Below, piece by piece: positions 1 through 64,000 of a DNA stretch of 64,000 nt (its first letter is position 1; each line of letters starts with the position of its first letter). A program made the position numbers and the translations under genes. A model generated the notes under the pieces. The model was not told where the DNA came from, ran no database searches, and saw nothing but the letters and a program-made list of their open reading frames with translations. The DNA lies in the NCBI RefSeq assembly GCF_003788585.1, contig NZ_AYKG01000034.1:1-64000 (forward strand). Direction: 5' to 3'. The DNA comes from Salinisphaera japonica YTM-1. GTDB taxonomy: Bacteria; Pseudomonadota; Gammaproteobacteria; Nevskiales; Salinisphaeraceae.

Positions 1-21
1 AGACCGGTCGCCGCCGAGAAG

Positions 22-55
22 CCCGGATCGAGAACAATCGATCCGGGTTTTTTTT
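22..55 (+). terminator. Intrinsic terminator of a gene to the left of the window
   Basis: A 9-bp perfect stem (22-30 with 39-47) with an 8-nt loop is followed by eight T residues at 48-55 on the plus strand. It would end a plus-strand transcript coming from outside the window and lies just past the stop of the converging dapE. Read on the minus strand the hairpin has no trailing T run, so it is probably not a strong terminator for dapE. Confidence 0.8.
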
Positions 56-61
56 CGCGCG

Positions 62-1228
62 TCAGGTATGCAGGCGAACCAGAATGTCCTCGTAGATTCG
101 CGATAGCGGCTCGATATCAGCCGCCGGGATCCGCTCGTTGGCTTGATGGATCGTGGCGTTGGCCGGGCCCAGCTCCAGTACTTCGGCCCCGGTCGGGGCA
201 ATGAAGCGCCCGTCTGACGTGCCGCCGCCGGTCGACAGCAGAGGCGGGTGGCCGCAGACATCGATGATTGCATGTCGTGTGGCCTCGATCAGCGCACCCT
301 CGCGCGTGACAAAAGGCTCGCCGGACAATCGCCAAGTGAAGCTGGCCGGGTCAATGCCGTGTTGTTCAGCATAAGACTCGGCGATCTCGCGCAGGCTCTG
401 CTCGCTTTGCAGCGTGGAAAAGCGCCAGTTACAGGCCGCCTCCGCCACGCCGGGCATGACGTTCTCAGCACCCGTACCGGATGTGAGATTGGATACCTGG
501 AACGAGGTGGGCGGAAATGCCTCGTCGCCTTCATCCCAGACGTGGGCGATAAGATCATTCAGCAGGCCGACAAGCCGATGCAGGGCGTTATCGCCCTTGT
601 GCGGGTAAGCCACGTGACCCTGGCGGCCAACCACACGAATCTGTGCGTTCAAACTGCCACGACGCCCGTTTTTGACCGTATCGCCCAGCGTGGTCTCGCT
701 GGAGGGCTCACCCACGAGGCAGCGCTCGATGGTTTCGCCGCGCTCTCCAAGCCAGTCGACGACGGCTCGCGTGCCGTCCACGGCCGGGCCTTCTTCATCG
801 CTTGTGAGCAGGAATGCGATACGCCCGTGGTGGTCGGGATGGTTGTCGCGAAAGCGTTCTGCGGCACAGACCATGGCCGCCACCGACGATTTCATGTCGG
901 CCGCGCCGCGGCCGTACAGCCAGCCGGCGTCGTCGATGGTCGCCCCGAACGGATCATAGGCCCAATCATCGGCCGGGCCGACCGGGACCACATCCGTATG
1001 GCCGGCCAGGCAGGTAAGCGGGCCGTGATCGCCGGCCACCGCCCAAAGATTGTCGACTTCACCGATACGCAGATGCTCGACGGCGAAGCCAGCAGCGGCG
1101 AGCCGGTTTCCAATCAACGCCTGACAGCCGGCATCGGCCGGCGTGACCGAGGCACGCTGAATCAGCTCGCGCGCCAACGCCAGGGCCGTGTCTCCGGTAT
1201 CAGTCGGCACCGGCGAGCACCGTTTCAT
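62..1228 (-). CDS. dapE: Succinyl-diaminopimelate desuccinylase DapE
   Basis: Zinc-dependent M20 amidohydrolase that removes succinate from N-succinyl-LL-diaminopimelate in the succinylase branch of lysine and peptidoglycan-precursor synthesis. The 388-residue protein carries the family metal-site motifs: AGHTDVVPVG with H77 and D79, GRGAADMK with bridging D111, and DEEGP with E145/E146. A late GGGTSDGRF stretch matches the C-terminal part of the catalytic domain. The ATG at 1228 overlaps the end of the upstream yffB-like gene by about 29 bases, and no later ATG lies near the N-terminus. It is last in the minus-strand run map-glnD-dapD-yffB-dapE, with dapD supplying the preceding pathway chemistry. 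Confidence 0.96.
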   Translation of the reverse strand: MKRCSPVPTDTGDTALALARELIQRASVTPADAGCQALIGNRLAAAGFAVEHLRIGEVDNLWAVAGDHGPLTCLAGHTDVVPVGPADDWAYDPFGATIDDAGWLYGRGAADMKSSVAAMVCAAERFRDNHPDHHGRIAFLLTSDEEGPAVDGTRAVVDWLGERGETIERCLVGEPSSETTLGDTVKNGRRGSLNAQIRVVGRQGHVAYPHKGDNALHRLVGLLNDLIAHVWDEGDEAFPPTSFQVSNLTSGTGAENVMPGVAEAACNWRFSTLQSEQSLREIAESYAEQHGIDPASFTWRLSGEPFVTREGALIEATRHAIIDVCGHPPLLSTGGGTSDGRFIAPTGAEVLELGPANATIHQANERIPAADIEPLSRIYEDILVRLHT

Positions 1229-1553
1229 AGCGTGCCGATGAAAAGCCGGCCAGCGTGGTCGTCGATGTTTCGAGGATCGGGCGTTTGATCAGCGTCGGAT
1301 GTTCGGCCAGAACCGGCAGCGGATCGGCCTCGGCGGCCCGACGCGTGGCGTCGTCGAAATCACGCCAGGTCTTGCTGCGCTTGTTGATCAATGCGCTGTC
1401 ACCCAGCGAATCCCGCCAGGCGGCCAGCCGCTCGTCTGATGGCGGCTCGCGTCTGAGATCCACGAAGGTATGCTCGATGCCGGCTGCGGCCAGCCATTGC
1501 CGGGCCTTGCGACAGGTATCACAGTTCGTGATGCCATAGAGATGAACGCTCAT
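1200..1553 (-). CDS. yffB: ArsC/Spx-family thioredoxin-fold protein (YffB-like)
   Basis: A 117-residue protein of the arsenate reductase/Spx/MgsR superfamily. It opens with the beta-strand and redox motif of the YffB group, YGITNCDTCRKA, with C11 and C14 forming CxxC. A later NKRSKTWR segment matches the usual N-x-R-x-x-x-(F/Y)-R region. YffB homologues are typically encoded directly beside dapE, as here. Their function is poorly defined; a glutathione-linked reductase role has been suggested. The gene lies 3 bp after the dapD stop and overlaps dapE, so it is almost certainly in the same transcript. Arsenate resistance is not implied, because no ars operon is nearby. Confidence 0.85.
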   Translation of the reverse strand: MSVHLYGITNCDTCRKARQWLAAAGIEHTFVDLRREPPSDERLAAWRDSLGDSALINKRSKTWRDFDDATRRAAEADPLPVLAEHPTLIKRPILETSTTTLAGFSSARYETVLAGAD

Positions 1554-1556
1554 GGC

Positions 1557-2381
1557 TTACTCGACGTTGCGCAGCAGGTCGTTGACGCTGACCTTGGCGC
1601 GCGTGCCCTCGTCAACCTTCTTGACGATGATGGCGGCATTGATCGAATACCGACCGTTATCGCGCGGCAGGCTGCCGGCGACGACGACCGAGCCGGGCGG
1701 CACCTCGCCGTGAATGATGGTGTCAGCTTCGCGGTCATAGATCGGCGTCGAGGCGCCGATGAATACGCCCATCGAAATCACCGAGCCCTTGCCGATTCGT
1801 ACGCCTTCGACGATCTCGGAGCGTGCGCCGATGAAGCAGCCGTCCTCGACGATCGTGGGGGCGGCCTGCAGCGGCTCGAGCACGCCGCCAAGCCCCGCGC
1901 CGCCGGACAAATGCACGCCTTCGCCCACCTGGGCACACGAGCCCACGGTGGCCCAGGTATCGATCATCGAGCCGCGGCCGACATAGGCCCCGATATTCAC
2001 GTAACTAGGCATGAGAACGACGTTGGGCGCAATATGGGCACCGCGGCGGACCGTCGCCGGCGGCACCACGCGTGCGCCCTGGGCCTTGAAAGCGGCCTCG
2101 TCGTAGTCGGCGTATTTCGACGGTACCTTGTCGTAGTACTGCGTGAACGCACCGTCAACCGGTTGATTGTCACGCAGACGAAACGACACCAGCACGGCTT
2201 TTTTCAGCCACTCGTTGACCCGCCAGCCATCAGCCGTTGGCTCGGCTACACGGGCCTCGCCAGCGTCCAGCATGGCAAGCGCGGCTTCAACGGCGTCGAC
2301 GATTTCGGGATCTGCACTCGTGGGTGAAAGCTGATCACGATTGTCGAATGCGGTTTCGATGATCGTCTGAATATCGGCCAT
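1557..2381 (-). CDS. dapD: Tetrahydrodipicolinate N-succinyltransferase DapD
   Basis: Transfers succinyl from succinyl-CoA to tetrahydrodipicolinate, committing flux to the succinylase route of DAP/lysine synthesis. At 274 residues it has the same length as the E. coli enzyme. The C-terminal two thirds form a left-handed beta-helix of hexapeptide repeats ([35 protein letters not shown] and following). The start at 2381 is preceded on the minus strand by an AAGGA-type ribosome site about 9 nt away. The 351-bp gap to glnD upstream contains a 271-bp palindromic element, so expression from the map-glnD promoter must pass through a strong RNA structure unless dapD has its own promoter. Confidence 0.97.
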
Positions 2382-2464
2382 GGGGCGTGTCCTTTGCTAA
2401 GGCTTGAAAAGCGATGGCGCAGCAGTTTACGCGCCCTGACTGGCTTGCGAAAAGATACGACGTC

Positions 2465-2735
2465 TAGGGGGCTGTTGCCGTTTCGTACGAGCGCCGCGTT
2501 GGTGCCCAAAATCTGGCGAGGCAAGGCGCGAGCCACGGGTCGTGGCGCGCCACGACCAAGGTGAGCAACGCCGCATGGCCAGATTTTGGGCCCAACCCTT
2601 CGGGACAAGCGCTGTTGTGTGGCAATCCAGCGTTCTAGCCCACTGCGCGACAATGACTGCGCGGCGCGGGCCACGCCTCGTCTTGCCACAAAACAGCGCT
2701 TGGCGCGGGCTCGTACGAAACGGCAACAGCCCCTA
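2465..2735. repeat. 271-bp nested-palindrome element, copy A
   Basis: From TA to TA the element is 271 bp. Its ends are inverted repeats of about 27 bp (TAGGGG(G)CTGTTGCCGTTT... against the complement of ...AAACGGCAACAGCCCCTA). Inside are two large hairpins. Hairpin 1 has arms near 2504-2518 (CCCAAAATCTGGC) and 2578-2590, capped by an 18-nt perfect palindrome GTCGTGGCGCGCCACGAC at 2540-2557. Hairpin 2 has arms AAGCGCTGTTGTGTGGCAA near 2607-2625 and its complement near 2683-2701, with one mismatch. The right end supplies the stop codon of glnD (complement of CTA at 2733-2735). There is no credible ORF inside. It may be a MITE-like element or a structured 3'UTR. Confidence 0.9.
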
Positions 2736-5414
2736 ATGCTCTGAGCGATCCAGCTCAGTGGTCATGGTGCGGCGTAGCTCGCGCAGTACGGCGTCATCGG
2801 CAATCGCTATCTGTTGTCGATCGGTGACGAAGAACACGTCCTCGGCGCGCTCGCCGATCGTGGCGATCTTGGCGGTCTCGATCAGAATGCCGCAGCGATG
2901 AAAGACATCACCGATGATCGACAGCAGGCCCGGCCGGTCCGCGGTGATGATTTCCATGACCGTACAATCGCGCTCGGTCGCCGCCGAGAAATAGATCTGG
3001 GTCGGCACGTTGAAATAACGATTGCGCCGACTGGCGCGCCGGGTTACGTCGATACTCTCGACCGTGGGATCGGCGATCGCCTCAATCAGAGCGGCCTCGA
3101 CCTCTTGGCGGCGGAAATCCTCGCTGATCGGCTCGCCGGAATGCTCGGATACCACATAGGTGTCCAGCGTATAATCGTCGCTGGTGGAGTTGATGCGTGC
3201 ATCCAGTACCGACAGGCCGAGCTGTGCGAGCACGCCGGTGGTCACGCCAAATAAATAATCCCGGTCGCGGGTATACACGAACAGGGTGGTGCCCTGATCA
3301 GGGATATCGGTCAGCGTGACCAGTGGGGCATCGTCATCGCCGTGCTTGATGATTGCCCGGGTCTGTCGGGCGATCTCCTCGGGGCTGTGGCGCAGAAAGT
3401 ATTCGGGCTCGAAGCGGGTCCACAGCGTTTTGAAATGCGGGGTGTTGATGCCGGCGCGGGTCAGCATGGCAGCGGCGGCACTACGGGTTTCGGCTACCAG
3501 TTCGTCGCGATCCAGCGGGTCGTCCAGGCCGCGCTCCAGCGCGCGCCGTGTATTCATGTAGAGATCCGTGAGCAGGCTTTCCTTCCACGAGTTCCAGAGT
3601 TCGGGGTTGGTCGCACGGATATCACAGATCGTCAGGATGAACAGACGATCCAGGCGCTCACGCGTGGCCACTTCGCGTGCAAATTCGTTGACCACCTCGA
3701 CATCGTTGATATCTCGTCGCTGCGCGGTCATCGACATCAGAAGATGCTGGCGCACCAGCCAGCAGACCATATCGGTGTCCTCGGAGGAGATACCGTGTGC
3801 TTCACAGAACGCCCGGGCATCCGCCGCGCCGAGCTCTGAGTGATCACCGCCTCGGCCCTTGGCGATATCGTGCATCAGCCCGGTGATACACATGATCTGC
3901 GGCTTGTTCAGCGCCTGCATCAGCTCGCTGGCAAACGGCAGTTCATGGTCGAAGCGCGACAGCGACAGGCGCCGGATATTACGGATCACGAACAGCGTGT
4001 GCTCGTCCACGGTCAACGTATGGAACAGGTCATACTGCATACGCCCGATGATCTGGCCGAAGTTCGGCAGATAACGGCCCAGAATGCCGTAGCGATTCAT
4101 GCGCCGCAGGGCACGGGTGACGCCACTACGCTGGCGTAGAATCTCGGTGAACAGTCGCCGGCAATGTATTGAATTGCGGAAGGTTTCGTCGATCAAGCGA
4201 CGATCACGGCGTATCAGGCGCAGCGTGCGTGCCCGGATGCCTTGCAGCCCCGGGCGCGTCTCCATGAGATAAAAGATCTCGAGCAGGGCAGGCGGGTGTT
4301 CTTCGAAGACTTTTTCGTGCGTGACCTCGATGAAGCCGTGACGCGACTGGAAGCGTTCGTTGACCGCCCGTGGACGCTCGTCGTCGTCATCGATATGCAG
4401 GATCGCTTCGGAGAAAAGCTGAAGTAAAATATCATTAAGCGCGGATAATGCTTTGATATTCCTGTAATAACGCTGCATGAAACGCTCGACGGCCAGCGTG
4501 TTTTCGGCATCGTTGTAGCCCAGCATATGGGCGATCTGGATCTGATGGTCGAACAACAACCGGTTCTCGTTACGCCCGGTCAGCACATGTAGCGCGAAGC
4601 GCACGCGCCAGAGAAACGACTGGCCGCGATGCAGGTCGTTGTATTCACGCTCGCTCAAGAAGCCGTAGTCGACCAGGCCATCCAGCGTCTGGGCCGAGAA
4701 CTGACGCTTGGCGACCCAGGCGATGGTTTGAATATCGCGCAACCCCCCGGGCGACTCTTTAACGTTTGGCTCGAGCTTGTAGGCGGTTTCGTCAAAGCGC
4801 GCGTGACGTATCTGCTGCTCCTCGACCTTGGCGCTGAAGAAATCCGCGGAGGGCCAGACGTGCTCGGCCGAGGTGGCGGCCCGCATACGAGCGAACAATG
4901 CCGGGTCACCGGCCAGTACGCGGGATTCCATCAGGTTGGTGATAATGGTCAGATCACCGCGGGCCAACTCGGCGCACTCGCTCGGTGTGCGCACGGCGTG
5001 TCCGATCTCAAGGCCCAGATCCCAGAGATGGGTCAGAAATCGCTCGATGCCGGGCTTGGCGGTATCGAACTGATCGGCCTGATAGAGCACCAGAAGATCA
5101 ATGTCTGACTGTGGCAGCAATTCGTTGCGCCCGTAGCCACCCACGGCCACCAGGCATGCATGCTCGGTGGCCACGAGCTGGGCCCAGCTCTGGCGCAGCA
5201 CGGCGTCGATGACCTGGCCGCGCGCCCGCACCAGCCGGGTGATCGTGGCTTCATCGGCGGTGAAGGCCTCGGCGATGCGGCGCTGACCTTCAGCCAGCGC
5301 ACCGCGTACGGCTTTTAGATCAGTGGTGTCCAGCGCGGCCAGGCCGTCGATGAAGCTGTCCCAGCCGGCAAGGCCGGCATGGGCCGGTGTATCCGCCGTG
5401 GCAGGTGTGGTCAT
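2733..5414 (-). CDS. glnD: Bifunctional PII uridylyltransferase/uridylyl-removing enzyme GlnD
   Basis: Senses glutamine and adds or removes UMP on PII proteins (GlnB/GlnK), controlling glutamine synthetase and nitrogen gene expression. The 893-residue protein has the full architecture: an N-terminal nucleotidyltransferase with VGGYGRNELLPQSDIDLLVL (G92-L110, metal aspartates D104/D106), a central GlnE-like helical region, an HD phosphohydrolase site HDIAKGRGGDHS starting at H515-D516, and two C-terminal ACT domains from roughly 705 and 815 onward (TADRPGLLSIIGDVF in the second). It begins 1 bp after the map stop, so the two are cotranscribed. Its TAG stop is formed by the terminal repeat of the palindromic element immediately downstream. 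Confidence 0.97.
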   Translation of the reverse strand: MTTPATADTPAHAGLAGWDSFIDGLAALDTTDLKAVRGALAEGQRRIAEAFTADEATITRLVRARGQVIDAVLRQSWAQLVATEHACLVAVGGYGRNELLPQSDIDLLVLYQADQFDTAKPGIERFLTHLWDLGLEIGHAVRTPSECAELARGDLTIITNLMESRVLAGDPALFARMRAATSAEHVWPSADFFSAKVEEQQIRHARFDETAYKLEPNVKESPGGLRDIQTIAWVAKRQFSAQTLDGLVDYGFLSEREYNDLHRGQSFLWRVRFALHVLTGRNENRLLFDHQIQIAHMLGYNDAENTLAVERFMQRYYRNIKALSALNDILLQLFSEAILHIDDDDERPRAVNERFQSRHGFIEVTHEKVFEEHPPALLEIFYLMETRPGLQGIRARTLRLIRRDRRLIDETFRNSIHCRRLFTEILRQRSGVTRALRRMNRYGILGRYLPNFGQIIGRMQYDLFHTLTVDEHTLFVIRNIRRLSLSRFDHELPFASELMQALNKPQIMCITGLMHDIAKGRGGDHSELGAADARAFCEAHGISSEDTDMVCWLVRQHLLMSMTAQRRDINDVEVVNEFAREVATRERLDRLFILTICDIRATNPELWNSWKESLLTDLYMNTRRALERGLDDPLDRDELVAETRSAAAAMLTRAGINTPHFKTLWTRFEPEYFLRHSPEEIARQTRAIIKHGDDDAPLVTLTDIPDQGTTLFVYTRDRDYLFGVTTGVLAQLGLSVLDARINSTSDDYTLDTYVVSEHSGEPISEDFRRQEVEAALIEAIADPTVESIDVTRRASRRNRYFNVPTQIYFSAATERDCTVMEIITADRPGLLSIIGDVFHRCGILIETAKIATIGERAEDVFFVTDRQQIAIADDAVLRELRRTMTTELDRSEH

Positions 5415-5415
5415 G

Positions 5416-6183
5416 TCAGGACGCGGCCTGTTGGCTGGGCGTGAGAATCTCGACGCCGGTATCGGTCACGAGGATGGTGTGCTCCCACTGGGCGGATAGA
5501 GAGTGGTCCTTGGTGACCACGGTCCAGCCATCGGGCAGAAGCTTCACGTGGCGCTTGCCCGCGTTGACCATCGGCTCGATGGTGAAGGTCATGCCGGGTT
5601 CCAGGCGCATGCCGGTGCCGGCCTTGCCGTAGTGCAGCACCTGTGGCTCTTCGTGAAAGCCGCGCCCGATGCCGTGGCCGCAGTATTCGCGAACCACCGA
5701 GCAGCGCTCGGATTCGACATATGCCTGTACTGCGGCACCGATATCGCCAAGTGTTGCCCCGGGTTTGACGGCCTCTATGCCGACATAGAGTGCTTTTTCG
5801 GCAACGTCGGCGACGCGCTGGGCGCGAACGGAAGGCTTGCCGGCAAAATACATACGCGATGTGTCGCCGTGGAAGCCGTCTTTGATGAGCGTGACGTCAA
5901 TGTTGACGGCGTCGCCTTTCTTGAGCTGCTTGTCACCGGGGATGCCGTGACAGACCACGTGATTGACCGACGTACAGACCGATTTCGGAAAGCCGTTGTA
6001 GTTCAGCGGCGCCGGTGTGGTGCCCAGGGTGTCGACCATGAAATCGTGGCACAGCGTGTTGAGCTCGTCGGTGGTTACGCCGGGCACGACATAGGGGCCG
6101 ATCATGTCCAGAACCTGGGCGGCCAGGCGCCCGGCCTCGCGCATGCGGGCCTGTTCTTCTGAAGTCTTTATGCTTGCACTCAT
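5416..6183 (-). CDS. map: Type I methionine aminopeptidase
   Basis: Cytosolic dinuclear-metal peptidase that removes the initiator methionine from nascent proteins. The 255-residue size fits type I enzymes without an N-terminal extension. The five metal ligands of the pita-bread fold are visible in [20 protein letters not shown] (two aspartates), [12 protein letters not shown] (histidine), FTIEPM (glutamate) and the C-terminal WEHTILVT glutamate. It is divergent from rpsB and precedes glnD, the standard gammaproteobacterial arrangement linking N-terminal processing with the S2/EF-Ts operon. Confidence 0.97.
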
Positions 6184-6211
6184 CGGGCAACATCCTTGCC
6201 AGGGGGGCTTC

Positions 6212-6231
6212 GGCCAGGGCGCACCCTGGCC
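6212..6231. promoter_or_regulatory. 20-bp perfect dyad between map and rpsB
   Basis: GGCCAGGG at 6212-6219 and CCCTGGCC at 6224-6231 form a perfect 8-bp inverted repeat around CGCA. It lies in the divergent map/rpsB intergenic space, inside the likely map 5' leader and just upstream of the proposed rpsB -10 element. It could be a protein operator for either promoter or an RNA hairpin in the map leader. No T run follows, so it is not an intrinsic terminator. Confidence 0.4.
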
Positions 6232-6249
6232 TCGTCAAGCAGGCTATGG

Positions 6250-6411
6250 TATAAACCGCCGGCGCTCGCGGCAATCGCGGGTGTGTCGGCGCCGCCGACG
6301 ATGCATCAAATACAGTCCAAATACACACGCACGTCGACACATGAGGCGGGGTGCCCGCTCAGGCGGGTTGTCTCATGGGACGTTGCGGAGGCCAAACCCT
6401 GGAGACAATCA
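6250..6411 (+). promoter_or_regulatory. Candidate rpsB promoter and S2 leader
   Basis: A TATAAA hexamer at 6250-6255 is followed by a very GC-rich discriminator (CCGCCGGCGC), as expected of stringently controlled ribosomal promoters; no good -35 is apparent. The leader downstream contains a nested hairpin: ATGAG at 6341-6345 pairs with CTCAT at 6372-6376 and encloses GCGGG/CCCGC (6346-6350 with 6354-6358). In gammaproteobacteria S2 represses its own mRNA through a structured rpsB leader, so an autoregulatory role is plausible. The assignment rests on position and folding only. Confidence 0.35.
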
Positions 6412-7326
6412 ATGAGTGATATCAGCATGCGCCAGCTGCTCGAAGCCGGCGTGCATTTCGGTCATCGTACGCGTTACTGGAACCCGAAGATGGCGCCGTT
6501 CATTTTCGGCCATCGCAACAAGATCCATATCATCAACCTTGAAGAGACGCTGCCGCTCATCAAGGACGCCTACAACTACATCAGCCGTCTGGCCGCCAAC
6601 GGCGGCAACGTGATGTTCGTGGGCACCAAGCGCGCCGCGCGCGAAGCCGTTGGCAAGCAGGCACAGCGTGCTGGCATGCCGTTCGTCAACTATCGCTGGC
6701 TCGGCGGTATGTTGACCAACTTCAAGACGGTCAAGAACTCGATTCAGCGTCTGCACGATCTCGATCAGATGATCGAGGACGGCTCGATTCGCAAGCTCAA
6801 CAAGCGCGAAGCACTGGATCTGTATCGTGAGCGCGACAAGCTCGAGCGTTCCATCGGTGGCATCAAAGAGATGACCAGCCTGCCGGACGCGCTGTTCGTC
6901 ATCGACGTTGGCTTCGAGAAGATCGCCATCGATGAAGCCCGCAAGCTGGGTATTCCGGTCGTGGGCGTGGTCGATACCAACTGCTCGCCGCAAAACATCG
7001 ACGTGGTCATTCCGGGTAACGACGACGCCATTCGGGCGATTCGTATCTATACCCAGATGGTGGCCGATGCGATCCTGACCGGGCGTGGCAGCAAGGGCCA
7101 GTTCTCCGGTGACGAGGATAACGTCGTCGAGACCCAGGAAGCCGGCGATCAGCACGAGCCGGGCAAGCCCGCCGAAGCACAGGCCGAGTCCAAGGCCACG
7201 CAGAACTCGGTGATCCAGGAATCGCAGGGCGAAGCCGAGCCGACCGCAACCGCATCTCTGGGCGATGTGGCTGCCGTGCCGGCCGAAGAGCCCACCGAGG
7301 TCGACCCGAACAAGGCCGATCAATAA
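6412..7326 (+). CDS. rpsB: 30S ribosomal protein S2
   Basis: Small-subunit protein S2, which also helps recruit S1. The ATG at 6412 has a GGAG ribosome site about 8 nt upstream and yields the family N-terminus [20 protein letters not shown]; the same frame is open further upstream, but that extension has no homology. At 304 residues it is some 60 longer than E. coli S2. The extra part is a low-complexity C-terminal tail from about residue 230, rich in Glu, Asp, Gln and Ala. Such acidic tails are common in S2 of halophilic and marine gammaproteobacteria. It is first in the rpsB-tsf unit. Confidence 0.97.
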
Positions 7327-7339
7327 AACGCGATTTCTC

Positions 7340-7363
7340 GCGGTCGCCGATCACGGCGACCGC
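7340..7363 (+). terminator. rpsB-tsf intergenic hairpin (attenuator or processing site)
   Basis: A 10-bp perfect stem, GCGGTCGCCG (7340-7349) with CGGCGACCGC (7354-7363), closes on a tetraloop in the 65-bp gap between rpsB and tsf. It is followed by an AT-rich but not uninterrupted T tract. It is better read as a partial terminator or RNA-stabilising element that sets the S2/EF-Ts ratio than as a full stop, because tsf has no evident promoter of its own. Confidence 0.45.
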
Positions 7364-7391
7364 GCTCTATCTATTATTTCTGGAGTGAAAC

Positions 7392-8273
7392 ATGGCTATT
7401 AGTGCCGCTCTGGTCAAAGAGCTACGCGAGCGCACCGGCGCTGGCATGATGGAGTGCAAGAAGGCACTCACCGCCACCGATGGCGATATCGAAACCGCGG
7501 CCGAGAACATGCGCCGCGAAGGCCTGGCCAAGGCTGACAAGAAAGCCGGCCGTGTGGCTGCCGAAGGTCGTATCGCCGCGGCGACCTCGACCGCCAAGGA
7601 CGCCGCTGTTCTGGTCGAAGTCAACTGCGAGACCGATTTCGTCGGCAAGAACGAAGATTTCGTCGCGTTCGCCAACGATCTCGCTGCTCTGATCCTCGAA
7701 AAACAGCCCATGTCGGCTGAAGAGGTCAACGAGCTGCATCTGGCCGGTCAGACCGTGGACGAACGTCGTCGCGAAATGACCGCCACGCTGGGCGAGAAAA
7801 TCGAAGTGCGTCGTTTTGCGCGTGTGGAGGCCGTTGGCGGCAACCTCGACGTGTATTCCCACGGCGCGCGTATCGCCAGTGTGGTGGCCATCGAGGGCGG
7901 CGACGAATCGCTGGCCCGTGATCTGGCCATGCACGTGGCTGCCAGCAATCCGGCCTTCCTGTCCACGGAAGACGTCCCGGAAGAACGCCGCAACGCCGAG
8001 AAGGAAATGTTGATGGCCCAGGCCCGTGACTCGGGCAAGCCGGACGACATCATCGAAAAGATGGTCGAAGGGCGTCTCAACAAGTTCCTAGGCGAAATCA
8101 CCTTGATCGGCCAGCCGTTCGTCAAGGACCCGGATATGACCGTGGGCAAGCTTGCCGCGGACAAGAACGCCAAGATCACGGCGTTCGCTCGTCTGGAAGT
8201 CGGTGAAGGCATCGAGAAGAAAGAAGAGGACTTCGCCGCCGAGGTGAAGAAACAGGCCGGCGCTTCGGCCTGA
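7392..8273 (+). CDS. tsf: Elongation factor Ts
   Basis: Guanine-nucleotide exchange factor for EF-Tu. The 293-residue protein shows the N-terminal UBA-like domain with the [12 protein letters not shown] signature, then the conserved core [12 protein letters not shown] whose Asp-Phe pair inserts into EF-Tu. A TGGAG ribosome site precedes the ATG. It lies 65 bp after rpsB, and a strong terminator follows at 8287, so rpsB-tsf forms a two-gene unit separate from pyrH. Confidence 0.98.
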
Positions 8274-8286
8274 TCGCGGTCTCGCG

Positions 8287-8323
8287 AAAAAGCCGGCTGC
8301 TGATCGATGCAGCCGGCTTTTTT
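8287..8323 (+). terminator. Intrinsic terminator of rpsB-tsf
   Basis: A 10-bp stem AGCCGGCTGC/GCAGCCGGCT (8291-8300 with 8309-8318), extendable by four A-T pairs, has an 8-nt loop and ends in a run of T (8318-8323). It lies 14 bp beyond the tsf stop. Confidence 0.9.
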
Positions 8324-8484
8324 ATGTCCACAATCCGCAGACCGCCACGTCAACACCGGCGCGCGATGCGCGCTGGGGTCGTATTTCTACTTCAGCAGAT
8401 GCGTTTTTGTCTGCCATGCCTGCGGTCATCGCGGCATGGGTGTGACATAATCCGCGCGTTTGCCACCAGCCAGGCCGTGCGCTC

Positions 8485-9231
8485 ATGACCGATAAACCGA
8501 TCCCCGCCTATCGTCGCGTTCTTTTGAAATTGAGCGGTGAAGCACTGATGGGCCGCGGCGAATACGGCATATCGGCCGATGTCGTCGAACGGCTGGCCGG
8601 CGAGATTCGTGAGCTGGTCGAGGCGCGCGTGCAAGTTGCGCTGGTGGTCGGGGGCGGCAATATTTTTCGCGGTATCGGCCTGGCCGGGCGCGGCATGGAT
8701 CGCGTGACCGGTGACCAGATGGGCATGCTGGCCACCGTGATCAACGCGCTGGCTCTTCAGGATGCGGTCGAACACGCGGGGTTGAACGCCCGTGTGATGT
8801 CGGCGGTGCGGATCAACCAGGTTTGTGAAGACTATATCCGGCGCCGGGCGATACGACACCTGGAGAAAGGCCGGGTCGTGATATTCGCTGCCGGCACCGG
8901 CAACCCGTTTTTCACCACGGATTCGGCGGCCAGCCTGCGCGCGATCGAGATCAACGCCGATCTGATGCTCAAGGCCACCAAGGTGGACGGCATCTACAGC
9001 GCGGATCCGTTTACCGATACGAGCGCAACGCGTTACACCCATTTGACCTATGACGAAGTCATCGACCAGCGCCTGGGCGTGATGGACACCACGGCGATTG
9101 TGCTGTGCCGTGACAACGGCATGCCGCTGCGCGTGTTCGATATCAACAAGCCCGGTGATCTCATGGATATCGCGATGGGCGGCGATGTCGGCACGCTGGT
9201 CGACAACAACCAAACGAGAGCCAACCGATGA
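8485..9231 (+). CDS. pyrH: Uridylate kinase PyrH
   Basis: Hexameric bacterial UMP kinase of the amino-acid kinase fold, making UDP for pyrimidine nucleotides. The 248-residue protein contains KLSGEALMG (phosphate binding), [10 protein letters not shown] and the [15 protein letters not shown] helix typical of PyrH, plus the late [17 protein letters not shown] segment that contacts UMP. Its last four bases (ATGA) are also the start of frr, indicating translational coupling. A possible -10 (CATAAT, 8446-8451) lies 34 bp upstream, in the 211-bp gap after the tsf terminator. Confidence 0.97.
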
Positions 9232-9785
9232 TCGATGAAATCTGCCAGGACGCCAAGCAGCGCATGGACAAGAGCATCAACGTGATGCATGAGGACTTTG
9301 CCAAGATCCGAACGGGGCGGGCATCCACCTCGCTGCTGGATCACGTCACGGTCGAATATTACGGCATGGAAGTACCGCTGAATCAGGCAGCCAACGTGGC
9401 CACCGAGGATGCGCGCACGATTTCGATCATGCCCTACGAAAAGACGATGGTGCAGAAGATCGAAAAAGCCATCATGAGCGCTGATCTGGGCTTGAACCCC
9501 TCCACGGCCGGCGCAGTAATCCGGATCGTGTTCCCACCGATGACCGAGGAACGCCGCAAGGACATGGTCAAGATTCTGCGCGCCGAGGCCGAGGATGCCC
9601 GCGTTGCCGTACGCAACGTACGCCGTGATGCCAACGCGGACTTCAAGGAATTGCTCAAGGAAAAGGAGATCACCGAAGACGAGCAGCACGGCGGTGAGGC
9701 GCGTATTCAAAAGCTCACCGACGAGCATGTGGCTCGAATCGATCAAGCGCTGACTGACAAGGAACAGGAGATCATGACGGTCTAA
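9228..9785 (+). CDS. frr: Ribosome recycling factor
   Basis: Dissociates post-termination ribosomes together with EF-G. The 185-residue length equals that of E. coli RRF. The signature KIRTGRAST near residue 25 and the C-terminal [12 protein letters not shown] helix are clear. It overlaps pyrH by four bases (ATGA) and shares its final A with the uppS start codon (TAATG). In E. coli and Pseudomonas dxr or uppS follows; here there is no room for dxr, which is absent from this position. Confidence 0.98.
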
Positions 9786-10531
9786 TGACTAGCGGGGAGG
9801 GGCAAGGGCAAGCCGTGGCGCCGCGACATGTGGCGATCATCATGGACGGCAACGGGCGCTGGGCGCGCGCACGGGGATTGCCGCGTGCCGCCGGCCACCG
9901 TCGCGGTGCGCGTATCGCACACGATATCGTGGCCGTGGCCTCCAGGGCGGGCGTCGAGGCCCTGACGCTGTTCGCGTTTTCGAGCGAAAACTGGCGCCGG
10001 CCGGCACACGAGGTGCGTCTGCTGCTCGATCTGCTGCGACGCACGATCAAGAAAGAGCTGGCCGCCCTGCATGCCAACGGCGTGCGCCTGTCTTTCGTGG
10101 GCAGCCGGGACCGTTTTCCCGATGGTTTGATCCGGGAGATGGATCACGGCGAACAGCACACGGCCGGTAATCACGGGTTGCAGCTGAATATTGCGGTCGA
10201 CTACGGCGGGCGCTGGGATGTCGTGCGCCGCGCGCGTGAACTGGCACGCCGCGTGGGCCAGGGCGAGCTGGCCGTCGACGATATTGATGAGCATTGTTTT
10301 GATACGGGCATGAGCCTTGCTCACTGTCCGGCTCCGGATCTGTTGATTCGTACTGGCGGTGAGTCGCGCCTATCGAATTTTCTGCTCTGGGAAACCGCTT
10401 ATAGCGAGCTGTATTTCACTGATGTGCTGTGGCCGGATTTTTCCGACGAGACACTGCATGCGGCGATTGATTGGTTCGCGCGCCGTGAGCGGCGTTTCGG
10501 TGATGTCGCGGCCGGCGTGCCGCGGCGCTAG
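9785..10531 (+). CDS. uppS: Undecaprenyl diphosphate synthase
   Basis: cis-Prenyltransferase that condenses eight isopentenyl diphosphates onto farnesyl diphosphate to make the C55 carrier used for peptidoglycan and O-antigen. The 248-residue protein starts with HVAIIMDGNGRWA, where D21 is the catalytic Mg2+ ligand, and has the SSENWRRP loop, the RTGGESRLSNFLLW motif and the TDVLWPDF motif of family members. It is coupled to frr by a one-base stop/start overlap. It needs isoprenoid precursors, yet the MEP gene that usually sits here is missing. Confidence 0.97.
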   Translation: MTSGEGQGQAVAPRHVAIIMDGNGRWARARGLPRAAGHRRGARIAHDIVAVASRAGVEALTLFAFSSENWRRPAHEVRLLLDLLRRTIKKELAALHANGVRLSFVGSRDRFPDGLIREMDHGEQHTAGNHGLQLNIAVDYGGRWDVVRRARELARRVGQGELAVDDIDEHCFDTGMSLAHCPAPDLLIRTGGESRLSNFLLWETAYSELYFTDVLWPDFSDETLHAAIDWFARRERRFGDVAAGVPRR

Positions 10532-10670
10532 CCTGTAAACACGAACCGGCGCGCGGGGCCGGCCAAGAGGCGCTGCTGGCTCATCTGATGACTATTGGTG
10601 GGCCAGGGCTGATAGCGCATGCCCGCCGTTTTTAACGTCGCCTTCGTATTCGGCACCGACAGGCCCAACT

Positions 10671-11492
10671 ATGCTCAAGACACGGATTCTCACGGCACTC
10701 GTTGCCTTGCCGCTGGCCATTGCCGCCATCGTATGGCTGCCTACCGGTGGCCTGGTAACGGCCGTGGCCGCGCTCATGCTGGTCGGGGCCTGGGAATGGG
10801 CCTCGATGATGGGCGGCGATCGGGGTCAGCGCGCGTTGTTCGTGGCTCTGGTGGCGCTCGTCATCAGTGTGTTCTGGGCATTGGCCGGGCCGGCATTTGT
10901 CAACGGCGGTGGTGCCCTGATCATCGGTGCGGCCTGTGTGTTCTGGGTTGGTGTGGTCGCATTGCTGGCACGATTCCCGAAGGCGTGGACGGCCACGCTC
11001 GGCCAGCCCGGCTGGGCCATGATCGCCGGCTGTGTCGTGCTGGCCGCCCCGGTGGCGGCACTTGGCTATATTCATCATCAGGATCAGGGCGCATGGCTCA
11101 TACTGGTGCTGTGTTTCATGATCTGGGGCGCGGATACCGGCGCGTATATCGCTGGCAAGACATGGGGACAGCGCAAGCTGATCCCGGCCGTCAGTCCCGG
11201 CAAGACGCTTGAAGGGGCTTATGGCGGGATCGCCGCGGCGATGGCGTTCGGCGCGTTGGGCGCGTTCGTTCTTGATCTGTCGGCTCTGCGTATACTGGGC
11301 TTCACGGTCATGGGGACCGCGATTGCGCTGGTGTCGATCGTGGGCGATCTGACCATCAGCATGTTCAAACGCTCGGCCGGTCTGAAAGACAGCGGAGCGT
11401 TTTTTCCCGGGCACGGCGGTGTGCTGGATCGGCTGGACAGTCTGATCGCGGCAGCGCCCTGGTTCGTTGTCGGTCTATGGCTGCTCGCCTGA
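10671..11492 (+). CDS. cdsA: Phosphatidate cytidylyltransferase CdsA
   Basis: Inner-membrane enzyme that makes CDP-diacylglycerol from phosphatidate and CTP, the branch point for all membrane phospholipids. The 273-residue protein has roughly eight hydrophobic segments and the CDS signature near the C-terminus: SMFKRSAGLKDSG followed by FFPGHGGVLDRLDS. Upstream, SPGKTLEGAYGG is also conserved. The 139-bp gap from uppS contains GC-rich hairpins but no gene that I can recognise. Confidence 0.95.
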   Translation: MLKTRILTALVALPLAIAAIVWLPTGGLVTAVAALMLVGAWEWASMMGGDRGQRALFVALVALVISVFWALAGPAFVNGGGALIIGAACVFWVGVVALLARFPKAWTATLGQPGWAMIAGCVVLAAPVAALGYIHHQDQGAWLILVLCFMIWGADTGAYIAGKTWGQRKLIPAVSPGKTLEGAYGGIAAAMAFGALGAFVLDLSALRILGFTVMGTAIALVSIVGDLTISMFKRSAGLKDSGAFFPGHGGVLDRLDSLIAAAPWFVVGLWLLA

Positions 11493-11554
11493 TCGCCTGT
11501 ACCTGCCGTGCGCGTTAAACCCGCGACGTTCCTTCGGCCCTCGAGCACGACGAC

Positions 11555-12919
11555 ATGAGCCAGCTTCTCGTCTCTGTATTGTCTTTTCTCGTGGCCATCG
11601 GTGTGCTGGTGGCGGTGCACGAGTACGGGCATTACTGGGTGGCGCGCCGGCTGGGCGTACGCGTGCTGCGTTATTCCATCGGCTTCGGCCACCGGGTGTT
11701 CGGCTGGACGAGTCGCAAGACCGGTATCGAGTACTGGCTGTCGGCGCTGCCACTGGGCGGCTATGTCAAGATGCTCGACGAGCGGGAAGCCCCCGTGGCC
11801 GAGGCCGACAAGCCCTTTGCCTTCAACCGCGTGCATCCGTGGCGACGGATCGCCATCGTGGCAGCCGGGCCTGGTGTGAACGTGTTGTTCGCGATTCTGG
11901 CTTATTGGCTGGTGTTCATGATCGGCGTGCCGGGCATGAAGCCGATCATCGATACGCCTGCCGAGGGCTCGATCGCGGCACGGGCCGGATTGGCATCGGG
12001 CGATGAGATCACCGGCATCGGCGGCCGCACGATTGCCGACTGGCAGGACCTGCGCATGACGCTGGTCGAGCGCGGCCTGGATCAGAATACGGTCGAGGCC
12101 GACGTGCGCACGCCGGGCGGGGCCGAGCGACGTGTCTCGCTTGATCTGCAGGGTGTGCCGGCCGAACCGGATCAGCTGTTCAAGGCGCTGGGCCTTGATC
12201 TCTACCAGCCGCCGGCCACACCGATTCTCGATCGTGTCGTGTCGGGCTCGCCGGCTGCGCGTGCCGGCCTGGAAAGCGGCGATCGGGTGCGCGAAATCGA
12301 CGGTCAGGCGATCGATTCGCCCGGCGGGCTGGTCGATATCGTCAAGGCGCATCCGGGCGAGACGATCACGATGACGATCGAACGCGATGGCCAGCCCCGG
12401 CGTGTCGAGGTGGCACTGGCCGCGGTGGCCGGTGAGAAAGACGATACGCGCCAGGGCCAGCTGGGCGCGGCGATCACCGTCGACCCGTCGGTCTTTGAAG
12501 GCATGCGCACCACCCGGCAGCTCGGCCCGATTGCCGCGATTCCAGCGGCCACGGCGCGCACCTGGGAGCTGACCGCGCTCTCGGTTCGTTTGATCGGGCG
12601 CATGATCGTGGGTGATATATCGTGGCGCAACGTCGGCGGTCCGATCCAGATCGCGACCGTGGCCGGCCAGAGCGCGTCGGTCGGCGTTGTGGCGTTCATA
12701 AGTTTCTTGGCATTCATCAGCATCAACCTGGCGCTGATCAACCTCTTGCCCATTCCGGTATTGGATGGCGGGCATCTTCTGTATTATGCGATCGAATGGA
12801 TTCGGGGCCAGCCTTTATCAGAGGCGGTACAAGCTGTCGGTCAGCAGGTCGGAATGGCGGCACTGCTACTGCTTATGACCGTGGCTTTCTATAACGATAT
12901 CCTGCGCTTGCTCGGGTAG
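11555..12919 (+). CDS. rseP: Site-2 intramembrane zinc protease RseP
   Basis: Membrane metalloprotease that cleaves anti-sigma factor RseA after DegS in the envelope-stress cascade and also clears signal-peptide remnants. The 454-residue protein has the HExxH site HEYGH at residues 22-26 in the first transmembrane helix. Two periplasmic PDZ domains follow (about 110-280; each begins with a GSIAARAGL- or GSPAARAGL-type repeat). The C-terminal helix has the second metal motif PVLDGGHLL. It precedes bamA by 13 bp, linking envelope-stress sensing with outer-membrane assembly. Confidence 0.96.
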   Translation: MSQLLVSVLSFLVAIGVLVAVHEYGHYWVARRLGVRVLRYSIGFGHRVFGWTSRKTGIEYWLSALPLGGYVKMLDEREAPVAEADKPFAFNRVHPWRRIAIVAAGPGVNVLFAILAYWLVFMIGVPGMKPIIDTPAEGSIAARAGLASGDEITGIGGRTIADWQDLRMTLVERGLDQNTVEADVRTPGGAERRVSLDLQGVPAEPDQLFKALGLDLYQPPATPILDRVVSGSPAARAGLESGDRVREIDGQAIDSPGGLVDIVKAHPGETITMTIERDGQPRRVEVALAAVAGEKDDTRQGQLGAAITVDPSVFEGMRTTRQLGPIAAIPAATARTWELTALSVRLIGRMIVGDISWRNVGGPIQIATVAGQSASVGVVAFISFLAFISINLALINLLPIPVLDGGHLLYYAIEWIRGQPLSEAVQAVGQQVGMAALLLLMTVAFYNDILRLLG

Positions 12920-12932
12920 CGGAGCTTTATAT

Positions 12933-15278
12933 ATGGCTGGAAAGGTAGCGCGCGCCGCCGGCGTGTTCATGGTTGCGTACGCGGCGGGCAGTTTTGCCCA
13001 GTCGTACGACTTCCAGATTTCGAATATTCGCGTCGAGGGCGTACAGCGCCTGGAGCCGGGCACGGTTCTGACGTATCTGCCGGTATCGGTGGGCGATCGC
13101 ATGAGCGAGGCCCGTGCCCAGCAGGCCATTCGCGCGCTCTATGATTCGGGGTTGTTCGAAAACGTCACCCTCGATCGCAGCGGCAGTGTGCTGGTGGTCA
13201 ATGTCGCCGAGCGCCCCGAGATCGCCAGCTTCGAGCTGACCGGTAACAAGGCCATCGGCGGCGATCAGCTCAAGGAGGCCCTCAAGGATCAAGGGCTGGC
13301 GCGAGGTGAGCTTTACAAGCGCTCGTTGCTCGACTCGTTGCAGCAAGAGCTGCGGCGCCAGTATTACGCCAACGGCTATTACAGCGTGAACATCGATACC
13401 GATGTGCGCGATCTGGGCAATAACCGGGTCTCGATCTCGATCAAGGTCGACGAAGGCCCGATCGCCTCGATCAAGGACATCAACATCATCGGTAACAAGA
13501 CGTTTTCCGATGACGAACTCAAGAACGTATTCGCGCTCAAACCGGCCAGCGGTTTCTATACCCACCCACTGTCGTTCTGGAAACATCCGGACCGCTATTC
13601 TCGCGAGAAGCTGGTCGGCGATCTGGAGTCGTTGAACTCGTACTACCAGAACCGCGGCTATATCCGTTTCAACGTCACCTCTGTTCAGGTATCGCTCTCG
13701 CCGGACAAGCAGGACGTGTTTCTCACGATCAACGTTGACGAAGGCGAGCAGTACAAGATCGAGAACTTCAAGTTCGCCGGCAACATGATCGTGCCGGAAG
13801 CCTCGCTGCAGCGCCGCGTGAACGTCGAGGCCGGCGATATCTTCTCGCGCAAGAAGGTGCAGGATTCGTCGGACAACATCAGCTCGGGGCTGGCGGATTT
13901 CGGCTATGCCTTTGCCAGCGTCGATCCGCTGACCAAGATCGACGACGAAAACAAGACCGTGGATCTGACGTTCTTCGTTGATCCCGGCAAGCGCACCTAT
14001 GTGCGTCAGATCGTGTTCAACGGCAACGACAAGACCAACGACGAAACGCTTCGCCGTGAGATGCGTCAGTTCGAGGGCGCGCCGTACTCGCGCCGGGCGA
14101 TCCAGCGCTCGCGTACCCGTGTCGCGCGTCTGCCGTTCATGCAGGACGTACGAGTCGAGACCAAGAAAGTGCCCGGCTCCGATGACCTGGTCGATATCAA
14201 CTACAACGTCGCCGAGCGCGCGGCCGGCCAGATCAACGCCGGTGTGGGCTACTCGGATTCGGAAGGTTTTCTGATCAACGGCGGGGTCAAGCACACCAAT
14301 TTCCGCGGTACGGGTAACACGGTCCAGGTCAACGCCCAGACCAACGATTTTGCCCAGAGCATCTCGGGCAGCTATACCAACCCGTACTTCACACCGGAGG
14401 GCGTATCGCGCACGCTTTCGGCGTTCTATCGCAACACCGATCAGCTGATCCGTACCGGGTCGAGCTTTGATCTGAACTCGGTCGGCGGGGCGTTGACGTT
14501 CAACTTCCCGATCACGGAATACACGACCTTCCGGGCCGGCCTTGGTATCGAGAACAACGAGATCACGACCGCTATCAACCGCGACGGCGATCAGGTGGTA
14601 TCGGATCAGGTCGCTGATTTCGTCGAGGACAACGGCCGTAGTGCCACGACGTACGAGCTGCAGACCGGGTTCAACCGCGATACGCGAAACCGGACGTTCT
14701 TTGCGACCCGCGGCTCGCAGACCGAGCTGCTGTTCAATATCAAGGGCCCCGGTTCGGATCTGGAGTATTACAAGACCAGCCTGCAGCATCAGCGCTATCT
14801 GCGCGTGGGCTCCTGGCTTCCCAAGATATCCGACAAATTCGTGCTGCAGCTCGATGGCCGTGTGGGTCAGACGGCGCACTGGGGCAGCGGGGACGTGCCG
14901 CCCTACGACAACTTCTTCGGCGGCGGCGCGCGCTCGGTGCGCGGCTTCCAGAACGGTGGTCTGGGCCCGCAGGACAGCTTCGGCAATCCCTTCGGCGGCC
15001 AGTTCCTGACCACACTGCAGAGCGATCTCGTGATCCCGACCTTCCTGGCCTCGGATAACAAGACCACGCGTTTCACGGTGTTCTATGACATCGGTAACGT
15101 CTACGACAAGGTCGATGACTACGATATCGGCAAACTGGGCAAATCGGCCGGCGTGTCGTTCAACTGGTTCACGCCCTTCTTCGGCCTGCTGCGGGTCAGC
15201 TATGCCCCGTATGTCGATAAAGCACGCGACAGCGACGAGCTGAACCGCTTCCAGTTCTCCTTCGGCGCGAACTTCTAG
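12933..15278 (+). CDS. bamA: Outer-membrane protein assembly factor BamA
   Basis: Omp85 insertase of the BAM complex. The 781-residue precursor has a signal peptide ending SFA|QS (cleavage after about residue 22), five POTRA repeats over roughly residues 25-420, and a C-terminal 16-strand barrel. Barrel hallmarks visible are the VRGF motif in loop 6 (about 668-671) and a terminal strand ending in an aromatic residue (FSFGANF). skp, which normally follows bamA, is absent; the next gene, lpxD, begins 53 bp later. Confidence 0.97.
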
Positions 15279-15331
15279 AGCCGGTATTCAGCGGTCGGGC
15301 CAGCCGGCCGCTGGATGGCAAACGAGGCCCC

Positions 15332-16381
15332 GTGACCCAGCCGAGCGATACAACCTGCAAGACGAGCGTGTCCACGCCCTGGCGCGTGGCCGAGCTTGTC
15401 GCGGGCACGGACTTGGTCGTGCGCGGTGATGCCGATGTCTCGGTCGCCGGTGCCTGTGCGTTGTTGCCGGGTAAAGCCCGGCATATGACGTTCGCCGAAC
15501 GCGCCGCCCAGGCCGAGGACGTGGCGAAAAGCCAGGCCGATGTCGCGATCCTGCCCGGCGAACTCGCCGAGCGATTCACGGGCACGGTGATCGTTACCGA
15601 ACAGCCGCGCCTGATGTTCGCGCGTCTCGCGGCGCGTTTCGAAAATACGGGCCGGCCCCCAGGCATTGACGCAAGGGCGGTGATCGGCGATGACGCCACG
15701 ATCGATCCGAGCGCATATATCGCCGCGCAGGTGGTGATCGGCCGCTCGGCGCACATCGGTGCCGGCGTTGTCATCGAGCCCGGCGCTGTCATCGGCGATG
15801 CTGTAACGGTCGGGCCGGGCTCGCGTGTCGGGGCACGCGCGGTGCTCGGCGATCGGGTCCGTATCGGCAAGGCCGCGCTGATTGCCGCCGGGGCGGTCAT
15901 CGGTGAACGCGGCTTCGGCCTGGTGGCCGGCCCGGGCGGGCTCGAACCCGTGCCACAGCTGGCAAGCGTCGTTCTGGGCGATAACGTCGAGGTCGGGGCC
16001 AACAGCACCATCGATCGAGGCGCGTTGACCGACACCGTCATCGGCGACGGCGTGAAGATCGATAATCAGGTGCATATCGCCCATAACTGCCGTATCGGCG
16101 CCCATACCGTCATCGCCGGCTGCACCGGTATCGCCGGCTCCTGTGTCATCGGCACGGGCTGCATGATCGGCGGCGGTGTGGGTATCGGCGATCACGTGAC
16201 GATCGCCGACGGCGTGACCATCACCGCGGCCAGCCAGGTGCCTAAGAATATCGCAGCGCCCGGGGTATACTCCTCGACCTTTCGGGCCATGGCGGCCGGT
16301 ACCTGGCGACGGCGCCTGGCCTTGTTCCGGGCGCTCGACAAGATCGAAGCCCGGCTGTCGCGCGTGGAAGATAACCAATGA
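15332..16381 (+). CDS. lpxD: UDP-3-O-(3-hydroxyacyl)glucosamine N-acyltransferase LpxD
   Basis: Third step of lipid A synthesis: adds the amide-linked hydroxyacyl chain from acyl-ACP. The 349-residue protein has the LpxD N-terminal uridine-binding domain followed by a long left-handed beta-helix of hexapeptide repeats. It contains the characteristic GERGFGL segment, the repeat region [15 protein letters not shown], and the catalytic-region HIAHNCRIG. The start is a GTG at 15332. It leads the lipid A block lpxD-fabZ-lpxA-lpxB. Confidence 0.96.
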
Positions 16382-16397
16382 CTTGCTGGAGCAATCG

Positions 16398-16838
16398 ATG
16401 AGTGAACAAGACGAAATTCGCGCGATCATGCAGATGGTGCCGCACCGGTATCCGTTTCTGCTGGTCGATCGCGTGCTCGAGTGCATCCCCGGCGAGTCGA
16501 TCACCGCACTCAAGAACGTCACCATCAACGAGCCGTTCTTTCAGGGCCATTTCCCGGGCCAGCCGGTCATGCCGGGTGTGCTGATCCTCGAAGCGCTGGC
16601 TCAGGCCGGGTTGATTCTGGGCATGCGCACCATGGACGCCGACGACGGTACGATCGTGTATATCGCCGGTATCGACAAGGCACGCTTCAAGCGCCAGGTG
16701 ATCCCCGGCGATCAGTTGCACCTCAAGCTGTCGATCGGCTCGGCCAAGAAACGGCTGTGGAAGTTCAACGCCGAGGCCTGGGTGGGCGAGCAGCTGGCTT
16801 GTCGCGCCGAAATGATGGCCGTGCCCGGGGCGCCGTAA
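16398..16838 (+). CDS. fabZ: 3-Hydroxyacyl-ACP dehydratase FabZ
   Basis: Hot-dog dehydratase of fatty-acid elongation that competes with LpxA for hydroxyacyl-ACP. The 146-residue protein shows [13 protein letters not shown]-type entry ([14 protein letters not shown]), the catalytic H51 in [11 protein letters not shown] and E65 in [10 protein letters not shown] chose the ATG at 16398 because a GGAG ribosome site lies 7 nt upstream; an in-frame TTG at 16383 would add five residues lacking in the family. Its stop shares an A with the lpxA start. Confidence 0.97.
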
Positions 16839-17611
16839 TGGCGGTCGACGAACTCGCACGCGTTCATCCCGATGCCGATATCGCCGATGATGTCGAAATC
16901 GGGCCGTTCACGGTCGTGGGCCCTGATGTGACGATCGGCCCGGGCACGGTCGTTGGCCCGCATGTGGTAATCAACGGGCACACCACGATCGGCGCCAACA
17001 ACCAGATTTCGCATTTTGTTTCACTGGGTGCCGAGCCGCAGCACCGCGGTTACAAGGGCGAGCCGACCGAGCTTGTCATCGGTGATGGCAACATCTTTCG
17101 CGAGTATTGCAGCGTGCACCGCGGCACCATGCTCGATAAAGGCGTGACCCGCATCGGTGACAACAATCTGCTGATGGCCTATGTGCATATCGCCCACGAC
17201 TGTGTCCTAGGCAACAACATCACCATGGCCAACGGGGCGAGTCTGGCCGGCCACGTGACAATCGACGATCACTGTATTCTGGCGGGCTTCGCGCTGGTCT
17301 ATCAGTTTCGTCACGTCGGCCGTCTGGCGTTTCTGGCCTATTGTTCGGGCGTGGTCCAGGACGTGCCGGCCTTCGTGCGTTCGGCAGGCTCGCCCGCCGA
17401 GCCACACGGCATCAACTCCATCGGCATGCGCCGCAACGGTTATTCCAACGACGAGATCACCGCGACCAAGCATGCCTATCGCACGCTGTATCGCTCCAAG
17501 CTGCGTCTGGAAGAAGCCCGCGAGACCATCCGCGAGCAGGCCAAGACGAGCCCGGCGGTGACCGAAATGCTGGCCACGCTCGACCGGGCCGAGCGCGGCA
17601 TCATCCGCTGA
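16838..17611 (+). CDS. lpxA: UDP-N-acetylglucosamine acyltransferase LpxA
   Basis: First lipid A enzyme: transfers 3-hydroxyacyl from ACP to the 3-OH of UDP-GlcNAc. The 257-residue trimeric beta-helix protein starts at the ATG overlapping the fabZ stop (TAATG). Hexapeptide repeats run from IGPFTVVG onward, the catalytic base is H120 in AYVHIAHDC, and the C-terminal helical domain follows GLRR-like GMRRNGYS. The frame is open upstream into fabZ, but that part is an overlap artefact. Confidence 0.97.
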   Translation: MAVDELARVHPDADIADDVEIGPFTVVGPDVTIGPGTVVGPHVVINGHTTIGANNQISHFVSLGAEPQHRGYKGEPTELVIGDGNIFREYCSVHRGTMLDKGVTRIGDNNLLMAYVHIAHDCVLGNNITMANGASLAGHVTIDDHCILAGFALVYQFRHVGRLAFLAYCSGVVQDVPAFVRSAGSPAEPHGINSIGMRRNGYSNDEITATKHAYRTLYRSKLRLEEARETIREQAKTSPAVTEMLATLDRAERGIIR

Positions 17612-17624
17612 GCGTGCCATCGAC

Positions 17625-18785
17625 GTGAGCCCGGCCGATCCACTGTTCGTGCTGGTGGCCGGCGAGGCCTCCGGCGATACGCTGGGTGCCGGGCTCATCA
17701 ACGAACTGCGTGCCCGTTATCCGACGGCGCGCTTTGTCGGTGTCACAGGCCCCCAGATGCGCGCGGCCGGCTGTGAGAGCCTGGCCGATATCGAGGCGTT
17801 ATCGCTGTTCGGCATCAGTGAAGTGATCGGCCAGATCCCGCGTCTTTTGCGCCTGCGTCACCGGCTGTATCAAGAGATTCTGGCCATGCAGCCGGCGGTT
17901 GTGATCGGTATCGACGCACCGGCGTTCAACACACGCCTGGAAACCCGGCTGCGCCGGGCCGGGATCAAGACCGTGCACTATGTCTGCCCGACGGTCTGGG
18001 CCTGGCGCGAGGGCAGGGTGCGCCATATTCGAGCGGCCGTGGACCGGCTGCTGGCGATCTTTCCCTTCGAGCCGGCGTATTTTGCACGCCACGGTATCGA
18101 GGCGGTTTATGTGGGCCATCCTCTGGCCGATGAACTGCCCGTGTATCCGGACGCGCGATCAGCGCGCGCCGCGCTGAATCTGTCGCACGGCCCGCCGCTT
18201 GTCGGCCTGTTGCCGGGCAGCCGCGGGGCCGAGGTCTCGCGCCTGGCGGGCCGGCTTGTCGCCACCGCACGCTGGATCGCGGCCCGCCGGCCCGATGTCG
18301 CGTTCGTGATTCCGGCGGCCAGCCCGCGTATGCAACAGCTTGTCGAAGCCGCGGCGGCCGCCGAGGGCGCGGGGCTCGATATCACGATCATCGCCGGGCG
18401 TTCGCGCGAGGTGATGCGGGCTTGTGATGTCTTGATCCTGGCCTCGGGCACCGCCACGCTCGAGGCCTTGCTGGCCAAGACGCCGATGGTCGTCACCTAT
18501 GAGCTATCGAGCATGAACTACTGGCTGGCACGCGGTTTGAACCTGATCAAGACACAGTTCGTGAGCATGCCCAATCTGTTGGCCGGGCGTCGTCTGGTGC
18601 CGGAGCTGTTACAGACCGACAGTCGGATCCCGATGCTGGGTGCCTGGGCGCTGCGCCTGTTGGCCGACTCGCCCGAGCGCCGGGCCCAGATTGCCGGGTT
18701 CACCGTGCTTCACGACACGCTGGCGCGCGGGGCCAACGCCCGGGCCGCGGAGGCGGTGGCCGAGCTGGTGGATGCCCGCGCATGA
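17625..18785 (+). CDS. lpxB: Lipid-A-disaccharide synthase LpxB
   Basis: GT19 glycosyltransferase that joins UDP-2,3-diacylglucosamine and lipid X into the lipid A disaccharide at the inner membrane. The 386-residue protein contains the N-terminal [12 protein letters not shown] nucleotide-fold motif, the family segment [20 protein letters not shown], the [11 protein letters not shown] motif and the C-terminal [14 protein letters not shown] region. Translation starts at a GTG (17625), 13 bp after lpxA. It overlaps rnhB by four bases (ATGA). Confidence 0.96.
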
Positions 18786-19402
18786 AACAACGCAGGCATG
18801 CCAAGTTCGCCTGTCCCCTGGTGGCGGGGGTCGATGAAGTCGGGCGCGGGCCGCTGGCGGGCCCGGTCGTGGCCGCGGCGGTGATCCTGGCGCCGCGACC
18901 CTTGCCGCGCGGCCTGACCGACTCAAAGGCGTTGAGCGAGGCCGATCGTGACGCGCTCGATATCAAGATTCGTGATCGGGCGATTGCCTGGTGTGTTGCC
19001 GAGGCCAGTGTCGCCGAGATCGATTCGATCAATATACTGCAGGCCACGCTGCTTGCCATGCGGCGCGCAGTGGCGGGCCTGGCGCTTCGGCCAACGGCGG
19101 TGTGGGTCGACGGCAATCGCAGCCCGGGTATTACCGGCCCCTTGCGCTGTGTGGTGGGCGGCGACGGGCAGGTGCCGGCGATCAGCGCGGCCTCCGTGAT
19201 CGCCAAGGTGGCCCGCGATCGTCAGATGGCCGATCTCGACGCGCAGTTTCCGGGCTATGGCCTGGCCGCGCACAAGGGCTATGGCACGCCGTTTCATCGC
19301 GAAGCCCTGCAGCGCCTTGGGCCCACGCCGATTCATCGCACCAGTTTTGCGCCGGTGGCTCGTGCCGCGGGTGCCGGTCAGCGTACGCTGGATCTTGGGT
19401 GA
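18782..19402 (+). CDS. rnhB: Ribonuclease HII
   Basis: Cleaves RNA in RNA-DNA hybrids and initiates ribonucleotide excision at single misincorporated rNMPs. The 206-residue protein contains the motif [16 protein letters not shown] with catalytic D18 and E19, the third acidic residue in VWVDGN, and the HKGYGTPFH tail motif. It overlaps lpxB by ATGA and sits between lipid A and replication genes, the usual gammaproteobacterial order. Confidence 0.96.
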
Positions 19403-19485
19403 CGCCGCGGCGTCCCGTTGATCGACCCACGCTCGACCGACAACTCTTGACCGATTGCCCCTCGACCGACTGACCCTGAGCCGAT

Positions 19486-22400
19486 ATGCAAAGCCCGTTC
19501 GTCCATCTCCGTGTGCATACCGAATACTCGTTGTCCGACGGCATCGTGCGGATCAAGCCGCTCGTGAGCGCGGCGCGCGAGGCCGGAATGCCGGCGGTGG
19601 GGGTCACCGACAACGTGAACCTCTTCGGCATGGTCAAGTTCTACAAGGCCGCCCTGGGCGCGGGCATCAAGCCGATCGTGGGCGTGGATCTGTTGATCGA
19701 CGAAGGCGACGAGCCGGCCACACGTCTGACGCTGTTTGCCCAGAACAGCACGGGCTATCGCAATATCTGCGAGCTGTTGAGCCGGGGCTATCTGCACGGC
19801 CAGAGCAAGGCCGGGGTGCTGTGCAAGCGCCAGTGGGTCATCGACTACGCCGACGGGCTGATCGCGCTGTCGGGCGGCATGGCCGGCGACGTGGGTAGCG
19901 CACTTCTGGCCGGCAAGAATGATGTGGCCCGTCAGCGTGCCCGTGATTGGCAGGCGGTATTCGGCGATCGTTATTATCTGGAAGTGACCCGCTGTGGGCG
20001 CACGGGTGAGGCCGGCTGGCTGGCCGAGACGGTCGGGCTGGCCCTTGCACTGGACGTGCCGATCGTGGCCACCAATGACGTGCGTTTCCCCACCCGTGAC
20101 GATTTCGATGCCCACGAAACCCGGGTGGCCATCCACGGCGGTTATACCCTGGCTGACCCGCGCCGGCCGAAGATCTACTCACCCGAGCAGTATCTGAAGA
20201 CACCGGAGGCGATGGCCGAGCTGTTTTCCGATCTGCCGGAAGCCTTGGAGAACTCGGTCGAGATCGCGCGGCGTTGCAATCTCACGCTCACCCTGGGCGA
20301 GAACGTACTGCCGGATTTCCCGGTGCCGGCCGAGCACAACACCGATTCGTTTCTGCGTGCCGAGTCCGAGGCCGGGCTGGCCGATCGTTTGGACAATCTG
20401 TTTCCCGACGCCGACGAGCGCGCCAAACACGTCGAGGAATACCAGCATCGTTTGGATCACGAGCTGGGCGTGATCGCCACCATGGGCTTTCCGGGTTACT
20501 TCCTCATCGTGGCCGATTTCATCCGCTGGGCGCGTGAGAACGGCGTGCCGGTCGGGCCCGGCCGTGGCTCGGGCGCGGGCTCGCTGGTGGCCTATGCGCT
20601 GGGCATCACCGATCTCGATCCGTTGGCCTATGACCTGCTGTTCGAGCGGTTTCTGAACCCCGAGCGTGTGTCCATGCCCGACTTCGATGTCGATTTCTGC
20701 ATGGACGGGCGCGACCGCGTCATCGAATACGTGGCCCAGGCTTATGGCCAGGAAAAAGTCAGCCAGATCATCACCTACGGCACGATGGCGGCCAAGGCGG
20801 TGGTGCGCGATGTCGGCCGCGTGCTGGGCCATCCGTATGGCTTTGTCGATCGTATCGCCAAGCAGGTGCCGTTCGCCCCGGACATGACGCTGACCCGCGC
20901 GCTGGAAGAATCCGAAGAGCTGCGAACCTCGCGCGAGGACGAAGAGGTCGGCTACTTACTGGATCTGGCGCTGAGCCTGGAAGGTATCTCGAGAAACGCG
21001 GGCAAGCACGCCGGCGGCGTGGTCATCGCCCCCTCGGATCTGAATGATTTCACGCCGCTGTTCTGTGAGCCGGGCGGCACCAACCGCGTCACCCAGTTCG
21101 ACAAGGACGACGTCGAGGCCGTGGGCCTGGTCAAGTTCGACTTTCTGGGCCTGCGCACGCTCACCATTATCGACAACGCCGTGCAGGTGGCCAATCGACG
21201 GCTCGAGGCCGCCGGGCGTGAGGCCATCGACGTGCGTCATATCGCCCTCGATGACAAGGCCTCGTTCGAGCTGCTGAAAAAAGGCGATACCACGGCCGTC
21301 TTCCAGCTCGAGTCCTCGGGCATGCGTCGCTTGATCAAGCGTCTGCAGCCGGCCGAATTCGAGGACATCATCGCCCTCGTGGCGCTCTATCGGCCCGGGC
21401 CGCTCGAATCCGGCATGGTCGAGGATTTCATCGATCGCAAGCATGGCCGGGCTAAGGTGGTTTATCCGCATCCCAGTCTGGCCGAGGTGCTTGAGCCGAC
21501 CTACGGCGTGATCCTGTATCAAGAGCAGGTGATGCAGATTGCGCAGGTGTTGGCCGGTTATTCGCTGGGCGCGGCTGACCTGCTGCGCCGCGCCATGGGC
21601 AAGAAAAAGCCCGAAGAGATGGCCAAGCAGCGCGACGGCTTCGTCAAGGGCGCGGTCGATAACGGTATCGAAGAGGACACGGCGGCCTATATCTTCGACC
21701 TGGTCGAGAAATTCGCCGGTTATGGCTTCAACAAATCGCACTCGGCGGCTTATGCGCTGGTTTCGTATCAGACCGCGTGGCTGAAGACCCATTTCCCGGC
21801 CGACTTCATGTCCGCGGTGCTCTCCGCGGATATGGACAACACCGACAAGATCGTGATCATGATCGATGAATGTCATCGATTGGGCATCACGGTGGCCCCG
21901 CCGGACGTCAACGCCTCGGAGTACAATTTCTCCGTGGTCGATGACGCCACGATTCGCTACGGGCTGGGCGCGATCAAGGGCCTGGGCAAGGGCGCGATCG
22001 ACACGGCCCTGGCCGAGCGCGGGACAGGCGGCGCCTACGCCAATCTCTATGATTTCTGTCGACGCGTGGATACGGCCAAGATCAATCGCCGCGCGTTGGA
22101 GGCCATGGTCAACGCCGGCGCGCTGGACTCGCTGGGGCCCAACCGTGCCAGTCTGCTGGGCGGCCTGGCTCGGGCGCTGGCCGCGGCCGACCAGGATCGC
22201 TCGGCGGCCAACGTCGGCCAGAACGATATGTTCGGCCTGGCCGAGACTCCGGACACCGCGGGCCCGCCACTGGAGACCCTGGCCGATGCGCCCGAGGACG
22301 AGCGCCTGAAGGCCGAGCGCGACGTGCTGGGCTTGTATCTGACCGGGCACCCCATCAAGGCCTGGGAAGACGAGCTGGCCGACATGACCCACGGCAAGAT

Positions 22401-22986
22401 CGCCGATCAGGTCGCGGCCATGCCACGTCCGGAGGAGGGCGGCGGGCGACGTCGCGAGCGCAAGAGCGCAGTCGTGGCCGGGCTGGTGGTCGAGCTGCGG
22501 CGCATGAAAAAAGGCAAGCGCATCATCGTGGTGCTCGATGATGGCTCGGGCCGGATCGAATGCCCGCTGTTCGAGGACAAAGCCGCCGAGTACGGCCCGT
22601 TGCTACAAGCCGACAAATTGGTGATCGTCGAAGGCAGCCTGTCCTACGATGATTTTTCCGACGGGTTTCGCCTGAACGCCAACCACGTCATGGATATCGA
22701 AGGCGCGCGGGCGGCCTATGCCAGCCGTATTCTGTTACAGCTACAGGCCGAAGGGCGTAACGATATAGACGGGCTGGTGGATCACCTGGCCGGCTGTATT
22801 GATCGTTACAAGGCCGATGCCGGCTGTGATGTCGTCGTGCGCTATGCCAACGACACGGCGCGCGCGGTGCTCACTCTCGGCGAGACACGGCTTGCTCTTT
22901 GCGACGGTCTGCTCACGGATCTGCGCGCGCTGGTGGGTGCGGATCACGTGCAAGTGCGTTATCGTCGCGCCCAGTCCGGCTCGTAA
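19486..22986 (+). CDS. dnaE: DNA polymerase III alpha subunit
   Basis: Replicative polymerase of the C family. The 1166-residue length is close to E. coli (1160). An N-terminal PHP domain ([15 protein letters not shown]) is followed by the palm with [16 protein letters not shown] and the catalytic PDFDVDF, whose D401 and D403 match E. coli numbering. A helix-hairpin-helix region, an OB domain near residue 1000 and the C-terminal tau-binding tail complete it. No intein or split was seen. The gap from rnhB is 83 bp. Confidence 0.98.
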
Positions 22987-23014
22987 CCCACTCACGCAAC
23001 AACCGCTGATACCG

Positions 23015-23982
23015 ATGGCGCAGAAAAACCTCGATTATCTCGATTTCGAACAGCCGATCGCCGAACTTCAGGAGAAGATCGAGGAACTGCGTTTCGTCGC
23101 CGACGGCAGTGAGGTCAATCTCTCGGAAGAGGTCCAGCGCCTGGAGGACAAGCGCCGTGGCCTGACCGAGCAGATCTTCTCCAAGCTGTCGACCTGGCAG
23201 GTCGCTCAGATGGCGCGCCACCCGCTGCGCCCGTATACCCAGGATTACATCGACGGCATGATCGATGAGTTCGTGGAGATGCACGGTGATCGTGCCTATG
23301 CCGATGATGCCGCCATCATCGGCGGGGTGGGCCGCCTGGCCGGCGAGCCGGTGATGATCATCGGCCACCAGAAAGGCCGGGATACCAAAGAAAAGATCCA
23401 TCGCAACTTCGGCATGCCACGCCCCGAGGGGTATCGCAAGGCGCTGCGCCTGATGAAGACCGCCGAGCGCTTCAACCTGCCGGTCATCACCTTCATCGAC
23501 ACGCCGGGCGCCTATCCCGGCATCGGCGCCGAGGAGCGCAACCAGTCCGAGGCCATCGCGCGCAACCTGTTCGAAATGGCCAAGCTGCGCGTACCGGTGA
23601 TCTGTACCGTGGTCGGCGAAGGCGGCTCGGGCGGGGCGCTGGCCATCGGCGTGGGCGACGTGCTGCTGATGATGCAATACAGCATCTACTCCGTGATCTC
23701 GCCCGAGGGTTGTGCCTCGATCCTTTGGAAATCCGCAGCCAAGGCTGAAGAAGCGGCCGAGGCAATGAAGGTTTCCTCGGTGGATCTCGAACGCTTGAAG
23801 CTGGTGGATGAGGTGCTCAAGGAACCACTCGGCGGCGCCCATCGTGACCCCGCCGGTCTCATGGCGCACTTCAAGGAGCGCTTGGTCGACGAGCTGGCCC
23901 GACTACGCGCCATGTCGATCGACGAGCTGCTGGAAACCCGCTACCAGCGATGGATGGCCTTCGGCGATTTCAAGACGACCGG

Positions 23983-23986
<4 letters not shown>
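23015..23986 (+). CDS. accA: Acetyl-CoA carboxylase carboxyltransferase subunit alpha
   Basis: With AccD transfers the carboxyl from carboxybiotin to acetyl-CoA, making malonyl-CoA. The 323-residue protein begins [19 protein letters not shown] at the ATG at 23015; the upstream open frame lies inside dnaE and is not used. The crotonase-like core shows [22 protein letters not shown] and [15 protein letters not shown]. It lies 28 bp after dnaE, and its stop overlaps the tilS GTG. Confidence 0.97.
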
Positions 23987-27009
<3,023 letters not shown>

Positions 27010-27010
<1 letters not shown>

Positions 27011-27846
27011 TGCGGATCGCGGATTTCGAAGTGGGCCTCGATCAGCCCATGTGCCTGATCGCCGGACCGGACAGCCTGGAATCTCGTGAGTTGGCCCTCG
27101 ACGTGGCCGGGCACGTGGCCGAAATCTGTCGCGAACTGGGCATCGGCTATGTCTTCAAGGGCTCGTTCGACAAGGCCAATCGCAGCTCGCACGCGAGCTA
27201 TCGCGGGCCGGGTATCGATGAAGGCTTGGCCACCCTGGCCGAGGTGAAAAAACAGATCGGCGTGCCGGTGACCACCGATGTTCACGTCGAAGCCCAGGCC
27301 GCACCCGTGGCCGATGTCGTCGATCTGATCCAGACGCCAGCGTTTCTGTGTCGCCAGACAGACTTCATTCAGGCCGTGGCCGCAGCCGGCGTGCCGGTCA
27401 ATATCAAGAAAGGGCAGTTCCTGTCGCCGGGCGAAATGTCGGGCGTGGTGGCCAAGGCACGCGAGGCCGGCAATGATTCGGTGATGGTCTGCGAGCGCGG
27501 ATTTTCCTTCGGCTACAACAATCTTGTTGTCGATATGCGCGGCCTGGCGCTCATGCGGGCCACCGGGGCGCCGGTGATCTTCGACGCCACGCATTCGGTT
27601 CAGCTGCCCGGTGGCCTCGGCCATGCGTCGGGCGGGGCGCGCGAGCATATCGGCGTGCTCGCGCGCAGTGCCGTGGCTGCGGGCGTATCCGGCGTGTTCG
27701 CCGAAACCCATCCGAATCCGGAGGCCGCGCTTTGCGACGGCCCGAACGCATTGCCGCTGTCGCATATGCGAGAGTTCGTCGAAACACTCGTCGCACTTGA
27801 TACAGTGGTGAAAAAGCGGCCGTTCCTTGAGGATAGTCTGAAATAA
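27010..27846 (+). CDS. kdsA: 3-Deoxy-8-phosphooctulonate synthase KdsA
   Basis: Condenses phosphoenolpyruvate with arabinose 5-phosphate to KDO-8-phosphate for the LPS inner core. The 278-residue TIM barrel includes the [15 protein letters not shown] entry, [11 protein letters not shown], and the C-terminal [14 protein letters not shown] segment. It starts at the ATG fused to the pyrG stop (TGATG). The next gene, eno, supplies PEP, one of its substrates, but a terminator-like hairpin separates them. Confidence 0.96.
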
Positions 27847-27871
27847 CTCAGATATCGCGACTGATTGAAAG

Positions 27872-27895
27872 GCTTGCCTGACTGGCGAGCTTTTT
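27872..27895 (+). terminator. Terminator-like hairpin between kdsA and eno
   Basis: A 7-bp stem (27872-27878 with 27884-27890, one G-T pair) with a 5-nt loop is followed by five T, then GCCTG and five more T. It lies 25 bp past the kdsA stop and 37 bp before eno. The stem is short, so partial read-through into eno is likely unless eno has its own promoter. Confidence 0.6.
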
Positions 27896-27928
27896 GCCTG
27901 TTTTTATCAACGATTCAAGTCTTTGTAG

Positions 27929-29215
<1,287 letters not shown>

Positions 29216-29295
29216 GCGGCCTACGCGATGCTTGAGAAACGATTCGTGTTGCCGCTGTCGCCACCATGGCCGGGCCCGCGTGCCGCGTGTGATAC

Positions 29296-29721
29296 ATGGT
29301 GAGAGATGGCGGCCCGGATCGTGGCAAGCGAGAAGCCGATTCAAGCCAGCCCGCCAAGACACAGTCGGCGCCGCTGATCGATCGTCGGCTGTTGTTTCGG
29401 GTTGCACTGGTTCTGTTGATCCTGGTGTTTCTGGGGCTGCAGTACCGCCTATGGGTCGGCGAGGGCAGCTATGCCGAGCGTCATCGCATCGAAATGCGGC
29501 GTGACGCGCTGGCCCAAGCCAACGCCAAGGCACGTTCCCGAAACGATGCCATGCAGGCCGAGGTCGATGATCTCAAGGCAGGCGACGGGGCGGCCGAGGC
29601 CCGGGCCCGAGAAGAAATGGGCATGGTCAAGTCGGGCGAGACGTTCTTCCTGACCGTCCCGGACGAAACCGGTTCATCGGCCCAACCCGCCCGCAAACGC
29701 TCGCCGACCGACGACGACTGA
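29296..29721 (+). CDS. ftsB: Cell division protein FtsB
   Basis: Bitopic divisome protein that forms the FtsQLB complex controlling septal peptidoglycan synthesis. A short, charged cytoplasmic N-terminus is followed by one transmembrane helix (about 32-50, LLFRVALVLLILVFLGLQY). A periplasmic coiled coil comes next (RRDALAQANAKA...) with the FtsB-type EEMGMVKSGETFF segment after it. At 141 residues it is longer than E. coli FtsB (103), through both tails; the start (ATG 29296 or GTG 29299) is uncertain. The ispD and ispF genes that normally follow are not here. Confidence 0.88.
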   Translation: MVRDGGPDRGKREADSSQPAKTQSAPLIDRRLLFRVALVLLILVFLGLQYRLWVGEGSYAERHRIEMRRDALAQANAKARSRNDAMQAEVDDLKAGDGAAEARAREEMGMVKSGETFFLTVPDETGSSAQPARKRSPTDDD

Positions 29722-29738
29722 TTTAAGGCATAGCTCAG

Positions 29739-29761
29739 AACGACACGGCCGTGGTCGTTTT
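29739..29761 (+). terminator. Candidate terminator after ftsB
   Basis: AACGACAC (29739-29746) can pair with GTGGTCGTT (29751-29759) with a one-base bulge around GGCC, and four T, then CTG, follow. It sits 18 bp past the ftsB stop. The remaining 29762-29940 contains no ORF that I recognise and probably includes the truD promoter. Confidence 0.45.
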
Positions 29762-29940
29762 CTGTCAGACACCAAACTGAGCTAGCGCTCAACGACCGGT
29801 GGGTTGGCGTTTGACGTATCTTTGTATTGCCTTGTCTGCGTCTATTTGCGCACGAGATGTCCGTCGCCCAGCGGCGACTGAATCTCGCATACGATCCAGA
29901 GGTCCGCTGATACGGGCCCCCACCCAAGAGAGTTTTTCGG

Positions 29941-31017
29941 ATGCCCGAGCCCATCGTCGTCGATGTCGCTGATCTGCCGCGCGTGACGGTACCGGCCATG
30001 GCCGGGCGCTATCGCGTCGAGTCGGCTGATTTCAGAGTCGAGGAAGTTTTTGTGCATCCGCTGGACGATGCGGGTGAGCATCTCTGGCTCTGGATCGAGA
30101 AGACCGGCCTGACCACGCATCAGGCGATCGAACGTATCGCCGGCGACTGCGGTGTGGCCGCACGCCAGATCGGTTTCGCCGGGCTCAAGGATCGCCATGC
30201 CCGCACCTATCAGTGGCTGTCATTGCCGTGGCCGATCAAGGCCGAACTACCCACATGGACGGTGGCCGATGACCTGATCGTGCATGCCGCACGACGCCAC
30301 GGGCGCAAGCTCAAGCGCGGGGCCCACACGGCCAACCGATTCTCTATCCGGCTGCGTGACATCACCTATCCCGAGGCCGTCGACGACGGCGAATCGTTGA
30401 CCGCGCTGGCAACGCGTATCGCCAGCCAGGGTGTGCCCAACTATTTCGGTGAACAACGCTTTGGTCGCCAGGGCACGAACGTCGAGATGGCCCGTCAGGT
30501 GTTTGCCGGTAAACGCCTGCCACGTAACAAGCGCAGTATCGCGCTCTCCGCCGCACGCTCGTTCCTGTTCAACCAAGTGTTGGCCGCCCGCGTGGCGGGT
30601 GGCACCTGGGCCCGCGCGCTGGCCGGCGATGTTTTCATGCTGGCCGGTACCAACAGCGTGTTCGCCGGCAACACGACCGATGAAACCGCGCAGGCGCTGG
30701 CCGAGCGCGTGGCCAGCCGGGATATCGCCCCGACCGGGCCGATGCCGGGCCAGCTCGGCCCCCGAGCGGTCGTGCCCGAATCACCAGCCGCCGATCATGA
30801 GCAAGCGGTAGGCCAGGCCTATCCGGATCTGATCGACGGGCTCGTGGCTGCTCGGGTGGATGCGGAACGACGCTCACTGGTTTTGGCCGTCGATGATTTC
30901 CGGCTCGCCCGTGCCGGTGATGATCTGATCGTATCGTTCGGGCTGCCGGCGGGAGCCTTTGCCACCAGCGTGCTGCGCGAGCTGGGTGATTTCGTCGATG
31001 CCATGCGTATCAGATAG
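29941..31017 (+). CDS. truD: tRNA pseudouridine(13) synthase TruD
   Basis: Forms pseudouridine at position 13 of tRNA-Glu. The 358-residue protein has the TruD family motif GFAGLKDRHARTYQW, with catalytic D84 (E. coli D80), and the N-Y-F-G-E-Q-R-F-G motif (VPNYFGEQRFGRQG) within the insertion domain boundary. It converges on the minus-strand smr gene with only 4 bp between stop codons and no terminator in the gap. Confidence 0.95.
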   Translation: MPEPIVVDVADLPRVTVPAMAGRYRVESADFRVEEVFVHPLDDAGEHLWLWIEKTGLTTHQAIERIAGDCGVAARQIGFAGLKDRHARTYQWLSLPWPIKAELPTWTVADDLIVHAARRHGRKLKRGAHTANRFSIRLRDITYPEAVDDGESLTALATRIASQGVPNYFGEQRFGRQGTNVEMARQVFAGKRLPRNKRSIALSAARSFLFNQVLAARVAGGTWARALAGDVFMLAGTNSVFAGNTTDETAQALAERVASRDIAPTGPMPGQLGPRAVVPESPAADHEQAVGQAYPDLIDGLVAARVDAERRSLVLAVDDFRLARAGDDLIVSFGLPAGAFATSVLRELGDFVDAMRIR

Positions 31018-31021
31018 CGGG

Positions 31022-31606
31022 CTAGGACGGTTTTTGTTTCTTCAGCAGAACATAGAGCGCGCCGGTGCCGCCATCGACCGGGCGCGCCGAGACGAAGGCC
31101 AGCACCTCCTCACGGCGTGACAGCCAGCCGGCCACCTTGTTCTTGAGAACCGGCCCGCGATGGCCCGAGCGCAGCCCCTTGCCGTGGACGATACGCACGC
31201 AGCGATAACCGTTGTCCAGGGCATCGTGCAGGAACACACCCAGGCAGTGTCTGGCGACGTCCACCACCATGCCGTGCAGATCGATTTCTGCCTGGCAACG
31301 ATAATGCCCGCGCCTCAGTCGTCGCACCACGCCGTGCTGGATACCCTCCTGACGGTGCACCAGATCATCGCCGGTTTCGATATCCGGATCGGGCGGGGCA
31401 TCGTCGAGCAGCTCGGCCATCACCGCGGCTTCGTCGGCTTCGCGCATAATCGGCTGCGTCGAGGGCAACGTCTTTTCCGGGCGGCGTTTGCGATTGGTCG
31501 TGACCGTTGCCACCGCGCCGACGGCATCGCGAAACACGGCGCTCTCGTCGTCGGACAGGGTATTCCGGGCCGGGCGATGTCGGGGTTTGTTGCGAGATTT
31601 CGTCAC
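31022..31606 (-). CDS. smrB: Smr-domain endonuclease (SmrB-like)
   Basis: Small MutS-related protein; E. coli SmrB (YfcN) cuts mRNA between collided ribosomes. The C-terminal Smr domain is complete: IDLHGMVVDVARHCLGVFL with the DxH motif, then VRIVHGKGLRSGHRGPVLK with the HGxG motif, and a terminal ALYVLLKK strand. The basic N-terminus resembles the ribosome-binding extension of SmrB. I prefer the GTG at 31606 (GAGAAAGG upstream; 194 residues, near the 183 of E. coli); an ATG at 31660 adds 18 residues. It is divergent from surE. Confidence 0.85.
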   Translation of the reverse strand: MTKSRNKPRHRPARNTLSDDESAVFRDAVGAVATVTTNRKRRPEKTLPSTQPIMREADEAAVMAELLDDAPPDPDIETGDDLVHRQEGIQHGVVRRLRRGHYRCQAEIDLHGMVVDVARHCLGVFLHDALDNGYRCVRIVHGKGLRSGHRGPVLKNKVAGWLSRREEVLAFVSARPVDGGTGALYVLLKKQKPS

Positions 31607-31746
31607 AGCCTTTCTCGTCCTGTGCCTCGAACACGGGTTGCGCCGCGGGCCTGGCCACACGAGCCGGCCAAAGCAGCGGTCGGTACGTTATGCTAACCGG
31701 GTACTTGCGTGCCTGCACGCCTCACTGACCCCAGCGAAAAGAGAAC

Positions 31747-32496
31747 ATGCGTTTATTGCTGAGCAATGATGACGGCTGTCATGCGCCCGGCCTGGCCGCG
31801 CTGCGCACCGCGATCACCGCGGTCTGCGACGATGTCATCACGATCGCCCCGGACCGTAACCGCAGCGGGGCGTCCAATTCGCTCACGCTGGATCGGCCGT
31901 TACGGGTTCAGGACGTTGCTGAAGGCGTGTTCAGCGTTGATGGCACGCCCACCGACTGCGTGCATCTGGCCACCACTGGCCTGCTGGATCGCGAGGCCGA
32001 TATGGTCATCTCCGGCATCAACGCCGGGGCGAACATGGGCGACGACGTGCTGTATTCCGGCACCGTGGCCGCAGCGACGGAGGGCCGCTCGCTGGGCCTG
32101 CCGGCGATCGCGGTCTCGCTGACTGGCGAGACCTTCACGCATTTCGATACGGCCGGTGCCGTCACCGCGCGTCTGTTCGAGTGGATACGGCGTCATCCGC
32201 TGCCCAACGACACGATTCTCAATGTCAATGTGCCGGATGTTCCCGAGGCCGAGCTGGCTGGCTTTCGAGCCACGCGCCTGGGCAATCGGCATCGCGCCGA
32301 GCGGCTCATTGAAGACCGGGATCCGCGCGGGCGTCGGCTGTACTGGATCGGCCCGGCCGGCGGCGAGGCCGATGCCGGGCCGGGCACGGATTTTCATGCC
32401 GTGGCCCAGGGTTTCGTCTCGATCACGCCCTTGCAGATCGATCTGACCCGTCATGCCAGCCTCGAGCCGCTGACCGGCTGGCTCGACGGTCTGTGA
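31747..32496 (+). CDS. surE: 5'/3'-nucleotidase SurE
   Basis: Metal-dependent phosphatase acting on nucleoside monophosphates and short polyphosphate, associated with stationary-phase survival. The 249-residue protein begins [16 protein letters not shown], with the D8-D9 metal site, and contains the family segments [12 protein letters not shown] and [21 protein letters not shown]. It overlaps pcm by four bases (GTGA), keeping the conserved surE-pcm-nlpD order. Confidence 0.97.
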
Positions 32497-33173
32497 GCGA
32501 TACGTTCGACAAGCATCCGCATGTCCGCGGTTATGGCATGGCCAGCGCGCGCAGCCGGGCCCGTCTGCTTGATCGCCTGGAAGCACTCGGCATCACCGAT
32601 ATCCGCGTGCTGGAGGCCATGGGCCGCGTGCCGCGGCATCGGTTCGTCGACGAGGCGATGAGCAGCCGGGCCTACGACGATACGGCGCTGCCGATCGGCT
32701 ACGGCCAGACTATCTCGCAGCCGTATGTCGTGGCCCAGATGACCACGCTCGTTCTGGCTTATGGCTTGCCGGGCAAGATTCTTGAGATCGGTACCGGCAG
32801 CGGCTATCAGGCGGCCGTGCTGGCCGAGCTGGTAGACGAGGTATACACAGTCGAGCGGGTCGAGCCGCTGCATAACCTGGTGCGTCGGCGTCTTGCCGAT
32901 CTGGGCTATCGCAACGTGCGGGCACGCCTGGCATCGTCCGGCGTGCTGGGCCTGCCCAACTACGGCCCGTTCGACGTGATCATCGTGACCTGTGGTGCGG
33001 CCCAGCTGCCGGAGACGCTGTGCGAACAGCTGGCCGAGGGCGGGCGCATGATCGTGCCCGTGGGCGAGTCGGGCGGCCAGCGGCTGGTGGTGGTGCGCCG
33101 CCAGGGCGATCATTTTTCCAAGGAGTTTCTCGACGCCGTGAGTTTCGTACCCCTGATCGAGAATGACCGCTGA
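32493..33173 (+). CDS. pcm: Protein-L-isoaspartate O-methyltransferase
   Basis: SAM-dependent repair methyltransferase acting on isoaspartyl residues of aged proteins. The 226-residue protein has the substrate-side [10 protein letters not shown] and [16 protein letters not shown] motifs and the SAM motif [18 protein letters not shown], typical of the type I Pcm found beside surE. Translation starts at a GTG within the surE stop overlap. Confidence 0.97.
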
Positions 33174-33748
33174 TGTGGCAACGTCTGTATCGCTGGACCG
33201 TGGCCCGGGCCGCGCATCGCACGGCCCCGCGCTGGCTGGCCGGCCTGTCGTTCATCGAAAGCTCGTTCTTTCCGATTCCGTGTGATGTGCTGCTGGCCCC
33301 GATGACGCTGGCCCGGCCGGAGCGGGCCTGGCGATATGCCGCGATTGCGACCCTGTTTTCGGTGGCCGGCGGGGCGTTGGGCTATCTGATCGGCCTGTTC
33401 TTCATCGACCAGCTCTTGCCGTGGTTGTCGGAGCTGGGTTACGCCGCCCGTTACGATACGGTGCGTCACTGGTTCGTGGATTACGGCTTCTGGGCCGTGT
33501 TGTTGGCCGGTGTCTCTCCGGTCCCCTATAAGCTGTTCACGATCGCCGCCGGCGCGCTGTCGATGCCGATCCTGGTGTTCCTGTTGGCCTCGGCGGTGGG
33601 GCGGGCGCTACGGTTTTTCATCGTCGCCGGCCTGGTCCGCGCGGTGGGGCCGGTTTTCGAGCAGCGATTTTTGAAGTATCTGGACTGGATCGGGTGGAGC
33701 TTCGTGGCGTTGGCGATCATCGTGTACCTCGCCATACGGCTATTTTGA
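33173..33748 (+). CDS. YqaA/DedA-family membrane protein
   Basis: A 191-residue integral membrane protein of the VTT/SNARE-associated (DedA-like) family, YqaA subgroup. It shows the LSFIESSFFPIPCDVLLAPM entry, in which a glutamate and the FPIP motif re-enter the membrane, and the GVSPVPYKLFTIAAGALSMP motif. Four to five hydrophobic segments are predicted. DedA relatives are linked to membrane potential and undecaprenyl-phosphate or phospholipid translocation; the role of this subgroup is not established. It is coupled to pcm (TGATG) and precedes nlpD. Confidence 0.85.
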   Translation: MWQRLYRWTVARAAHRTAPRWLAGLSFIESSFFPIPCDVLLAPMTLARPERAWRYAAIATLFSVAGGALGYLIGLFFIDQLLPWLSELGYAARYDTVRHWFVDYGFWAVLLAGVSPVPYKLFTIAAGALSMPILVFLLASAVGRALRFFIVAGLVRAVGPVFEQRFLKYLDWIGWSFVALAIIVYLAIRLF

Positions 33749-33772
33749 ACTGGACTCCGGCGGAGACAAGAC

Positions 33773-34726
33773 ATGAATCCAGGGCGTCTTTGCAGCACGT
33801 GGGCGATCGGTCTGGCACTGGCCGCAAGTGTCTCGGCCTGTTCGGTCGACCGCGCGATGCGCGCCGATACCTACACCGTGGCCCGCGGCGATACGCTCTC
33901 CGAAATCGCCCAGCGCTTCAACGTCGACTGGCATGAGCTGGCGCGCTGGAACCGCATCGATGCGCCTTATCGGCTTTCGGTCGGCCAGACGCTCTATTTG
34001 AAGCCGTTCCCGCCGATCGACTATGCCCGTTTCGAATCCGGTGACGCCTCATCGCGGGGTCGGCCGGTCGAACCCAGCGCACCGCGGCGGGCGAGCCGGA
34101 CATCGCCGGCGCCGCAACCAGCGCCACCGCGGCCGGCACGCCGTGGAGACACCACGCCGCCCGGTCAGGCGCCGCGTGTGGATCCATCCGAGTCGACCGA
34201 GCCGCCGGCGCCGTCTGCCGGCGCCGACGTATCGACGCCCGCCACCAGCTCGGTCGAGGAAAGCCGTGATGAGCAGGCCGCACGGTCCAGCGAAATCGCC
34301 CAGGCCACGGATCAGAGCGCCAGCGACCAATCGACAATCAAGGCCGGCGGCCCGTCCGAAGACGGCTGGCAATGGCCGGCGACCGGCAGCCTGTATCGCA
34401 GCTACGGCGATGAGGAACGCGGCCGCGGCATCGAAATCACCGGCAACTCGGGCAGCGCGATCTATGCGGCCTCCAGCGGCACGGTGGTCTATAACGGCAC
34501 GGGCCTGAAAGGCTACGGCCAGCTGATCATCATCAAGCACGACACTCACTATCTGTCGGCCTACGGTTTCGTGCGCGACAGCCGAGTGAGCCAGGGTGAA
34601 ACAGTAGCCGCGGGCCAGCAGATCGCTGAAATGGGCCTTGGCCCGGGCAACAAGCCCTTGCTGCATTTCGAAATCCGGCGCGACGGCAAACCGATCGATC
34701 CCGAGGACCGGCTGCCCAAGCGTTGA
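33773..34726 (+). CDS. nlpD: Lipoprotein NlpD, murein hydrolase activator
   Basis: Outer-membrane lipoprotein that activates amidase AmiC at the septum. The 317-residue protein has a lipobox ending at C23 (SVSAC), a LysM domain (about 33-78, YTVARGDTLSEIAQRF), a Pro/Ala/Ser-rich linker and a C-terminal LytM/M23 domain. Catalytic zinc ligands are absent: the usual HxxxD region reads RGIEITG and the second site reads SAYGFVRD instead of HxH, so it should be a regulator rather than a hydrolase. rpoS, normally next, is replaced here by an aminotransferase. Confidence 0.93.
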   Translation: MNPGRLCSTWAIGLALAASVSACSVDRAMRADTYTVARGDTLSEIAQRFNVDWHELARWNRIDAPYRLSVGQTLYLKPFPPIDYARFESGDASSRGRPVEPSAPRRASRTSPAPQPAPPRPARRGDTTPPGQAPRVDPSESTEPPAPSAGADVSTPATSSVEESRDEQAARSSEIAQATDQSASDQSTIKAGGPSEDGWQWPATGSLYRSYGDEERGRGIEITGNSGSAIYAASSGTVVYNGTGLKGYGQLIIIKHDTHYLSAYGFVRDSRVSQGETVAAGQQIAEMGLGPGNKPLLHFEIRRDGKPIDPEDRLPKR

Positions 34727-34828
34727 TGCGACAACCTAGTGCCGGATGCCCGAATCTGGCAGACTCGCGGATTCGTTGCACGGCGTGTTCTCGTCGTGTT
34801 GTGTTCGGCTGAAATCCCTTGAGTCGTC

Positions 34829-36037
34829 ATGGCCACCATCTCGTCGAAATCCAACTTCGCACGTATCAACCGGCTGCCGCCGTACGTGTTCGCGATCATC
34901 AACGACCTCAAGCAGGACGCGCGAGCGCGTGGCGAAGACATCATCGATTTCGGCATGGGCAATCCGGATCAGCCGACACCCACGCATATCGTGGACAAGC
35001 TGACCGAAACCGCCCAGCGCGGCGATACACATCGTTATTCGGTGTCCAAGGGCGTGCCCCGGCTGCGCAAGGCGATTACCGACTGGTATGCCCGGCGTTT
35101 TGACGTGACGCTCGCCCCGGACACCGAGGCCATCGTGACCATGGGCTCGAAGGAAGGCCTGGCGCATCTGATGCTGGCGATTCTCGAGCACGGCGATCAG
35201 GTGCTCGTGCCCAACCCGGCCTATCCGATCCACACTTATGGGGCGGTGATCGCCGGGGCGGACGTTCGTCATGTGCGGGCCATGCCCGATACCGATTTCT
35301 TCGCCGAGTGCGAGAAAGCGATCAAGGAAAGCTGGCCGCGGCCGAAGATGCTGCTGCTCAATTTCCCCTCCAACCCGACGACCCAGGGCGTGGATCTGGC
35401 GTTCTTCGAGCGCATGGTGGCGCTGGCCAAGGAATACGATCTGTGGATCGTGCAGGATCTGGCTTATGCCGATCTGGTCTTCGACGGCTATGAAGCCCCC
35501 TCGATCCTGCAGGTCGAGGGCGCCAAGGATGTGGCCGTGGAGTGTTTCACGCTGTCCAAGAGCTACAACATGCCGGGCTGGCGCGTGGGGTTCATGTGTG
35601 GCAACCCCGAGCTGATCGCCGCTCTCGGGCGCATGAAATCCTATCTGGACTACGGCATGTTCACGCCGGTACAGGTGGCCGCCATCGCGGCCTTGAACGG
35701 CCCGCAGGAGTGCGTGGACGATATCCGCGAGCTTTATCGCGAGCGCCGCGATATTCTGTGTCGCGGTCTGAACGATATCGGCTGGGCGGTCACGCCGCCC
35801 AAGGCCACGATGTTCGTCTGGGCCGAGATCCCGGCGTTTTATCAAGAGATGGGCTCTCTGGAGTTCACCAAGAAGCTGTTGGCCGATGCTCACGTGGCGG
35901 TCTCGCCCGGTATCGGCTTTGGCGAATACGGCGATACACATGTGCGCTTCGGCCTGATCGAGAACGATCAGCGCACGCGTCAGGCGCTGCGTAACATCAA
36001 ACGGATGTTCAAACGCGACGGTCTCGTCGCGGCATAA
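34829..36037 (+). CDS. alaC: AlaC-like PLP aminotransferase
   Basis: Class I/II fold-type I aminotransferase most like the glutamate-pyruvate transaminase AlaC (YfdZ). The 402-residue protein has [14 protein letters not shown] near the N-terminus, [25 protein letters not shown] and the PLP-lysine motif [13 protein letters not shown] with K244. It is 15-20 bp upstream of hom, so alanine/pyruvate-linked transamination is coexpressed with threonine synthesis. Exact substrate is inferred from similarity. Confidence 0.88.
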
Positions 36038-36058
36038 ACCAACAAAGGCAGAGTGACG

Positions 36059-37375
36059 ATGATGGATGCGGTCAAGGTCGGCGTGCTCGGCCTCGGCACC
36101 GTGGGTGCCGGTGTGGTCAATCTTCTGGCGCGTAACGGCGACGAAATTGCCCGGCGTGCCGGGCGTGAGATTCGTGTCACGCGGGCGGCCGTACGGAATC
36201 TGGAGGCTCCGCGCGAATGCGCCACGGCCGATATCGATCTGGGAACCGATTGCCACTCAATCGTCACCGATCCCGAGATCGACGTGGTGCTGGAGCTGAT
36301 CGGCGGTGAAACCGAAGCCTATGATCTGGTCATGGCCGCGATCGCCAACGGCAAGCATGTGGTCACGGCCAACAAGCATCTCATAGCCCTACACGGCAAC
36401 GAGATATTCGCGGCAGCCGATGCGGCCGGCGTGGTGGTTTCGTTCGAAGCGGCTGTCGCCGGCGGTATCCCGATCATCAAGGCGATCCGTGAATCGCTGG
36501 CCGCCAACCGTATCGAATGGGTGGCCGGCATCATCAACGGCACGGGCAACTTCATCCTGTCGCAGATGAACTTCGAGGATGTCTCTTTCGATGAAGCCCT
36601 GGCCGATGCCCAGGCCCGTGGTTTCGCCGAGGCCGATCCGACCTTTGACGTCGAGGGCATCGATGCGGCCCACAAGCTGGCCATCATCGGCAGCATCGCC
36701 TTCGGTATCCCGTTGTCATTCGACAAGATCGTGACCGACGGTATCCGACGGATCTCGGCCGACGATATCGAATACGCCGCCGAGCTGGGATATCGGGTCA
36801 AGCATCTGGGCATCGCCCAGCGTCAGCCCGAGGGTGTTTCCATGCGTGTGCATCCCACGCTGGTCTCCGAGCGCGCGCTGCTGGCCAACGTCGAGGGCGA
36901 GAAGAACGCCATCATGGTCTACGGCGATGCCGTGGGGGCCACGGCTTATTACGGTGCCGGCGCCGGCGCCGGGCCCACGGCCTCGTCCGTGGTGGCGGAC
37001 ATGATCGATACCGCGCGCATGATGAGCGTGGACCCGGCCGGGCGCGTGCCACATCTGGCCTTCCAGCCGGATCAGATCACCGCCGAACCGGTGCTTGGCT
37101 CCGAAGACTTTGTCTGCGGGCATTATTTCCGCGTGCAGGTGGCCGATCAGACGGGCGTTATGGCCGAGGTCACACGGATTCTGGCCGAGCGCGCGATCGG
37201 CATCGAGGCGATTTTGCAAAAAGACCCGCCGCGGGATGACGAGGATGCACGCATCATCATCGTGACCAAGACCGCGAAAGAGGCCACGCTCATGGACGCG
37301 CTGTCACATATCGTGGCGCTGCCGACCACGCGCGACGGCGTGGTGCATTATCGCGTGGCCGAGTTCGAGGACTAG
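36059..37375 (+). CDS. hom: Homoserine dehydrogenase
   Basis: NAD(P)-dependent reduction of aspartate semialdehyde to homoserine, the branch toward threonine and methionine. The 438-residue monofunctional type has an N-terminal Rossmann motif GVLGLGTVGAGVV, the TANKHLIALHG segment, the catalytic-domain GIINGTGNFIL and a C-terminal ACT domain (DQTGVMAEVTRIL) for feedback control. Three clustered starts (GTG 36053, ATG 36059, ATG 36062) follow AAAGG; I use 36059 for spacing. thrC begins at the base after its stop. Confidence 0.96.
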   Translation: MMDAVKVGVLGLGTVGAGVVNLLARNGDEIARRAGREIRVTRAAVRNLEAPRECATADIDLGTDCHSIVTDPEIDVVLELIGGETEAYDLVMAAIANGKHVVTANKHLIALHGNEIFAAADAAGVVVSFEAAVAGGIPIIKAIRESLAANRIEWVAGIINGTGNFILSQMNFEDVSFDEALADAQARGFAEADPTFDVEGIDAAHKLAIIGSIAFGIPLSFDKIVTDGIRRISADDIEYAAELGYRVKHLGIAQRQPEGVSMRVHPTLVSERALLANVEGEKNAIMVYGDAVGATAYYGAGAGAGPTASSVVADMIDTARMMSVDPAGRVPHLAFQPDQITAEPVLGSEDFVCGHYFRVQVADQTGVMAEVTRILAERAIGIEAILQKDPPRDDEDARIIIVTKTAKEATLMDALSHIVALPTTRDGVVHYRVAEFED

Positions 37376-38764
37376 ATGCGTTATATCAGCACGCGCGGCA
37401 CTGCACCGGCCATTGAGTTCGAAGACGTCGTGCTCACCGGGCTGGCCCCGGACGGCGGCCTGTACGTGCCGGAGACGATTCCGCAGTTCAGCCACGCCGA
37501 GCTCGCCGAGATGGCGGGGCTGCCCTATACCGAAATCGCGTATCGCGTGATGCGCCCGTTCGTGGGCGATGCCATCGACGATGAAACGTTTCGGCGTATC
37601 GTTCACGAGACCTACACCGCGTTCAACCACGATGCCGTGGTGCCGCTGGTTCAGCTGTCCCATAACCACCATCTGTTGGAGCTGTTCCACGGGCCGACGC
37701 TGGCCTTCAAGGACATCGCGCTACAGCTGCTTGGCCGGCTGCTCGATCATTTCCTGGGCGCCAAGGGCGAGCAGGGTGTGATCATGGGCGCCACCTCGGG
37801 CGATACCGGCTCCGCGGCCATCGAGGGCTGCAAGCCCTGCGAAAACCTGGATATCTTCATCCTGCACCCGCACGAGCGCGTGTCTGAGGTGCAACGACGC
37901 CAGATGACCACGGTCGATGCGCCCAACGTGCACAACATCGCCATCAAGGGGGATTTCGACGATGCCCAGGCGATGGTCAAGGCCAGCTTCGCCGATCAGG
38001 CGTTTCTGGAAGGCACACGCCTGATCGCGGTCAACTCAATCAACTGGGCCCGTATCATGGCCCAGATTGTCTATTACGTGGCGGCCGGGGTGGCTCTCGG
38101 TGCGCCGCATCGCGAGGTAGCCTTCACGGTGCCCTCGGCCAATTTCGGCAATCTGTATGCCGGTTACATGGCCAAGCGCATGGGCCTGCCGGTCAAGCAG
38201 TTCGTGATCGCGACCAACGCCAACGACATCCTGCACCGTACGATCGCCGACAACGATTTCTCGCGTCGGGCTCTAGAAGCCACGCTGGCGCCGTCGATGG
38301 ATATCGTGGTCTCGTCCAACTTCGAACGCCTGCTGTTCGAGGCCTACGAACGCGATAGCCACGCCGTGGCTGACCTGCTTGAGGCCTTCGGCCAGGGCCG
38401 GGCCGAGATCGATGACACGCCGCTGGCCCGCCTGCGCGACGTGTTCGCCAGTCATCGCGTGGACGACGAGACCATTCTCGAGGTCATCCGCGAGGCTCAG
38501 GCCCATACCGGTCAGCTGCTGGACCCGCACACCGCCTGTGGCTATCGCGCGGCCAACGTGGCCCGCACGGATACCACAACGCCGATGATCACGCTGGCCA
38601 CGGCGCATCCGGCCAAGTTCGAGGCCGCCATCAAGCGGGCAGGCTTCGACGGGGTGCCGCTGCCCGAGGCCATGCACGACCTGATGGCCAAGGACGAGCA
38701 CTACGACGTGCTCGATGCGGATCTGGCCACGGTACAGGCTTTCGTCGCCCGTCATCGCCACTGA
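37376..38764 (+). CDS. thrC: Threonine synthase
   Basis: PLP enzyme converting O-phosphohomoserine to threonine. The 462-residue protein starts MRYISTRGTAPAIEFEDVVL, typical of the longer ThrC group, with the PLP-lysine motif HGPTLAFKDIALQLLG and MGATSGDTGSAAI. It abuts hom directly (TAGATG), forming hom-thrC. Confidence 0.96.
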   Translation: MRYISTRGTAPAIEFEDVVLTGLAPDGGLYVPETIPQFSHAELAEMAGLPYTEIAYRVMRPFVGDAIDDETFRRIVHETYTAFNHDAVVPLVQLSHNHHLLELFHGPTLAFKDIALQLLGRLLDHFLGAKGEQGVIMGATSGDTGSAAIEGCKPCENLDIFILHPHERVSEVQRRQMTTVDAPNVHNIAIKGDFDDAQAMVKASFADQAFLEGTRLIAVNSINWARIMAQIVYYVAAGVALGAPHREVAFTVPSANFGNLYAGYMAKRMGLPVKQFVIATNANDILHRTIADNDFSRRALEATLAPSMDIVVSSNFERLLFEAYERDSHAVADLLEAFGQGRAEIDDTPLARLRDVFASHRVDDETILEVIREAQAHTGQLLDPHTACGYRAANVARTDTTTPMITLATAHPAKFEAAIKRAGFDGVPLPEAMHDLMAKDEHYDVLDADLATVQAFVARHRH

Positions 38765-38774
38765 CACGCCCGGC

Positions 38775-40490
38775 GTGGATAGCCCCACGGCCTCGCGTAT
38801 CGTCGAGCGCCGGCTGGTCGGTGATCCGGGCGCGCTTGTCGCACTCGGGCATCCGCTGCTGCAACGGATCTATGCGGCACGCGGCGTGTGTGACATGGCC
38901 GAGCTGGATTACGGTCTGGCCGGCCTGCCCGATTACTCGGATCTGGCCGGTATCGAGGCCGCGGTGGATGTTCTGGCAAAGGCCGTGGCGCGGCAGCGGG
39001 CGATTCACGTCGTGGGTGATTTCGATGCCGACGGCGCGACAAGCACCACGCTGGCCTGCGAAGCCCTGTCGAGCTTCGGCGCCCGCGTGGATTTCTTCAT
39101 GCCACAGCGGGCAACGCACGGGTACGGGCTGTCGCCGCTCGTTGTATCCGCGATGCCCGCACCCGGCCCGGGCGATGTTCTGCTTACGGTCGACAACGGC
39201 ATTGCGGCCGTTGCCGGGGTAGAGGCCGCGCGTGCCGCCGGCTGGCAGGTGGTCATCACCGATCATCATTTGCCTGGCGAGACGCTGCCCCCGGCCGAGG
39301 CCATCGTGAACCCGAACCAGCCCGGGTGTCGGTTTGTCTCCAAGCGCCTGGCCGGTGTGGGCGTGATCTTCTACGTGATGGCGGCCTTGCGGGCCCGCCT
39401 GGCCGCGACCGGCACCACGGGGCTGGCCTCGTTATCGAGCTATCTCGATCTGGTCGCGGTGGGCACGGTGGCCGATGTCGTGGCACTGGATCACGTCAAC
39501 CGAACGCTGGTCAGCCAGGGCCTGCGGCGTATTCGAGCCGGTCGGGGCCGGCCGGGTATCAACGCGCTGGCCGAGGCGGCCGGGCGTGACTGGCGTAAAC
39601 TCAGCCCCGAGGATATCGGGTTTGTCATCGGGCCCCGAATCAACGCGGCCGGCCGGCTGGACGACATGACGCTGGGCGTGAATTGCCTGCGCGCCGTCGA
39701 GAGCGGCCCGGCCCAACAGGCAGCCGAGCAGCTATCGAGCATCAACCGTGACCGGCGGCGCAGCCAGCGGCGCATGGTCGCTGATGCCGAGGCCGCGCTG
39801 GCGGCCATGCACGCCGACGGCATATCGCGCGACGGGATCGTGGTGCACGGCAAGGATTGGCACGAAGGGATCGTGGGCCTGATCGCCTCGAAGATTCGCG
39901 AGCAGCGTCATCGGCCGGTGGTGGCTTTTGCCCCGGGTGCCGGTGGCGAGTTGAAGGGCTCGGCGCGCTCGATACCGGGGGTTCATATTCGTGACGTGCT
40001 GGCAGCGGTTCAGGCCAGCCAACCAGGTTTGATCACACGATTCGGCGGCCATGCCCAGGCGGCCGGCCTGACGCTATCTTATAGCGCGTTTCCTGCGTTC
40101 ATCGAAGCCTTCGATACGGCGGTGCGGGCCGTCCTGACACCAGAGCTGGCTTCACAGGCTTTTCATACCGACGGCGAGCTGGCTGCGCATGATCTCACCC
40201 TGGCCACGGCCAAGCGCCTGCGCGAAGCCGGGCCCTGGGGCGCGGGTTTCGATGCGCCGCTCTTTCACGGTGTCTTCCATGTCGTGTCGCAGCGCATCGT
40301 CGGCGAGCATCACCTCAAGCTCAAGCTCATGCCGGCCACCGGCGGGGCGACAATCGATGGGATCTGGTTCAATCACGACACGCTACTGGATGAAACCATC
40401 GGGCATCGCCTGGTCTACAAGCTCTCGGTCAATGAGTTTCGCGGCGAGGAAAAGCTCGATCTGGTGGTCGAGTATGGCCAGAGCGTTTGA
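38775..40490 (+). CDS. recJ: Single-stranded-DNA-specific exonuclease RecJ
   Basis: 5'-3' ssDNA exonuclease of the RecFOR, mismatch and base-excision repair pathways. It carries DHH-family motifs VVGDFDADGATSTTL and VITDHHLPGE, then GPRINAAGRLDD, the DHHA1 domain with RFGGHAQAAGLTL, and a C-terminal OB fold. The GTG at 38775 gives 571 residues, near the E. coli 577, and starts just past the thrC stop; an in-frame ATG at 38715 lies within thrC. Confidence 0.93.
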   Translation: MDSPTASRIVERRLVGDPGALVALGHPLLQRIYAARGVCDMAELDYGLAGLPDYSDLAGIEAAVDVLAKAVARQRAIHVVGDFDADGATSTTLACEALSSFGARVDFFMPQRATHGYGLSPLVVSAMPAPGPGDVLLTVDNGIAAVAGVEAARAAGWQVVITDHHLPGETLPPAEAIVNPNQPGCRFVSKRLAGVGVIFYVMAALRARLAATGTTGLASLSSYLDLVAVGTVADVVALDHVNRTLVSQGLRRIRAGRGRPGINALAEAAGRDWRKLSPEDIGFVIGPRINAAGRLDDMTLGVNCLRAVESGPAQQAAEQLSSINRDRRRSQRRMVADAEAALAAMHADGISRDGIVVHGKDWHEGIVGLIASKIREQRHRPVVAFAPGAGGELKGSARSIPGVHIRDVLAAVQASQPGLITRFGGHAQAAGLTLSYSAFPAFIEAFDTAVRAVLTPELASQAFHTDGELAAHDLTLATAKRLREAGPWGAGFDAPLFHGVFHVVSQRIVGEHHLKLKLMPATGGATIDGIWFNHDTLLDETIGHRLVYKLSVNEFRGEEKLDLVVEYGQSV

Positions 40491-40782
40491 ACGTCGGCCG
40501 TCGTCGCAAACAACCGTCCTATTCTTTTTTTATCCGCAGATGACGCAGATTGCGCAGATGTGGAATTGGCGGGACGGCGGGTTGACGGCTGAATGATCGC
40601 TTCGGGGACGACGGCCCGCTGCGCTGTATACTGGAGAGGGTGCTTTGACTGGCTGAACTTCCATGACTTCTTGCCGGGCCGCCGGGCTGAATGCATCTGC
40701 TCGATCGCGCGCAGCACGCGTTAATTCCCGGCGGATCACCTGACGGCTCGGTAAAACAGGCGAGTGCTGTAGTGCCCATTAA
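40491..40782. other. Gene-free spacer with a 9-bp CGCAGAT tandem repeat
   Basis: No convincing gene lies between recJ and the suf terminator. The spacer begins with a T7 tract (40524-40531) followed by three copies of CGCAGAT at exact 9-bp spacing (40535, 40544, 40553). The same word recurs in the inverted-repeat element at 48100. A TATACT at 40627-40632 resembles a -10 box but has no partner -35 or downstream ORF. The 40660-40770 stretch is GC-rich without further structure that I can name. Confidence 0.5.
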
Positions 40783-40813
40783 AAAAGCGACGCCGGCGGC
40801 CGACGTCGCTTTT
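40783..40813. terminator. Bidirectional terminator at the end of the suf operon
   Basis: A perfect 10-bp stem AAAAGCGACG/CGTCGCTTTT (40783-40792 with 40804-40813) with a GC-rich loop. On the minus strand it is followed by a T6 run (40781-40786 complement), ending the suf-Rieske transcript 23 bp past its stop. On the plus strand a shorter T run also follows. Confidence 0.85.
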
Positions 40814-40835
40814 GTTCGCTGCGTTTGATGAGCGG

Positions 40836-41156
40836 CTAGTCGAAGCGGTCGTCGCGAACTTCGACCGTGCCGTTCTCGACACGGGTCGGAAAGGTTTCGA
40901 CGTCCTCATAAGCCGGCGCCGATAGGGCCTTGCCGTTCTTGATACAGAACCGTGCGCCGTGACGCGGGCAGATCACCTCGTTGCCCTCAACGTCACCGCT
41001 TGCCAGCTCGCCGCCGTCATGCGTGCACATATCCTGGATGGCGTGATATTCACCGTCCTTGTAGAACACGGCGATCATCGTGTCGTCGACATCGACGATA
41101 CGGCACTGGCCATCCTTGAGTTCGCCGTCGTCGCAGACTTTGGTCCAATCGGTCAT
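40836..41156 (-). CDS. Rieske-type [2Fe-2S] ferredoxin
   Basis: A 106-residue soluble Rieske protein with both cluster-binding boxes intact: CTHDGG (Cys-x-His) and CPRHGARF. It resembles the small ferredoxin components of non-heme oxygenases and the related NirD-like proteins. As the last gene of the suf operon it is more likely an electron donor or client of Fe-S assembly than part of a dioxygenase, since no oxygenase subunit is nearby. It takes the position where sufE, sufA or sufT is often found. Confidence 0.88.
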   Translation of the reverse strand: MTDWTKVCDDGELKDGQCRIVDVDDTMIAVFYKDGEYHAIQDMCTHDGGELASGDVEGNEVICPRHGARFCIKNGKALSAPAYEDVETFPTRVENGTVEVRDDRFD

Positions 41157-41193
41157 ACGGTTTCCTTGTCTTAATCGAATCGCGCTGTTGCGA

Positions 41194-42465
41194 TCAGCCG
41201 AAGATACGTTGGATGCTGCCCAGGCCGTCGATCAATGCATCGACGTCGGCCTGGGTGTTGTAGAGCGCAAACGAGACGCGCGCCGTGGCTGGCACCTCGA
41301 AACGCTCCATCACCGGCATGGCACAGTGATGACCCGTGCGAATCGCGATGCCCGACTCATCCAGAAGCGTGCCGATATCGTGGGCGTGCACGCCGTCCAT
41401 CACGAACGAGATGATACCCGCCTTGCCCGGCGCAGTGCCGATGATACGCAGGCCGTCGATGGCCTCCATCGCCTCGGTGGCACGCGCCAGCAGGGCATGC
41501 TCATAGGCAAAGACTTCGGCCATATCGAACTGCTCGACATAGTCCACGGCGGCGCCGAGTGCGGCCGCGCCGGCGATATTGGGCGTGCCGGCCTCGAACT
41601 TGTAAGGGATCTCGTTATAGGTGGTCCCTGAAAACGAGACCCGCTCGATCATGTCACCGCCACCCTGATACGGCGGCATGGCCTCCAGAAGTGCGCGCTT
41701 GCCATACAACGCGCCGAACCCGGTCGGCCCGAACAGCTTGTGCGAGGACATGACATAGAAGTCGGCGTCCAACGCCTGCACGTCCACGCGGGCATGGGCC
41801 ACTGCCTGGGCGCCGTCGATCAACGTCACCGCACCGGCCTGGTGGGCCGCGGCGATCATATCGGCGATCGGCAGCACGGTCCCCAACGAGTTGGAGATAT
41901 GCGCGAACGCGGCGATTTTGGTTCGATCAGACAGCTTGGCCTTGAAGTCGTCCAGCGATACGCTGCCGTCGTCGCCCAGGGGCACGACCACGATTTTGGC
42001 GCCCGTGGTTTCGGCGATCATCTGCCAGGGCACGATATTGGAGTGGTGCTCCAGCTCGGTCACTAGAATCTCGTCGCCCTCGGCCAGACGCGGGCGTGCA
42101 TAACACTGAGCCACGAGATTGATGCCGTCGGTGGTGCCTCGTGTAAACACGATCTCATCGCGAGAGCCGGCGTTCAGGAAAGCGGCCAGCTTGTCGCGTG
42201 CGCCTTCATACTGGGCCGTTGCCCGCTGCGACAGGGTATGAATCGCCCGGTGCACGTTGGCATTGGCGTGTCGATAGTAGGCGTCGCTTGCCTCGAGCAC
42301 GGCCGTCGGCTTTTGCGTCGTGGCGGCGTTATCGAGATAGACCAGTCGCTTGCCGGAAGGTAAGGCCTCGGCGAGAATCGGGAAATCCCGGGCGGCGCGT
42401 TCTGCGTCAAACGCAGGGCGGGGCGCGGCCGTGTCTTCTCGATTGGGCATTGTCACTTGCGACAT
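41194..42465 (-). CDS. sufS: Cysteine desulfurase SufS
   Basis: Class II cysteine desulfurase that supplies persulfide sulfur to SufBCD. The 423-residue protein has the PLP lysine K243 in SSHKLFGPTG, upstream LDNAATTQKP, and the active-site cysteine C381 in RTGHHCAMPVM. No sufE or sufU partner is found in the window, so the sulfur-acceptor protein must be encoded elsewhere. The order is sufB-sufC-sufD-sufS-Rieske. Confidence 0.96.
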   Translation of the reverse strand: MSQVTMPNREDTAAPRPAFDAERAARDFPILAEALPSGKRLVYLDNAATTQKPTAVLEASDAYYRHANANVHRAIHTLSQRATAQYEGARDKLAAFLNAGSRDEIVFTRGTTDGINLVAQCYARPRLAEGDEILVTELEHHSNIVPWQMIAETTGAKIVVVPLGDDGSVSLDDFKAKLSDRTKIAAFAHISNSLGTVLPIADMIAAAHQAGAVTLIDGAQAVAHARVDVQALDADFYVMSSHKLFGPTGFGALYGKRALLEAMPPYQGGGDMIERVSFSGTTYNEIPYKFEAGTPNIAGAAALGAAVDYVEQFDMAEVFAYEHALLARATEAMEAIDGLRIIGTAPGKAGIISFVMDGVHAHDIGTLLDESGIAIRTGHHCAMPVMERFEVPATARVSFALYNTQADVDALIDGLGSIQRIFG

Positions 42466-42483
42466 GGTCTGTCTCCGATTGGT

Positions 42484-43817
42484 TTACGCCAGATCGGCGA
42501 AGGCCTCGCCGCCCGGCAACTTCTTCAACAACGTCGCCTCGACATAACGTTCGATCGGGGCGATGCCGAGCTGCTCGACCAGTGCATTGGCGAAGCTGTA
42601 GGTCAGAACGGCGCGTGCGCCTTCCTCGCTGATCCCGCGGCTCTTCAAATAGAACACCGCGTCTTCGTCCAACTGGCCCACGGTCGAGCCGTGACCGGCG
42701 GTCACGTCGTCGGCATAGATTTCCAGTTCCGGCTTGGCATCGACTTCAGCCTTGTCCGAAAGCAGCAGGGCGTCGACCGAAAGATCGGAATCCGTCTTCT
42801 GGGCGTCCTTGCGAATCAGGATCTTGCCATTGAACACGCCGCGGCCATGGCCAGCCAATACACCCTTGTACTGCTCGCGAGAGATGCTGTGCTCTGTGTC
42901 GTGGTCGATCATCGTATGGTTGTCCATATGCTGACGACCGGTCGGCACGAACACGCCGTTCAAATGCACCTCGGCGTTCTGATCCACGAGCCGGCTGTTG
43001 GTGTCTATACGCGCCAAGCGCCCGCCCAGATCAAAGGCGTGGTTGAAAATCCGCGAATCGCGACGCTGCTGGCCGAAAAAAGCCGAGACGTGATAGCCGC
43101 GCTCGGATTCTTCCTGCAGGCGCACCCGCTTGAGCTGGGCGTTGCGGCCCATGACCGCTTCGGTCACGACGTTGGCGAAATACGCCTTGTCGCCCAAGCC
43201 GATCGCGTGCTCGACGATCGTGGCCTGGCTGTTTTCACCAAAGACATAGCGATGACGCACCTGCGTCATGCGGTCATCGTGGGCGCCCGAGGACACACAG
43301 ATGATATGCAACGGTTTTTCCAGCACTGCGCCCGAGGCCGTCTCGACGTAGGCACCGTCGGTAAAGAAAGCGGCGTTCATCGCGGCAAGGCTGCCAGGTT
43401 CGTCGTCGACTTCCTGTGCCTTGACGCCGACACCGGCGTTATCACGCAGATGATCGGCGAAAGAGCGCACGGTCACACCGGCAGGCAGATCGTTCAAATC
43501 GGACAGCCCGGCATTGAAATAACCGTCGACCAGGACCAGGCGATGGGCTTCAAAGCCCTTGGGCATGAACGCATCCAGTGCGCTCTTGTCGATCGCTGCC
43601 GACTCATCGTTGATCTCGAACCGGCGTTTTTCGACGGCGGCGAGGCTGGTGTATTTCCACTCCTCGTCCCGAACGGTCGGGAACCCCGTTTCCGCGAAAC
43701 GCTTGAGTTCGGTCGAGCGGACACGCTTGGAATCGTCGCTACCCGGCAGGTCACGCTCGATGCGCGAGAACTCTGCCAGATAGTGATCGATGCTCGGATC
43801 GATTTGTTCTGCAGCAC

Positions 43818-43821
<4 letters not shown>
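42484..43821 (-). CDS. sufD: Fe-S assembly scaffold subunit SufD
   Basis: Beta-helix partner of SufB in the SufBC2D scaffold. The 445-residue protein has the SufB/SufD family C-terminus: HGSTVGQLDEDAVFYLKSRGISEEGARAVL, broken here as HGSTVGQLDED then FYLKSRGISEEGAR. It overlaps sufC by four bases and precedes sufS by 18 bp. Confidence 0.94.
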
Positions 43822-44579
<758 letters not shown>

Positions 44580-44660
44580 ATTCGTTATCGACTGTTTGAA
44601 TTAAGACAGGCCCGCATCAATGCGATGCGGGCCCGGCGAAAAGAGCATGAATGGCGGCGA

Positions 44661-46148
44661 TCAGCCGACGGCGTTTTCCAGCGTCACGTTCAGCAGCTTC
44701 TGTGCCTCGACGGCGAACTCCATCGGGAGCTCCTTGAACACGTCCTTGCAGAAGCCGTTGACGATCAGGCTGACCGCGTCCTCTTCCGAGAGCCCGCGTT
44801 GCAGGCAATAGAACATCTGGTCTTCACCAATCTTGGAGGTGGTGGCCTCGTGTTCAAGTTTGGCGGTGCTGTTCTTGGACTCGACGTAGGGGAATGTATG
44901 CGCCCCGCACTTGTCGCCGATGAGCAGGGAATCGCACTGGGTGAAGTTTCGTGCGTTTGTGGCACTCGGCAGAATCTTGACCAGGCCGCGGTAGGCCTGT
45001 TCGCCGCGGGCGGCCGAAATACCTTTGGCGATGATCGTGGACTTGGTGTTCTTGCCCACGTGGATCATCTTGGTGCCGGTATCGGCCTGCTGCATGCCGC
45101 GCGTCACGGCCACCGAATAGAATTCGCCAACCGAGTTGTCGCCGTTCAAGACACAGCTCGGATACTTCCAGGTGATGGCCGAGCCGGTTTCAACCTGAGT
45201 CCAGGAAATCTTGGACCGGTCGCCGCGGCAATCGCCTCGCTTGGTCACGAAGTTATAGATGCCGCCCTTGCCGTTCTCATCGCCCGGATACCAGTTTTGA
45301 ACCGTCGAATACTTGATCTCGGCGTCATCTTCGGCCACGAGCTCAACGACAGCGGCGTGCAGCTGGTTCTCGTCGCGCTGCGGTGCCGTGCAGCCTTCCA
45401 GATAGGAGACATGGCTGCCTTCTTCGGCCACGATCAGCGTGCGCTCGAACTGGCCCGTGTTTTCCGCGTTGATACGGAAGTAGGTCGACAGCTCCATCGG
45501 GCAGCGAACGCCCTTCGGAATATAGACGAACGAGCCGTCGGTGAACACGGCCGAGTTCAGGCCGGCGAAGAAGTTGTCACCGCGCGGCACAACCGTGCCC
45601 AAGTGCTTTTTCACCAGTTCCGGATACTCGCGGATCGCTTCCGAGATCGAGCAGAAGATCACGCCGGCATCGGCCAGCTTGTCCTTGAACGTGGTGGCCA
45701 CCGATACACTGTCAAAGACGGCATCGACCGCCACATTGCTACCGGACGTCGGATACTGCGCGCCTTCCACGCCGGCCAGCATTTCCTGCTCGCGCAGCGG
45801 GATACCCAGCTTTTCGTAGGTTTCCAGCAGCTTCGGGTCGACCTCGTCCAGGCTCTTGGGCTTGTCGGCGGCCGATTTCGGCGCCGAGTAGTAAGAGATT
45901 TTCTGAAAGTCGATCGGCGGGTAGTGCAGATGTGGCCACTTGGGCATCTTCATCTGCTTCCACTGACGGAACGCCTCCAGGCGCCAGTCAAGCATCCACT
46001 GCGGTTCTTCTTTCTTGCTGGAAATGAACCGAATAACGTCTTCATCAAGACCAGGGGCAACCGTATCCGACTCGAGATCGGTAACAAAGCCGGCCTCATA
46101 CTCGCGTTCGGCTACCAGTTGTTCGACATCTTGTTCGTGTGCGGCCAT
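44661..46148 (-). CDS. sufB: Fe-S assembly scaffold subunit SufB
   Basis: Core scaffold on which clusters form. From the ATG at 46148 ([20 protein letters not shown]) it is 495 residues, the same as E. coli SufB; an upstream in-frame ATG at 46238 would add 30 residues lacking homology. The C-terminal SufB motifs are clear ([22 protein letters not shown] split as CGAHTFPY and [18 protein letters not shown]). It is the first gene of the operon; a TATACT -10 (minus strand, 46190-46195) lies about 42 bp upstream. Confidence 0.96.
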
Positions 46149-46252
46149 AGCAACTCGAATCGTTGGTTGAAATCGTTGATGCAAACGAAAGTATAACGTG
46201 AAAGACGGTACACCCGACATCGACGACTTTCGATGCACATGATAGTGGGTTT

Positions 46253-46279
46253 CTATGTTGCTATTTCAAGACATAGCAA
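46253..46279. promoter_or_regulatory. Overlapping dyads between sufB and a lipoprotein gene
   Basis: CTATGT/ACATAG (46253-46258 with 46271-46276) and TTGCTAT/ATAGCAA (46258-46264 with 46273-46279) form two interleaved inverted repeats in an AT-rich part of the divergent spacer. This could be an operator for an Fe-S-responsive regulator of IscR/SufR type. I cannot match it to a named consensus, and no regulator gene is adjacent. Confidence 0.3.
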
Positions 46280-46292
46280 GGTGCTAACAATC

Positions 46293-46322
46293 TTGCGTTT
46301 ATACGTGCTGTCAGGCTTTAAT
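46293..46322 (+). promoter_or_regulatory. Sigma-70-like promoter of the DUF3015-like lipoprotein
   Basis: TTGCGT at 46293-46298 and TTTAAT at 46317-46322 are separated by 18 bp. Transcription would begin near 46330, leaving a short leader containing an AGGGAG ribosome site at about 46344 before the ATG at 46357. Confidence 0.5.
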
Positions 46323-46356
46323 GGATGCTCACAATAATATTCGCAGGGAGAACCTG

Positions 46357-46806
46357 ATGCGTAATCTTCTAGGCTTCGGTTTGGTGTTGGGTGCCGGCCT
46401 GGCCATGACCGGATGCTCGCAGATCACCGTCACCTCGGACACGATCGTCGACGGCACGGCACGTATCGCCGATGCCACGACCAACGCGGTCCAGCAGACC
46501 AGCAACGGCACGACGAACGCCAGCCGCAGCGCGTTCGCGCAGAACCACGACGCGCGTCGGAAATTCGTCGACTCGCAGTATGCGATGCTCAAGAACGAGG
46601 CCGCCCGCGGTCACGGTGAAGACCTGAACGCGCTGGCGTACATGATGCGCGCCGAAGACAAGCAGGCATTCGCGGCCCGCGTGCAGTCAAACTACGATGT
46701 GTTGTTCTCGGGTAAAGCCACCGGTGATGCATTCCTGACCCGTCTTTACGACGTGATGGGTGCGCCCAGCGACATGGCCGCGCAACAGCGCGTCGCCCAG
46801 AGCTGA
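46357..46806 (+). CDS. DUF3015-like lipoprotein
   Basis: A 149-residue predicted lipoprotein: signal peptide MRNLLGFGLVLGAGLAMTGC with the lipid-modified cysteine at residue 20. The mature part has a Thr/Asn/Ala-rich N-terminal section, then a conserved-looking helical domain (FVDSQYAMLKNEAARGHGED, then LNALAYMMRAEDKQAFAARVQSNYDVLF split across it). This pattern resembles the C-terminal half of DUF3015 envelope proteins. The start was chosen by the AGGGAG site and signal peptide; an ATG at 46321 would mask the signal. Function unknown. Confidence 0.75.
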   Translation: MRNLLGFGLVLGAGLAMTGCSQITVTSDTIVDGTARIADATTNAVQQTSNGTTNASRSAFAQNHDARRKFVDSQYAMLKNEAARGHGEDLNALAYMMRAEDKQAFAARVQSNYDVLFSGKATGDAFLTRLYDVMGAPSDMAAQQRVAQS

Positions 46807-46834
46807 GCTAACCGGACCGCAAGTGTTGCCAGAC

Positions 46835-46863
46835 AAAAAGCCGGCTTCTGACGCCGGCTTTTT
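46835..46863. terminator. Bidirectional intrinsic terminator
   Basis: An 11-bp perfect stem AAAAAGCCGGC/GCCGGCTTTTT (46835-46845 with 46853-46863) has a 7-nt loop and sits 28 bp after the lipoprotein stop, ending its monocistronic transcript. Confidence 0.9.
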
Positions 46864-46899
46864 CATGCCTGTTTCATCAAGCCAACGAGACGCCTGCCC

Positions 46900-47340
46900 A
46901 TGGCCGTGAACCATCAATGGGATGTGATCGCACCGTTTCATATCGATGTCACGGTCGCTGCCTCGGATATCGACCGGCTCGATCATGTCAATAACGCCGC
47001 GTATCTGCGTTTCATGGAACGCGCGGCCTGGGCGCATACCGAAGCCCTGGGCCTGACGTGGGAGACGTATCGCGCGCTCGATGCGGCCTGTGTGGTCCGT
47101 CGGCACGAGATCGACTATCTGGCGGCTGCGCATATCGATCAGCCGCTTCGGATCGCGACCTGGATCGAGTCCAATGACCAGCGTCTTGCCATGTGGCGAC
47201 GCTTTCAGATTCGTCGCGATCTGACCGGGGCAACGATCTTTCGTGCGGCCACCCAGTACGTGACGATCACGTTATCGAACGGGCGGCCGCGGCGCATGCC
47301 GCGTGAGTTCGCCGAGGCCTATCGCGTCCATGACGGATAA
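46900..47340 (+). CDS. Acyl-CoA thioesterase, hot-dog fold (4HBT/YbgC-like)
   Basis: A 146-residue single hot-dog domain of the 4-hydroxybenzoyl-CoA thioesterase family. The catalytic-loop signature DxxxHVNNxxYL appears as DRLDHVNNAAYLRFMERA, preceded by a V-A-A-S-D strand. The substrate is unknown; short or medium acyl-CoAs are likely. The next gene starts inside its 3' end (at 47330), so the two are translationally linked. Confidence 0.82.
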   Translation: MAVNHQWDVIAPFHIDVTVAASDIDRLDHVNNAAYLRFMERAAWAHTEALGLTWETYRALDAACVVRRHEIDYLAAAHIDQPLRIATWIESNDQRLAMWRRFQIRRDLTGATIFRAATQYVTITLSNGRPRRMPREFAEAYRVHDG

Positions 47341-47623
47341 GACGAGCCAGGCGCGGCGTCGTGTCGTTATCCGCTACTGCCCGGGCTGTCGCTGGCTGGC
47401 CCGCGCGGCCTGGATGGCCCAGGAGCTGTTGCAGACCTTTGAAGGCACGCTTGACGAAGTCGCCATTGCCCCGGCCGAGTCCGGGGTGTTTCAAATCTGG
47501 CTGAATGATGTCTGTCTGCACGATCGGCGCGAGGCCGGGGGCTTTCCGGAAACCAAGCCCGTCAAGCAGATGATTCGTGATGCCATCGCCCCGGATCAGG
47601 ATCTTGGCCACAGTGATCGCTGA
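47330..47623 (+). CDS. SelT/SelW/SelH-family thioredoxin-fold protein
   Basis: A 97-residue Rdx-family protein. The redox motif YCPGCRWLARAAWMAQELL holds a CxxC, where selenoprotein W and relatives have CxxU. Downstream, GVFQIWLNDVCLHDRREAGGFPE matches the family pattern GxFEVxxNGxLxxSKxxxGGFP. The ATG at 47330 overlaps the end of the thioesterase gene. It is probably a thiol-disulfide protein; the partner is unknown. Its TGA stop is back to back with the opposing stop of the DUF3293 gene. Confidence 0.82.
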   Translation: MTDKTSQARRRVVIRYCPGCRWLARAAWMAQELLQTFEGTLDEVAIAPAESGVFQIWLNDVCLHDRREAGGFPETKPVKQMIRDAIAPDQDLGHSDR

Positions 47624-48055
47624 TCAATCGAGCCACACCAGGCGGCATTGGTCGGGCGCGACGGACACGATCGCTGCCTGTCCGAAGCGGGCAGCCAGCG
47701 CCTGTACGAACGCGGTGTCGCCGGTCGCGATCAGCTGCCCGTATTCATCCGGCCATCGTCCGGCGGGATCGATATGCCGGGTTGCAAGGCCGGGGATGCC
47801 GGCGCTGGCAAGTTCGGCGTCCAGGGCAGCGCCGCGGCTGCGGTTGTCTATCGCCGAGTGGGCGCTTGCGCCCGGATTATCGGCGGTAATGATCCAGCCG
47901 CCGGGTACGTCAGCAACACGCCGGCACCACTCGATGATCGTGGCCGGGCCCGGGTGATCCACGTATAGATCGACTGCCGGGTTCATCGTGATGCGATAGA
48001 TCGTTGCCGCGAACGCGTGGGCCAGCGGCGTGTCCGTGTCGTGCGAATAGGCCAA
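47624..48055 (-). CDS. DUF3293-family protein
   Basis: A 143-residue cytosolic protein with the DUF3293 pattern: WIITADNPGASAHSAIDNRSR near the middle (W-x-x-x-T-A-x-N-P-G) and a C-terminal region ending in CRLVWLD. No catalytic residues can be named; the function is unknown. It converges on the SelW-like gene with abutting stops (TGATCA), and a 276-bp inverted-repeat element follows its 5' side. Confidence 0.75.
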   Translation of the reverse strand: MAYSHDTDTPLAHAFAATIYRITMNPAVDLYVDHPGPATIIEWCRRVADVPGGWIITADNPGASAHSAIDNRSRGAALDAELASAGIPGLATRHIDPAGRWPDEYGQLIATGDTAFVQALAARFGQAAIVSVAPDQCRLVWLD

Positions 48056-48099
48056 TGGCAGGGTCCTTTCTTCTGAATTTGCGACATAAAAAAGGTTCT

Positions 48100-48375
48100 T
48101 CGCAGATCATCGGGATTCGAGAATGGCGGTCCGCAAATAAACGCGAATAAAACGCAAATAGAGACTACTGGCGACAGTGGTCACGTCTATTCATGCGAAT
48201 CAAGTCTGCGATGAAGGCCCATGAAAGACGTCTTTCGAAATAACCCACGCGCAGCGCGCACGCGTTCGGACGGCGCGCGCCGCTTCGATGCCACATCGAA
48301 CGTTATTTGCGCTCATTTGCGTTCTTTGCGGACGAGTCGCCTGCGCGGCTTGACTTCCCGCTAATCTGCGATGAG
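48100..48375. repeat. 276-bp long inverted-repeat element with CGCAAAT/CGCAGAT words
   Basis: Outer arms TCGCAGATCATCGGGA (48102-48117) and its degenerate complement (around 48354-48372), plus inner arms GTCCGCAAATAAACGCGAAT... (48129-48160) and its complement ending TTTGCGGAC (48303-48333), make a two-block inverted repeat; the right arm has about 12 extra bases. The inner arms are short tandem units of CGCAAATAA type. Base composition is lower in GC than the flanking genes. No ORF with recognisable homology lies inside. It may be a MITE-like or intergenic repeat relic. Confidence 0.7.
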
Positions 48376-48380
48376 CCATA

Positions 48381-48412
48381 AAAAAGCCCGGATCTGATGA
48401 CCCGGGCTTTTT
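48381..48412. terminator. Terminator of the tetR-fadE transcript
   Basis: A perfect 11-bp stem AAAAAGCCCGG/CCGGGCTTTTT (48381-48391 with 48402-48412) with a 10-nt loop, symmetrical and hence bidirectional. It lies 27 bp beyond the minus-strand acyl-CoA dehydrogenase stop. Confidence 0.88.
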
Positions 48413-48438
48413 ATCACCGCCTGATGGACAAGGCGCGA

Positions 48439-50901
48439 TCAGGCAACACGGGTTTCGACACGGTCGTCGACGTGGTCCTGATTTTTCATGTCCGCCAGAT
48501 ACTCCGGGGAGAAGGCATCCGTAAGGATCGCGTCGTAGCGCAGGTCATCATAAGCCTTCACCTGATCAGCCTCATCCTGGGTCAGGATGTCTTTTTCCAC
48601 CGCGCTCTTCAGGCGTGCATCCACGTTCAGGCCCTCCAGCTGGCCCTTGGCCACGGCCTTGAAGAACTTGTCATACAGCGGCTCGACCTCGATCAGCGTC
48701 TTGAAGGCATGCTCCATACGCCCGGTGGCCGAGTCCTTGGACTTGCCGAGATAGATGTCCGAGGAGAGCCGATCACGAAAGGCGGAGGGCTCCATGATGA
48801 AATCGCCGAGCTTGTTGATGAGCGCATCGGTTGCGCCCTTGTGCCGACGCCCGGCCGGGAAGACCAGCACACGCATGAAGCCCGCCACGAAGCGGTTCGG
48901 GAAGTTGCGCAGGAAGGCATCGAACGCTTTCTCGATATTGGCCAGCGACTCAGCCATCACATAGTGCAGGTGATCCACGTCTTCGGCCGGCTGGCCCTCG
49001 TCGTGGAAATACTTGAGCGTGGCCGAGGCGAAATACAGCTCGGACAACACATCGCCCAGACGCGCCGAGAGCAGTTCCTTGCGTTTCAGCTCGCCGCCCA
49101 TCATGCCCATCGTCACGTCGGAGACGATCGCCAGCGACGAGGAGAAACGCTCCAGCTTGCGATAGTAGGTCGCGGCCACGCCGTCGACCGGCGCCTTGGC
49201 CAGGAACGAGCCGAATAGACCGAAGGTGAACGAACGCGCGCCGCGGTTGACCGAATAGCCGACGTGCGACCAGAGCAGGTCATCGAACTCGTCAAGATTG
49301 TCGTCGCGCGCGGCCTCCATCTCGGGGAAGACATACGGGTGACAACGGATCGCGCCCTGGCCGAAGATCATCAGCGAGCGGGTCAGGATATTGGCCCCCT
49401 CGACCGTGATGGCGATCGGAATCGAGACATACGAGCTCGACAGGTAGTTGCGCGGGCCCTGTTGAATACCACGCCCGCCGTGCACGTCCATGGCGTCGTT
49501 GACCACGGTGCGCATCCATTCGGTCATGTGGTACTTGGCCATGGCCGTCACCACGGAAGGCGTGCACTCATCCACGCCGGAGGCGGTGAGAATACGCGCG
49601 GCCTCCATCTTGTAGTTCAGGCCGGAAATACGCGCCGTGGCTTCCTGCACGCCCTCGAACTTGCCGATCGGCAGCTTGAACTGACGCCGGATACGACCCC
49701 AGGCGCCGGTCATGCGATACGACATCTTGGCCGCGGCCGAGGACAGTGCGGGCAGCGAAATGCCGCGCCCGGCCGACAGGCACTCGACCAGCATGCGCCA
49801 GCCACCGCCGGCACGCTCCGGCCCGCCGATGATGGCATCCAGCGGTACGAATACTTCGTTGCCATGGATCGGGCCGTTCATGAACGCGCCCGGGAAATGT
49901 CGTTTGCCGATCTCTACGCCCGGCTCGTCGGCCGAGATCAGGGCACAGGTGATGCCGTAATCGGTCTTGTTTTCATCGCCCAGCAGATGCTCGGGATCCT
50001 GCAGTTTGAAGGCCAGGCCGATCACCGTGGCCACCGGGGCCAGCGTGATCCAGCGTTTCGAGAAGGTGAGCTTCATACCCACGACTTCTTCGCCGTTGTA
50101 CTGGCCCTTGGTGACGATGCCGTAATCGGGCAGGGCGCCTGCATCCGAGCCGACTTCCGGGCCGGTCAGGCCAAAGCAGGGGATCTGGCTGCCATCAGCC
50201 AGGCCAGGCAGCCATTTGTCCTGTTGTTCCTTGGTGCCGTAGTGCACCAGCAGCTCACCGGGGCCCAGCGAGTTCGGCACCATGACGGTGACGGCCGTGG
50301 TCAACGAGCGCGAGGCGATCTTGGCCACGATGGTCGACTGCGCCAGGGCCGAAAAGCCCAGGCCGCCGTGCTCTTTGGGAATGAGCATGGCGAAGAACTT
50401 GTGCTCGCGGATGTAATCCCAGCCCTCGGGCGGAATATCGTGGCGCTCGTTGAGGATCTCCCACTCGTCGAGCATGGCGCACAGGGTGTCGGTCTCGTTA
50501 TCGAGAAACGAGCGCTCTTCATCGGTGAGCTGCGTGCGCTTGAAATTCAGCAGATAGGACCAGTCAGGCTTGCCGCGGAACATCTCGGTTTCCCACCAGG
50601 TCGCCCCCGCTTCCAGGGCTTCGCGCTCGGTGTCCGACATGGGCGGCAGTACGGCCTTGAAGCCGGCAAACGCTTTTTTCGTCACCCACGACTTGCGCAG
50701 CGACTCGACGTTGAACACGACGATCGGCGTGCCAAAGACCACGGCGGCAATCAAAAGCCCGACCGGGCCGATGACGCCAAACACGGCCAACGCCGCGAAA
50801 TACACGACCGTGGCGATACTCCAGGTCACCCGGGAGTAGCCCTTGTAGGCCATGAACCAGATCGCGGCCAGGGCGATCACGATACTCAACAAGACACTCA
50901 T
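48439..50901 (-). CDS. fadE: Acyl-CoA dehydrogenase FadE
   Basis: First enzyme of fatty-acid beta-oxidation in the long, membrane-anchored FadE form. The 820-residue protein (E. coli 814) starts with two or three hydrophobic segments (about 1-65) followed by the FAD-dependent dehydrogenase core. That core has CFGLTGPEVGSDAGALPDYG (FAD/substrate loop), the YVSIPIAITVEGANILTRSL region and a C-terminal DUF1974-type domain. A strong AAGGAGG site precedes the ATG. It is 27 bp after tetR on the same strand, so its expression is tied to that regulator. Confidence 0.95.
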   Translation of the reverse strand: MSVLLSIVIALAAIWFMAYKGYSRVTWSIATVVYFAALAVFGVIGPVGLLIAAVVFGTPIVVFNVESLRKSWVTKKAFAGFKAVLPPMSDTEREALEAGATWWETEMFRGKPDWSYLLNFKRTQLTDEERSFLDNETDTLCAMLDEWEILNERHDIPPEGWDYIREHKFFAMLIPKEHGGLGFSALAQSTIVAKIASRSLTTAVTVMVPNSLGPGELLVHYGTKEQQDKWLPGLADGSQIPCFGLTGPEVGSDAGALPDYGIVTKGQYNGEEVVGMKLTFSKRWITLAPVATVIGLAFKLQDPEHLLGDENKTDYGITCALISADEPGVEIGKRHFPGAFMNGPIHGNEVFVPLDAIIGGPERAGGGWRMLVECLSAGRGISLPALSSAAAKMSYRMTGAWGRIRRQFKLPIGKFEGVQEATARISGLNYKMEAARILTASGVDECTPSVVTAMAKYHMTEWMRTVVNDAMDVHGGRGIQQGPRNYLSSSYVSIPIAITVEGANILTRSLMIFGQGAIRCHPYVFPEMEAARDDNLDEFDDLLWSHVGYSVNRGARSFTFGLFGSFLAKAPVDGVAATYYRKLERFSSSLAIVSDVTMGMMGGELKRKELLSARLGDVLSELYFASATLKYFHDEGQPAEDVDHLHYVMAESLANIEKAFDAFLRNFPNRFVAGFMRVLVFPAGRRHKGATDALINKLGDFIMEPSAFRDRLSSDIYLGKSKDSATGRMEHAFKTLIEVEPLYDKFFKAVAKGQLEGLNVDARLKSAVEKDILTQDEADQVKAYDDLRYDAILTDAFSPEYLADMKNQDHVDDRVETRVA

Positions 50902-50928
50902 GGCGTCCTCCTTCGAGTGATAAGACGA

Positions 50929-51564
50929 TTACGACGTGCCGGTGCGCGCAACACGTTGATAACGGGTGTCCTGTGCGACCGGACGTGCTTCCGGCGGCAA
51001 CAGGCTGATCATCAGAAAACGGACATACTCGGCAAACGCCGGGTCGTCCGAGGCCGGCCATTCATCGGGCAGGTCACGCCGGATCTGCAACGAGCCCAGA
51101 AACACCGAGTAGGTCTGCAGGGCCCAGCGTCGTGCCGAATCCACGTGCATGCCGAGACCGGCATAGCAATCGATGATGAAATCCAGCCGCCGGCGCGAGA
51201 CGCGCTCGACGTATTCGCGCACCAGCGCCGGCTTGGACGCGCTCGAAAGCGCGGTATAGATCCGGCTGGCCCGTTTGGAGGTGTTGACCTCGGTGATCAG
51301 GCGCTGAATACGCAGTTTCGGGTCGGTTTCTTCGGCCACGCGGGCCAGCACGTCGTCGGTTTCACGGGCTTCCCAGCAATCCAGCGCGGCCTTGAGCAGT
51401 GCGTCGCGATTGGCGAAATGCCAATAGAAACTGCCCTTGGTCACGCCCAGCTCGCGCGCCAACGGCTCGATGGCCACGCCCTCGATACCGCGGGCTGCGA
51501 TCGCGGCCAGTGCGGCCTCGGCCCAGTCGTTGGCAGACAGTGCGTTTTTGGTCTCGCTTGGCAT
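50929..51564 (-). CDS. TetR-family regulator of the fadE locus
   Basis: A 211-residue TetR/AcrR repressor. The N-terminal helix-turn-helix (about 31-50: AIEPLARELGVTKGSFYWHF) is typical; the rest is the ligand-binding region. I use the ATG at 51564, since the upstream ATG at 51621 would place the coding region over the promoter and operator. It is upstream of fadE and divergent from a thioesterase, with a palindrome between the two promoters. Acyl-CoA is the likely ligand, by analogy with PsrA and FadR-like TetR proteins, but that is inference. Confidence 0.88.
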   Translation of the reverse strand: MPSETKNALSANDWAEAALAAIAARGIEGVAIEPLARELGVTKGSFYWHFANRDALLKAALDCWEARETDDVLARVAEETDPKLRIQRLITEVNTSKRASRIYTALSSASKPALVREYVERVSRRRLDFIIDCYAGLGMHVDSARRWALQTYSVFLGSLQIRRDLPDEWPASDDPAFAEYVRFLMISLLPPEARPVAQDTRYQRVARTGTS

Positions 51565-51591
51565 GAAGGCTTCGAAATCGGCTCGTCTACG

Positions 51592-51597
51592 TATAAT
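51592..51597 (+). promoter_or_regulatory. Consensus TATAAT -10 of the thioesterase promoter
   Basis: TATAAT at 51592-51597 is a perfect sigma-70 -10 box; the -35 is poor (TTCGAA at 51571 with short spacing). Transcription would start near 51604, placing the adjacent palindrome at about +14 to +33, where a bound repressor would block elongation or clearance. On the other strand a perfect TTGACA (complement at 51617-51622) could be the tetR -35. Confidence 0.5.
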
Positions 51598-51617
51598 CTT
51601 TGCCCATCGCTGACGTG

Positions 51618-51637
51618 TCAATACGCCGGCGTATGGA
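51618..51637. promoter_or_regulatory. Palindromic TetR-type operator
   Basis: ATACGCCGGCGTAT (51621-51634) is a perfect 14-bp palindrome, extended by TC/GA across one mismatch to 20 bp. It lies between divergent tetR and the thioesterase, overlaps the TTGACA of tetR and lies just downstream of the thioesterase start site. Length and position fit autoregulation by the adjacent TetR protein plus joint control of the thioesterase and fadE. Confidence 0.6.
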
Positions 51638-51664
51638 ACAAGGATGCAGGGAGACCAACAGCTG

Positions 51665-52105
51665 ATGCACGAGCCAAACCGCGCGGATTACGCGCATCTG
51701 ACGCCGATCAAGGTCAAATGGGGCGAGATGGACAGCCTGGGGCATGTCAATAACGCAGTCTATTTCCGTTATTCGGAGGACGGGCGTATCGACTATATCC
51801 ACGGAATCAGTGAAGACGCGGATCATCAGACCAGCGACGGGCCGATTCTGGCGGATCTGCAGTGCAGCTTTCGTGCACAGCTGCGGTTTCCGGCCGATGT
51901 CGAGATCGGCACCCGGGTCAAGCGCATCGGCCGCTCGAGTCTGGATATCGAGCAGTGCCTGTTCCTGGCCGGCACCGACGACGTGGTCGCCGTCTATGCC
52001 AACGTGGTGGTCTGGTTCGACTACGGCGCCCAGACCAGCATGCGGATTCCGGAGACAGTCCGTGAGCGTATCCGCGCGCTGGAAGCCGTCGCCCCCGAGG
52101 AATGA
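51665..52105 (+). CDS. Acyl-CoA thioesterase, hot-dog fold
   Basis: A 146-residue 4HBT-family hot-dog protein with the catalytic-loop signature GEMDSLGHVNNAVYFRY. I prefer the ATG at 51665 because AGGGAG lies about 11 nt upstream; an ATG at 51644 would add seven residues. It is divergent from tetR-fadE and shares the operator region, so it probably helps regulate acyl-CoA pools during fatty-acid degradation. Confidence 0.85.
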   Translation: MHEPNRADYAHLTPIKVKWGEMDSLGHVNNAVYFRYSEDGRIDYIHGISEDADHQTSDGPILADLQCSFRAQLRFPADVEIGTRVKRIGRSSLDIEQCLFLAGTDDVVAVYANVVVWFDYGAQTSMRIPETVRERIRALEAVAPEE

Positions 52106-52111
52106 GGCGCT

Positions 52112-52723
52112 CTAGCGCTCGGGGAAGCCGTCGTGCAGAAAGACCTCGGACAGATCGAGCTGGCCGGCGCGTGGATGGGCGCCGGTCAGCGGCTTGCCGA
52201 TACACAGCATCAGACAGATCCGATGATCGGGCGGCAGGTTGATCAAGTGGCCCACGCGCTTGAAGTCGAAGCCGTCCATCGGGCATGAGTCATAGCCCAT
52301 GCCCACGGCGGCCAGCATGGCCGTCTGGGCCGCCATGCCGCAGGAGCGCATGCCTTCGTCGCGTTGCAGCAGGTCATCGTCGCGATAGAAATGCCGGATG
52401 TTGCGCACCATGGAATCCGAGACGTGCGTCGGGGCATTCACCCAGTAGCGTTCGGGCGATTTGTCCCAGCTTTTCAGATCCATGCACAGCACGAGCAGCA
52501 ACGAGCACTCGGTGACCTGGCTCTGGCCCCAGGCCGCTTTCTGAATCTCGGCCCGGATCTCGGCATCCTGGACCGCCACGAAGCGCCAGTTCTGGATATT
52601 GAAGGCCGTGGGCGAGAGCAGCGTATGGCTGAGAAGGGTGTCGATCTCGTCTTCACGCATGCGGTGATCGGGATCGAACTTGCGCACCGAGCGACGGGCG
52701 CGAATAGCGTCGAGTACGTCCAA
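52112..52723 (-). CDS. Nitroreductase-family oxidoreductase
   Basis: FMN-dependent nitroreductase-fold protein of 203 residues from a TTG start at 52723. The family entry DAIRARRSVRKFDPDH near the N-terminus, SPTAFNIQNWRFVAV and the C-terminal CIGKPL segment are present. The TTG is preceded by AAGGA at 7 nt and lies 25 bp after the purB stop; ATG candidates further upstream would sit inside purB and encode an unrelated 51-residue leader. Substrate unknown. Confidence 0.8.
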   Translation of the reverse strand: MDVLDAIRARRSVRKFDPDHRMREDEIDTLLSHTLLSPTAFNIQNWRFVAVQDAEIRAEIQKAAWGQSQVTECSLLLVLCMDLKSWDKSPERYWVNAPTHVSDSMVRNIRHFYRDDDLLQRDEGMRSCGMAAQTAMLAAVGMGYDSCPMDGFDFKRVGHLINLPPDHRICLMLCIGKPLTGAHPRAGQLDLSEVFLHDGFPER

Positions 52724-52748
52724 AAGAATCCTTGAATCGGTGCGGGCG

Positions 52749-55684
<2,936 letters not shown>

Positions 55685-55745
55685 GGGTGATAGCCGTCGG
55701 CCGCCGCCCGGCGGTCGACGCGCCCTGTGATGATCGAGGAAAGCA

Positions 55746-56159
55746 ATGTCGAACAAGCCGCCCGCGATACGTCTGGCCACCGCGCTGTTCACCGCTGTCT
55801 GGGTGTTCGGCGCGATCAAGCTGGTGCGCAGCCTGTCGCTGGCGCCCAGCGCCGGCGGCCACGGTTTCACCATCTTTGCCTTCGCCGCGACCTATTCGGT
55901 GATGGCGCTGCTGATCGTTTATCTGTGGCAGGGGGCATCGTGGGCTCGGGGCGGCCTGTTCGTGTTATTTCTGATCGCGATCGCCCCCGGCCTGGTTCTG
56001 GTTCTGCCTTATGCCACGCGGATACCGCTACTGGCGATATTGACGGCCGGCCAGGCGATCGCTGCCATCGCCGGGTTCTATATCGTGTTTCGCGAGCCCA
56101 CTGCCGGCTGGTTCAAGCGCCCGAACACCACGCCGCTGACCCGTGGGCCGCGGCGTTGA
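55746..56159 (+). CDS. Four-helix integral membrane protein, unknown function
   Basis: A 137-residue hydrophobic protein with about four transmembrane segments (roughly 10-30, 43-63, 69-91, 97-116) and a short basic C-terminal tail ending RGPRR. I do not recognise the family. It follows fumC by 61 bp on the same strand and may be in the same transcript. Its 3' end converges with the next gene; a 16-bp perfect palindrome GCGTTACGCGTAACGC (56172-56187) overlaps the opposing stop codon. Confidence 0.6.
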   Translation: MSNKPPAIRLATALFTAVWVFGAIKLVRSLSLAPSAGGHGFTIFAFAATYSVMALLIVYLWQGASWARGGLFVLFLIAIAPGLVLVLPYATRIPLLAILTAGQAIAAIAGFYIVFREPTAGWFKRPNTTPLTRGPRR

Positions 56160-56174
56160 GACGGGCCGCAGGCG

Positions 56175-56618
56175 TTACGCGTAACGCGACATCACGTCAG
56201 CCACGCCGGGCATGGCGGCCATGACTTCCTTGTGCGCGCGCCCGCGCAGTTTCTGGTAACCGGATTCAACAATCTTGTTGTCGGCGTCTTTCACGCGCCG
56301 ATCACTCACACTCAGCAGGGCGCTGGCGGCAGCATCCTTGTTGTTGACCAGATGCTCGCGAAAGCTGGTGTCCGGTTTGGCTTGTGCATCGGCATAGAAC
56401 GGCTCGAGGGCACTGACAAACTCGGGCAGTAGCGCATTCATGGCGCGATCGATCAGATCGGGCTTGGCACGACGCACCATGTTGAACGCGGTGCGCAGGG
56501 CGATGTTCTTCTTGTCGATCTCGTTGGCCACGAGTTGTTTGCTGTCTTCGAGAACCTTTGGGAATGTTTCCGGGGCCAGTAGTTTATCGGCGAGAGGGCC
56601 TTGTTGGTCGCTGGGCAC
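56175..56618 (-). CDS. DUF6918-like alpha-helical protein
   Basis: A 147-residue soluble, mostly helical protein. Its pattern (LIDRAMNALLPEFVSALEPF, then ALLSVSDRRV, then YQKLRGRAHKEVMAAMP) resembles a family of unknown function better known from actinobacteria (I recall it as DUF6918). It has no signal peptide, no cysteines and no catalytic motif. If the assignment is right, presence in a gammaproteobacterium hints at horizontal transfer. It lies alone on the minus strand between two plus-strand genes. Confidence 0.6.
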   Translation of the reverse strand: MPSDQQGPLADKLLAPETFPKVLEDSKQLVANEIDKKNIALRTAFNMVRRAKPDLIDRAMNALLPEFVSALEPFYADAQAKPDTSFREHLVNNKDAAASALLSVSDRRVKDADNKIVESGYQKLRGRAHKEVMAAMPGVADVMSRYA

Positions 56619-56723
56619 GATAGGGCCTGCTTATGGGGAAGTGAAAGGTCGGCGAGCTTTCCAGATCGGCCGCAGGCGGTCAATCACATCGCTACACTTG
56701 AGGTTTTGGTGACCGCGCACGCT

Positions 56724-57245
56724 ATGTTCAGGCTCGAATCATTGGCTGCACATCATGAGGCCGCGTTCGTCGCGGGCGCCCGGGCCAGCCGGGACCTGCA
56801 TCATCCGTGGATTGCGCCGCCGCGCTCGGCAGCCTCGTTTCGTATGCATCTGAAGCGCTACGGCCAGCCGTCGCAGGCCAGTCATGTGGCGGTGGATACG
56901 TCCAACGGCGCACTGATCGGCGCCGTGCATCTCAACGAGATCGTCTACGGCGCGCTGGAATCGGCTTATCTGGCCTATTTCGTGTTTCGGCCCTATGCCG
57001 GGCGTGGTTATATGACCCAAGTGCTGGCCGCGGTTATCGAGCTGGCTTTTACGGGCTATCGGCTGCATCGCCTGGAGGCCAACGTACAGCCGGGCAACCA
57101 AGCCTCCAAGCGCCTGGTGCAGTCACTGGGCTTTCGGCTCGAGGGGTTTTCGCCGCGTTATCTACGGATCGACGGCGCATGGCGTGACCACGAGCGTTAT
57201 GCGTTGACGACCGAAGACTGGCCCGGCCTGGCGGAGCGTTCTTGA
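56724..57245 (+). CDS. GNAT-family N-acetyltransferase (RimJ/RimL-like)
   Basis: A 173-residue acetyl-CoA-dependent acetyltransferase. It carries the GNAT core FVFRPYAGRGYMTQVLAAVIE (acetyl-CoA pyrophosphate loop RGYM), then LHRLEANVQPGNQASKRLVQSLGF and a terminal WRDHERYALTTEDW, typical of ribosomal-protein acetyltransferases RimJ/RimL and their relatives. A GTG at 56709 with AGG upstream is an alternative start adding five residues. It overlaps the kynureninase start by one base. Substrate not known. Confidence 0.8.
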   Translation: MFRLESLAAHHEAAFVAGARASRDLHHPWIAPPRSAASFRMHLKRYGQPSQASHVAVDTSNGALIGAVHLNEIVYGALESAYLAYFVFRPYAGRGYMTQVLAAVIELAFTGYRLHRLEANVQPGNQASKRLVQSLGFRLEGFSPRYLRIDGAWRDHERYALTTEDWPGLAERS

Positions 57246-58501
57246 TGGCAGCACGAATTGACGCCGACTTGTTCTCACGCGCGAAAGCCGCCGATGCGGC
57301 GGACCCTCTGGGCGGCTATCGCGCCGCCTTTGATCTGCCGGTGGATACGATCTATCTGGACGGCAACTCGCTCGGGCCACTGACCCACGCCGCACGGGAC
57401 GGCGTCTCGGCGACGGTCGATACCGAGTGGGGCCGCGGACTGGTCGGCTCCTGGAACACGGCCGACTGGATCGGTCTGGCGTATCGGGTGGGGGCAATGA
57501 TCGCGCCCTTGATCGGTGCGGCGCCCGAAGATGTGATCTGTTGCGATAGTACGAGCGTCAATCTTTACAAGGTGCTGGGGGCTGCGCTTGCCAAGCGGCC
57601 CGGCCGGCATCGAATCGTCGCCGAGCGCGATAATTTTCCGACCGATCTGTATATCGCCGATCAGGCCGCACGGCGGGCCGGGCCAGCCCATCACGTGCAG
57701 TGGCTGGCGCCCGGCCAGATGATCGAGGCCGCGCTGGACGAGGACGTCGCGGTACTGATGCTTACGCACGTCGATTACCGCACCGGGGCGATGCACGATA
57801 TGGCCGGGCTTACACGCGCCGCCCATGCGGCCGGTGCGTTGGTCGTCTGGGATCTGGCGCATTCGGCCGGGGCTATCGATCTCGATGTCGCCGGGTGCAA
57901 CGTCGATTTTGCGATCGGCTGTGGCTACAAGTACCTGAACGGCGGGCCCGGCGCACCGGCGTTCATCTACGCCGCGCCCGTGCATCAAGCCGACATCGAG
58001 CAGCCGCTGACAGGTTGGTTCGCCCACGCCGCACCGTTTGATTTCAGCCCGGGCTTCGAGAGCCGGGCCGGCATCGGGGCGTTTCTAACCGGCACGCCGG
58101 GGATTCTGGGCATGCGATGTCTGGAGGCGGCGCTGTCGATCTGGCGCGATGTCGAGCTCTCTGATATCCGCGACAAATCGCTCGCCCTGGGCGCTCTGTT
58201 CGTCGAAGCCGTGGCCACAAGCGACGCGGCGCCGATGCTGGCACTGGCCAGCCCGCGTGAGCCCTCGCGGCGGGGCAGTCAGGTCTCGTTTCATCATCCG
58301 GCGGCCCACGGCGTCATGCAGGCCCTGATCGCCGACGGGGTGATCGGCGACATGCGCGCGCCGGATATCCTGCGTTTCGGGTTTGCCCCGCTGTATACGC
58401 GCTATATCGATGTCGTGCGCGCAGCGGATCGCCTGGCCGCTATCGTTGTCGACGGCCGCTTCGAGTCGGCCGCCGCGGCCGATGGCGGGGCGGTGACATG
58501 A
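57245..58501 (+). CDS. kynU: Kynureninase
   Basis: PLP enzyme that splits kynurenine (or 3-hydroxykynurenine) into anthranilate and alanine. The 418-residue protein has YLDGNSLGP near the N-terminus, DLAHSAGAIDLDVAG, and the PLP-lysine K229 in IGCGYKYLNGGPGAPAFIY, all characteristic of kynureninase. An overlapping TTG at 57242 is possible, but the ATG at 57245 is preferred. No other kynurenine gene is nearby, so it may serve tryptophan salvage or a dispersed degradation pathway. Confidence 0.93.
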   Translation: MAARIDADLFSRAKAADAADPLGGYRAAFDLPVDTIYLDGNSLGPLTHAARDGVSATVDTEWGRGLVGSWNTADWIGLAYRVGAMIAPLIGAAPEDVICCDSTSVNLYKVLGAALAKRPGRHRIVAERDNFPTDLYIADQAARRAGPAHHVQWLAPGQMIEAALDEDVAVLMLTHVDYRTGAMHDMAGLTRAAHAAGALVVWDLAHSAGAIDLDVAGCNVDFAIGCGYKYLNGGPGAPAFIYAAPVHQADIEQPLTGWFAHAAPFDFSPGFESRAGIGAFLTGTPGILGMRCLEAALSIWRDVELSDIRDKSLALGALFVEAVATSDAAPMLALASPREPSRRGSQVSFHHPAAHGVMQALIADGVIGDMRAPDILRFGFAPLYTRYIDVVRAADRLAAIVVDGRFESAAAADGGAVT

Positions 58502-58561
58502 GTCGACCACCAGGCGGTATACCTTCGATGCAATGTTAAAAGCACGAGAGGGCGATACACG

Positions 58562-58807
58562 ATGCTGCTCAATCTACTGACCGCGGGTGCGGCCTGTGCG
58601 CTCGGGGCGTTTCTCATCGCCCTGCGCATCGGCGAGCCGGGACGGGTTCAACGCGCGGGCGCGCTGTTCGTGGCCATGCTCAGCCTGATGCTGGCGGTGA
58701 TATTTCCGGGCGCCGAGTTGTTTTTCGGGTTTGTAGGCATCGTCGCGGCGATCGCTTACGCGATACCGGCGGTGCGCAGTATCCGGAGCACGTCAGAAGA
58801 TGAGTAA
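58562..58807 (+). CDS. Small membrane protein, unknown function
   Basis: An 81-residue hydrophobic protein with two or three transmembrane segments (about 2-20, 32-48, 52-70) and a charged C-terminus (RSTSEDE). The ATG has a weak AGAGGG site upstream (58547-58552). I do not recognise the family. It is 60 bp downstream of kynU and ends just before a GC hairpin. Confidence 0.55.
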   Translation: MLLNLLTAGAACALGAFLIALRIGEPGRVQRAGALFVAMLSLMLAVIFPGAELFFGFVGIVAAIAYAIPAVRSIRSTSEDE

Positions 58808-58809
58808 GC

Positions 58810-58833
58810 CGGGCCGGCATCGCGGCCGGCCCG
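58810..58833. terminator. GC-rich hairpin between converging genes
   Basis: A 9-bp perfect stem CGGGCCGGC/GCCGGCCCG (58810-58818 with 58825-58833) with a 6-nt loop fills the 46-bp space between the plus-strand small membrane gene and the minus-strand GST gene. It lacks a T tract, so termination would need Rho or be weak. Confidence 0.4.
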
Positions 58834-58853
58834 ATGTTTGATCCCGGGGCAGG

Positions 58854-59537
58854 TTAGTGGTTGTGCGGGAACATCTGTTTCCGCGCGTCGTCGTCCATTT
58901 CGCTCTTGAAGGCGTGCTGGGCCTTGACGGCCTGGGCGCGTTCGGCGGCCGGGCGTGCGTTGATCTCGTCGAACAGACGCTTGATGTTGGGATACTTCGA
59001 CCAGGCGTCGTCGTCGCCCATGATGAAGGGCAGCGGCGCACACCAGCCCCACAGGGCGATATCGACCAAACCATACTGCTCGCCGGCCATGTAGGCATGC
59101 TCGGCCAGATGGTCGTCGATCAGCTGCCAGTGGCGCTTGGCCTCGTAGTCATAGCGATTGAGGCCGTACTCGTTACCGGCCGGGGCGAAATGACGAAAAT
59201 GCACGCACTGGCCCGAATAAGGCCCGATGCCGGTGGCGATGAACATCAGCCACGACAGCGCCTGTGCCTTGACCTGCGGGTCTGCCGGCAGCGCGAACTG
59301 GCCGGTCTTGTCGGCCAGGTACAACAGGATCGCGGTGCTGTCGAAGACCGTGGCCCCGGTGTCGGCATCAATCAGGGCCGGGGTCTTGGCGTTGGGGTTG
59401 ATTTTCTTGAACGCGGCTTCGTGCTGCTCGCCCTTGCGGGTATCCACCGGAATCATTTCATAATCCAAGCCGGCTTCTTCCAGGTAAAGCGCGATCTTGG
59501 CCGGATTCGGCGAGGGGTGATAATAAAGCTTGAGCAT
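58854..59537 (-). CDS. Glutathione S-transferase (YfcG/YghU-like)
   Basis: A 227-residue GST. The N-terminal thioredoxin-like domain begins MLKLYYHPSPNPAKIALYLEE and contains the glutathione-binding NPNAKTPALID and FDSTAILLYLAD elements; the all-helical C-domain follows. The N-terminal SPNPAKI and the later GIGPYSGQCVHFRHFAP stretch resemble the bacterial Nu-class (disulfide-bond reductase) type. I use the ATG at 59537; an ATG at 59573 would add 12 residues. A 271-bp palindromic element lies upstream, between it and the transporter gene on the same strand. Confidence 0.88.
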   Translation of the reverse strand: MLKLYYHPSPNPAKIALYLEEAGLDYEMIPVDTRKGEQHEAAFKKINPNAKTPALIDADTGATVFDSTAILLYLADKTGQFALPADPQVKAQALSWLMFIATGIGPYSGQCVHFRHFAPAGNEYGLNRYDYEAKRHWQLIDDHLAEHAYMAGEQYGLVDIALWGWCAPLPFIMGDDDAWSKYPNIKRLFDEINARPAAERAQAVKAQHAFKSEMDDDARKQMFPHNH

Positions 59538-59604
59538 CTGCTTGATCTCATTGTGGAAAGCGACAACGGCCACGATGCCACAGTCGTTGTCGTTTTAGCC
59601 GTTG

Positions 59605-59875
59605 TAGGGTCTGTTGCCGTTTCATGCGAGCCCGCGTTGGAGACCGCAAATCGTGTCCTGCAAGGCGCGAGTCGCCGCATCGTGGCGTGCCACGATCAAG
59701 GCTCGTAACGCCGCAGGGCGCGATTTGCGGCCCAACCCTTTGGGACAAGCGCTGTTTTGCGGCAATACAGCGTTCTAGCCCACTAGCCCAGAATGACTGC
59801 GCGGCGTGGGCTACGCCTCGTCTTGCCGCAAAACAGCGCTTGGCGCGGGCTCGCATGAAACGGCAACAGGCCCTA
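59605..59875. repeat. 271-bp nested-palindrome element, copy B
   Basis: 271 bp from TA to TA, with end repeats TAGGGTCTGTTGCCGTTTCA... and ...TGAAACGGCAACAGGCCCTA. Hairpin 1 arms CCGCAAATCGTGTCCTG (59645-59661) and CAGGGCGCGATTTGCGG (59714-59730) are capped by ATCGTGGCGTGCCACGAT (59679-59696). Hairpin 2 arms are AAGCGCTGTTTTGCGGCAA and its complement (about 59748-59766 with 59822-59840). Compared with copy A the arm sequences differ but remain paired. Its right end is 14 bp from the stop codon of the BCCT transporter. Confidence 0.9.
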
Positions 59876-59888
59876 GGCCGCTCGCGGT

Positions 59889-61460
59889 CTAGCGAATCGG
59901 CTCGCGAGCTGCCAGATCGGCCTGCATGCTTTTGACCACGGCCACACACATCAAAATCATCACCACGGAAAACGGCAATCCGCCGACCAGTGATGCGGCC
60001 TGCAGGGCGGACAGCCCGCCCGCCAGCGCGAGCCCGATGCTGACCAAACCTTGCAGGATGACCCAGAACGCCCGCGTGGCGGCCGGCGGGCGCGTGAGGC
60101 CACCGGTCGACAGCACGGCCAGCACGAAGGCGCCCGAATCGGCCGAGGTCACGAAGAACGTCACGATCAGCACGATCGCCAGCAACGAGCTGTAGAACGA
60201 CAGCGGCAGGCCGGCCAGATACTCGAAGATCACCTGTTGCGCGGCGACATCGCCCAGGCCGCCGATACCGAACATCTCGCGCTCGAGCGCGGCCCAGCCC
60301 ATGGTGCCGAACCAGATACAGATGCCGATGGTCGGTACCGTCAACACGCCCAGGGTGAACTCGCGCACCGTGCGCCCGCGTGAGATTCGTGCCAAAAAGG
60401 TGCCCACGAACGGGCCCCAGGCAATCCACCAGGCCCAGAAGAACACCGTCCAGTAAGACTGCCACTGATCGCTGTCCTGGGCGAAGTCGGTCTCGAACGA
60501 CGACTGCAGAATATGTGTGAAGTAATAACCGACCGACGCCGTGACACCTTTCAGGATGAACAACGTGGGGCCGAGCGTCAGCACCCAGATCAGCAGCACG
60601 ATTGCCAACAGGATATTCAGGTTGGATAGCCACTTGATGCCGCGTGACAGGCCGGTCAGAACCGACACGCCGGCCGCCAGGCTGATCAGCGCGATCAGCG
60701 TGATACGCAGATCCAGCGAGGCATCAAACAGGCCCAGATAATCCAGCCCGGTATTGATCTGCATGACGCCCAGGCCGAGCGTCGTCGCCAGCCCGAACAC
60801 CGTACCGATCATGGCCACGATATCGATCAGATCACCCACCCAGCCGCGCACCCAGTGCCCGAACAGCGGCTCCAGGCCCCAGCGGATCGTCAGCGGCCGG
60901 CCCCGGCGGTGGGTGGCAAAACCCAGCGCCAGCCCCACCACGATATAGATGGCAAACGCGCACGCGCCCCATTCCATCCACGTGAGGTGTACGGCATAAC
61001 GCGCGGCCGCCACGGTTTCCGAGGCGAACTCGCGCGGCGCGTTATGAAAATGCGCCACCGGCTCGGCCGTGCCGTAAAAGATCACGCCGATACCGATCCC
61101 GGCCGAGAACAGCATCGTGTACCAGGACAGGCGCGAGAAATCCGGGCGTGAATCATCGGGGCCCAGGCGCAGCGTGCCGAACCGGGAGAAACCCACCCAG
61201 ATACAAAAGCCGATGAATGCGGCACAGATGAAGATGTAATACCAGCCGAAATAATGCACGACACCGCCAAGCAGGGCATCGAACAGCGCGGCGGAGCGCT
61301 CGGGATAGAGCATGGTGGCCGCAACCACCGCCAGAATAAAAATCACTACCGGATAAAAAACGCGCCCGGCCAATTGCAGCGGGCCGTGACGATGCACGTG
61401 GATGGCATCGTCGGAAGAATTGTCGATCAAATCGGGGATTCCAGGCAGGAAATGAGTCAT
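59889..61460 (-). CDS. BCCT-family betaine/carnitine/choline transporter
   Basis: Sodium- or proton-coupled secondary transporter for compatible solutes. The 523-residue protein has 12 predicted transmembrane helices, the family glycine-rich segment SAGIGIGVIFYGTAEP, the core WAWWIAWGPFVGTFLARISRGRTVREF (split in the BCCT signature) and an N-terminal cytoplasmic tail. The ATG at 61460 gives the more usual N-terminus; one at 61502 adds 14 residues. The substrate (glycine betaine, choline or other) cannot be fixed from the sequence. The gene is divergent from dsbB. Confidence 0.92.
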   Translation of the reverse strand: MTHFLPGIPDLIDNSSDDAIHVHRHGPLQLAGRVFYPVVIFILAVVAATMLYPERSAALFDALLGGVVHYFGWYYIFICAAFIGFCIWVGFSRFGTLRLGPDDSRPDFSRLSWYTMLFSAGIGIGVIFYGTAEPVAHFHNAPREFASETVAAARYAVHLTWMEWGACAFAIYIVVGLALGFATHRRGRPLTIRWGLEPLFGHWVRGWVGDLIDIVAMIGTVFGLATTLGLGVMQINTGLDYLGLFDASLDLRITLIALISLAAGVSVLTGLSRGIKWLSNLNILLAIVLLIWVLTLGPTLFILKGVTASVGYYFTHILQSSFETDFAQDSDQWQSYWTVFFWAWWIAWGPFVGTFLARISRGRTVREFTLGVLTVPTIGICIWFGTMGWAALEREMFGIGGLGDVAAQQVIFEYLAGLPLSFYSSLLAIVLIVTFFVTSADSGAFVLAVLSTGGLTRPPAATRAFWVILQGLVSIGLALAGGLSALQAASLVGGLPFSVVMILMCVAVVKSMQADLAAREPIR

Positions 61461-61623
61461 CGCATGGCGCCTGATCCGGCGCTGCAACGAGACAGAAAAC
61501 ACGGCGAGCGAGGCCGTCCGAGCAACTCAGCATAACGTATCGGCCGCCGAAAACCGGCATGCCACGGCCCGGTCCGGCGCGATTGATTGTCGTGCCCGGT
61601 CGGTTGTGCAACGATTCCGGACT

Positions 61624-62130
61624 ATGCGCACACGATCGTTTTTCGCTGTCCTGACGCTGGCTGCTCTGGCCGCGCTTGTTTTTGCCTTTGGCCTGGAGTA
61701 CGTCGGCGGTTTGGAACCGTGCCCGCTGTGTATCTTTCAGCGCATTGCGATGTTCGGCGTGCTGGCGGTCAGTGCGGCCGGCTGGCTGCACAATCCGGGC
61801 GCTATCGGACATCGGGTATACGCCGGGTTGGCGATGCTGGCCGGCGCCGTCGGAGCGGCGATCGCGGCGCGCCACGTCTGGCTGATTCATCTGCCGCCCG
61901 ATCAGGTGCCGGCATGTGGACCGGGGCTTGATTATCTGGTCCAGGTCATGCCGTTGTCTGACGTGGTGGGTACCGTGCTACGGGGTGATGCCAGCTGTGC
62001 CACGGTCAAGGGCAGTTTTGTCGGTATCAGCCTGCCGGGCTGGACCCTGATCGTGTTCGTCGCACTTGTACTCTTTGCCCTGGTCGGGCTGGCGCGCGGC
62101 AAGCGCGAATCCGCACCGACCTCACGATAG
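61624..62130 (+). CDS. dsbB: Disulfide bond formation protein DsbB
   Basis: Inner-membrane quinone reductase that reoxidises periplasmic DsbA. The 168-residue protein has four transmembrane helices and both catalytic cysteine pairs: CPLC at 33-36 and C98/C125 in the second periplasmic loop (E. coli C104/C130). A GTG at 61606 could add six residues. No dsbA is adjacent. Confidence 0.94.
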   Translation: MRTRSFFAVLTLAALAALVFAFGLEYVGGLEPCPLCIFQRIAMFGVLAVSAAGWLHNPGAIGHRVYAGLAMLAGAVGAAIAARHVWLIHLPPDQVPACGPGLDYLVQVMPLSDVVGTVLRGDASCATVKGSFVGISLPGWTLIVFVALVLFALVGLARGKRESAPTSR

Positions 62131-62146
62131 ATCACTTAGTTAAAGG

Positions 62147-62632
62147 ATGAGCATGCTTCCCGTTACCGATCTCTGCGACAAGTACAGCGACGATCTTCAG
62201 ATTCTGGATCCGGTATTCACCGATTTCGGCGGCCGGCTGGATTTCGCCGGCCCCGTGTCCACGGTCAAATGCTTTGAGGACAATTCGCTCGTGCGTCTGG
62301 CCCTGGAAGAGCCGGGCGAAAGCCGAGTGCTCGTGATCGACGGCGGGGGCTCCGAGCGGTGTGCGCTGCTGGGTGACAACCTGGCCCAGCTGGCCATCGA
62401 CAACGAGTGGGCCGGCATTCTCGTATTTGGCTGTATTCGCGATTCGGCCGATATTTCGCAGATGGATGTGGCCGTGAAGGCGGTGAACACCCACCCGAAA
62501 AAATCGTTCAAGAAGAATCAAGGCGAGCGCGACGTGCCGGTTCGGTTTGGCGGCGTCAACTTCATGCCGGGCGACTGGCTGTATGCCGATCTGGACGGCG
62601 TGGTGCTGGCCGACGGTGAGCTGTCGCTCTGA
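62147..62632 (+). CDS. rraA: Ribonuclease activity regulator RraA
   Basis: Binds RNase E and inhibits it, modulating mRNA decay. The 161-residue protein matches E. coli length and has TVKCFEDNSLVR, VIDGGGSERCALLGDNLA and FGCIRDSADI, the ring-forming core of the RraA/demethylmenaquinone methyltransferase-like fold. ATG codons at 62147 and 62153 are both possible after AAAGG. Its stop overlaps the proposed CTG start of the glycosylase gene. Confidence 0.94.
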   Translation: MSMLPVTDLCDKYSDDLQILDPVFTDFGGRLDFAGPVSTVKCFEDNSLVRLALEEPGESRVLVIDGGGSERCALLGDNLAQLAIDNEWAGILVFGCIRDSADISQMDVAVKAVNTHPKKSFKKNQGERDVPVRFGGVNFMPGDWLYADLDGVVLADGELSL

Positions 62633-63294
62633 GGCCAAACCGGCCCGTTGATACACCACGACCGCGACGCGCGGATACACCGGCCGCCGGTTGCAGGCGT
62701 TGCCCGCGTCTGGTTGCCCTCCGGCGTGAACTAGGCGCGACGTATCCGTCATACCACGGCGCTTCGGTCACGGCCGTGGGGCCGGTCGATGCCGCGTTGC
62801 TGGTCGTCGGTCTGGCCCCGGGGCTGCACGGGGCCCACCGTACGGGGCGCCCATTCAGTGGTGATGACTCGGGCGGCCTGCTCTTCGAGATGCTGCATGC
62901 CTATGGCTGGGCCAATCAGCCGGTTTCGACCGGGCCGGGCGATGGGCTGGTGCTCCAGAATTGTCGTATGACCAACGCCGTGAAGTGCCTGCCGCCGGAC
63001 AACCGGCCTCTGGGGCATGAGCGCCGCGCGTGTAGTGGCTTCTTGCGCGCCGAACTGCGCGGCCCGCGGGTGATCGTCGCCCTGGGCCGCCTGGCGCATG
63101 ACGCGGTGCTTGCAGCGTTATCAATCCGCATCGCGGCCTATCCGTTCGGCCATGCCTGCGAGCATCGCCTGGATGACCGGCGGGTGCTGATCGACTCGTA
63201 CCACTGCAGCCGCTATAACCTGAACACCCGGCGTCTGACCCGTGACGGGTTCGCCGCGGTATTTGCGCAGGCCCGGCGCCGACTCGTTGCCTAG
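62629..63294 (+). CDS. Family 5 uracil-DNA glycosylase (UDGb), apparent CTG start
   Basis: Removes uracil and other deaminated bases from DNA. The glycosylase core LLVVGLAPGLHGAHRTGRPFSG and the later SYHCSRYN motif identify UDGb. A GTG at 62776 would give only 172 residues and lose the Fe-S cysteines. The same frame is open upstream and encodes C22 and C25 in CRRCPRLVALRRE, the usual N-terminal [4Fe-4S] box, with C120 and C135 as the other ligands. The only credible start before them is CTG at 62629, which overlaps the rraA stop as CTGA and has GGTGAG 8 nt upstream. That gives 221 residues, a normal family length. The TAG stop belongs to the palindromic element. Confidence 0.82.
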   Translation: MRPNRPVDTPRPRRADTPAAGCRRCPRLVALRRELGATYPSYHGASVTAVGPVDAALLVVGLAPGLHGAHRTGRPFSGDDSGGLLFEMLHAYGWANQPVSTGPGDGLVLQNCRMTNAVKCLPPDNRPLGHERRACSGFLRAELRGPRVIVALGRLAHDAVLAALSIRIAAYPFGHACEHRLDDRRVLIDSYHCSRYNLNTRRLTRDGFAAVFAQARRRLVA

Positions 63295-63562
63295 GGCGCG
63301 TCGTCATAAGATAAACCGGCGCACCGGCGGCCAAGCCGCGGCAAGACAAGGCATCGCGAGTGCAGCGTGGTTATTCCACGTAAACGGACGATAACGCAGG
63401 ATTGCCGGGGCTTGCCCACCGGCCCATTCGGGTTGCTCGCGCCGGACGCGCCATGCCGCGTTGCGGGCCTTGACCGTGGCTGGCCACGCTCGGCGGCCCG
63501 CGCCTTGCCTGACACGCCCGGCGCGGGCAATGCGACGGCATATCCTATGACGACACGCCCTG
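63292..63562. repeat. 271-bp nested-palindrome element, copy C (diverged)
   Basis: Again exactly 271 bp, TA to TG. Terminal repeats AGGGCGCGTCGTCATAAGATA and TATCCTATGACGACACGCCCT differ in sequence from copies A and B but are inverted over 21 bp with two mismatches. Hairpin 1 pairs AAGCCGCGGCAA (63333-63344) with TTGCCGGGGCTT (63402-63413) and is capped by CGTGG-TTATT-CCACG. Hairpin 2 pairs the TTGCTCGCGCCGG arm near 63433 with its complement near 63519-63531 and holds an inner CGTGGC-TG-GCCACG. The left end contains the glycosylase TAG stop. 63563-63621 is plain spacer before uvrC. Confidence 0.85.
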
Positions 63563-63621
63563 GGGGCACGCTGATCGCGCCGGCTCTTGTCTTGTCTGCG
63601 CGCCGCACACAGTTTGAGCCC

Positions 63622-64000
63622 ATGACCGAGCCCAACGATTTCGACCCGAACCGTTATGTCCGCCAGCTGACCAGCCGGCCGGGCGTCTATCGTATGTATG
63701 ACGCCGAGGGCGAAGTGCTATACGTCGGCAAGGCGAAAAACCTCAAGAAACGGGTGTCGAGCTATTTTCTGCGCGCTTCGGGCAACGCCAAGACCGAGGC
63801 GATGCTCGATCAGGTGGCCAATATCGAGGTCACCATCACGCATACCGAAGACGATGCGTTGTTGCTCGAGTCCACGCTCATCAAGAAGCATCGGCCGCGC
63901 TACAACATCGTTCTGCGCGACGACAAGAGCTACCCGTATCTGTTGCTCACCGGTGATAACGACTACCCGCGTGTGGTCTATCATCGCGGCGCCCAGAAGA
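63622..64000 (+). CDS. uvrC: Excinuclease ABC subunit C (UvrC), 5' part
   Basis: Nuclease of nucleotide-excision repair. The first 126 codons are in the window; the gene runs off the right edge. The GIY-YIG domain is evident: [21 protein letters not shown] with the GVY...YVG motif, then [11 protein letters not shown], and later [16 protein letters not shown]. The start ATG at 63622 gives the expected N-terminus. It follows the UDGb gene across a 271-bp palindromic element, so two DNA-repair genes flank that element. Confidence 0.95.

Follow-up and report, generated by a model that had tools for sequence, protein, structure and literature searches.

What is the 271-bp palindromic element that recurs in this DNA, what multiplies it, and what keeps its folded interior intact? 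The window, by which we mean the whole 64,000-nt stretch of Salinisphaera japonica YTM-1 contig NZ_AYKG01000034.1 analysed here, carries copies A, B and C (Table 1). An earlier note had described them as one structured element present three times at exactly the same length, and we recovered all three at the positions and the 271-bp length it gave, including the TG that stands in place of TA at one end of copy C. Its terminal inverted repeats, two large hairpins and cloverleaf were likewise borne out: computed with DNA parameters, every copy folds in this way (-96 to -120 kcal/mol), with the same layout of terminal inverted-repeat stem, hairpin 1, mini-hairpin and hairpin 2. The notion of a single three-copy element held only in part, since the repeat is structured and present three times in the window, but many more copies exist in the genome, and A and B belong to one family and C to another.

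Table 1 The three copies of the element in the window and the parts of copy A.
Feature	Position	Strand	Remarks
MITE copy A (family A)	2465..2735	+	271 bp TA-to-TA; flanking genes dapD and glnD
MITE copy B (family A)	59605..59875	+	271 bp; flanking genes encode a GST-like protein and a BCCT transporter
MITE copy C (family C)	63292..63562	-	271 bp; minus-strand body homologous to A and B
Copy A terminal stem, left arm	2465..2503	.	DNA fold; inner limit approximate
Copy A hairpin 1, CGTGG..CCACG cap	2504..2591	.	DNA fold; limits by eye
Copy A hairpin 1 core, CAAGGCG..AACGCCG	2522..2573	+	Type 2
Copy A mini-hairpin CCCTTCGGG	2596..2604	.	Separates the two large hairpins
Copy A hairpin 2	2607..2701	.	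DNA fold; limits by eye
Copy A hairpin 2 core, CAAGACGAGGC..AACGCTG	2628..2685	-	Type 1; opposite strand
Copy A terminal stem, right arm	2702..2735	.	

Over the full length, copies A and B show 84% identity; they differ from each other in the arms of hairpin 1. Copy C aligns poorly with either in the same orientation because it represents another family, the body of which is homologous to theirs in the opposite orientation: a stretch of C is 81-84% identical to reversed A copies, and reversal of C places its cores almost where those of A and B lie. Two of the copies supply stop codons. The TAG stop of glnD (2733-5414, minus strand) reads as CTA at 2733-2735, the last bases of copy A, and that of a UDG-family-4-like ORF upstream of copy C is the TAG at 63292-63294, the first bases of C; both were read from the intact sequence, since in the survey by a crude gene caller the joined copy A had one extra T and C was classed as lying inside a gene. 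As the element starts with TAG and ends with CTA, insertion at a stop codon preserves a stop and leaves the protein unchanged. Spurious ORFs cross copy A, and a transposase gene would not fit into 271 bp. The sole Rfam match in the window is a t44 RNA (RF00127; 6306-6397, plus strand; 69.9 bits).

Further copies, for which the earlier note had proposed a search, exist both in the same genome and in relatives. In the draft genome of the strain itself (3.26 Mb, 69 contigs), copy A as query found at least 40 places at 183 bits or more, at least 37 of them near the full query (40 of 144 candidates scored), and copy C found at least 62 matches, at least 22 nearly full length (40 of 115 candidates scored). 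Allowing up to one mismatch, we counted 149 A-type end motifs there, against 0 for the reversed control pattern, and some draft contigs terminate within a copy. Solo A-type ends in this genome, read outward, led to partial or degraded copies and to no transposase. Among relatives, query A matched 25 of 41 genomes, including all 14 of the genus; query C also matched 14/14 genus genomes, eight of them strongly (best E < 1e-40), and its weaker matches may reflect homology of the body alone. Plasmids, phages and E. coli genomes returned no match to A, and plasmids none to C.

To characterize insertion, we used 90 A and 33 C full-length copies from the own and sister genomes; these are the best-scoring matches and thus biased to well-kept copies, with decayed ones under-represented. 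TA flanks both sides of 66/90 A and 13/33 C copies. Among these TA-flanked copies, the target was CTAG in 37/66 (A) and 9/13 (C), the remaining targets being CTAA, TTAA, TTAG, CTAC, GTAG, GTAC and CTAT. Given that targets such as TTAA and GTAC occur, the duplication comprises TA only. CTAG itself is rare: a 246-kb own-genome pool (the window plus L001-L060) holds 86 such sites, about one tenth of the expectation from base composition by our own estimate.

The empty sites that the earlier note had suggested looking for in sister strains were found, those of window copies A and C among them. Joined 130-bp flanks of 16 own-genome copies were compared with 13 sister genomes and the joins read. In one sister genome (G011), ten of the 16 sites were uninterrupted: L001 (window copy A), L004, L007, L010, L014, L017, L031 (window copy C), L033, L036 and L040. 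Sites L005 and L022 were occupied in G011 and uninterrupted in G010. Nine of the 12 uninterrupted sites showed a single TA at the join, the exceptions being CA in L014 and L033 and small gaps in L031. L002, L003, L018 and L048 gave weak alignments (68-77%) devoid of a large insertion and were excluded from the empty-site count. Within about 30 bp of the copy B site (L018), G011 carries a C-family element (L349; contig 57, ~1149-1378), so that two families lie at nearly one site in sister species.

Short length, terminal inverted repeats, many copies, a TA duplication and the lack of a transposase gene together identify the elements as MITEs. The crude codon-composition gene caller placed 8 of the 45 own-genome copies inside predicted genes and the other 37 outside them; 18/45 sit exactly at a stop codon, hence at the 3' end of a gene. 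By the same crude caller, 19 of the 86 background CTAG sites coincide with TAG stops; the preference is modest, and we do not claim it as targeting.

Comparison of A with the reverse complement of C revealed, unexpectedly, one common body with the same internal spacing. It consists of two hairpins in opposite orientation around the mini-hairpin, each built on a core of the form CAAGRCG..AGCG..cap..AACGCNG. The earlier note had overlooked this fixed-spacing two-hairpin body, which is common to families with different ends. A core pattern derived from the hairpin (GCAAGRCRAGGC, 32-60 bases, AACGCNGNATTGCC) was found in at least 109 stretches of named genomes, whose hosts include Salinisphaera, Pseudomonas, Stutzerimonas, Halomonas, Salinicola, Modicisalibacter and Chitinimonas, as well as MAGs named Desulfobacterales, Burkholderiales and Lysobacterales that may be mis-binned. 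It occurred in three of 274 class genomes (55, 2 and 5 sites; reversed control 0). In the window, a short core pattern at two mismatches gave 54 hits against a mean of 41, barely above chance. One viral contig that matches the core pattern looks like a chance hit. Sixteen plasmid records hold related sequence, none of it annotated under the match in the PLSDB gene table, which is incomplete.

In Pseudomonas and other genera, the core-bearing elements have other ends (GCAGGCCGTTGAAAAAC, AGACTGTGTGAAAACG and GAGGGTGTTTACAAAA). The last of these differs, by eye, at two of 17 positions from the end of ISPsy19 as printed in PMC3189936, where ISPsy19 is listed as an IS5-family IS with a 3-nt duplication. 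Single-hairpin elements also exist: 19 measure 143-146 bp TA-to-TA, others lack TA flanks, and further versions span 176 and 193 bp. With TA demanded at each end and a minimum of 14 matched bases out of 18, a finder of terminal inverted repeats returned nothing for 51/82 type-1 and 10/19 type-2 rows, some type-2 sites being counted twice. At two loci of G325 (L368 and L373), a type-2 core lies between outer repeats GGCCACTCGCC.. with ends that are not cleanly TA, possibly the mark of another transposase class. A Pseudomonas contig (L250) contains near-threshold matches to the TwoAYGGAY RNA family at 665-729 and 1166-1231, away from the core.

Double elements with other ends, in other gammaproteobacterial families and in a Burkholderiales MAG, keep the same architecture. 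A Burkholderiales MAG (L270) contains an element of exactly 271 bp at CTAG, with ends TAGGGAGCCTCTGAATAAGT, both hairpins and the mini-hairpin; as a query it matched 7/369 class genomes, one of which (L369) looks like chance, and no plasmid. A second core pattern, CAAGGCG..AGCG..ATAAGCGA..AACGC, was found at 13 places in 7/369 genomes (control 0) and is absent from the own genome because the type-2 cores differ there. Other complete double elements measure 269 bp (G315), 270 bp (G280) and 276 bp (two in G390), with ends different from each other and from those of A and C, although some ends are related, those of G315, G280 and A having an AGG..CTGTT tip in common. In window copies A, B and C (reversed), L270, G315 and G280, core 1 begins at position 56-58 and the end of core 2 lies at 214-221; G390 shows a shift of about 10 bases. 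Identity between these families is 0.47-0.60, compared with 0.41-0.46 for shuffled sequence. Most Salinisphaera copies with both patterns readable (58/90 A, 18/33 C) keep these positions.

We next asked how base pairing has been maintained, reconstructing ancestors by parsimony on a FastTree tree of the 90 A copies. Because each tested structure came from folding a single member of its set, it has an advantage over slid versions. Family A showed 92 same-branch double changes from one Watson-Crick pair to another (44 of them in the terminal stem, and 23 and 25 in hairpins 1 and 2), as opposed to a mean of 2.7 (maximum 12) with permuted partners and 0-5 with slid ones; family C showed 17 versus 1.0 in the control. 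Of 85 runs of A double changes, 78 were single pairs and seven double, and since almost all are isolated pairs, block exchange of whole hairpins is no explanation. Some diverged family A copies (L132, L139) have a different inner fold. Across genera, 15 cores were scored on one named structure against 500 shuffles: 86.7% of cells were paired, versus 71.5 +/- 1.7 in shuffled and at most 47.8 in slid versions, and 29 cells were two-sided versus 9.5 shuffled, with 0/500 shuffles as high in either measure. Pairs with a two-sided change numbered seven, versus 5.5 shuffled, a value reached by 88 of 500 shuffles. All but one of the variable bases of the second stem and the cap stem had been left free by the search pattern. 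RNAalifold, run on the core alignment, recovered the cap stem and preferred a different lower stem.

Selection on folding and arm-to-arm copying are both possible explanations of this pairing. The latter would yield complementarity devoid of function, the arms of a palindrome correcting each other by template switching during replication. The predominance of single pairs changing on one branch is what mutation followed by arm-to-arm copying predicts, and the terminal stem is affected as well, with nearly half of the double changes. Such correction nonetheless leaves unexplained that, from genus to genus, arms and ends change and yet the core keeps its sequence and positions and the element its total length, and we consider it a rather unlikely account of the body.

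Slightly less likely still, in our judgement, is that the body works as RNA, its hairpins being co-transcribed and altering the processing or stability of neighbouring transcripts, with selection at the RNA level keeping the pairs. The location of most own-genome copies outside genes, many of them at stop codons by the crude gene caller, would suit such a role. One-sided changes in family A, read on the core-reading strand, also leave G-T more often than A-C in core pairs (81 to 32), and the per-pair test for A hairpin 1 gave 22 to 10 (p 0.05). In family C, however, the G-T and A-C totals are even (21 to 22), and the per-pair test over A and C core pairs was not significant (29 vs 23, p 0.49). 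No Rfam family matches the copies at its gathering score; a search of seven loci at E up to 1 returned a single match in an A copy, mir-1265, at 26 bits versus a gathering score of 79. In copies A and B no terminator-like site was found, and since the two cores read opposite strands, one transcript can read one core but not the other.

Relatives carry autonomous elements with matching ends, which the earlier note had proposed to seek; in the own genome none was found. Among sister-genome loci matching PF01609, four insertion sequences are bounded on both sides by equally spaced A-type ends: L091, L096, L110 (G006) and L097 (G001). They measure 864 bp TA-to-TA (in L110 and L097). Their transposase frame of 267 codons is complete in L110 and L097, and a single stop interrupts it in L091 and L096. 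A second lineage, 65% identical to the first in protein and seen in G007, has ends with GTTGCCG in place of GTTGAGG; L310 represents it, with the end variant TAGGGCGTGTTGCCGTTTC on both sides. GTTGCCG-ended IS were also seen in G003 (split, two frames) and G005 (partial). Both IS end variants occur among the MITEs, and window copies A and B have GTTGCCG. The partner transposases match Pfam domains PF13340 and PF01609, and the A-type ones (P0001, P0002, L310) score 248-267 bits against NCBIfam transpos_IS5_3 (NF033580; cut-off 110).

Family C has partners of its own, L093 (G012) and L105 (G006), of about 840 bp. L093 contains two overlapping frames, both above the transpos_IS5_3 cut-off, and L105 a frame with stops. 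Their right ends (TAGGGCATGTCGTCACGAGAT and TAGGGCGTGTCGTCACGAGAT) are close to those of C copies; the left ends match less well, differing in L093 at about four of the first 20 bases. By size (~840-864 bp), 2-bp duplication and overlapping frames, the partners of both families appear to fit the IS427 group as tabulated in PMC3281130. Five IS sequences contained no core, and the ends are common with L110 over 13-23 bp only, at up to three mismatches; as far as these sequences tell, the interior of the MITE is not a remnant of the IS.

The own genome gave no match to PF01609 and none to the A-type partner transposase P0001. Eight of the 14 genus genomes, the own included, had no match to the A-type partner transposase at E 1e-20, and the complete genome G008 combines 114 A-type ends and five PF01609 matches with none to the A-type partner at the same threshold. 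G006 carries MITEs of both end variants, yet only one IS variant was found there. With no match to the A-type partner transposase in the own genome or in G008, current activity in the own strain is doubtful, and in genomes devoid of that transposase the MITEs seem to be orphans.

The earlier note had likened the TA flanks to IS630/mariner-type MITEs. Its description of a MITE-like, TA-flanked, structured repeat stands, whereas the partner is of the IS5 family; beyond the flanks, an IS630 origin could cite a single IS630-type DDE_3 frame at C9:189-620 of the own genome, but none of 12 PF13358 loci in six genomes has A- or C-type ends on both sides while several IS5-family loci do, and we regard this origin as very improbable. 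The own-genome frame (L122) adjoins an A-type end at a contig edge and may be unrelated to the MITEs. A resemblance to IS6-family tips, also raised in the earlier note, does not survive: the partner is of the IS5 family, and the duplication is TA, compared with 8-9 bp in IS6 according to the table of PMC3281130. Finally, REP/BIME-like palindromes moved by RAYT (Y1) transposases, which the palindromic, mostly intergenic, many-copy character of the elements might recall, appear most improbable in view of the long terminal inverted repeats, the TA duplication, IS5-family partners with the same ends, and a length far beyond that of REPs, RAYT-associated palindromes tagged GTAG or CGTC whose length PMC3733652 gives as 20-40 bp; the earlier note had likewise not matched the element to REP or BIME.

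Very probably, then, the element is a MITE multiplied by IS5-family transposases acting on matching ends, with a folded body of its own behind exchangeable ends. The ordinary part of this explanation, a MITE served by such transposases, is well supported, and the IS5-family IS with the same ends in relatives suggest that the MITEs are mobilised in trans. A transposase made elsewhere in the cell would cut at the MITE ends, and the excised element would be joined into a new CTAG; copies would multiply while such an IS is present and stay as orphans after its loss. We think it most likely that the body was retained because its folded form would aid movement or tolerance, for instance if the extruded fold draws the ends together when DNA is single-stranded at replication or, alternatively, if the folded body binds a host factor. 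The ends, for their part, may have been swapped or have diverged to track whatever IS5-family transposase the cell had to offer.

Most descriptions of bacterial MITEs treat them as decayed copies of IS and name them separately for each genome. In the present elements the interior, and not the ends, is conserved across families: the two core hairpins hardly change position and stand behind six end sequences, three of which have similar tips. We tentatively entertain, as a reading somewhat short of probable, one ancient non-autonomous superfamily spanning gamma-, beta- and probably deltaproteobacteria, in which the folded core (~146 bp single, ~271 bp double) would be inherited, serving a conserved host function or transposition step, and would take new terminal repeats and so change the IS5-family transposase that it exploits. 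The conserved interior makes the elements a candidate case of transposase capture through end exchange and frames a testable question, namely whether a MITE's own structural module drives its spread, whichever transposase moves it. The core pattern also gives a means of looking for repeats that lack annotation in Pseudomonas, Halomonas and Salinisphaera genomes. So far as our searches reach, the literature holds no description of the shared two-hairpin body, and the core and end strings appeared only in papers unrelated by title and abstract; what appears undescribed is the conserved, fixed-spacing body behind different ends.

Several known systems resemble these elements in part. QMITE2 of Coxiella burnetii also combines terminal repeats with a core and a very stable predicted fold, but has 7-9 bp direct repeats, and the available text of PMC10969869 mentions no shared body. 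The R0, R2 and R6 repeats of Pseudomonas fluorescens are likewise intergenic, have inverted repeats and show a tail-repeat-tail bias, the inverted repeats of R0 and R2, which were proposed to be MITEs, being identical to those of resident IS; at 89-177 bp, they are of other lengths (PMC2718517). TIMEs, miniature elements derived from Tn3, come close in size (262 bp), mobility, conserved core stretches and predicted stable fold, yet have Tn3-type ends of about 38 bp, a 5-6 bp duplication and a transposase of another family (PMC4133298). On the side of the partners, members of the IS5 family IS427 group from Paracoccus share the length (~830-865 bp), the short ends, the mostly 2-bp duplication and the one or two overlapping frames (PMC3281130); the MITEs have only the ends in common with such IS, not the interior. 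MITEPsy1 of Pseudomonas syringae pv. phaseolicola differs in its 100-nt length, 18-nt ends and 4-nt duplication, and the available text of PMC3189936 describes no two-hairpin body; it is nevertheless a MITE with IS5-type ends ('IS5?' in the table) found at CTAG or YTAA, and one that transposes in vivo (PMC3189936).
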